Shown here piece by piece: positions 1-24,251 of a stretch of DNA of 24,251 bases (its first letter is position 1; each line of letters starts with the position of its first letter). The translations under genes and the position numbers were made by a program. The notes under the pieces are model-generated. The model did not search any database, had not been told where the DNA came from, and saw only the letters and a list, made by a program, of their open reading frames with translations. This DNA comes from a virus: positions 1-24,251 of IMG/VR virus record IMGVR_UViG_3300040808_002226, one strand, 5' to 3'.

Positions 1-47
1 GCTCGAAATACCTCGCAGGTCTGGGCGGCAAAAGGACCCGCAAGTAA
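1..47 (+). CDS. C-terminal end of an unidentified protein (partial)
   Basis: Reading from base 3, the window opens in a frame ending SKYLAGLGGKRTRK and then TAA at 45-47. The basic tail and the immediate shift to AT-rich non-coding DNA fit the end of a real gene running in from the left. Only 14 residues are visible, so no family can be named, and a chance open frame of this length cannot be excluded. Confidence 0.35.
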   Translation, partial: SKYLAGLGGKRTRK

Positions 48-130
48 GCATATAAATATAAACAGCAATCGTAAGTGTTTTGTGTTTGTAAAATTTTAAA
101 ATTTTAAAATTAAAACAATATCTAACTGAT
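48..130. repeat. AT-rich spacer with tandem AAAATTTT
   Basis: The segment is almost pure A/T. It holds two exact, adjacent copies of AAAATTTT (90-97 and 98-105) followed by AAAATTAAAA (106-115). It separates the left-edge gene from the GC-rich block. Such DNA is bent and easily melted; it could serve as an upstream promoter element or an unwinding element, but nothing shows which. The stretch from 131 to 264 is GC-rich, and I see no gene in it. Confidence 0.5.
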
Positions 131-264
131 TGAGGTGGTGGGGTGTGCCTAGGTTCGGCGCGGTTAGCTAGGCCGGCGGCGGGCGATTGACTGCGCACCA
201 TTGGCAGACAAAACAAAACCCCACACCGCGCGGGCATGGGGGCGGCGCCCTATGGGCGGGCACT

Positions 265-289
265 AAAAAGCCCGGCGTTTAGGCCGGGC
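265..289 (-). terminator. Intrinsic terminator of the GC-rich block
   Basis: On the minus strand a perfect 7-bp stem GCCGGGC/GCCCGGC (289-283 pairing with 276-270) with a 6-base loop is followed by five T residues (269-265). It lies 28 bases past the stop codon of the 317-1390 gene, so it most likely ends transcription of the whole minus-strand GC-rich block. Confidence 0.85.
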
Positions 290-316
290 GACGGGCGGGC
301 GGGTTAGGGGCGGCGG

Positions 317-1390
317 TTACCAGTGAAGCGTGACCGTGCCATCGTTCAGCGCCTGCGGTTCGGCGATCGGGGCCAGGCTGAAAGGATCGGCGGCCGGGCC
401 AGCCCCGCGGGATCGCTTAGTCCGCAGAATGACGGCGACCCCGTGGGGATCGGCCCACCGGTGATCAGTCAAATCACCGTCAACCGTGGGCACGGTTACG
501 AAACCAGCGGCGCCCGTGCTGATTGTCAGGCGCGACGGGATAGGGGCGCCCTTAGCTATCGCGACGGGCACGGCCAGGCGGAAGCCTGCGGCCACAGCGG
601 CCAGACCATCGCGGCAGGCCGTCGCGCGATCGGCGGCGAAGCTAGCCGTTAGGTCCCATCCCGCGGCCCGTTGCGCTTCAAGGCCTAGGGCGCCGGTTAG
701 TCCCGCCTTTGAGTATTCGTAATTAATCCAGCTACCGGCGGCCACCATCGGGGCGACCGCTTCGGCGATCGTTACGGCCTGGCCAGGCGCAACGGTCACG
801 CCAAACCGGCGGCCTAGGGCGATTGCTTCGGCCGGGCTTAGGTCAAACCGCAAGCGGTGCCATGCCGTATCGTCCGTGCCGCGCAATCGCAGGGCCAGGG
901 CCAGGCCGTCGCGCTGTGCGGCGGCCCATTGGCGGCAGGCGGCCCAAAGCACCGCGCGCCCGTAGGCGGCAGGGTCGGCCAGTAGGGCCAGGGTTCGGCG
1001 GCCGCGGGCGGCGGCGACCTTAGGGCTTAGGCCCCCGTGCCCGGCCCAATTGAGACAGCCGGCGATACAGGCGGGGGTTCCCCATGGGCAGCCATGGTGG
1101 GCGCGGGCGGCGGCGGTTAGGCCCTCGCGTTCAGCAAGCTCTAAAAGCTCCGGCAAGTAACCGCGCGGGGCGACGGGCGACCCATTTCCGGGATCGATCG
1201 CCGCGGCCAGGGCGCGCGCGGGCAGGTGGTGAAGAATTGCAGGGCGGGCCAGGGCGGCGCCCTTTTCAAGCTTCGGGTTCGAGTCAGTCAGCAGGCCGGG
1301 GAGATCTAGGCCGAACCGGGCCAGTAGGCCGGCGATATCGGGCGGCAGGCCTAGGGGCGCCTTACGGCGCGCGCGGGCGGTCGTTTGCAT
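317..1390 (-). CDS. GP88-like phage protein with a Cys cluster
   Basis: A 357-residue Ala/Arg/Gly-rich protein. Near residue 100 it has a cluster HHGCPWGTPACIAGC, i.e. C-x6-C-x3-C, followed by LNWAGHGG and a basic segment RGRRTLALL. This arrangement resembles the conserved phage and plasmid family typified by mycobacteriophage gene product 88; that assignment is from memory and the function of the family is not established. The Cys cluster could bind metal. The C-terminal half contains TVDGDLTDHRWADPHGVAV and is probably a separate domain. The start at 1390 is supported by the conserved leader (CCCTTTATCGCTTA) ending 7 bases upstream. It is the last gene of the GC-rich block, and a strong terminator follows. 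The composition differs sharply from the genes right of 3300. Confidence 0.8.
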   Translation of the reverse strand: MQTTARARRKAPLGLPPDIAGLLARFGLDLPGLLTDSNPKLEKGAALARPAILHHLPARALAAAIDPGNGSPVAPRGYLPELLELAEREGLTAAARAHHGCPWGTPACIAGCLNWAGHGGLSPKVAAARGRRTLALLADPAAYGRAVLWAACRQWAAAQRDGLALALRLRGTDDTAWHRLRFDLSPAEAIALGRRFGVTVAPGQAVTIAEAVAPMVAAGSWINYEYSKAGLTGALGLEAQRAAGWDLTASFAADRATACRDGLAAVAAGFRLAVPVAIAKGAPIPSRLTISTGAAGFVTVPTVDGDLTDHRWADPHGVAVILRTKRSRGAGPAADPFSLAPIAEPQALNDGTVTLHW

Positions 1391-1397
1391 GGGCCGT

Positions 1398-1427
1398 TAA
1401 GCGATAAAGGGGCGGCGATTGAACGCC
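1398..1427 (-). promoter_or_regulatory. Start-associated leader copy 1
   Basis: Coding-strand CCCCTTTATCGCTTA ends 7 bases before the ATG of the 317-1390 gene. Directly upstream is a small hairpin, GGCG and CGCC arms with a 6-base loop (1414-1427). The same motif occurs before three other genes of this block. It has no Shine-Dalgarno purine run, so it may be a promoter or a translation element. Confidence 0.7.
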
Positions 1428-1468
1428 TAAGGGCGCCCGGCGGCGAACCGTGGGGCGCGGTTAGGGGC

Positions 1469-1699
1469 TCAGTCGTGGGGGCGCTCCCGCTCAAGGGCGG
1501 AACTATGGGCACCGCCTAGGCGGGAGCCATCCGGGTGAGACGGGGTATCCCATAGGACCTCTGCGAACCCGGCGCCCCATAGGCGGGTAAGGGTCCCGCG
1601 GGCGGTGGGAGTCCAACCCGTGGCCGCGCCAATGGTGCGGCAGAAGGCGCTCGAATAGCGCACCCGGTCACCGATAGCTAGGGGGTTCTTAGGGGCCAT
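1469..1699 (-). CDS. Small conserved phage protein, SH3/KOW-like
   Basis: A 76-residue protein starting MAPKNPLAIGDRVRYSS. The pattern IGDRVRYSSAF...ARGTLTRLWG...AEVLWDT looks like a small beta-barrel (KOW/SH3-like) and matches a common family of short phage and plasmid proteins with no known role. The start at 1699 is chosen because its ATG overlaps the TGA of the upstream gene (TGATG), giving translational coupling; a longer upstream extension would run through that gene in another frame. It is the only gene of the block without its own conserved leader, which fits the coupling. Confidence 0.72.
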   Translation of the reverse strand: MAPKNPLAIGDRVRYSSAFCRTIGAATGWTPTARGTLTRLWGAGFAEVLWDTPSHPDGSRLGGAHSSALERERPHD

Positions 1700-1992
1700 C
1701 AAGCCAGGCCCCATACGCGGCGCGCAACGGCGACTAGGGCCACCATTTGCTCGCGATCGGCGACCCAATAGGCCGGCGACTCAAGACGGCAAAGGCGCGC
1801 ATAGGTTGCGGCGGTCACCGTGATGGGCCAGGCCGTGGCCTGATAGGCCTGATCCCTAAGCGATCCGGGCACTGCATGGTGGCCGTGGTAACTCTCGGGC
1901 CAGCATGCGACGGGGCGGCCGTCTTCAAGCATCACCCAAGCGCGGCGCGGGTTGCCGTCGCTGTCATTGGTAGCTGTGAAATAAGCAAGCAT
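1699..1992 (-). CDS. Conserved small phage protein of unknown function
   Basis: A 97-residue protein starting MLAYFTATNDSDGNPRRAW and continuing VMLEDGRPVACWPESYHGHHAVP. It resembles a widespread short phage/plasmid protein family that I recall only as uncharacterised. The open frame extends further upstream to 2352, but the conserved leader CCCCTTTATCGCTT ends 6 bases before the codon at 1992, and the sequence upstream of it overlaps the 2024-2221 gene, so 1992 is the likely start. Its stop overlaps the ATG of the next gene by one base. Confidence 0.75.
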   Translation of the reverse strand: MLAYFTATNDSDGNPRRAWVMLEDGRPVACWPESYHGHHAVPGSLRDQAYQATAWPITVTAATYARLCRLESPAYWVADREQMVALVAVARRVWGLA

Positions 1993-1998
1993 GGGGGC

Positions 1999-2030
1999 AA
2001 GCGATAAAGGGGCGGGGCGGCGTTCAGCCG
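1999..2030 (-). promoter_or_regulatory. Start-associated leader copy 2
   Basis: Coding-strand CCCCTTTATCGCTT ends 6 bases before the ATG at 1992. A hairpin with CGGC/GCCG arms and a 5-base loop (2018-2030) lies just upstream. The whole element fits in the 31-base gap after the stop of the 2024-2221 gene, partly overlapping that gene's last codons. Confidence 0.68.
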
Positions 2031-2221
2031 ACATAGGCGACGGTGACCGGGGCGACCCGGTAGGCCCAGAGGTCACCGCGCACCGCGCGGCGCAGGGCGG
2101 CGCGGCGTTCAGCGACGGGGCGGGCCAGGGTCTCAGTCTCGTCGACCCAGCCGGCGACGGTGCCCGCGTAGCGCTGGACCACAAAGCGGGTACGGCTAGG
2201 GATGGTGTGGAGAGTTTGCAT
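2024..2221 (-). CDS. Small protein of unknown function, GC-rich block
   Basis: A 65-residue protein starting MQTLHTIPSRTRFVVQRYAG. It has a short beta-rich N-terminal part and an Arg/Ala-rich helix (AERRAALRRAVRGDLWAYRV). I do not recognise a family. The start at 2221 is supported by the conserved leader CCCTTTATCGCTTA ending 7 bases upstream. It sits in the same orientation as its four neighbours, probably in one transcription unit with them or separated only by leader elements. Confidence 0.65.
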   Translation of the reverse strand: MQTLHTIPSRTRFVVQRYAGTVAGWVDETETLARPVAERRAALRRAVRGDLWAYRVAPVTVAYVG

Positions 2222-2228
2222 TGACTGT

Positions 2229-2257
2229 TAAGCGATAAAGGGCGGCGCTTCCGCCGC
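2229..2257 (-). promoter_or_regulatory. Start-associated leader copy 3
   Basis: Coding-strand CCCTTTATCGCTTA ends 7 bases before the ATG at 2221. Immediately upstream is a perfect hairpin of six base pairs (GCGGCG/CGCCGC arms, four-base loop, 2242-2257). A further palindrome GGGCAG-C-CTGCCC lies at 2303-2315, just after the stop codon of the previous gene. Confidence 0.7.
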
Positions 2258-2320
2258 TGCGGCCACACTAGGCGAGGGATCGGCAGGCATCCCCGATCGG
2301 GTGGGCAGCCTGCCCGATTG

Positions 2321-2872
2321 TCACAGCGCGGCCAGGCAAGCGGCGACCCCATCGCGGCGGATCCGTGCCCTTAGGGCCGATTCCCGCGCGTTCGCGTCCG
2401 GCCGCTGTGCCCAAGTTAAAAAGGCCTCAAAAGGCCAGCCAAGGGCACACCACACATCCGACGAGAGGGCACCACCGCCGGCCAGGAATTCAAGGGCGGC
2501 GACTTTATCGGCGGCGCCTTTGAGATCCGGCAACTTAGGGGCGGCCGTGCCATGGGAGGGCGCGGGCGCTGTGGCCGGTTCGCCCGGCAGGCAAGGGCGC
2601 ACCGCGGCGACGGGTTCGGCGACGGCGACCGGTTCAGCGGCCGGGGCGGGTTCGGCCCAAGGGTCGGCCACCACTAGGGCCAGGCGGGCAGTCGGATGAG
2701 TCGCGGCCACTTCGGCCAGCCGCTTAGCGGCGAGCTCGGGGCGGCCGCACCATGCGACGGCTTGGGCGGGGTCGCCCACAACGACGGCCGCGTGATAAGT
2801 CCGGGCGGTGCGCCGCTTAAAGGTCGCGCCGGTGATGGGGTCGCGGGCGGTGATGGTGCGCGTTTGTGCCAT
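2321..2872 (-). CDS. Unknown protein, first gene of the GC-rich block
   Basis: A 183-residue protein in three parts. Residues 1-70 are a compact domain starting MAQTRTITARDPITGATFKR. Residues 70-110 are a low-complexity Ala/Pro/Glu/Val linker with repeated AEPVA units. Residues 110-183 are a helical domain with WCALGWPFEAFLTWAQR. I do not recognise a family. The start at 2872 is supported by the conserved leader ending 10 bases upstream. As the leftmost-transcribed start of the block on the minus strand, it is probably close to the main promoter in the 2880-3130 region. Confidence 0.65.
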   Translation of the reverse strand: MAQTRTITARDPITGATFKRRTARTYHAAVVVGDPAQAVAWCGRPELAAKRLAEVAATHPTARLALVVADPWAEPAPAAEPVAVAEPVAAVRPCLPGEPATAPAPSHGTAAPKLPDLKGAADKVAALEFLAGGGALSSDVWCALGWPFEAFLTWAQRPDANARESALRARIRRDGVAACLAAL

Positions 2873-2882
2873 GGGGACTAGC

Positions 2883-2917
2883 TAAGCGATAAAGGGGCCA
2901 GCTTCCGCCGGCGCCCC
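2883..2917 (-). promoter_or_regulatory. Start-associated leader copy 4
   Basis: Coding-strand CCCCTTTATCGCTTA ends 10 bases before the ATG at 2872. A GC hairpin lies directly upstream (arms GGGGC/GCCCC at 2894-2898 and 2913-2917). Copies 3 and 4 also share CTTCCGCCG in their loop region, suggesting that the hairpin and the motif were copied together. Confidence 0.68.
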
Positions 2918-3306
2918 CATTGTTGCCGCCGATCGGCGGGGATCCCATGTCTGCTGTGCCGATTTCTCAGGCGGCCTAGGTGACAGGGCCACGGGCACCT
3001 AGGGCACGTTGTGGGCCATGGCGCCCCATATATAAGGAAGCGCCCCGCTGCCCCGGTTAGCCATGCAAACCGTGCGGCCTAGTTTCACATTCTTATCACT
3101 TAGCAGTTAGGTATAGTGCAGCGGACACGTTGTACTTTTGATGTAGCTTACTCAACTAGAGTTTGCTACACCGACCGCTGTATTTACGATTAGTTTGTGT
3201 AAACAATTGGCCTCAACATTTTCTGAATTTACTACATTTAGTATTTCAGGAAACACCCCCCGCCTCTGTCTGTGTATGTGAGTGAGGGTGTGTGTGTGAA
3301 AAAGGC
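2918..3306. other. Non-coding region between GC-rich block and left gene cluster
   Basis: I see no convincing gene in this stretch. Composition shifts from GC-rich to AT-rich near 3060-3090. It contains a nested dyad (3119-3180), a TACTACA heptamer (3230-3236) and a GT-rich run (3270-3298). It is a likely promoter region for the GC-rich block, but no clear -35/-10 pair stands out. Confidence 0.6.
3142..3170. repeat. 29-bp imperfect dyad
   Basis: Arms TGTAGC and GCTACA (3142-3147, 3165-3170) and inner arms ACTC and GAGT (3150-3153, 3159-3162) are arranged symmetrically around AACTA, with a TT on each side as the only mismatch. A second pair, CAGCGG and CCGCTG (3119-3124, 3175-3180), surrounds it. 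There is no T-run, so it is not a terminator. The form suits a dimeric protein site such as an operator or a tyrosine-recombinase core, but there is no recombinase gene in view. Confidence 0.6.
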
Positions 3307-3417
3307 CCTAAAACCGACCCCTTGCGAGTCCCGGACCTTTTTGTGTCTGTGTGTCTGAGCCCCTAAAACCGACACCCCGCGAGTCCCGCGCCTTAAACCG
3401 GATGGCTGCGAGTCCCG
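3307..3417. repeat. Three direct repeats CCTAAAACCGAC-N5-GCGAGTCCCG
   Basis: Units at 3307-3333, 3362-3388 and 3391-3417 each begin CCTAAAACCG or CCTTAAACCG, and GCGAGTCCCG begins exactly 17 bases later in each. A fourth, slightly shorter copy lies at 7812-7835, just upstream of the minus-strand start at 7806. The third unit overlaps the 3' end of the 3393-3560 gene. They could be protein-binding or promoter elements. Confidence 0.75.
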
Positions 3418-3560
3418 CGGCTCCAGTGAACCTGCTCCAGTAATCGGGCCAAAGCCGCCTGCTTGGTCCAGGTGCGGTCGCCAGGCAAAGGCTCAGTCCC
3501 GTACTCCCACGTATCAAAGTCGTCCTGATTACGTGGGTCGCGCATTCGAGGCTGGTCCAT
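3393..3560 (-). CDS. Small protein of unknown function (55 aa)
   Basis: Translation gives a 55-residue protein starting MDQPRMRDPRNQDDFDTWEY and ending RGTRSHPV. Its mixed, hydrophilic composition with several Trp residues looks like a genuine small phage protein rather than a chance frame, but I recognise no family. The last codons and stop are formed by one of the GCGAGTCCCG repeats, so either the repeat was inserted across the gene end or the gene end was captured by the repeat. About 135 bases separate it from the next upstream gene, and I see no other gene there. Confidence 0.5.
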   Translation of the reverse strand: MDQPRMRDPRNQDDFDTWEYGTEPLPGDRTWTKQAALARLLEQVHWSRGTRSHPV

Positions 3561-3694
3561 CTAATGGGTGGCGCAGGTCTCGGGCACAGGGTAGTGTGGG
3601 CGCTCGAAATTCTATTGAGGAATCTCGAAGCGTCCGTAGCAGGCAGGCTGCGGTGAGGCCGGCACCGCGTGAGGACCGGCCACCTGCCACCTAA

Positions 3695-3934
3695 TTAGTC
3701 GGGAAGCTGCAGGACTGCTTGGCGCAGCAGCTCGAAGTCAGCCGTCATCTCGTCGCCGGTTGTGTGGGCGTTGGCACTAAACCGCCCCAAAGCTTGAAGA
3801 GCTGGCTGCTTCAGGCTGGACGTTGAACCGGGAGTGATGTCTTGCCACTTCGTGCCAGTCCAGATCTGCAGGCGGTCGTACCAGCCTTGCTCGCCTCTGG
3901 CAAAGCGCATGTCGCCTTTGTTGACTTCGGTCAT
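3695..3934 (-). CDS. Small protein of unknown function (79 aa)
   Basis: A 79-residue protein starting MTEVNKGDMRFARGEQGWYD. The first half (GDMRFARGEQGWYDRLQIWTGTKWQD) is Trp/Tyr-rich with short beta-like segments, a pattern common in small phage virion-associated or fibre-associated domains. The second half is helical (TADFELLRQAVLQLPD). No family is recognised. It sits 10 bases downstream of the 3945-4211 gene in the same direction, so the two are very probably co-transcribed. Confidence 0.65.
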   Translation of the reverse strand: MTEVNKGDMRFARGEQGWYDRLQIWTGTKWQDITPGSTSSLKQPALQALGRFSANAHTTGDEMTADFELLRQAVLQLPD

Positions 3935-3944
3935 AAGGGGCCGC

Positions 3945-4211
3945 TCAGTCGCCAGTCAGCTCAAGCCCAATAGCCGCCTGGAAGTAATTGGCGACTTTGA
4001 TGCGGCGATACCACTGGCCTGCCTCTTCTGAGCTCTTGTCTTCAAACGTCTCGTACATGTGACGCGCGTCGCTTAGGCCGGCGCGAGTCTCGATGTTGAG
4101 CAGGTTGAGCTCCTGGTTGCTCAGCTTGTTGACTTCGTCTAAGCGCACGACCTTGCCTTGCAGCAAGTAGGAGCGGTAGTAAGGGAGCGAAGCGGGGTCG
4201 ATCATTGGCAT
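3945..4211 (-). CDS. Helical small protein, relative of the 17450-17920 product
   Basis: An 88-residue helical protein starting MPMIDPASLPYYRSYLLQGK. The segment DEVNKLSNQELNLLN followed by a long helix and RRIKVANYFQAAI aligns with DELDKLTSSELYRFN and VRKKMGICNAFRTNAM of the protein encoded at 17450-17920, which suggests that the two are distant paralogs. The function of both is unknown. I prefer the start at 4211 over a longer one at 4244 because the latter overlaps the upstream gene. It is part of the minus-strand run 3695-5417. Confidence 0.62.
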   Translation of the reverse strand: MPMIDPASLPYYRSYLLQGKVVRLDEVNKLSNQELNLLNIETRAGLSDARHMYETFEDKSSEEAGQWYRRIKVANYFQAAIGLELTGD

Positions 4212-4224
4212 AAAGGTTCTGCGA

Positions 4225-4416
4225 TTAGGCGCCCTTGAGGGCATAGGTGCCGCGCTTGAATTCGCCGCACCAGTTCGTGTTGAGGGTTAAAGGCCAGACA
4301 GCCAACTGCTCTTTACCTGGGGCAGGTTCAGGGGCGTAGCGACGGCAAGAGCCAGTGTTGTAGTCCAGCTCTTGCGCCCAGTAGACGCACAGCTGGCAAT
4401 TACCGATGGTGCTCAT
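4225..4416 (-). CDS. Small Cys4 protein, probably zinc-binding
   Basis: A 63-residue protein starting MSTIGNCQLCVYWAQEL. It has CQLCVYW near the N-terminus, GSCRRYAPEP in the middle and NTNWCGEF near the C-terminus, making four cysteines spaced as in a small zinc-binding fold. This is a recurrent type of short phage protein. Three plus-strand genes in the window (18631, 18932 and 20327) carry a related CxxCx(H/Y)W...C...C module. The ATG at 4416 is preferred because translation from it begins just before the motif. Function unknown. Confidence 0.65.
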   Translation of the reverse strand: MSTIGNCQLCVYWAQELDYNTGSCRRYAPEPAPGKEQLAVWPLTLNTNWCGEFKRGTYALKGA

Positions 4417-4615
4417 CGTTCTCGCTGTGTTGACGATCGTGCCGCACCATTTCAGCGTTTTCATGCCGCACGTAAGGCTGCGTGCCGCTGTTGGTTTGGC
4501 CATGATGGGCTAGCGCCTCGTAGCTCACCAGTGCAATGCCTGCTGTAGCTACAGCCAGGCAGATTGCGTTGTTGAGGCGATCGAGCGCTTGCGGCGTCTC
4601 TCCGCGTCGCCCTTT
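4400..4615 (-). other. Possible -1 frameshift extension with a membrane segment
   Basis: In the -1 frame relative to the 4549-4887 gene, an open stretch runs from the heptamer AAAGGGC (4615-4609) to a stop at 4400. It encodes a hydrophobic segment AICLAVATAGIALVSYEAL followed by a charged tail. The heptamer is in the correct phase (A AAG GGC) for -1 slippage, and a GCGG/CCGC hairpin follows three bases later. It could instead be an independent overlapping gene starting from ATG at 4654, or a chance frame. Confidence 0.3.
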
Positions 4616-4887
4616 TGATTCTCGATGTAGTCCCAATAGACGTCGCGTAAGCATGTCAGGAGTTCAATAGTGCCCAGCCCATAGACGTAGTGAGCGCCTT
4701 TGTGCTGGTAAGGATTGGAAAAGCGGTCAAAGCTGTCGCTTAGCCACTCTTCGCGAATGTAGGCGTACCAGGCCTTACCGGGTGGATCCTCAGGCCTGGC
4801 CTCTTCGTAGACGAGCCGCTCAAGCCACGGGGACTTGAGTAGCTCCTTCCACGAGTTAGGGAACTGCGCGTCTCGACGCTTGGCCAT
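4549..4887 (-). CDS. Unknown protein (112 aa) with possible frameshift site
   Basis: A 112-residue protein starting MAKRRDAQFPNSWKELLKSP, rich in Trp/Tyr and charged residues, with the central segment GKAWYAYIREEWLSDSFDRF. No family is recognised. The start is supported by a one-base TAATG overlap with the upstream gene's stop, which implies translational coupling. Near codon 92 the sequence AAAGGGC offers a -1 slippery site; slippage would replace the last 20 residues by about 70 residues with a membrane segment. Confidence 0.68.
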   Translation of the reverse strand: MAKRRDAQFPNSWKELLKSPWLERLVYEEARPEDPPGKAWYAYIREEWLSDSFDRFSNPYQHKGAHYVYGLGTIELLTCLRDVYWDYIENQKGDAERRRKRSIASTTQSAWL

Positions 4888-5417
4888 TAATCGGCGGTAG
4901 AAGGCTTGGGTTCAGCGGCGTCCCACTGCTTGCGCAGCTCTTCGCGGCGCTTTTCCCGCTGCTCGTAGATGTCTTTGCCCTTAGCGGCTTGCTCGTCGCG
5001 CTGCTTAGCGAGCGTGGCAATCGCGCAGCACTTGTCGGTAATCAAGTCGGTCAGGTCATTAGCGGCGCCGCAAAGCATGCCGCCCCACATCTCGGCGTCG
5101 TTGCCGGTAGAGGCTTTGAGCAGCTCGTCCACAGAGTTCTCGGGGTAATCGAGCTCGTTGCTGCCCTGAATGACGAGGTCCCGCGCAATCAAAAGGCGCT
5201 GCATTTTGAAGGTCTCGGTGCGGATGTCGGCTTCAAGGGAGTTCTTGGCCTTGCACGTACCAGTGTGCAGGTCGTCGATGCGCTTGTACTCGGGGTCGGC
5301 AGTAAAGAAGTCGTAGAGCGTGTTGAACTGATCGCGGATGCTCAGCGGTTTGGGTTGGATCTTGACGGTGGTGGAAGGACGGCCGGCTTTGCGGCGGGGA
5401 TAGACACCTTTAGGCAT
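4887..5417 (-). CDS. Unknown protein starting MPKGVYPRRK
   Basis: A 176-residue protein. The N-terminus MPKGVYPRRKAGRPS is basic and resembles the leaders of many small phage DNA-associated proteins. The rest is helical with a charged C-terminal coiled-coil-like region (EQREKRREELRKQWD). Two Cys residues (DKCCAIATL) are adjacent. No function can be assigned. The open frame extends to 5537, but the start at 5417 gives the typical N-terminus and lies about 55 bases downstream of a good promoter (5474-5502). It heads the operon 5417 to about 3393, with TAATG coupling to the next gene. Confidence 0.7.
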   Translation of the reverse strand: MPKGVYPRRKAGRPSTTVKIQPKPLSIRDQFNTLYDFFTADPEYKRIDDLHTGTCKAKNSLEADIRTETFKMQRLLIARDLVIQGSNELDYPENSVDELLKASTGNDAEMWGGMLCGAANDLTDLITDKCCAIATLAKQRDEQAAKGKDIYEQREKRREELRKQWDAAEPKPSTAD

Positions 5418-5473
5418 GGGTCTGAAGTGGAGGGTTAAGAGGTAAGCAGCAGGCGGTGCCTGCCGTTGAGAAA

Positions 5474-5502
5474 ATACTACATCCTTTGCGTCGATCGCGC
5501 AA
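5474..5502 (-). promoter_or_regulatory. Sigma70-type promoter for the 5417 operon
   Basis: On the minus strand TTGCGC (5502-5497) and TAGTAT (5479-5474) are separated by exactly 17 bases, about 57 bases ahead of the ATG at 5417. The -10 box overlaps TACTACA (plus strand), a heptamer that also occurs at 3230 and 7003. This is the divergent gap with the 5528 plus-strand gene. Confidence 0.5.
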
Positions 5503-5527
5503 GAGGCCCTGACTAGCCTGCGACTGT

Positions 5528-5779
5528 TTGCTTGCACGCAATGCAGTGGAACCCTTCTGGCAGTCCCGGCTCCGCAAAGCCTTGAACCCCGAGATTCAAA
5601 ACCTGCAGCGCCTGATCGACGCGCACACGGATCGCTACTTCAAGTTCGGCGACTACTCAGACCAGCAGCAGGCAGATATTCTCAGGCGCAGGCTGACAGA
5701 GCTCAAGCAGGAGCTGCTTCGGGCTGAGGAGATCCAGGCGCAGGGAGCGCCACACTCTGAACAGACGCCACATTCCTGA
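5528..5779 (+). CDS. Small helical protein, lone plus-strand gene in left half
   Basis: An 83-residue or shorter protein. Starts available are TTG at 5528 and GTG at 5546; I cannot decide between them. The body FWQSRLRKALNPEIQNLQRLI and DQQQADILRRRLTELKQEL is strongly amphipathic and reads like two coiled-coil helices, which favours a real gene. It is divergent from the 4887-5417 gene, and its last 77 bases overlap, antisense, the end of the 5703-6200 gene. No family is recognised; it might be a small DNA-binding or regulatory helical protein, but that is a guess. Confidence 0.55.
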   Translation: MLARNAVEPFWQSRLRKALNPEIQNLQRLIDAHTDRYFKFGDYSDQQQADILRRRLTELKQELLRAEEIQAQGAPHSEQTPHS

Positions 5780-6200
5780 CGCCGGGATACTTGACCGCCT
5801 TCTGAACCGCATCGAAGACGTTCAGGGCGTCGATCTCGACCTCAAGCTGAGTTCCCTTGGGGGTGTAGCACTTTGCTACGTAGCGCTGGCCATTGGGAGG
5901 CAATGGGCTGCGAAGCTCTGCCGCCTCACGGTCCAAGGCGACGGCCTGGACCACGGTCAAGCTGTCATCAAGGTCTGCAGAGGTGTAGACCGCTGCATGG
6001 TCGTGCCAGCCCAGGGTGTTGTAGCGGGCGTCATGGTTTGGAGTAGCCGATTCAATGCGGCTAAGAAGCGCGCGGCTAGTCCACTCAGGGTTCTCGCTCA
6101 AATACTGATCTACCGCGAGTTCCTCCGCGTCCTCAGGGCTCTCGGCATAGCAAAGGCACTCCGTCGTCAGCATGACGGTGTAAAGACGATGGGTAGACAT
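5703..6200 (-). CDS. Unknown protein (165 aa)
   Basis: A 165-residue protein starting MSTHRLYTVMLTTECLCYAE. Two similar halves are suggested: RLYTVMLTTECLCYAESPEDAEELAV and RYVAKCYTPKGTQLEVEIDALNVFDAVQKAV. Each has a beta strand pair followed by a helix beginning in acidic or Ala residues, as in small phage proteins that modify or bind nucleic acid or protein. No named family is recognised. The C-terminus is Pro/Ala-rich. It starts 10 bases after the stop of the ligase-like gene and is probably co-transcribed with it. Confidence 0.68.
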   Translation of the reverse strand: MSTHRLYTVMLTTECLCYAESPEDAEELAVDQYLSENPEWTSRALLSRIESATPNHDARYNTLGWHDHAAVYTSADLDDSLTVVQAVALDREAAELRSPLPPNGQRYVAKCYTPKGTQLEVEIDALNVFDAVQKAVKYPGVRNVASVQSVALPAPGSPQPEAAPA

Positions 6201-6209
6201 TGGCGAGTC

Positions 6210-6959
6210 TTAGCGCTTGAGAGCTAGTGCCCACACAGGAGCACGGCTACCCGTGCCAAGTGCGGCTTGGGTGCTGTGGTCGTGGACCTTGGCAACCACA
6301 CCATCGCAGGGATAAGAGGCAAAGCGTCGGCCGTCCAGCCACTCGTTGTAGAGCTTGAGAACCTCCTTGGGCTTGGTGCAAAGCAGTGAATCAACGACGC
6401 TGATGCCCAGGCGGCTGATCGCGTCAAGGCTGGTGGACTCTGTGCCAGTGGCGCCGTAGAGGCGGTAGGCGGCAAAGGTCAGCTTCCGACCGCCGGAACG
6501 ATTAGCGCGCGCAGCTTGAGCTGCATCGGTCTGGGACTTGCCAGGAGTGGTGCCATACAGCTCGCCGTGGATCTCGATGTCGCCACCGGCGTTGATCACG
6601 TTGGGGATTGCGCCAACCTCTTTGACCAGGTCAAGGATGCACTTGCCGCTGCGGGTCCAGGCATCAGTGAGCAAGCCAGCCTTGTAGCGGACGGCGATAG
6701 CGATGCCGTCGATCTTGGGCTGAACGACGACTGCAGGGGTGATCTTGATGTAGTCGTACCAGCTCTCAAGGCTGCAGTTGTCGAGGCTGAGCAAGGCCGT
6801 GCCGCCACCGGGATAGCGGAGTTCAGGAGCGTAGGGGGCAAGAGCGCGAAGCTCGGCCTCTAGGCCGTCGTACTCGGAGTCGGTAAGGATCGGGTCGCCG
6901 TTGCGGTATGCGGCGTCAGCGCGGCGGATCTGAGTGCGCAGGGCTTCGATGGAGGCCAT
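6210..6959 (-). CDS. NAD-dependent DNA ligase adenylation domain only
   Basis: A 249-residue protein equal to the N-terminal part of bacterial LigA. Subdomain Ia, which binds NMN, is visible (Y18, and TDSEYD with D27, Y30, D31). The nucleotidyltransferase motifs follow: PKIDG with the catalytic Lys at 82, TRSGK at 102-106 (usually TRGDG), EIHGE at 129-133, CDGVVAK at 218-224 and WALALKR at 243-249. The protein stops right after motif V, so the OB-fold, zinc finger, HhH and BRCT domains are absent. Bacterial LigA is normally about 670 residues. As known, the adenylation domain can react with NAD+, but nick sealing needs the OB-fold; a partner or another role is possible. The start at 6959 matches the family; a GTG at 6992 would add 11 residues. 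Confidence 0.85.
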   Translation of the reverse strand: MASIEALRTQIRRADAAYRNGDPILTDSEYDGLEAELRALAPYAPELRYPGGGTALLSLDNCSLESWYDYIKITPAVVVQPKIDGIAIAVRYKAGLLTDAWTRSGKCILDLVKEVGAIPNVINAGGDIEIHGELYGTTPGKSQTDAAQAARANRSGGRKLTFAAYRLYGATGTESTSLDAISRLGISVVDSLLCTKPKEVLKLYNEWLDGRRFASYPCDGVVAKVHDHSTQAALGTGSRAPVWALALKR

Positions 6960-7020
6960 CGGAATAAGAGGTAAAGGGGTGCGGTCAGGCACGAGAGGAT
7001 TGTACTACAAGTTTCTGAGT

Positions 7021-7050
7021 AAAAAAGCGGGGCGCCTGTCCCAGCACCCC
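7021..7050 (-). terminator. Intrinsic terminator after the 7087 gene
   Basis: On the minus strand GGGGTGC (7050-7044) pairs with GCGCCCC (7035-7029) with one G-T pair; the loop is 8 bases, and GC and six T residues follow (7026-7021). It separates the 7087-7806 gene from the ligase-like operon. Confidence 0.85.
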
Positions 7051-7086
7051 ACGTTCTCCCTCGAATCCACGCTAGGGAGGTCGCCC

Positions 7087-7806
7087 TTAGCTGCCTATGG
7101 CGCGTCGCAAAGATTCTTTTAAAAGACCAGGCAAGACGTCGGCTCCGTAATCCACAGCGAAACGGCGGAGGTCAAAGATCGTCGGCACCGTCGGCTTGGT
7201 CCTGGCGTAGGTGAACAGCATCTGCACGTCGTTGCGGCCTTTGACGCGGTAAATGCCTGGCGTCAGGTTGGCGGTCTGGCGAGTCTTGCGCTGGTCGGGC
7301 ACAGAGATGTACCGATACCCGCCACTGCCCGTGCCAGTCTTCAGGCCCTGCACAACCTGCTGGTACTGGCCAGGGCTCATGCGGCCGTAGGCATTAGCCC
7401 TGACACCACGACCCGCAAGGAATGGGACGGGCCAATAGTTGCCGCTAACAATCCCTGCCTTCCTGAGGTAATTAGTGAATCGAGTTTCATAGATCGGCTT
7501 CTGTCCTGCACCGTCTTCAGCAGAAACGGGATAGAGATACTTACCAGGCGCGTTACCTTTGTCGACTCGATCCTTGACTCGAATTGTCAGCTCAAAGCCA
7601 TTCGCTTCAGAAACGACAGAGTTAAGAGTCAATGGAACAGGATTGCGGAAGACATCTTGCATGTCTTGGCGGACCTGCTGCTTGGCGAAGAGGTAGCCGT
7701 AACGCTTGAGCGCTTGTTGAGTTGCGTAAGGCAGTTGAACTTTTTCTACGACGTTGATCTTTCCAACTAAATCATTTACATCCCACTCAATGTTCTTGTA
7801 CGCCAT
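7087..7806 (-). CDS. Putative phage tail protein (minor tail Z-like)
   Basis: A 239-residue protein starting MAYKNIEWDVNDLVGKINVV. An N-terminal helix (QLPYATQQALKRYGYLFAKQ) precedes a beta-rich middle with LTIRVKDR and YLYPVSAEDGAGQ. The C-terminal part has LTPGIYRVKGRNDVQMLFTY and a final helix PGLLKESLRRAIG. The order (helical start, GIYR...VFxF, closing helix) recalls prophage minor tail protein Z-like families, but without alignment this is tentative. It is isolated: the terminator at 7021-7050 ends its message, and the repeat-rich candidate origin lies upstream. A copy of the GCGAGTCC repeat ends five bases before its start codon. Confidence 0.6.
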   Translation of the reverse strand: MAYKNIEWDVNDLVGKINVVEKVQLPYATQQALKRYGYLFAKQQVRQDMQDVFRNPVPLTLNSVVSEANGFELTIRVKDRVDKGNAPGKYLYPVSAEDGAGQKPIYETRFTNYLRKAGIVSGNYWPVPFLAGRGVRANAYGRMSPGQYQQVVQGLKTGTGSGGYRYISVPDQRKTRQTANLTPGIYRVKGRNDVQMLFTYARTKPTVPTIFDLRRFAVDYGADVLPGLLKESLRRAIGS

Positions 7807-7811
7807 ATCGA

Positions 7812-7835
7812 CCTAAACCGGGTGTCTGCGAGTCC
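7812..7835 (-). repeat. Fourth copy of the GCGAGTCC repeat, at a start codon
   Basis: CCTAAACCG (7812-7820) and GCGAGTCC (7828-7835) match the three units at 3307-3417, with one A missing. On the coding strand it reads GGACTCGC...CGGTTTAGG, ending five bases before the ATG at 7806. This location suggests a promoter or translation element rather than a random repeat. Confidence 0.6.
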
Positions 7836-7939
7836 AGGCTAGGCAGGGAAGGGGGAGGAGCTCTCGGGGCAGTTGGCGTGACCAGGGAACTCCATGGCGC
7901 AGAACGTAACCGGGTTCCGCCCAGGTGTCAAGGATTCAG

Positions 7940-8275
7940 GTCCGAAAGGGGGTGTAACGCTTGTAACGGTGCGTAACGGTGGGCGTAACGCCGAGATCCC
8001 TTGCGGCAACTGAGTTGTAACGGTGTAACACTAAATCTCTACTTTTATAGATATAGATAGATAGAGGGGTGTCTGGGTGTGTGTACGTGTGTGTGTATAA
8101 GGGTGTGTTCTCTCGGAAGCGTTACACCCCCAAAAAACGTTACAACCCTTGCGCTGGAAGGGATCTCAGCGTTACACCGACCGTTACACCGAGGCGAAAA
8201 ACGTTACAACTCAGTCATAGCAAGGGTTTTGGACCGTTACGCCCCGAGGGAAAAATCCAAGATCCCTTGCTATCA
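7940..8275. repeat. Candidate replication origin: opposed GTAACG/CGTTAC clusters
   Basis: Five GTAACG hexamers (7954, 7963, 7973, 7985, 8017) and one GTAACA (8025) lie on the left. Six CGTTAC (8120, 8138, 8170, 8182, 8202, 8235) lie on the right in the opposite orientation. An 18-bp segment at 7985-8002 is matched 17/18 in inverted form at 8158-8175. Between the clusters is a simple-sequence core (8031-8119) with TAGATA repeats and a GT-rich run. The region lies next to the 3' end of the primase-helicase gene, as is common for phage and plasmid iteron origins. It could instead be a complex operator. I see no gene in 7836-8305; open frames there are formed by the repeats. Confidence 0.65.
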
Positions 8276-8305
8276 CTGGGTTCCAACCTTGAGACCAGCC
8301 CGAGA

Positions 8306-10804
8306 CTAAAGATCCAGCACGGTCATCGGTATCACTAAGCAACGCATTGGACCCATAGCTGGAAACCTGATGGCGGTCTTCGGGGTCGTCACACCATTGA
8401 TGCGTTTCAGGGACTGTTTGTAGGCATTTCCGCTCCACGGGGTGTCCCGGACGATGGCCTGGAGGTTGCTGTTGCCGTTCGCGATGGCCAGGGAATCGCC
8501 CTGGATTTTGAGCCCATAGCGGGCGATCACAAGCGACGGATCCTCGGAGTCCTCGCGGTGTGCGGTGACCTTGAAGCAGCCCCGCTGAGCCATGCCAACC
8601 AGCTCCCTGAGGGTCATTCTTTTGCCATCTACTTGAATCATGTGGTTGAGAATGAAGTTCAAACACTTCATCTCATCAGCCTCACTTGGGTCGGTCTGAT
8701 GACTCTCCCAGTCCATACTTTGAATCCATTTCTGTGCCTGATCGAGGCTGATCAGTTCACCGCCGGCAGGTGAAAGTGACCAGGCACCTGCGAGAAGTGT
8801 GCCGTGCTGATCGCCATAACGCTGGCCAAACTCTTTAGCGAGTGCCGCTGCAAATGTGCGTGCGTTGGATCGAATGAATGGGATGTTGTCGACGGTTCGG
8901 GCAATCAGCTTGCGGCCGTTTTCCTCGGTGGCGAAGTCATAGATCCGCTGCTCAAAGTCCCGCCAGTCGTCTTTTGAGATGGGGTCACGGCGCAGGCCAA
9001 GGACGCAGAAGCGGTCGACGTCGGCTTTCTGGATCAGGTTGACGTTGATGGATGAGACGCAGAACATGCTGCGGATCTCGAAGGAGTTGGAACCACCCGA
9101 AGAAGTGCCCTTGTAGATCTTTCCGCCTTCAGAGGAAGCGATGCGAGCGAGGGCAAGGATGTTCTGAACGATCTGCTTGTCGCGCTGTTCGTTCTGCTCA
9201 AACTCGTCGAAGACAACGGGGATGGCGTCGGACTTGAGGGTGCCGCGAAGGCCAGCTTCAGTGGTTCCGCCGGTTGCTGCTTGGTAGATGCCGCCAAGGA
9301 GCGGGCGCATGAAGTGCTTGAGGATGGTGGTCTTACCGGTGCCGGCTCCACCAGTGATCCAGATGTGAGGTCTCCAGTCGAGAGCACCGCAGACGGGGGC
9401 GAGAACGATCCAGCCGACTAGGAAGTAGGCGGAAGCTGGGACCTCCCATTTGAACTGGCGGGCGAGCTTGAACAATTCAACGGTGATTTCATCAGTGAGT
9501 GGCTCGCTTGCGGGGCCGATCAGTGACTTGGCGTTTTCGTAGAAGTAGTACGAATTAGGCGGATTTTGAATGTGATGCTCAGTAGGCGGGCCTTGATCGG
9601 GGATGACTGAGAGCCTGTTGCCGAGGTGAAGGATGACACGACCTGCGTCGTACCAGGCGCCGCGGCCGCGGATGCGACTTGGATCAAAGACGCCTTGCTG
9701 AGTGCAGACGCGCATGAGGGTGTCTGCTGCGCGATCAGTATCGAATGAGGTTCTGGTGGGAAACATGGCGCACCACCAATCGAGGCTTGCCAGGTTCATG
9801 AGATTGAGCTTGGTATGACCAGAGGCCGGGAGCTCGATGACCTGTGATGCCTCGTTGGGGAGGTAGTAGTAGTAGCCGCGATCGAAGCCAAGGCAGCGGA
9901 AGGGCCATTCGGCTGGGAGTTCGGGGTCTGCGTTGGGGGGAGCGGGGTCGTCGGGTTCGTCTTGGATGGCCTCTTCAATGTCGAGAACCAGGGGGTTGGA
10001 GACGTTGTTCTTGGCGTAGTCGGCTGCTTCTTGAGGTGACCAGGAAGCGTCGGCGAGATCCCAGCCCTCTGCCATTTCCTGAGGAGGGGCGATGATTTGA
10101 ATGCGCTCGACGCCGATGCTCATCAGCTTGCGAGCGAGGCGATCCATGGCATCGCGGCCGACTTGATCGTTGTCAGGCCAGAGCAGGACCTTGCGATCAG
10201 CGAGTGGAGTCCAGTCGGTCTTGTTGATGGCTTTGCAGCCTGAGGCCCAGGTAGTGCAAACGGCCTGGGGGAAGAGTGAGCAGGCAGCGGTCCAGGCCTT
10301 TTCGCCTTCGACTACAAGGATGGTTTTGTCCGAGGACTTGATTGCATCGAGGTTCAGGAGCGGGCGAGGAGCTGGTGGTGCTTTCCACTGCCAGCGGTCA
10401 CCATCAAACCAGAGAGGGCGGATTTTCTTGCCAGGGAAGCGAGCGACGATGAAGTTTTCGCTGTAGCGCCAGCTGGATTCAGCACCTTGCGTTGGAGGTT
10501 CAGGGCGCTGCTTGACGATGCCGAGATAGGACTCGATGCGCTTGGCGGCTTCCTTGAATTCCCAGTTGTTGCGGCGCATGAGGAGGTCCATGCCGGTGCC
10601 ACCACCACCGCGCTGATCACGGCCACCGCACTGATTGCAGTACCAGGAGCCAGTACCGTCCTTGTCGTCATAGCGATAGCGATCTTCGCCACCGCAGAGG
10701 GGACAGGGTTGGTGTTTGTCGGTGAGTTGCTCGGGAGAGAGTCCTGCCAGGTCGGCGAGGATTGATGACCAGCGATTGAGCGCAAGGTCGGTGATTTTGT
10801 TCAT
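8306..10804 (-). CDS. Replicative primase-helicase (zinc finger, TOPRIM, P-loop)
   Basis: An 832-residue protein that should make primers and unwind DNA at the phage fork. Residues 34-59 are a primase zinc finger (CPLC...CNQC). A TOPRIM domain follows with VVEGEK at 164-169 and WPDND at 209-213. The C-terminal half is an ATPase with Walker A GGAGTGKTT at 485-493 and Walker B VVFDEFE at 530-536, in a context (TTEAGLRGTLKSDAIP) like the DUF927/P4-alpha type helicases. All three modules appear complete. The start is supported by a four-base ATGA overlap with the 10801-11010 gene. The 3' end abuts the repeat-rich candidate origin. It is the last gene of the operon that starts at 13498 or at the internal promoter near 11200. 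Confidence 0.92.
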   Translation of the reverse strand: MNKITDLALNRWSSILADLAGLSPEQLTDKHQPCPLCGGEDRYRYDDKDGTGSWYCNQCGGRDQRGGGGTGMDLLMRRNNWEFKEAAKRIESYLGIVKQRPEPPTQGAESSWRYSENFIVARFPGKKIRPLWFDGDRWQWKAPPAPRPLLNLDAIKSSDKTILVVEGEKAWTAACSLFPQAVCTTWASGCKAINKTDWTPLADRKVLLWPDNDQVGRDAMDRLARKLMSIGVERIQIIAPPQEMAEGWDLADASWSPQEAADYAKNNVSNPLVLDIEEAIQDEPDDPAPPNADPELPAEWPFRCLGFDRGYYYYLPNEASQVIELPASGHTKLNLMNLASLDWWCAMFPTRTSFDTDRAADTLMRVCTQQGVFDPSRIRGRGAWYDAGRVILHLGNRLSVIPDQGPPTEHHIQNPPNSYYFYENAKSLIGPASEPLTDEITVELFKLARQFKWEVPASAYFLVGWIVLAPVCGALDWRPHIWITGGAGTGKTTILKHFMRPLLGGIYQAATGGTTEAGLRGTLKSDAIPVVFDEFEQNEQRDKQIVQNILALARIASSEGGKIYKGTSSGGSNSFEIRSMFCVSSINVNLIQKADVDRFCVLGLRRDPISKDDWRDFEQRIYDFATEENGRKLIARTVDNIPFIRSNARTFAAALAKEFGQRYGDQHGTLLAGAWSLSPAGGELISLDQAQKWIQSMDWESHQTDPSEADEMKCLNFILNHMIQVDGKRMTLRELVGMAQRGCFKVTAHREDSEDPSLVIARYGLKIQGDSLAIANGNSNLQAIVRDTPWSGNAYKQSLKRINGVTTPKTAIRFPAMGPMRCLVIPMTVLDL

Positions 10805-11010
10805 TTGGCTTTGCGGCTCTGTTCAATGCGATAAAGGCGTTCGGGCCACTGTTCGGCGGCGCGTTTCATTAGGTCTCGCCTGTAGTCGGTGTCTGCGACA
10901 GTCCAGGTGACAAGCTCGCCGGTGAAGGCGTAATAGATAAGGCCGTCATTAAGCCAGTTTTGGAGCTCGTTTAGAAAACGATTTTTGACGCGATCACGAT
11001 CAATTGACAC
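10801..11010 (-). CDS. Small protein of unknown function in replication operon
   Basis: A 69-residue protein from GTG at 11010 (MSIDRDRVKNRFLNELQNWL), mostly helical with a Trp/Tyr-containing centre (LIYYAFTGELVTWTVADTDY). It overlaps the ribbon-helix-helix gene upstream by 11 bases and the primase-helicase ATG downstream by four bases, so its translation is coupled on both sides. I recognise no family. Its position makes a role in replication likely, perhaps as an accessory or loading factor, but no motif shows this. Confidence 0.65.
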   Translation of the reverse strand: MSIDRDRVKNRFLNELQNWLNDGLIYYAFTGELVTWTVADTDYRRDLMKRAAEQWPERLYRIEQSRKAK

Positions 11011-11155
11011 CGGATTCCATCAAGCGAGCGATGAGCTGACGGACGAAGCCAGATCGAGAGACGAGGAAGGATTCTGCTTGTTGGTCTAGCCAGTCGATTT
11101 GATCTTGAGGCAAGTCAACGGTGATTGTCTTGCGCTGGGAGCGCTTGGCAGGCAT
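11000..11155 (-). CDS. Ribbon-helix-helix DNA-binding protein (51 aa)
   Basis: Translation of the minus strand gives a 51-residue protein starting MPAKRSQRKTITVDLPQDQI and ending SGFVRQLIARLMESGVN. The basic N-terminal tail, a short strand (KTITVDLP) and two helices with SRSGFVRQLI are typical of the Arc/CopG/MetJ type ribbon-helix-helix fold. Such proteins bind operators as dimers. It is the first gene after a promoter-like sequence with an imperfect dyad (11183-11210), so autoregulation is a reasonable guess. The operon continues through 10801-11010 to the primase-helicase, which it may regulate. Confidence 0.78.
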   Translation of the reverse strand: MPAKRSQRKTITVDLPQDQIDWLDQQAESFLVSRSGFVRQLIARLMESGVN

Positions 11156-11182
11156 GGGGTGCGCTTGGGTTTTGCAAGCGAA

Positions 11183-11210
11183 AGACTAGCGGTAAATACC
11201 TAGCCTGCAA
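11183..11210 (-). promoter_or_regulatory. Promoter with overlapping imperfect dyad
   Basis: On the minus strand TTGCAG (11210-11205) and TAGTCT (11188-11183) are 16 bases apart, about 28 bases before the ATG at 11155. The spacer contains GGTATTTACC, a near-palindrome flanked by CTAG-type sequences on both sides. The arrangement suits an operator for the ribbon-helix-helix protein encoded just downstream. Confidence 0.4.
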
Positions 11211-11211
11211 G

Positions 11212-11562
11212 CTATCCCAGGATTTCGTTTGCGTCTTGGATTGAGCGAGCCACGCCAGCAATGCCACCAGCGCCACGAATGAGGCCCAACCAATTGGACT
11301 GATCCGGCGATAAGCGCCCCGTGGGGGTCTTGACCTCAATGGAAGTGAAAACAGCGACACGTTGGCCGACCATTTCAGGGGTGATGGTGATTGTGCGGAA
11401 GCCGATGAGGTCAGCGGAACCGCGAGCTAGGCCGAACTGAACTGGTCTGCCGGTTTTGGGATCCGGCAATGAGCCGGTGTTATTTCGGAAGAGTCGCAGG
11501 TCTTTGCGGAGGCCTACTGCTAAGCGGATCTGTTGCTGAAGTGTGGTCTCCGCGTTGGCCAC
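11212..11562 (-). CDS. VRR-NUC domain nuclease
   Basis: A 116-residue protein, close to the length of a stand-alone VRR-NUC domain. Visible features are E5 in the first helix, FRNNTG at 25-30, ARGSADLIG at 46-54 with D51, the catalytic IEVKTP at 75-80 (E76, K78) and Q88 in LSPDQSNW. This is a PD-(D/E)XK superfamily fold; stand-alone phage versions are thought to act on branched DNA as junction-resolving or flap nucleases. It starts with GTG at 11562, 12 bases after the HNH gene stop, within the replication and recombination operon. Confidence 0.9.
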   Translation of the reverse strand: MANAETTLQQQIRLAVGLRKDLRLFRNNTGSLPDPKTGRPVQFGLARGSADLIGFRTITITPEMVGQRVAVFTSIEVKTPTGRLSPDQSNWLGLIRGAGGIAGVARSIQDANEILG

Positions 11563-11574
11563 AAAGATCTGCTG

Positions 11575-12105
11575 CTAGCAATCAGAGTAGAACTGACCGT
11601 GAAGTTTGCGTCGAGCTTCTTTGACAGCTTGAGCCGCTTCCTCGGCTGTCTTGAAGTAGCCAATGATTTGTGATCGGTATTTGTGGTAGACGCAGCCAAT
11701 GAAAGGCTTGCCGACGCGACCGCTTGGGTGAACGCCTTTGTAACCGGTGCTGTTGTTCTTGTTTAGCTTGCGATTGCGGCAGTTTTCTTGTCTCGTTGCG
11801 AGTCTTAGGTTGGAAATCCTGTTATCAAGGCCATTGCCATTGATGTGATCCACCATGAGCTGGCCAGGGTCTTGCTTGTGGTGCAGCAGCCAGGCAACGC
11901 GATGGGCCAGGAGTACGCGATTGAAGTAGGTCAGTCTCCAGTATTTGCCGTTTTTACCGCCTGAGATTCCGCCTGCTTCATCGCCAGGCTTAATGGTTGA
12001 AAAGAGGGGTTTGATTTTCCAGTAAAACTTGCCAGTCTCCGGGTCGTATCTCCACTGCCTGCTTAGTTGTTCATAAGAAGGAAGTGGCCGGGACTTTTTA
12101 GACAC
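11575..12105 (-). CDS. HNH endonuclease with AP2-type DNA-binding domain
   Basis: A 176-residue protein with the HNH_3 pattern: HRVAWLLHH near 68-76, then DHINGNGLDNRISNLR at 86-101 carrying the metal-binding His and Asn. Residues 120-160 (GYKGVHPSGRVGKPFIGCVY, then FKTAEEAAQA) form an AP2-like DNA-binding domain. This architecture is typical of free-standing homing endonucleases of phages. The GTG start at 12105 overlaps the helicase stop by eight bases and has an AGGAG sequence directly upstream. A selfish insert between two functional genes would fit, although the tight overlap suggests stable domestication. Confidence 0.88.
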   Translation of the reverse strand: MSKKSRPLPSYEQLSRQWRYDPETGKFYWKIKPLFSTIKPGDEAGGISGGKNGKYWRLTYFNRVLLAHRVAWLLHHKQDPGQLMVDHINGNGLDNRISNLRLATRQENCRNRKLNKNNSTGYKGVHPSGRVGKPFIGCVYHKYRSQIIGYFKTAEEAAQAVKEARRKLHGQFYSDC

Positions 12106-13498
12106 CGCTCCTTTTCCTGCCTTGCATTACTTTGTACGCCCAGCCTGGAGAGTAGCCACGCAGCGCTGCTAGCTCTAGGAGTTGTGTCAAAGTCTTTGCG
12201 TTTACTTGTTCTTGTTTCCGTTTTTCTTTCTCTTTGTTTTTATCAAGCTTCTCCTGAATCCTTTGCCTTACCTCTTCTCTCTTGAGTTCTTCAAGGTCTA
12301 CTTCTTTGTATCCCAGCCTCCTTGCTTTCTTCTCTTTTGCAAACACATGCCCGCACTCAGGGCAGACAGGCGCAGGCTTGAACGCGGCGTAGCAGATTGG
12401 GCATTCGCGAACGGCTGGAGCATCGGCACTCTTCTTCTTGGCGCCCTCTACAAGTGACCACTCCCGCTCGTCATCTGGGAACCCGTGGGTTCGGACGTTG
12501 TTGGAGTGATCAAGGATGATTGCAGTCTCTTTGCCAGGGGCCGGTCTAAGAACACGGCCGACTTGCTGCAGGTAGAGCGATAGCGACTTGGTTGGTCGTA
12601 ACAGGATGGCGCAGCTTGCGGCAGGTACGTCAAAGCCCTCGGAGACAACCTCGACGGTCACCAGGATTTGGATGGTTGCATCGCCGAAGGACTTGACGAC
12701 TTCATCGCGATCAACTGTTTGCCCGAGGAGGAGGCCAGCCTTGATGCCTTCAGAATTGAACGCCTTGCAGACCGATTCGGCGTGTGCAACGTTGCAGCAG
12801 AAGGCGATTGCCTGCAGACCTAGGGCCTGCTTGCGGTATTGGGAGACTGCGTTGCCGGTAATCACCGGACGGTCCATCGCTCTGGCTAGCTGCTCTTCGG
12901 CGTAGTCGCCTGCCCTTTTGCGAACGCTGGACAGGTCAGCCTGCATGGGTGGCGCAAAGATCCTGGAGGGCGAGAGGTAGTTAGCGAACACCAGGTCGTA
13001 AACGCTGGGGCCTGGGACCAAGGTGTCGAAGGCGGTCGATAGGCCGCGGCCATCTAGGCGGCATGGAGTTGCGGTCACCCCAAGGCGGTAGGACTCACTC
13101 CAGTGATCGGTGACCTTGCGCCACGAGCCGGCAACGGCGTGGTGCGCTTCGTCGATGATGATCAAGCAGGGTTCCCACTCGATCCTGTCCAGCCGTCTGA
13201 CGATGGTGCTGACGGATGCGACCTGGACTGGGCAGTCCTTCTCGGGGTAGCCGGCAGCAATGATCCCGTGCTCGACGCCCACCCAGTCGAGTTTCTGGCT
13301 GGTTTGGTTGATCAGCTCCTTGCGGTGAACCAGGACGAGGACCTTCTTGCCTTTCTCGGCTGCTGCTCGGGTGATTTCGGTGAAGATGATTGTCTTGCCA
13401 CCGCCGGTTGGCAGCACTAATAGTGGGGCGCGAGCTCCGAGGCGGAATGCATTGCGAAGGTCCTGGATTGCGCGTTCTTGATACGGTCTGAGCTGCAC
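12098..13498 (-). CDS. SF2 DEAD/DEAH-box helicase
   Basis: A 466-residue protein of the type III restriction-subunit-like SF2 family. Visible motifs are RPYQ at 4-7 (Q-motif-like), Walker A PTGGGKT at 30-36, DEAH at 116-119, TATP at 142-145 and motif VI QQVGRVLRP in the second RecA domain. A zinc finger CPIC...CPEC follows, then a highly charged Lys/Glu helix. It likely unwinds or remodels DNA in replication or recombination. It starts with GTG at 13498 and is the first gene of the minus-strand operon, divergent from the exonuclease gene across a 53-bp gap. Confidence 0.93.
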   Translation of the reverse strand: MQLRPYQERAIQDLRNAFRLGARAPLLVLPTGGGKTIIFTEITRAAAEKGKKVLVLVHRKELINQTSQKLDWVGVEHGIIAAGYPEKDCPVQVASVSTIVRRLDRIEWEPCLIIIDEAHHAVAGSWRKVTDHWSESYRLGVTATPCRLDGRGLSTAFDTLVPGPSVYDLVFANYLSPSRIFAPPMQADLSSVRKRAGDYAEEQLARAMDRPVITGNAVSQYRKQALGLQAIAFCCNVAHAESVCKAFNSEGIKAGLLLGQTVDRDEVVKSFGDATIQILVTVEVVSEGFDVPAASCAILLRPTKSLSLYLQQVGRVLRPAPGKETAIILDHSNNVRTHGFPDDEREWSLVEGAKKKSADAPAVRECPICYAAFKPAPVCPECGHVFAKEKKARRLGYKEVDLEELKREEVRQRIQEKLDKNKEKEKRKQEQVNAKTLTQLLELAALRGYSPGWAYKVMQGRKRSGV

Positions 13499-13502
13499 GA
13501 GC

Positions 13503-13531
13503 TTGCAAACGACTGCAATGCGGCGTAGGAT
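13503..13531 (+). promoter_or_regulatory. Sigma70-type promoter of the recombination operon
   Basis: TTGCAA (13503-13508) and TAGGAT (13526-13531) are separated by 17 bases on the plus strand, 20 bases ahead of the exonuclease ATG at 13552. TGCGG and CCGCA flank the -10 region as a short dyad. The gap is shared with the divergent helicase gene, so one regulator could control both operons. Confidence 0.5.
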
Positions 13532-13551
13532 ACCGCAAGTCGCCGCAGCCT

Positions 13552-14391
13552 ATGGACAACGCCGCGTATCACGCGCATCCGGCCGTATCGAAGTCCCACC
13601 TGGACAAGATCGCCAAAAGCCCCTTGCACTACTGGGCTCGGTATGTCGACCCGCACAGGGTTACGCCTGACCCGACGCCGTCAATGCTGTTGGGTTCCGC
13701 CGTTCACTCCCACACGCTGGAGCTGGACAAGTGGGATTCGGAGTGGGCTGTTGCACCTGCTGGACTTGACCGCAGGACTAAGGCAGGCAAGCAGGCTTAC
13801 GCCGACTTCTTAGCCCTTAGCGAAGGCCGCTCTGTCATCACTGGCGAGCAGTACGAGACCGTTCAAAAGATCGGTCAGTCCGTCTTTACTCACCCTGCCG
13901 CGGCCATGCTGCTGCAGCTTGATGGCGAGGCTGAGACCACCCACATGTGGGTTGACGAGGCCACTGGCCTTGAGTGCAAGTGCAGGCCTGACTATTTGAC
14001 GTCTGACGGCGAGATGGTCATTGACCTGAAGACAACACGCGATGCAAGCCCTCGCGGGTTCCGCAGCAGCGCGATGTCGTATCGCTACCACGTACAAGCG
14101 GCGTGGTATTTGCACGGACTTGAGAAAAGTACGGGCAAAAGGCCAGACACTTTCATCTTTATCGCTGTCGAAACTGAGCCTCCTTACTGCGTTGGCGTTT
14201 ATTGCGCTGATGCTGAGTTAGTGGCTGAGGGATGGCGCCAGGCCGAGGCTGACCTCGTAAAACTGGCTGCCTGCAAGTCCTCAGGCAAGTGGCCCAGTTA
14301 CAGCGATGAGATCCAAGTGCTCGGGCTGCCTAGCTGGATGAAATCCGGCGCCAAAACCGACCAACCACCCCAAGAAATCGAAGGATTCTGA
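13552..14391 (+). CDS. RecE/exonuclease VIII-like PD-(D/E)XK exonuclease
   Basis: A 279-residue protein of the Cas4/RecE/YqaJ-like superfamily. It has an N-terminal HPAVSKSHLDKIAKSPLHY segment, GSAVH at 48-52, RPDYL with D147, VIDLKTT with D158 and K160, and QAAWYLHG with Q182. These are the expected metal-binding and catalytic positions. It likely resects double-stranded ends to give 3' single strands for the RecT-like protein encoded downstream. The C-terminus ends PPQEIEGF, acidic plus a terminal Phe, like two other proteins of this operon. It is first in the plus-strand operon after the promoter at 13503. Confidence 0.9.
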   Translation: MDNAAYHAHPAVSKSHLDKIAKSPLHYWARYVDPHRVTPDPTPSMLLGSAVHSHTLELDKWDSEWAVAPAGLDRRTKAGKQAYADFLALSEGRSVITGEQYETVQKIGQSVFTHPAAAMLLQLDGEAETTHMWVDEATGLECKCRPDYLTSDGEMVIDLKTTRDASPRGFRSSAMSYRYHVQAAWYLHGLEKSTGKRPDTFIFIAVETEPPYCVGVYCADAELVAEGWRQAEADLVKLAACKSSGKWPSYSDEIQVLGLPSWMKSGAKTDQPPQEIEGF

Positions 14392-14393
14392 CC

Positions 14394-14615
14394 ATGAAGC
14401 CATCCAAGCCTCAAAGCCTCAACGAAGAAATCAGCTACCGCCGAGGCTACAGCCAAGCCGTTAGCTCTGTCCTTTGCGCAATCGGGGCACGCGAACATGC
14501 ATTTATCGACGCTGTATTGACTTGGCGCCACAGCAGCAAAGATTTAATGGACCCTCCGCCCGAGTTGGACGATGAGGACATTAATCAAATTCGCGAACTC
14601 ATTAAAGGACTCTGA
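14394..14615 (+). CDS. Small protein of recombination operon (73 aa)
   Basis: A 73-residue protein starting MKPSKPQSLNEEISYRRGYS. It has a helical centre (GYSQAVSSVLCAIGAREHAF) and an acidic C-terminal helix (DDEDINQIRELIKGL). It starts two bases after the exonuclease stop codon and ends two bases before the next gene, so it is part of the same message. No family is recognised. Its place between the exonuclease and annealing genes suggests an accessory role in recombination, without direct evidence. Confidence 0.68.
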   Translation: MKPSKPQSLNEEISYRRGYSQAVSSVLCAIGAREHAFIDAVLTWRHSSKDLMDPPPELDDEDINQIRELIKGL

Positions 14616-14617
14616 TC

Positions 14618-14830
14618 ATGGAACAACAACTCGACCGGATTGCTACGGCATTTGAAAGAATCGCTGAAGCTCTTGAAAGCATCAACGAGAATGGGCTTGG
14701 TGTCGATCTAATTGGTGGTTTTGACGAGCTGGTCGTTCACCATGAGTTTAATGAGGCCGGGATTCCGATTGACACTTTGTACGTTGAATCAGCGAATCTC
14801 GACGGTTTTAAACTTGCACAGAACAAATGA
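14618..14830 (+). CDS. Small acidic protein of recombination operon (70 aa)
   Basis: A 70-residue protein starting MEQQLDRIATAFERIAEALE, whose N-terminal 25 residues form an amphipathic coiled-coil-like helix with a regular I/A/L heptad. The rest is acidic with beta character. The coiled coil suggests an oligomer or a partner-binding protein. Its stop overlaps the ATG of the RecT-like gene by four bases (ATGA), so the two are translationally coupled. Family and function are not recognised. Confidence 0.68.
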   Translation: MEQQLDRIATAFERIAEALESINENGLGVDLIGGFDELVVHHEFNEAGIPIDTLYVESANLDGFKLAQNK

Positions 14831-15480
14831 CCGATCAAAACTCTGCACTAACAACCACAACGCCTGGCGGCGTATTTGGAGGCATTCAAGCCTTTGAAGA
14901 CGGCCAGCGTATTGCCAAGGCTCTTGCCAGCAGCAGCTTGGTGCCCAGCCAGTTCCAGGGTCAGCAAGGCCTTGCGAACTGCATCGTTGCCTTGGAGATT
15001 GCAAACCGCATGGGCCTGAGTCCCTTGCAGGTGATGCAGAACCTCAACATCATTCATGGCCGCCCTAGCTGGAGCAGCCAGTTCATCATTGCGCTGATCA
15101 ATGGTTGCGGCCGATTTGAGCCGTTGCGCTACGAGATCAGCGGTCAGGGTGACAGCCTTGCTTGCTATGCGGTTGCCAAGGAAAAGGCAACTGGCAATGA
15201 CCTGAAGGGTCCGACCGTGACGATGGCCATGGCCAAAGCCGAGGGTTGGGCAACTAAGCAGGGGAGCAAGTGGCGCACGATGCCTGAGCTGATGATTCGT
15301 TATCGCTCTGCTGCGATGTGGGGCCGGCTTTTTGTACCGGAGCTCCTCGTGGGCATCACTCAAACCCAAGAGGAGGTGATTGAGATTGAAGAAGTGAAGG
15401 TCAGCAGCCCTGCTGCCGATCTGAATGCAAAGATGGCAGCTCAGCCTGCTCAAAAGGTTGAAGAGGATGAGCTCTTCTGA
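14827..15480 (+). CDS. RecT-like single-strand annealing protein
   Basis: A 217-residue protein whose core (CIVALEIANRMGLSPLQVMQ, INIIHGRPSWSSQF region, and RTMPELMIRYRSAAMWGRLF) matches the pattern of RecT-family annealing proteins, which coat single-stranded DNA and pair it with complementary strands. The identification rests on this pattern and on its place downstream of a RecE-like exonuclease. The C-terminus ends KVEEDELF, an acidic tail with terminal hydrophobics. Its last 14 bases overlap the next gene's start. Length is shorter than E. coli RecT (about 270). Confidence 0.82.
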   Translation: MTDQNSALTTTTPGGVFGGIQAFEDGQRIAKALASSSLVPSQFQGQQGLANCIVALEIANRMGLSPLQVMQNLNIIHGRPSWSSQFIIALINGCGRFEPLRYEISGQGDSLACYAVAKEKATGNDLKGPTVTMAMAKAEGWATKQGSKWRTMPELMIRYRSAAMWGRLFVPELLVGITQTQEEVIEIEEVKVSSPAADLNAKMAAQPAQKVEEDELF

Positions 15481-15655
15481 GTTTCTTACTACTAGCCAGC
15501 TTGCGAAGCGTTGGGGCTTGCACCCTGACACGTTGATGAGATGGCGAAAGGCGGATAAGGGTCCCCCTTATTTCGTCACACCCAGCTCAGTGCTCTATTC
15601 AACGGCCGAGGTAGAGCAATACGAAAAGGCCAACACCCATTTCCCTGAGGACTGA
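15467..15655 (+). CDS. MerR/excisionase-type helix-turn-helix protein
   Basis: A 62-residue protein starting MSSSEFLTTSQLAKRWGLHP. The HTH (TSQLAKRWGLHPDTLMRWRK) followed by a wing (GPPYFVTPSSVLYSTAEVEQY) is characteristic of the MerR-like HTH_17/excisionase fold, where these small proteins act as excisionases or regulators. No integrase is seen, so a regulator role within this operon is more likely. I chose the start at 15467, inside the annealing-protein gene, because it gives the standard N-terminus. Its stop overlaps the next ATG (TGATG). Confidence 0.8.
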   Translation: MSSSEFLTTSQLAKRWGLHPDTLMRWRKADKGPPYFVTPSSVLYSTAEVEQYEKANTHFPED

Positions 15656-15993
15656 TGAGCTTCAAACTGAATCTCAGCATTTTCAAGAGCACCAAACCGG
15701 ACAGCAAGATTGACTTCTCCGGGATGATGAACATCAAGGTGGAAGAGCTGGATGCGCTCTGCCGCTTCGTCATGAGTCAGACCCCTGACCAATACGGAAG
15801 CGTGCAAGTCCCGGTCAGTGGCTGGAAAAAGACCAGCTCACGCGGCTTGAACTACATCAGCGCTGTTGGCCAGCCTCCCCGCGACTGGGTTGATCCCGGC
15901 CCTGGTCCTTCGATTGATCAAGCTGCTCAAAGCTTGGCGACTGCCACCGATGGCGTCGTTGTGGACTTCAACCCCCAAGACGACCTGTTCTGA
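15655..15993 (+). CDS. Possible SSB-like protein with acidic DDLF tail
   Basis: A 112-residue protein starting MSFKLNLSIFKSTKPDSKID. The segment GSVQVPVSGWKKTSSRGLNY has a strand-turn-basic pattern like small OB-fold single-strand binding proteins. A Pro/Gly-rich flexible part follows, then VVDFNPQDDLF. Bacterial SSB ends in a similar acidic tip with a terminal Phe that recruits partners. The assignment is an inference from this tail and its place after the RecE/RecT-like pair; without a structural match it stays tentative. It is the last gene before the terminator at 16000-16020. Confidence 0.6.
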   Translation: MSFKLNLSIFKSTKPDSKIDFSGMMNIKVEELDALCRFVMSQTPDQYGSVQVPVSGWKKTSSRGLNYISAVGQPPRDWVDPGPGPSIDQAAQSLATATDGVVVDFNPQDDLF

Positions 15994-15999
15994 GTTAAT

Positions 16000-16020
16000 G
16001 GCGGGCTAGTCCCGCCTTTT
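16000..16020 (+). terminator. Intrinsic terminator after the recombination operon
   Basis: A perfect six-base-pair stem GGCGGG/CCCGCC (16000-16005, 16011-16016) with a five-base loop is followed by four T residues. It lies seven bases after the stop at 15993 and ends only four bases before the ATG of the next gene, so it may also act as an attenuator or occlude the next start. Confidence 0.85.
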
Positions 16021-16024
16021 CCTT

Positions 16025-16267
16025 ATGCCTTACCAGCGAATGCACGGCCACAAGCGTCGATTTCAACTGCTGATTGATCCGCATCGCGCGGATCTGTTGG
16101 AGCAACTTGCTCGAAAAGAAAAGTTACGGGCGACCGCTTTTATTCGCGATCGGATTTATGAAGCGATAAAAGACCTGTCAACCAGTGACGAGTATCAAGA
16201 GGCTGCCGAAGCCGACGCAAAGATACGAGAGGACTGGATTGCAAATCTTCGGCGAAAGCCTGAATAG
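16025..16267 (+). CDS. Ribbon-helix-helix-like regulator (80 aa)
   Basis: An 80-residue protein starting MPYQRMHGHKRRFQLLIDPH. The strand RFQLLID followed by two helices (HRADLLEQLARKEKLRATAF and IRDRIYEAIKDL) fits a ribbon-helix-helix DNA-binding domain with a basic tail and a C-terminal acidic/basic helix. It probably binds DNA as a dimer and could control nearby operons. There is no room for a Shine-Dalgarno outside the terminator: the ATG is four bases after the T-run, so its translation may need antitermination or a leaderless start. Confidence 0.7.
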   Translation: MPYQRMHGHKRRFQLLIDPHRADLLEQLARKEKLRATAFIRDRIYEAIKDLSTSDEYQEAAEADAKIREDWIANLRRKPE

Positions 16268-16271
16268 TGCT

Positions 16272-16361
16272 GTGAGCCAGAACCAGCTGGTTGTTTTGTT
16301 TGGGCTGACCTGGTTGGTCGGCCTTCTTATCGTCACCATCGCACTCACGCAATTCCCGTGA
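16272..16361 (+). CDS. 29-residue single-span membrane peptide
   Basis: From GTG at 16272 the sequence encodes a 29-residue peptide, MSQNQLVVLFGLTWLVGLL then IVTIALTQFP and TGA. Almost the entire chain is a hydrophobic helix of membrane-spanning length with a polar N-terminus. Its stop overlaps the GTG of the next gene (GTGA). Very small membrane peptides are common in phages, where they act on host membrane proteins or in lysis, but nothing here shows a role. It might also be a leader peptide for the next gene. Confidence 0.5.
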   Translation: MSQNQLVVLFGLTWLVGLLIVTIALTQFP

Positions 16362-16534
16362 CCTCGTTTAACGCTTATCGCCGTGGCCTCACTACTTATG
16401 AGGTCACCTATAAAACCGATCGTATGCCGGTCCTCAAGTCCATGAGGATCATGGCGGAGGACACCTACCAAGCCTCGATGATCCTGCGTGACGCCTTCAC
16501 TGATGTGACAATCGTGAGGATCGCACCGGTCTGA
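16358..16534 (+). CDS. Small protein of unknown function (58 aa)
   Basis: A 58-residue protein from GTG at 16358, starting MTSFNAYRRGLTTYEVTYKT. The segment YEVTYKTDRMPV is a strand, followed by two helical parts with a Met-rich centre (SMRIMAEDTYQASMILRDAF) and a final strand VTIVRIAPV, giving a compact alpha/beta unit. The next gene encodes a similar-sized protein with the same layout (a strand, a helix with A/Y/D, then a strand). No family is recognised. It overlaps the upstream peptide by four bases. Confidence 0.58.
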   Translation: MTSFNAYRRGLTTYEVTYKTDRMPVLKSMRIMAEDTYQASMILRDAFTDVTIVRIAPV

Positions 16535-16536
16535 CT

Positions 16537-16704
16537 ATGCGCAGGTTTGTCTTTTACATCGGCAGTCTGGGTCTTTATGAGGTGATCCAGGCTGCAAATG
16601 TGTATGACGCACGCCAGAAGTTGCGCTCTGGCTCTCTTTACCGTTTTTACAACCAAGCCGTTCTCATTTCGGAGTCTGAACCGTGTTACAGAGCCTCGGA
16701 TTGA
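16537..16704 (+). CDS. Small protein of unknown function (55 aa)
   Basis: A 55-residue protein starting MRRFVFYIGSLGLYEVIQAA and continuing NVYDARQKLRSGSLYRFYNQ. The pattern of a strand, GLYEVIQAANVYDARQKL helix, then a strand (AVLISESEP) parallels the preceding 58-residue product (TTYEVTYK...EDTYQASMIL...VTIVRI), hinting at a small tandem duplication, though identity is low. It begins two bases after the previous stop. Function is unknown. Confidence 0.58.
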   Translation: MRRFVFYIGSLGLYEVIQAANVYDARQKLRSGSLYRFYNQAVLISESEPCYRASD

Positions 16705-16901
16705 AGTTGATTCGCATGGGATCTAGGCGTCCCATCTGGGTGGTGCGTCCACCGAAGTGGATCGTCGAGCATTTAGAGCCCCAGCCAGTGAATGGGGAGC
16801 ACAACAGGTTGACGGGGATTGGCGTTTGGATGCTTAAGCGCGCCAACCCCCTTGCGGCCGTGGACTTTACGAAGCGGATTGTGAAGGTGACCCTTCCTTG
16901 A
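16683..16901 (+). CDS. Small basic protein of unknown function (72 aa)
   Basis: A 72-residue basic protein from GTG at 16683, starting MLQSLGLKLIRMGSRRPIWV and containing VRPPKWIVEHLEPQPVNGEH. Its Trp/Arg/Pro-rich character is that of a compact small domain. It overlaps the preceding gene by 22 bases, more than most junctions here, and overlaps the minus-strand 16867 gene by 35 bases at its 3' end. Family not recognised. The overlap leaves some doubt about the exact start. Confidence 0.55.
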   Translation: MLQSLGLKLIRMGSRRPIWVVRPPKWIVEHLEPQPVNGEHNRLTGIGVWMLKRANPLAAVDFTKRIVKVTLP

Positions 16902-17037
16902 TCCAACGGAGAACACGGGTGTAAGGAATGCGGAGTGCGCGGGAGATCGACTTCCCGCTCATTCCGCCTTTGTGCATGAACAGGACCAGGTGTGGATCCG
17001 GCGGGGCTGGATCCTTTTTAGCTTCTTCCTTACTCAC
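16867..17037 (-). CDS. Small helix-turn-helix protein
   Basis: A 56-residue protein starting from GTG at 17037 (MSKEEAKKDPAPPDPHLVLF); an ATG at 17058 would add seven residues. The part GMSGKSISRALRIPYTRVLR is a classic helix-turn-helix (SGKSISRALRIPYTRVLRWI). It is probably a DNA-binding repressor or transcription regulator. It is transcribed divergently from the 17128 gene, and a TGTAC/GTACA dyad lies in the gap. Its 3' end overlaps the 3' end of the 16683 gene antisense. Confidence 0.65.
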   Translation of the reverse strand: MSKEEAKKDPAPPDPHLVLFMHKGGMSGKSISRALRIPYTRVLRWIKEGSPSQSAS

Positions 17038-17064
17038 AAACTTGCACCATAAATGCATGTGGAG

Positions 17065-17081
17065 TGTACGCTATTTGTACA
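17065..17081. promoter_or_regulatory. Dyad in the divergent gap (possible operator)
   Basis: TGTAC (17065-17069) and GTACA (17077-17081) form an inverted repeat with a seven-base spacer between the minus-strand HTH gene and the plus-strand gene starting near 17128. The placement suits an operator for the HTH protein, but the arms are short and could arise by chance. Confidence 0.35.
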
Positions 17082-17127
17082 GCCCGCGCCTGTTCTGGTA
17101 GTTATGTCACCGTTTGAGCGAGTCTCC

Positions 17128-17385
17128 ATGTCAGAGGTCAAGGTTCGTACTGGCCGCGCCTGCAAGACAACGCCTCTTCGCGAGGAAGTTTTGGCGATGA
17201 AGCCAGGCGACGCGATCTATGTGCCCTATTACGACGCAGAGACTGGCAAGGGTTACAAGCCCACGACTATTTCGCAGGTGGTTGGCGTGATGAGCCGCTC
17301 CAGCGACAAGGTGAAGTATTCGGTGCGCCGGGATGCAACTCGCCCTGGCTGCTTCGTGCTCTGCCTTGAGAAGCCTGCAGCTTGA
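17128..17385 (+). CDS. Small protein of unknown function (85 aa)
   Basis: An 85-residue protein starting MSEVKVRTGRACKTTPLREE. It reads as a beta-rich DNA- or RNA-binding type domain: MKPGDAIYVPYYDAETGKGY then SQVVGVMSRSSDKVKYSVRR and FVLCLEKPAA. The segment resembles the general pattern of small phage regulators, but no family is recognised. Alternative starts exist at 17104 and 17053; the one at 17053 uses ATGCAT, where the minus-strand ATG also lies. I prefer 17128 because the upstream stretch has an unlikely composition. Confidence 0.6.
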   Translation: MSEVKVRTGRACKTTPLREEVLAMKPGDAIYVPYYDAETGKGYKPTTISQVVGVMSRSSDKVKYSVRRDATRPGCFVLCLEKPAA

Positions 17386-17409
17386 GTCTCATTTGATGCT
17401 GTAGAATGT

Positions 17410-17441
17410 AAGTCCCGGTACAAACTGGGACTTATCGTTTT
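17410..17441 (+). terminator. Intrinsic terminator just before the 17450 gene
   Basis: AAGTCCC (17410-17416) pairs with GGGACTT (17427-17433); a G-T and two further pairs extend it to about ten pairs with an ACAA loop, followed by ATCGTTTT. It lies 25 bases after the stop at 17385 and nine bases before the next ATG. It is probably an operon boundary or an attenuator. Confidence 0.78.
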
Positions 17442-17449
17442 ATTTAACT

Positions 17450-17920
17450 ATGGACACAAAGCCCGCACCGCTTACGTTCCACAGCAAGTCTCTTGATCGC
17501 GTGATAGCGATGGACGAGCTGGACAAGCTGACTAGCTCAGAGCTTTATCGCTTCAACGGCGAGCTTGTGATGGCAGCGCGTTCGATGGAGAACGCTCTGT
17601 CTGACGCGCTCCAGCAGGAAATTCGCACTGGTCAACCCGTCGATCCCGACTGGGTTCACAAGGTCCGCAAGAAGATGGGGATCTGCAACGCTTTCCGTAC
17701 CAATGCGATGCAGCTGCTCAAGGTGCCGCAGAAACGGGAGATCGTTGAGATTCGGAAGGCTGCTCCTGAACCCGATGACCAGCTAGTGACTCGGCTGGCC
17801 GAGGAGAAATTCCAAGAGCTGTTGATCGACGAGCTCGGCGAGCGCCTGTTTAAGGAGCTTCAGGAGGAAGCTGTTGAACTTGCTCTTGAAGATCTTCGAC
17901 TAAAAACTCAAGCCTCATGA
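17450..17920 (+). CDS. Helical protein, relative of the 3945-4211 product
   Basis: A 156-residue, almost wholly helical protein starting MDTKPAPLTFHSKSLDRVIA. The segment DELDKLTSSELYRFN matches DEVNKLSNQELNLLN of the protein encoded at 3945-4211; both continue into a long helix and a RKK...NAF/RRIKVANYF segment. The C-terminal third is acidic and may be a coiled coil. Function is unknown; a structural or regulatory phage role is possible. Its 3' end overlaps the end of the minus-strand 17850 gene by 71 bases. Confidence 0.66.
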   Translation: MDTKPAPLTFHSKSLDRVIAMDELDKLTSSELYRFNGELVMAARSMENALSDALQQEIRTGQPVDPDWVHKVRKKMGICNAFRTNAMQLLKVPQKREIVEIRKAAPEPDDQLVTRLAEEKFQELLIDELGERLFKELQEEAVELALEDLRLKTQAS

Positions 17921-18062
17921 TCTCGTGGACTGCTGCTTGCAGCATGTCCTGGCAAGACATAAGAGTCTTAAAGAGATAAGCCTCCCGCGGCTCCATCTCG
18001 CGAGACTTCATCTCAATGAGCAGTTCCCTTTCAGGTGTTACATCCCGGTTAAACCAGGTCAT
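17850..18062 (-). CDS. Small helical protein (70 aa) on the minus strand
   Basis: A 70-residue protein starting MTWFNRDVTPERELLIEMKS. It is rich in Glu and Leu and ends in a coiled-coil-like helix (AVHEIMRLEFLVEDLQEQVQ). The ATG at 18062 has a strong AGGGAG sequence five bases upstream, unusual for this window, and a TATAGT (18089-18084) that could be a -10 box. It overlaps, antisense, the 3' end of the 17450 gene by 71 bases. No family is recognised. It may be a regulator expressed separately from the surrounding plus-strand message. Confidence 0.65.
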   Translation of the reverse strand: MTWFNRDVTPERELLIEMKSREMEPREAYLFKTLMSCQDMLQAAVHEIMRLEFLVEDLQEQVQQLPPEAP

Positions 18063-18120
18063 GGCACTCCCTGCATTTGAGTTACTATAGGTAGGCCCAC
18101 TGCTCAATTATCTTTTATTT

Positions 18121-18351
18121 GTGTCGGACTTTGCATTGAACACTACTTGGGATGATGATGCGGAAGCTAAATCCCAGCATGGCGACGGCATCAGCAGGGC
18201 TGTCCCAGGTGCCAAGACCAAGAGATTTCGGATCCGCGTCTCTCAAGTCGGCGCGAGCCCAATGTTCGTTGAGTTTCAGGCTGAGTCCAAGACTCATGCA
18301 TTGAAATATGCGAAAGCGCGTTGGCCGATGTCGCAGCTTCAGGTGGTTTGA
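18121..18351 (+). CDS. Small protein of unknown function (76 aa)
   Basis: A 76-residue protein from GTG at 18121, starting MSDFALNTTWDDDAEAKSQH. The part AKTKRFRIRVSQVGASPMFV and FQAESKTHALKYAKARWP reads as a small strand-strand-helix domain such as those in nucleic-acid-binding phage proteins. No family is recognised. It is divergent from the 17850-18062 gene with a 58-base gap, and its stop overlaps the next ATG (TGATG). Confidence 0.6.
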   Translation: MSDFALNTTWDDDAEAKSQHGDGISRAVPGAKTKRFRIRVSQVGASPMFVEFQAESKTHALKYAKARWPMSQLQVV

Positions 18352-18698
18352 TGCCTGAGTTAGATATGGACCAGCTGAACTCTCTTATCAAAGAGGGGAA
18401 GGCTGAGATCGCCCGCAAGGCGCGGACCAACTCCACAAGCTGGAGAAGGGGCAACATCCCTCCCAACGCCCGGCTGACTCCAATGGACGTCGTAGAGATT
18501 CGGATGCTCGACAAGCAGGGGATGCCGTCGGCAAAAATCGCCGCCAAATACGACATCTGCTATGTGCATGTCCGAAACATCGTTAATCGCCAAGCTTGGG
18601 TAAACGCCGAAAAACAACTGGCTGCTGAACATGAAAAGGTGTCCAAGCTGCGGGCAAAAAGCCCTGAAGGTGACCGAGGTCGAGCATCGAAAGCTTGA
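18351..18698 (+). CDS. HTH DNA-binding protein (115 aa)
   Basis: A 115-residue protein starting MPELDMDQLNSLIKEGKAEI. Residues from about 40 to 85 (NARLTPMDVVEIRMLDKQGM, SAKIAAKYDICYVHVRNIVN) form a helix-turn-helix like those of phage regulators and HNH-associated domains that find DNA. Flanking helices are highly charged, with a basic C-terminus. The start is supported by TGATG overlap with the preceding gene. It overlaps the start of the 18631 gene by 68 bases in a different frame. It is probably a transcription or DNA-targeting protein, exact role unknown. Confidence 0.65.
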   Translation: MPELDMDQLNSLIKEGKAEIARKARTNSTSWRRGNIPPNARLTPMDVVEIRMLDKQGMPSAKIAAKYDICYVHVRNIVNRQAWVNAEKQLAAEHEKVSKLRAKSPEGDRGRASKA

Positions 18699-19044
18699 CG
18701 AGGCAGTCCGCATGAGGCGCAAGTGCGCCATTTGCGCTCACGCCGAGACAACTTTCGAGATAACGGCTAAACAGATGGAGGAGTACAGCCTGCTCCTTCG
18801 CCTTAATACCGCGATCTCGCGAGTCCTTAATCCGACTATTAGCGAGTCCCGCGAGTCCTGCACCACTTGTTCTTATTGGTTAGATGGCTCCTGTTCAATG
18901 CAGTTCCCTGAGGCTGGTGGATCGTTCGCCAGTGAGTGCTCGCTCTACGAGCCGAATCAACACGAGGACGTGTCCGTCGTGCGGGAAGGACACTCGCAAT
19001 CCGGTCATTTGCGCAGATTGCTACCGCAGAACGCCCGCAGGTAA
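18631..19044 (+). CDS. NrdR-like zinc ribbon with a C-terminal Cys4 module
   Basis: A 137-residue protein starting MKRCPSCGQKALKVTEVEHR. C4, C7, C32 and C35 have the C-x2-C-x24-C-x2-C spacing of the NrdR zinc ribbon, and the flanking VRMRRKCAIC...ETTFEI also resembles NrdR. The ATP-cone domain of true NrdR is absent. The C-terminal half carries CTTCSYW...SCSMQFPEAG...FASEC, a second Cys4 module shared with two later genes. NrdR represses ribonucleotide reductase genes; this version may be a phage DNA-binding variant. The last 27 residues overlap the next gene. Confidence 0.62.
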   Translation: MKRCPSCGQKALKVTEVEHRKLDEAVRMRRKCAICAHAETTFEITAKQMEEYSLLLRLNTAISRVLNPTISESRESCTTCSYWLDGSCSMQFPEAGGSFASECSLYEPNQHEDVSVVREGHSQSGHLRRLLPQNARR

Positions 19045-19210
19045 AGCTGAGATCAAAGAGGAGACTCGGATGCGCAAGTACGAGCCCCTTGCTGGTGGCG
19101 GACCATGCGCAGCCTGCGCGCATTGGAGTCGTAGATGCTGCCTAGGCTTACCTGAAGGGGGTACGAGGTTTGCGGAAGGATGCCCAGCGATGATGACGGA
19201 GGAGAACTGA
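18932..19210 (+). CDS. Double-zinc-finger small protein
   Basis: A 92-residue protein, probably from GTG at 18932 (an ATG at 18884 would add 16 residues). The N-terminal half has CPSCGKDTRNPVICADC, a CxxC...CxxC ribbon, and the C-terminal half CAACAHW...CCLGLPEGG...FAEGC, the same module as in the neighbours at 18631 and 20327. It probably binds zinc. The start lies inside the preceding gene in another frame, and its stop overlaps the next ATG (TGATG). Function unknown. Confidence 0.6.
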   Translation: MSARSTSRINTRTCPSCGKDTRNPVICADCYRRTPAGKAEIKEETRMRKYEPLAGGGPCAACAHWSRRCCLGLPEGGTRFAEGCPAMMTEEN

Positions 19211-19449
19211 TGCGAGCCCACCCATTTCTCAACCCGGTAGAAGCGGCGATTATTCGCTGGCTGATGAAATCTCCAAGAATTGGACTTATTTGCGTCAAGC
19301 AATACGAGTCGACGGTTACTTGGGTGCTGCGGAATGAAAACGATGCTGTCTCGTGGGGTGACCCAGAGCCGGACGATGTTTCAGACGATTATGAGCCGGC
19401 TTCCATGAAGCTGGAACGCATCTACCATCTGCCCGATGCTGAGAAGTGA
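19210..19449 (+). CDS. Small protein of unknown function (79 aa)
   Basis: A 79-residue protein starting MRAHPFLNPVEAAIIRWLMK. The N-terminal helix NPVEAAIIRWLMKSPRIGLI followed by strands VTWVLRNENDAVSWGDPEP suggests a compact fold; the C-terminal part is acidic. The start at 19210 is supported by the TGATG overlap with the previous stop. No family is recognised. The stop overlaps a GTG start of the next gene (GTGA). Confidence 0.62.
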   Translation: MRAHPFLNPVEAAIIRWLMKSPRIGLICVKQYESTVTWVLRNENDAVSWGDPEPDDVSDDYEPASMKLERIYHLPDAEK

Positions 19450-19643
19450 CGCTCTACCACCCAAACACGGGGGTAGGCTCCTACGGCGCTCATCCGCTGT
19501 TTTATGGCATCGAAACTTACTACCGGCCTTGGTTCTTTGATGGGCGAATCGTTTATTGGGGCGACCCAGTCGTTGGACGCGGAACAGCTCTTGTCCGAGC
19601 TGAAGCCATGGCAGATCGAGAAAGGGAAAGCCGACTTTCTTGA
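19446..19643 (+). CDS. Small Tyr/Trp-rich protein, overlapping the next gene
   Basis: A 65-residue protein from GTG at 19446, containing GAHPLFYGIETYYRPWFFDG and RIVYWGDPVVGRG. The aromatic-rich, turn-rich sequence is more protein-like than random, and the GTGA overlap with the preceding gene supports translation. However, its last 140 bases overlap the 19504 gene in another frame, so only one of the two may be real over that stretch. Function not recognised. Confidence 0.45.
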   Translation: MTLYHPNTGVGSYGAHPLFYGIETYYRPWFFDGRIVYWGDPVVGRGTALVRAEAMADRERESRLS

Positions 19644-19785
19644 TTACTTGTACAAGTTGTACGACCGGGGCTCTGCTGAGCCTGGTTTGCGCGGCACTTA
19701 CACCGGCTTGATGGATCAGTTTGCGCAGGACACTGCACAGATCATGCGGGCCTCATTCATCTCATCCCAGTTGGCGGGCCAGTAA
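19504..19785 (+). CDS. Small helical protein (93 aa)
   Basis: A protein of up to 93 residues starting MASKLTTGLGSLMGESFIGA. The C-terminal two thirds (LDAEQLLSELKPWQIEKGKA, DYLYKLYDRG, GTYTGLMDQFAQDTAQIMRA) look like a genuine helical protein. The start may be later, at ATG 19540, which would shorten the overlap with the 19446 gene. Its stop overlaps the ATG of the kinase gene by one base. No family is recognised. Confidence 0.6.
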   Translation: MASKLTTGLGSLMGESFIGATQSLDAEQLLSELKPWQIEKGKADFLDYLYKLYDRGSAEPGLRGTYTGLMDQFAQDTAQIMRASFISSQLAGQ

Positions 19786-20327
19786 TGAAAAAGCTGATCG
19801 GCCTTTACAGCCCTGCTGCTGGTTCTGGGAAATCCACCATCGCTCAATGGCTGGCGGAAGAGCGCGGTTACACGATCGTGCCATTTGCCCAGACCTTGAA
19901 GGAGATGCTGATTCCGATGCTCAAGGCTCTGGGTTACGACCAGGCCGGAGCTGAAGATCTCGTCTACAGGCACAAGCAGGTAGTCGTGCCATCTGCCGAG
20001 GTGAGTGTTCGGCACATGCTTCGCACTCTTGGCACGGAGTGGGGCCGATCCTGCGTTCACCCTGAGATCTGGTTGCGTTGCTGGTCCGAGCGGATCAAAC
20101 AGTACGACAAGGTCGTGGTTGATGACTGCCGCTTCCTCAACGAGGCGCAGTTGATCAAGAACCTGGGCGGCGCACTCTGGTATGTCGAAAGACCTGGTAT
20201 TCCCAAGTCCTTCGAGCACGCCAGCGAAGGAAGCTTGAATGAATACAGTGGCTTCGATTGCGCTGTATTTAACGACGGTGCAATTGAAGACTTGACAACT
20301 AAGCTGCGACTACTAGCGCACGCTTAG
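19785..20327 (+). CDS. Deoxynucleoside monophosphate kinase
   Basis: A 180-residue P-loop kinase starting MKKLIGLYSPAAGSGKST. Walker A GSGKST is at 13-18. The layout with SFA-like PFAQTLKEML, HMLRTLGTEWGR (lid-like region) and VVVDDCRFLNEAQLI matches phage dNMP kinases such as the T4 gp1 type. It phosphorylates deoxynucleoside monophosphates to diphosphates and so feeds phage DNA synthesis. It complements the dCTP deaminase-like gene at 21303. The start overlaps the previous stop by one base, and its TAG overlaps the next GTG (TAGTG). Length fits the family's short phage members. Confidence 0.86.
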   Translation: MKKLIGLYSPAAGSGKSTIAQWLAEERGYTIVPFAQTLKEMLIPMLKALGYDQAGAEDLVYRHKQVVVPSAEVSVRHMLRTLGTEWGRSCVHPEIWLRCWSERIKQYDKVVVDDCRFLNEAQLIKNLGGALWYVERPGIPKSFEHASEGSLNEYSGFDCAVFNDGAIEDLTTKLRLLAHA

Positions 20328-20635
20328 TGGCTTCACTGCGGTATCACGCCGGCCGGATGGTCCTGTACGAGGGATCCGAGGGCTGGCGTGTCCGCATTAA
20401 GACCCACACGGGCAAGCTTGATCTGCCGCTCAGTTGCAAGGAAATTGAGCAAGCGGTCATTGAAGCCGAGCAACTTTATGCCGATGCTCGGGCTATCACA
20501 AACAACAAGCCCAGGTGCCAGCACTGCATCCACTGGGAATTTGTTGCGGCACAATGCGGAATAGGTTTCCCGGAGGGACGATCCAGTGGAGGAGTCTTCG
20601 CAAAAAGCTGCTCAGCCTTCTGGGCCAACCACTGA
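20327..20635 (+). CDS. Cys4-module protein with N-terminal beta domain
   Basis: A 102-residue protein from GTG at 20327, starting MASLRYHAGRMVLYEGSEGW. The N-terminal half has alternating strands (RVRIKTHTGKLDLPLS) and a helix (EIEQAVIEAEQLYADA). The C-terminal half carries CQHCIHW...AAQCGIGFPEGR...FAKSC, the same Cys4 module as the proteins at 18631 and 18932. It probably binds zinc. It follows the kinase by a one-base overlap and overlaps the next gene by 50 bases. Function unknown. Confidence 0.64.
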   Translation: MASLRYHAGRMVLYEGSEGWRVRIKTHTGKLDLPLSCKEIEQAVIEAEQLYADARAITNNKPRCQHCIHWEFVAAQCGIGFPEGRSSGGVFAKSCSAFWANH

Positions 20636-20822
20636 GTACGTCGTTCCCGATGACGCTTTCGACTGTGGTGACGGCTTCTATATCGAGGTGAGCACCGAGC
20701 CAGGGATTGGCGAAGTTCGCTATCGGGCCTGTATGCCGAATTGCTCTATCGGCCGTTATGCCAATGATCTGTGGCAGGCTCAGATCTACATAGAGCATAT
20801 GAAGGCTGCTCGCTTCGGCTGA
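20586..20822 (+). CDS. Small acidic protein at the end of the plus-strand operon
   Basis: A 78-residue protein from GTG at 20586, starting MEESSQKAAQPSGPTTEYVV. It is acidic, with FDCGDGFYIEVSTEPGIGEV and an end in HMKAARFG. The start is inside the preceding gene (50-base overlap). Its own 3' end overlaps the 3' end of the minus-strand HNH gene by 77 bases. No family is recognised. It closes the plus-strand gene series that begins at 13552. Confidence 0.58.
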   Translation: MEESSQKAAQPSGPTTEYVVPDDAFDCGDGFYIEVSTEPGIGEVRYRACMPNCSIGRYANDLWQAQIYIEHMKAARFG

Positions 20823-21111
20823 TCCAGCACAAAAGCTTGTGAGCCCTGAAGAAGTTCCAGAAGGGCTGCTTAATCCACCAAAGCCAGACCGACGAGTGGG
20901 ACTTGTCGGCATTGCAGCGCAGGCAAGCTGGCACGCAGTTGCGCAGCGTGGTCGGACCACCGTGGGCCTTGGCTTTTACGTGGTCGATCGTGGTGGCGTG
21001 GTCCCCGCAATAGGCGCAGGTGTGGTTCCAAGCGGAGAAGATTGAGGCACGAAAGCGTTGCTTGCTCGCTTTTTTGCTAACGAGATAGATGCCATCAATC
21101 TGATGCTCCAT
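20746..21111 (-). CDS. HNH endonuclease (zinc-ribbon type)
   Basis: A 121-residue protein if started at ATG 21111 (MEHQIDGIYL); an ATG at 21159 would add 16 residues inside the previous gene. The HNH pattern is clear: NHTCAYCG with C32 and C35, DHVKAKAHGG at 43-52, N58 and CLRCNADK with C63 and C66. This cuts DNA with a metal; stand-alone phage versions are often homing endonucleases or DNA-packaging nucleases. Its 3' end overlaps the 20586 gene antisense by 77 bases. It is last in the minus-strand run from 23160. Confidence 0.84.
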   Translation of the reverse strand: MEHQIDGIYLVSKKASKQRFRASIFSAWNHTCAYCGDHATTIDHVKAKAHGGPTTLRNCVPACLRCNADKSHSSVWLWWIKQPFWNFFRAHKLLCWISRSEQPSYALCRSEPATDHWHNGR

Positions 21112-21271
21112 CTTTTGGAAGTTCGTAGGTGGCAATCTCGATGTCGATGATGTCGTCATCGCTTTTGAAGCACTCTGAGATGCAGGCGTAGATGTCGCCT
21201 GGGATGTTCTCAGGGTCCTGCGCGGTCTCGAAGTAAAACTTCCCGGTTACTTCGATTAAGTACCGCTGCAT
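21095..21271 (-). CDS. Small acidic protein (58 aa)
   Basis: Translation of the minus strand gives MQRYLIEVTGKFYFETAQDP and then ENIPGDIYACISECFKSDDD, 58 residues ending in PKDGASD. The alternating strands and acidic helix look like a genuine compact fold, similar in type to small host-takeover proteins, but I recognise no family. It lies between the dCTP deaminase-like gene and the HNH gene and overlaps the latter's start by 17 bases. A short palindrome GGAGAG/CTCTCC sits just ahead of the ATG and overlaps the ribosome site. Confidence 0.6.
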   Translation of the reverse strand: MQRYLIEVTGKFYFETAQDPENIPGDIYACISECFKSDDDIIDIEIATYELPKDGASD

Positions 21272-21302
21272 GGGAGAGGCTCTCCGCTTCCAATAAGAGT
21301 AG

Positions 21303-21827
21303 CTAAAGACACTCCTCCCAACTTGGCATCACGCGGGGCTGGCCGTTGTAATGCCCAATTTCTCCATAATCCAAGTCAGGGTTGGTGACCATCAGAAGGA
21401 AGACCATCTGGCCGATCTTCATGCCTGGGTAAAGCGGCAAATTATGGAAGCGCTTGTTGTTTTTCAGCTCCAGGGTGAGTTTGCTTCCGTTCCATCCGCA
21501 ATCGGCGTAGCCCGCGTGGCTGTGCTCGTAGCCCTCTCTGGCCCGTGATGACTTGAGGCAAAACATGCCGCAGATATCGGCCGGCATGTTGAACACTTCG
21601 AGAGTCTCGGTAAGGAGGAACTCGCCGGGAGCCATCCAATACGGATTGTCCTTAGTGCAATGAGCAATCGACTGGATCTGAAGTTCCGAGGTGTGCTCAA
21701 CCTCGACCATGATGTTCTCGCCAATCCGCAGGTCCAGGGACGCCGGGTTCAGTAGCTCAAGGTCATAGGGAACGACCATGCGCTCTTGCTGGCACAGGCG
21801 CTGGATCTCGTGGTCGGGAACGATCAC
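21303..21827 (-). CDS. dCTP deaminase / dUTPase-like protein
   Basis: A 174-residue protein starting MIVPDHEIQRLCQQERMVVP, close to family length (about 190). The core has LKSSRAREG at 91-99 and AGYADCGW at 105-112 then LTLELKNN, whose E120 corresponds to the catalytic Glu. The family deaminates dCTP to dUTP and/or cleaves dUTP to dUMP; which activity this one has cannot be judged. It would feed dTMP synthesis together with the dNMP kinase. The start is an ATG at 21827. It sits 40 bases after the C39 peptidase stop on the same strand. Confidence 0.84.
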   Translation of the reverse strand: MIVPDHEIQRLCQQERMVVPYDLELLNPASLDLRIGENIMVEVEHTSELQIQSIAHCTKDNPYWMAPGEFLLTETLEVFNMPADICGMFCLKSSRAREGYEHSHAGYADCGWNGSKLTLELKNNKRFHNLPLYPGMKIGQMVFLLMVTNPDLDYGEIGHYNGQPRVMPSWEECL

Positions 21828-21866
21828 ATGCTTTTTATTTCTCAGAGCACATTACTCGGTATATCG

Positions 21867-22589
21867 CTAATCAACATCCGATTTCCACTGCCAGCCGCCA
21901 GCTGTAATGCGAATTGCCCAACCCGTGCCAGGACCTTCAACTTCCCAGCGCTTGAGCCATTGCTTTCTTGGATATAAAACGTACTTAGCCTCTCGCTTGT
22001 CCTTGTGGCCGCCATGAATTAGGTCTGGATGGCCCATAGGATCGTGGGCTACGAAGAATTGATCGGTGTATCCGACAATCACGCTCCAGTGGCCATAACC
22101 TCTGGGGCGCTCACCCTTGCTGACGTCACCGTGATGCAGCCAACCCACAGCAACCGGACGACCTGCGTCGATCTCTTCCTCAAGCAGCTGGGGCGTTGCG
22201 TTGTCGACGTATTCGGCAGTCAGACCAAGTTCTTTTAGGGCAGAGAGATGCGCGTAAATCTCAGTTGTATCGCCGTACTTGGCCCGTATTTTGTCGTAGT
22301 CGTTTGGGTAGAGCAGGCCGGCTTGATCCGCTGCAACCATTGCAATTGCCGCAGTGAAGCACTTGCGATAGCCGTTTGGCAGATCAAGCTGATGAAAGTA
22401 AGGGGTTGGTAGCCACTCAATCCGGCCCCCTGCCTTCCAGATTTCGTACCAGTCTGCATTCCGATCCAGCAGGTGCTCAGGAAGGTCGGCTTGGAGCTGG
22501 TTGATTGCTGCGATCTGGTGTGGCGCTGCGGTGTATCGACTAAAGAAATCGGTTAATCGCAACGTCATAGCCAAGAACAGCGGCAACAT
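21867..22589 (-). CDS. C39-family peptidase, probable lysis enzyme
   Basis: A 240-residue protein. Residues 60-80 hold YFHQLDLPNGYRKCFTAAIA with catalytic Cys77, Q67 in the oxyanion region, GHWSVIVGY with His167 and AHDPMG with Asp183: a papain-like triad of the C39 type. In phages such domains are usually peptidoglycan-cleaving or virion-associated lysis proteins. The N-terminal 50 residues are helical. I kept the ATG at 22589 because it overlaps the upstream stop (TAATG); an internal ATG at 22568 would remove seven residues. It follows three small membrane-type genes on the same strand. Confidence 0.82.
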   Translation of the reverse strand: MLPLFLAMTLRLTDFFSRYTAAPHQIAAINQLQADLPEHLLDRNADWYEIWKAGGRIEWLPTPYFHQLDLPNGYRKCFTAAIAMVAADQAGLLYPNDYDKIRAKYGDTTEIYAHLSALKELGLTAEYVDNATPQLLEEEIDAGRPVAVGWLHHGDVSKGERPRGYGHWSVIVGYTDQFFVAHDPMGHPDLIHGGHKDKREAKYVLYPRKQWLKRWEVEGPGTGWAIRITAGGWQWKSDVD

Positions 22590-22729
22590 TATTTCTTATA
22601 TGTTAAGCCAGGTTTAGGAGTAGTAGATATTTGATTGACAATATGCATAGGAAGTAGCACCACCGTGCAGATAAAGCACGCCAGTGCTACGTCCACAGCT
22701 ATTCCAAGGATGTCGGAACGTTGGATCAC
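22589..22729 (-). CDS. 46-residue membrane protein
   Basis: From GTG at 22729 the minus strand encodes 46 residues: MIQRSDILGI, then a hydrophobic segment of about 20 residues (AVDVALACFICTVVLLPMHI), and a polar basic tail ending PGLTYKK. Its GTG overlaps the TGA of the 22726 gene, and its TAA overlaps the ATG of the C39 peptidase, so all three are translated in a coupled chain. A holin or holin-antagonist role in the lysis cassette is reasonable but unproven. A stem-loop lies inside its coding sequence (22654-22690). Confidence 0.6.
   Translation of the reverse strand: MIQRSDILGIAVDVALACFICTVVLLPMHIVNQISTTPKPGLTYKK
22654..22690. other. Nested stem-loop within the 46-aa gene
   Basis: GTAGCAC (22654-22660) pairs with GTGCTAC (22684-22690), and CGTGC (22664-22668) with GCACG (22676-22680); the apical loop is seven bases, with three-base internal loops. 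No T-run follows on either strand, so it is not a terminator. It could regulate translation of the coupled lysis genes or be a protein-binding dyad, but it lies inside coding DNA. Confidence 0.5.
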
Positions 22730-22875
22730 TTGTTGAGGTTCTTGGGCTTCAGAGACTTCACGGTATCGAGAAGCAGGGCAACAACGCCGTTCTGCTTCAG
22801 ATTCGATGCGCCAACCAGCTCGCTGATCAGTGCAACGACGGCCCAGGTGATTGGGCTGGTGAGGATGTCGTCCAT
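22726..22875 (-). CDS. 49-residue membrane-associated protein
   Basis: Translation gives MDDILTSPITWAVVALISEL then a second hydrophobic part and LKPKNLNK, 49 residues. Two amphipathic or membrane-compatible helices (WAVVALISELVG and NGVVALLLDTV) surround a short loop, with an acidic N-terminus and a basic C-terminus. Its stop overlaps the next GTG (GTGA). It lies 25 bases after the 22900 gene. Its place before the C39 peptidase suggests membrane or holin-type function, but it may also be a structural small protein. Confidence 0.6.
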   Translation of the reverse strand: MDDILTSPITWAVVALISELVGASNLKQNGVVALLLDTVKSLKPKNLNK

Positions 22876-22899
22876 GAGATTGCTGTAACTACAAAAAGC

Positions 22900-23160
22900 T
22901 TAGTGCTGGTGTCTGGATCCTTCTATACGTGCCACTGCTGCTTCTAGCTCACGTAAACGACTAAATACTTCCGCGTCGCGGCTCCTCATGTCGGTATGAA
23001 GTACGTCGAGGCGGGTGGCAACGCTATCGACGGATGCGGTCAAGCGGATCACGGCGTCTCGGCTCTCTACAGCACGTTTTCCGTTATTCGACGCACTCAT
23101 TGCGGCTACCGTTACTGAGGCCCCCGCAATGGCAGCCAGGATCTCAATCACAGGAGCCAC
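22900..23160 (-). CDS. Membrane-anchored coiled-coil protein
   Basis: An 86-residue protein from GTG at 23160, starting MAPVIEILAAIAGASVTVAA. Residues 3-21 form a membrane segment (VIEILAAIAGASVTVAAMS). The rest is a long coiled coil with TRLDVLHTDMRSRDAEVFSR and LRELEAAVARIEG. I recall similar short proteins in phages of picocyanobacteria next to lysis genes. It may be a holin or inner-membrane spanin-like partner. It is the first gene of the minus-strand lysis cluster and divergent from the 23179 gene. Confidence 0.65.
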   Translation of the reverse strand: MAPVIEILAAIAGASVTVAAMSASNNGKRAVESRDAVIRLTASVDSVATRLDVLHTDMRSRDAEVFSRLRELEAAVARIEGSRHQH

Positions 23161-23178
23161 CTAGACACTCATTTCATC

Positions 23179-23445
23179 ATGCCAGCTTCGACCGATCACG
23201 ATCACGACAAAGAACACACGCCACTCGCTGACTTCGTGCGGTTGGCCGTTCTTTCGTGGTCAATCTTCATGCTCAGCCTCAATTACTTGGGGCATGTAAA
23301 GGCAATGGACCCCACATTCCCGGCTTCACTGCTGACTGGCACGATGGCCTCATTCGGCGTGTCTGTGGGTAAGGGCAACAACCAGAAAAAGAAGGACGAA
23401 AATAACGGCACAGTCACCGCTAAACCTCAGGAGAAACAACCGTGA
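23179..23445 (+). CDS. Putative holin-like membrane protein
   Basis: An 88-residue protein starting MPASTDHDHDKEHTPLADFV. It has two membrane-compatible segments, RLAVLSWSIFMLSLNYLG and FPASLLTGTMASFGVSVG, and a hydrophilic, basic C-terminus (GNNQKKKDENNG). This two-span layout with a charged tail is typical of class II holins. It is divergent from the 22900 gene and overlaps the next gene by four bases (GTGA). No sequence family is firmly recognised. Confidence 0.62.
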   Translation: MPASTDHDHDKEHTPLADFVRLAVLSWSIFMLSLNYLGHVKAMDPTFPASLLTGTMASFGVSVGKGNNQKKKDENNGTVTAKPQEKQP

Positions 23446-23933
23446 AAAGGCTCCTCTTCGCAGCCGCCATTCTGATCGGCGCCGCCGGACCAGCGCAGGC
23501 TGATCTGACGCATCGCATCACCTCCAGCGTTTCGCTCACCGTTGACGCCGCGGCCAGTGCTGCTACCCGCATTGGGTCCAGCTACTCCGTTACCGGCAAC
23601 AACATCACCTTGGACACCGCTGGTGGACTTGGCTCGCTAACGGCCGGCAACGCTGTTGGCTACACCGCCGCCGATTACAGCGTGACCACTGCGGGGGATG
23701 CCTTTTCCTTCACCGAAGCATTCACCGAAGGTGATGCCACCCCCTCCGCTACCACCGTCACTTCAGGAGTTGTTGGATCGCTTCCGATGCTGGGCAATAC
23801 GACGACAACAGCAGGGGGTGTCGCGGGTCTGCTTAATGGTTCCATCGCCAGTGATCACGTCATCAGCCTGACCGCTGGTGGTGCTGGAACCAGTGCCGTT
23901 GGTCAGATGGTCACCGAGATCAAGATCGACTAA
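23442..23933 (+). CDS. Secreted repeat-rich protein, possible virion component
   Basis: A 163-residue protein from GTG at 23442. The N-terminus MKRLLFAAAILIGAAGPAQA is a signal peptide with cleavage after AQA. The mature part is Ala/Thr/Gly/Ser-rich with repeated short motifs (NNITLDTAGGLGSL, DYSVTTAGD, FSFTEAFTEGDA) and very few charged residues, like extracellular or virion surface proteins. I recall comparable proteins in marine cyanophages but cannot name a family. Its TAA overlaps the ATG of the next gene (TAATG). Confidence 0.68.
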   Translation: MKRLLFAAAILIGAAGPAQADLTHRITSSVSLTVDAAASAATRIGSSYSVTGNNITLDTAGGLGSLTAGNAVGYTAADYSVTTAGDAFSFTEAFTEGDATPSATTVTSGVVGSLPMLGNTTTTAGGVAGLLNGSIASDHVISLTAGGAGTSAVGQMVTEIKID

Positions 23934-24251
23934 TGCGCTGGTTAGCTGTTGTGCTGCTGCTGGCAACCCCGGCAGCAGCCGTTCCAGTTGTGCCTAACTT
24001 CCGTACTGGCACGATGACTTCTCGCACGGAGTCAACGACGCAGATGACGGAACAAATCCGCAGCGTCAATTACGCGACTGGTTACACCTACAGCGCATCA
24101 GGCACAAACGTGCAACACTCTGGGTCAAGCATCGTGCCAGGTGCTTCCGCGACTCAGAATCAAACCATCGACGGCGTTACTTCTAGTTGGACCGGACTCG
24201 AACTCCAGAACAAGCCGAATTGGTCGATCGTCAATCCAGGCGGTTCGTTCT
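23933..24251 (+). CDS. Signal-peptide protein, cut off at the window end
   Basis: From ATG at 23933 at least 106 residues are encoded, with no stop before the window ends. The N-terminus MRWLAVVLLLATPAAAV is a signal peptide. The mature part is Thr/Ser/Asn-rich (VPNFRTGTMTSRTESTTQM and SVNYATGYTYSASGTN), similar in type to its upstream neighbour, with which it shares a one-base overlap. Both are probably secreted or virion-surface components. The rest lies outside the window, so family and length are unknown. Confidence 0.72.
   Translation, partial: MRWLAVVLLLATPAAAVPVVPNFRTGTMTSRTESTTQMTEQIRSVNYATGYTYSASGTNVQHSGSSIVPGASATQNQTIDGVTSSWTGLELQNKPNWSIVNPGGSF

Follow-up and report, generated by a model that had tools for sequence, protein, structure and literature searches.

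The sequence examined here (the window), 24,251 bases long, is a virus contig from IMG/VR, and its left 3 kb (about 120-3060) has a G+C content of ~70%, compared to 52-61% across the rest. This GC-rich block comprises five genes, all on the minus strand: a GP88-family gene (317-1390, 357 aa; PF17338, E 2.5e-5; phrog_1617, E 9.5e-23), which is the last gene of a leftward operon, a 76-aa gene (1469-1699) with a homologue at 5697-5921 of the relative L090, a 97-aa gene (1699-1992) to which no function was assigned, a 65-aa gene (2024-2221) with homologues in L090 and L157, and a 183-aa gene (2321-2872) that is represented by two separate genes in L090. An intrinsic terminator on the same strand lies 3' of the GP88 gene (270-289; a 7-bp all-GC stem followed by TTTTT) and likely marks the end of the operon. 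An NAD-dependent DNA ligase gene (6210-6959, minus strand; phrog_3869, E 1e-29) is found outside the block. The four block genes other than GP88 gave no significant match in Pfam or PHROG, a PADLOC check of the block for defence genes returned zero matches, searches of named phages gave no nucleotide relative of the block, and named phages and plasmids yielded no GP88 relative.

A short leader precedes four of the five block genes, as an earlier note on this DNA had claimed. The exact 13-mer CCCTTTATCGCTT occurs in four copies (minus strand, 1399-1411, 1999-2011, 2230-2242 and 2884-2896), on the coding strand only and nowhere else in the 24 kb, each 6-11 bases before an ATG. Copy 1 (CCCTTTATCGCTTA, 1398-1411) stands 7 nt before the ATG of the GP88-family gene, copy 2 (CCCTTTATCGCTT followed by G, 1999-2011) 6 nt before the ATG at 1992, copy 3 (CCCTTTATCGCTTA, 2229-2242) 7 nt before the ATG at 2221 and copy 4 (CCCTTTATCGCTTA, 2883-2896) 10 nt before the ATG at 2872, all of them exact. 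The starts given in the note (1390, 1992, 2221 and 2872) and its spacing of 6-10 bases for the 14-mer are correct. The GP88 gene of L090 is preceded by a leader identical to copy 1. Allowing up to three mismatches, 15 matches to the 13-mer were found in the window against 5.9 +/- 2.3 expected, and the observed 13-mer count was reached in none of 100 shuffles. The motif also occurs outside the GC-rich block: a degenerate copy (CCCTTTACCTCTT, 6966-6978, minus strand, two mismatches to the 13-mer) lies 6 nt before the ligase ATG at 6959, and the relative G001 carries its own version, CCCCTTACCGCTTA, at the same ligase position. A weaker pyrimidine-rich stretch with CTTACCTCTTAACC was seen upstream of the gene starting at 5417, ~19 nt away. 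The fifth block gene, of 76 aa, has no leader and overlaps its upstream neighbour by TGATG (1697-1701), the coupling that the note had described; ahead of it, inside the end of the upstream gene, lies a Shine-Dalgarno (SD)-like GGGG run (1709-1712, minus strand) with an anti-SD duplex energy of -4.7 kcal/mol. The corresponding energies of the leaders are -1.7 to +1.9 kcal/mol, in agreement with the claim that they lack a Shine-Dalgarno sequence.

The GC hairpins that the note had placed upstream of each copy proved no stronger than composition predicts. Stems are present at 2242-2257 (6 bp) and 2894-2917, and those at 1414-1427 and 2018-2030 are of 3-4 bp only. When the upstream 48-nt segments were folded with 200 dinucleotide shuffles each, the four block leaders had z-scores of +0.01, +0.74, -0.37 and -0.66, and we therefore regard the block hairpins as the ordinary folding of GC-rich RNA. 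The corresponding segments differ in the 89%-identical relative L090, in which the hairpins are not conserved. A hairpin module was thus rejected (lowest z-score not below -1.25, no conservation), and the hairpins are not counted as part of the leader element.

Relatives were found by scanning viral contigs with the GP88 protein and by alignment (about 30 loci); a GP88 scan of a genome collection added two MAG contigs, binned as Gammaproteobacteria, and these may be phage DNA that was placed in the wrong bin. In nine related contigs a leader of this type stands ahead of block or ligase genes, each genome having a version of its own (CCCCTTACCGCTTAGC and CTTATCGCTTATCTC among others): L090/G001 has four close copies of CCCCTTACCGCTTAGC, including one at the ligase gene, plus one CCCTTTATCGCTT at GP88, and the versions of the other relatives are ACCCCTTACCCGTTGCCCCCATG in L091, CTGACCCCTTACCACTRG in L092/L093, CCCTTTACCCGTTGCTCCCATG in L095/G006, GTTATCGCTTATCTCTTATG in L097/G002, CCCTTACCACTTGCCTGCCATG in L098/G003, CGCTTACCGCTTACCCGTCATG in L099/G004 and CCCTTACCCCTTACAAAATG in L125. 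The exact 14-mer is one genome's version of a variable leader. Searching with the window word alone (up to three mismatches, plus the form shorter by 1 nt), we obtained 65 matches in the nearer relatives against 23.5 +/- 5.7 in shuffles, and 33 of the 65 lie 2-14 nt before an ORF start, where 11 were expected; the motif keeps the same distance before starts in related phages, a check that the note had proposed, and its positions there are not random. The motif is not a shared feature of the more distant GP88 relatives (L101-L122), where 21 of 78 matches lie near starts against 13.5 expected. One of them, L115, has another pyrimidine-rich leader, CCTTTCCTTTCCTGAAACCATG, before two genes (positions 2741 and 3682), the same kind of element in another word.

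Two leaders of non-orthologous genes resemble each other more when they come from one genome than when they come from different ones (likeness 11.2 vs 9.0, permutation P = 0.0005), and the segments just upstream (6.1 within vs 6.0 between) and just downstream (6.7 vs 6.5) score nearly the same in both comparisons. The 183-aa gene of the window corresponds to two L090 genes of 69 and 102 aa, and the second one begins at a start without counterpart in the window and has a complete leader of the L090 type (CCCCTTACCGCTTAGCTATG) in front of it. Because of this split-gene leader and the likeness within genomes, we conclude that the element tracks starts and that its version tracks the genome. The homologues of the 65-aa gene (2024-2221) in L090 and L157 are each preceded by their own leader version; the gene content of the block turns over and the leaders persist. 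Several degenerate units (CCCTTACCGCTCACC...) lie between the genes of G003.

IMG/VR was also scanned with the motif only. The search for CCCTTACCNCTTRCC followed by ATG within 6 nt returned 31 stretches, mostly isolated words, but one of them, L157 (contig G014, 49,462 bases), has several copies and is related to the window phage by tblastn (primase 49%, RecT 63%, helicase 43%). Its homologue of the 2024-2221 gene (44%) has the leader CCTTTACCGCTTACCTGCC before the ATG. Its 49 kb contain five matches with up to two mismatches, every one on the coding strand in the final 2.6 kb and three preceding starts. GP88 was not found in L157, in a search run without a positive control; because an open reading frame runs off the end of the contig, L157 may have been truncated inside the block. 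The exact 13-mer followed by ATG occurs in 85 stretches with one copy each, which by rough estimate does not exceed chance, so the exact word looks private to the lineage. The scan for triple heptads gave 13 stretches, among which the G003 leader is the sole gene start of this phage family, and most of the others are not followed by a long ORF. In the viral contigs L128, L129, L131 and L133, CTTACCN or CTTATCN heptamers form tandem microsatellites, mostly not before long ORFs. As a separate observation, genes with similar N-termini at L157 11842 and L124 4627 have the leader CTTTTGAGTCCCCTTTACCTTTTGAGTCCCGTG or a closely similar one (L124, a contig assigned to a Gammaproteobacteria MAG, may be phage DNA in the wrong bin).

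The anatomy of the leader was described from 48 starts of block and ligase genes in the nine contigs, 43 free-standing and five overlap-coupled; they were chosen by eye with the motif in mind, so the counts that follow are inflated and should be read as optimistic, and the blind tests are the safer evidence. The core CTT(T)AYC falls within -45 to -1 of 34 of the 43 free-standing starts, and in control segments at +10, +100 and -110 it was found 1, 0 and 2 times. Successive TTA units are spaced by 7 nt in 16 of 29 pairs, and core starts cluster 9-10, 16-17 and 23-24 nt before the start codon, which amounts to a 7-nt register. The leaders consist of 45% C, 29% T and 13% G (about 75% C+U in -25 to -1), compared to 41% G at the coupled starts. 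Anti-SD pairing is absent from the leaders (mean +1.2 kcal/mol; 0 of 43 at or below -4) and present in all five coupled starts (-4.7 to -10.7, mean -8.5; Mann-Whitney P = 0.0003), the coupled genes of relatives ranging from -8.4 to -10.7; a Shine-Dalgarno purine run (complementary to CCUCC) stands ahead of TGATG-coupled genes only. At -20 to -11, leaders have a predicted unpaired probability of 0.70, compared to 0.41 at background positions and 0.38 at coupled starts, so that, as far as structure prediction goes, the leaders are the pyrimidine-rich, weakly structured upstream stretches typical of S1-type leaders. Window genes outside the operon and the genes of Synechococcus phages S-CBS1 and S-H1 showed a balanced upstream composition, and 32-44% of them have SD pairing, with leaders almost absent. 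Pairing with 16S rRNA beyond the anti-SD was rejected, because the best sites were no better than shuffled words (the test used E. coli rrsB), and an Rfam 15 search of the window gave nothing at the gathering score.

By protein, the nearest named phages are Synechococcus phage S-H1 for the primase (43%), KBS-S-2A and S-CBS1 for the exonuclease (46-48%) and, for the terminase of the relative L093, the freshwater phage S-LBS1 (47%, about equal to several non-cyanobacterial phages). Judged from these distant protein matches, the host is likely a picocyanobacterium; the HIP1 word (GCGATCGC) is not enriched in the window (0 seen vs 0.9 expected).

Some other repeats were noticed in these genomes. 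The contigs of several relatives begin or end at a homologous base of a conserved sequence (NTNCGAATA.CCTCGCAGG...AGGGACCC; window 1-40, the ends of L090 and of L149 (18261), and the first bases of G004 and G005), and G003 has a similar sequence in its interior (L148 position 6738, minus strand), with further sequence beyond it. The shared contig end looks like a physical genome end, i.e., a cos-like site; in L093 the large terminase gene lies just beyond it. Two to three copies of GGGACTCGC(A/G)(A/G)GG...GTCGGTTTTAGG, which resemble the contig-end sequence, are present upstream of the block (window 3303-3390 and G001 3587-3683, both minus strand) and are possible packaging or recombination sites flanking it. 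Upstream of the block of G002 there are ~10 tandem copies of a ~27-nt unit (GGTTGGTGAAGCTCACTACCCCGTGG; L149 13960-14220), and tandem 35-nt repeats are similarly placed in L092 (3477-3651).

On balance, we lean towards the view that the element is an SD-independent, pyrimidine-rich translation-initiation leader, which would be read by the 30S subunit of the host, perhaps through S1, and would keep the start unstructured. In the mRNA of the leftward operon, from the ligase gene through GP88, a C/U-rich and nearly G-free stretch would replace the SD at free-standing starts; it would consist of one to three CUUACC(G) or CUUAUC(G) units, ~7 nt apart, that begin roughly 10, 17 or 24 nt ahead of the start codon. 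In such a transcript the C-rich RNA would trap a G-rich SD, and the leader might instead hold the start region single-stranded within ~70% G+C RNA and offer the 30S subunit a pyrimidine-rich landing site, plausibly via ribosomal protein S1. Genes with overlapping starts would need no leader, and translation may re-initiate there, coupled to the upstream gene, at an SD-like run rich in G. Computation has given the motif with its position and 7-nt register, the missing SD pairing, the predicted openness, the contrast with coupled genes and the conservation in genome-specific versions; the action in translation and the ribosome or S1 as reader we infer. The position of the leader, the missing SD, the openness and the contrast with the coupled genes point to translation initiation and not to a promoter or terminator, so that, as far as sequence can tell, a translation role is favoured over a role in transcription. 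The note had proposed a module that controls either of the two; its translation half is the one we favour, and its upstream hairpins have to be dropped. That most genes of the window phage outside the operon have no such leaders counts against the translation-leader reading, and generic S1 binding does not by itself account for the likeness within genomes, the difference between genomes or the 7-nt register.

These last features leave real room for a dedicated RNA-binding factor, although we hold this to be clearly the less probable case. The leader might be the RNA site of a phage or host regulatory protein that switches the whole operon on or off as one, site and protein having co-evolved lineage by lineage, with the 7-nt-spaced units being bound by repeated domains or by a multimer; TRAP and CsrA bind spaced short motifs. 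Such a protein would fit the versions that are alike within and different between genomes (P = 0.0005), the 7-nt spacing in register with the start codon, the confinement of the leader to one operon and its near absence from the rest of the genomes, and its overlap with the expected ribosome-binding position. However, no gene for such a protein was recognised: the window proteins scanned gave a single weak match to a ribbon-helix-helix, a zinc ribbon of the NrdR type and no RNA-binding domain. The missing SD would still need explaining, and we rate this account as rather unlikely. A bolder idea, to which we give marginally less credence still, is a phage family with a start code of its own, in which operon-wide, 7-nt-phased CUUACC units would replace the SD and a dedicated phage-encoded or phage-modified reader would co-evolve with them, giving each lineage private versions.

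Readings without a role in translation fare worse. The leaders might be gene-boundary repeats with no role in expression, short stretches of homology by which recombination and 7-nt slippage would shuffle, spread and homogenise small accessory genes; block genes do turn over while leaders stay, degenerate units (CCCTTACCGCTCACC...) occur in the intergenic spaces of G003, and triple heptads elsewhere in IMG/VR are plain microsatellites away from genes. Yet the position is tied to the start codon and not to the intergenic gap, the units are in register with the start, TGATG-coupled genes have no leader and the ligase gene outside the block has one, and we consider boundary repeats a distinctly unlikely explanation. 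One-orientation repeats before individual genes, at about -8 to -25 from the ATG and in a less GC-rich stretch of the block, could also be promoters (the -10 element of leaderless transcripts or the promoter of a phage RNA polymerase). This we find improbable, because sigma-70-type promoters in 1-3700 numbered 0 against 0.6 expected, the CTTACCGCTTA versions lack TANNNT (by inspection, TTTATCGCTTA and TTACCGCTTA also have none at the expected place, ~7 nt ahead of the start codon's first base), the element occurs inside operons with gaps of 20-40 nt, and the 7-nt register and variable number of units fit poorly. As to chance, pyrimidine words might be common in a block of ~70% G+C whose coding strand is rich in C runs, and a coincidence or one recent duplication might then suffice; with no shuffle out of 100 reaching the observed count, with flanks that differ between copies, and with recurrence at starts in nine related contigs and the blind retrieval of a tenth, composition can hardly be the cause.

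Returning to the translation leader, the way in which ribosomes find SD-less starts, notably in cyanobacteria, is an unsettled question, and a leader acting in translation would be a compact natural substitute for the SD with built-in controls, namely the lineage versions, the one to three units, the split-gene copy and the SD-using coupled genes. Translation of cyanobacterial rbcS needs S1 and not an SD, according to Mutsuda and Sugiura (2006), as cited in PMC9581028 and PMC6847405. The absence of an SD and the open leader are common to rbcS and to the window phage, itself distantly related to Synechococcus phages. We know of no tie between the S1-dependent mechanism of rbcS and a repeated, genome-specific sequence. 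More generally, SD-independent starts of cyanobacteria have weaker local structure (PMC6847405, PMC5397173), and a reduced structure around SD-less starts is predicted for the phage as well; in cyanobacteria, however, it is a statistical bias over many genes, whereas the phage leader is a strong repeated word in one operon. The literature on cyanobacterial S1 is divided, because S1 may be non-functional in initiation there (PMC5397173). The heptanucleotide microsatellites of other IMG/VR contigs resemble the leader in their tandem CTTACCN units but are mostly not before genes, whereas the units of the phage leader (one to three) are in register with the start codon.

The closest parallel is the start-associated sequence (SAS) of cluster K mycobacteriophages, a 13-bp word (GGGATAGGAGCCC, with up to two deviations) that contains the SD core AGGAG, is asymmetric, and lies in one orientation a few nt before the starts of some non-structural genes; it is highly alike within a genome and has a proposed but unproven role in translation initiation, and in about half of the cases a 17-bp imperfect inverted repeat (ESAS) lies just upstream (PMC3203893). 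The phage leader shares with it the length of ~13 bp, the placement, the orientation, the restriction to a subset of genes, the likeness within a genome and the spacing to the start (6-11 nt in the window, about 2-14 nt in relatives). It differs in its word (CCCTTTATCGCTT, not GGGATAGGAGCCC), in having no SD core (energy about +1 kcal/mol), in varying between relatives, in often coming as 7-nt-spaced units, and in its upstream stems, which are mostly of 3-6 bp and give no support for an inverted repeat like that of ESAS. Since the defining word and the SD core were looked for and are both absent, the leader is not a member of the SAS; it may work like the SAS, with no common ancestry indicated. 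The suggestion of the earlier note, an independent analogue of the cluster K sequences, is supported by the same distance from starts in relatives; if they act in translation, these leaders would be a second, independent case of phage start-associated sequences beside those of the cluster K mycobacteriophages.
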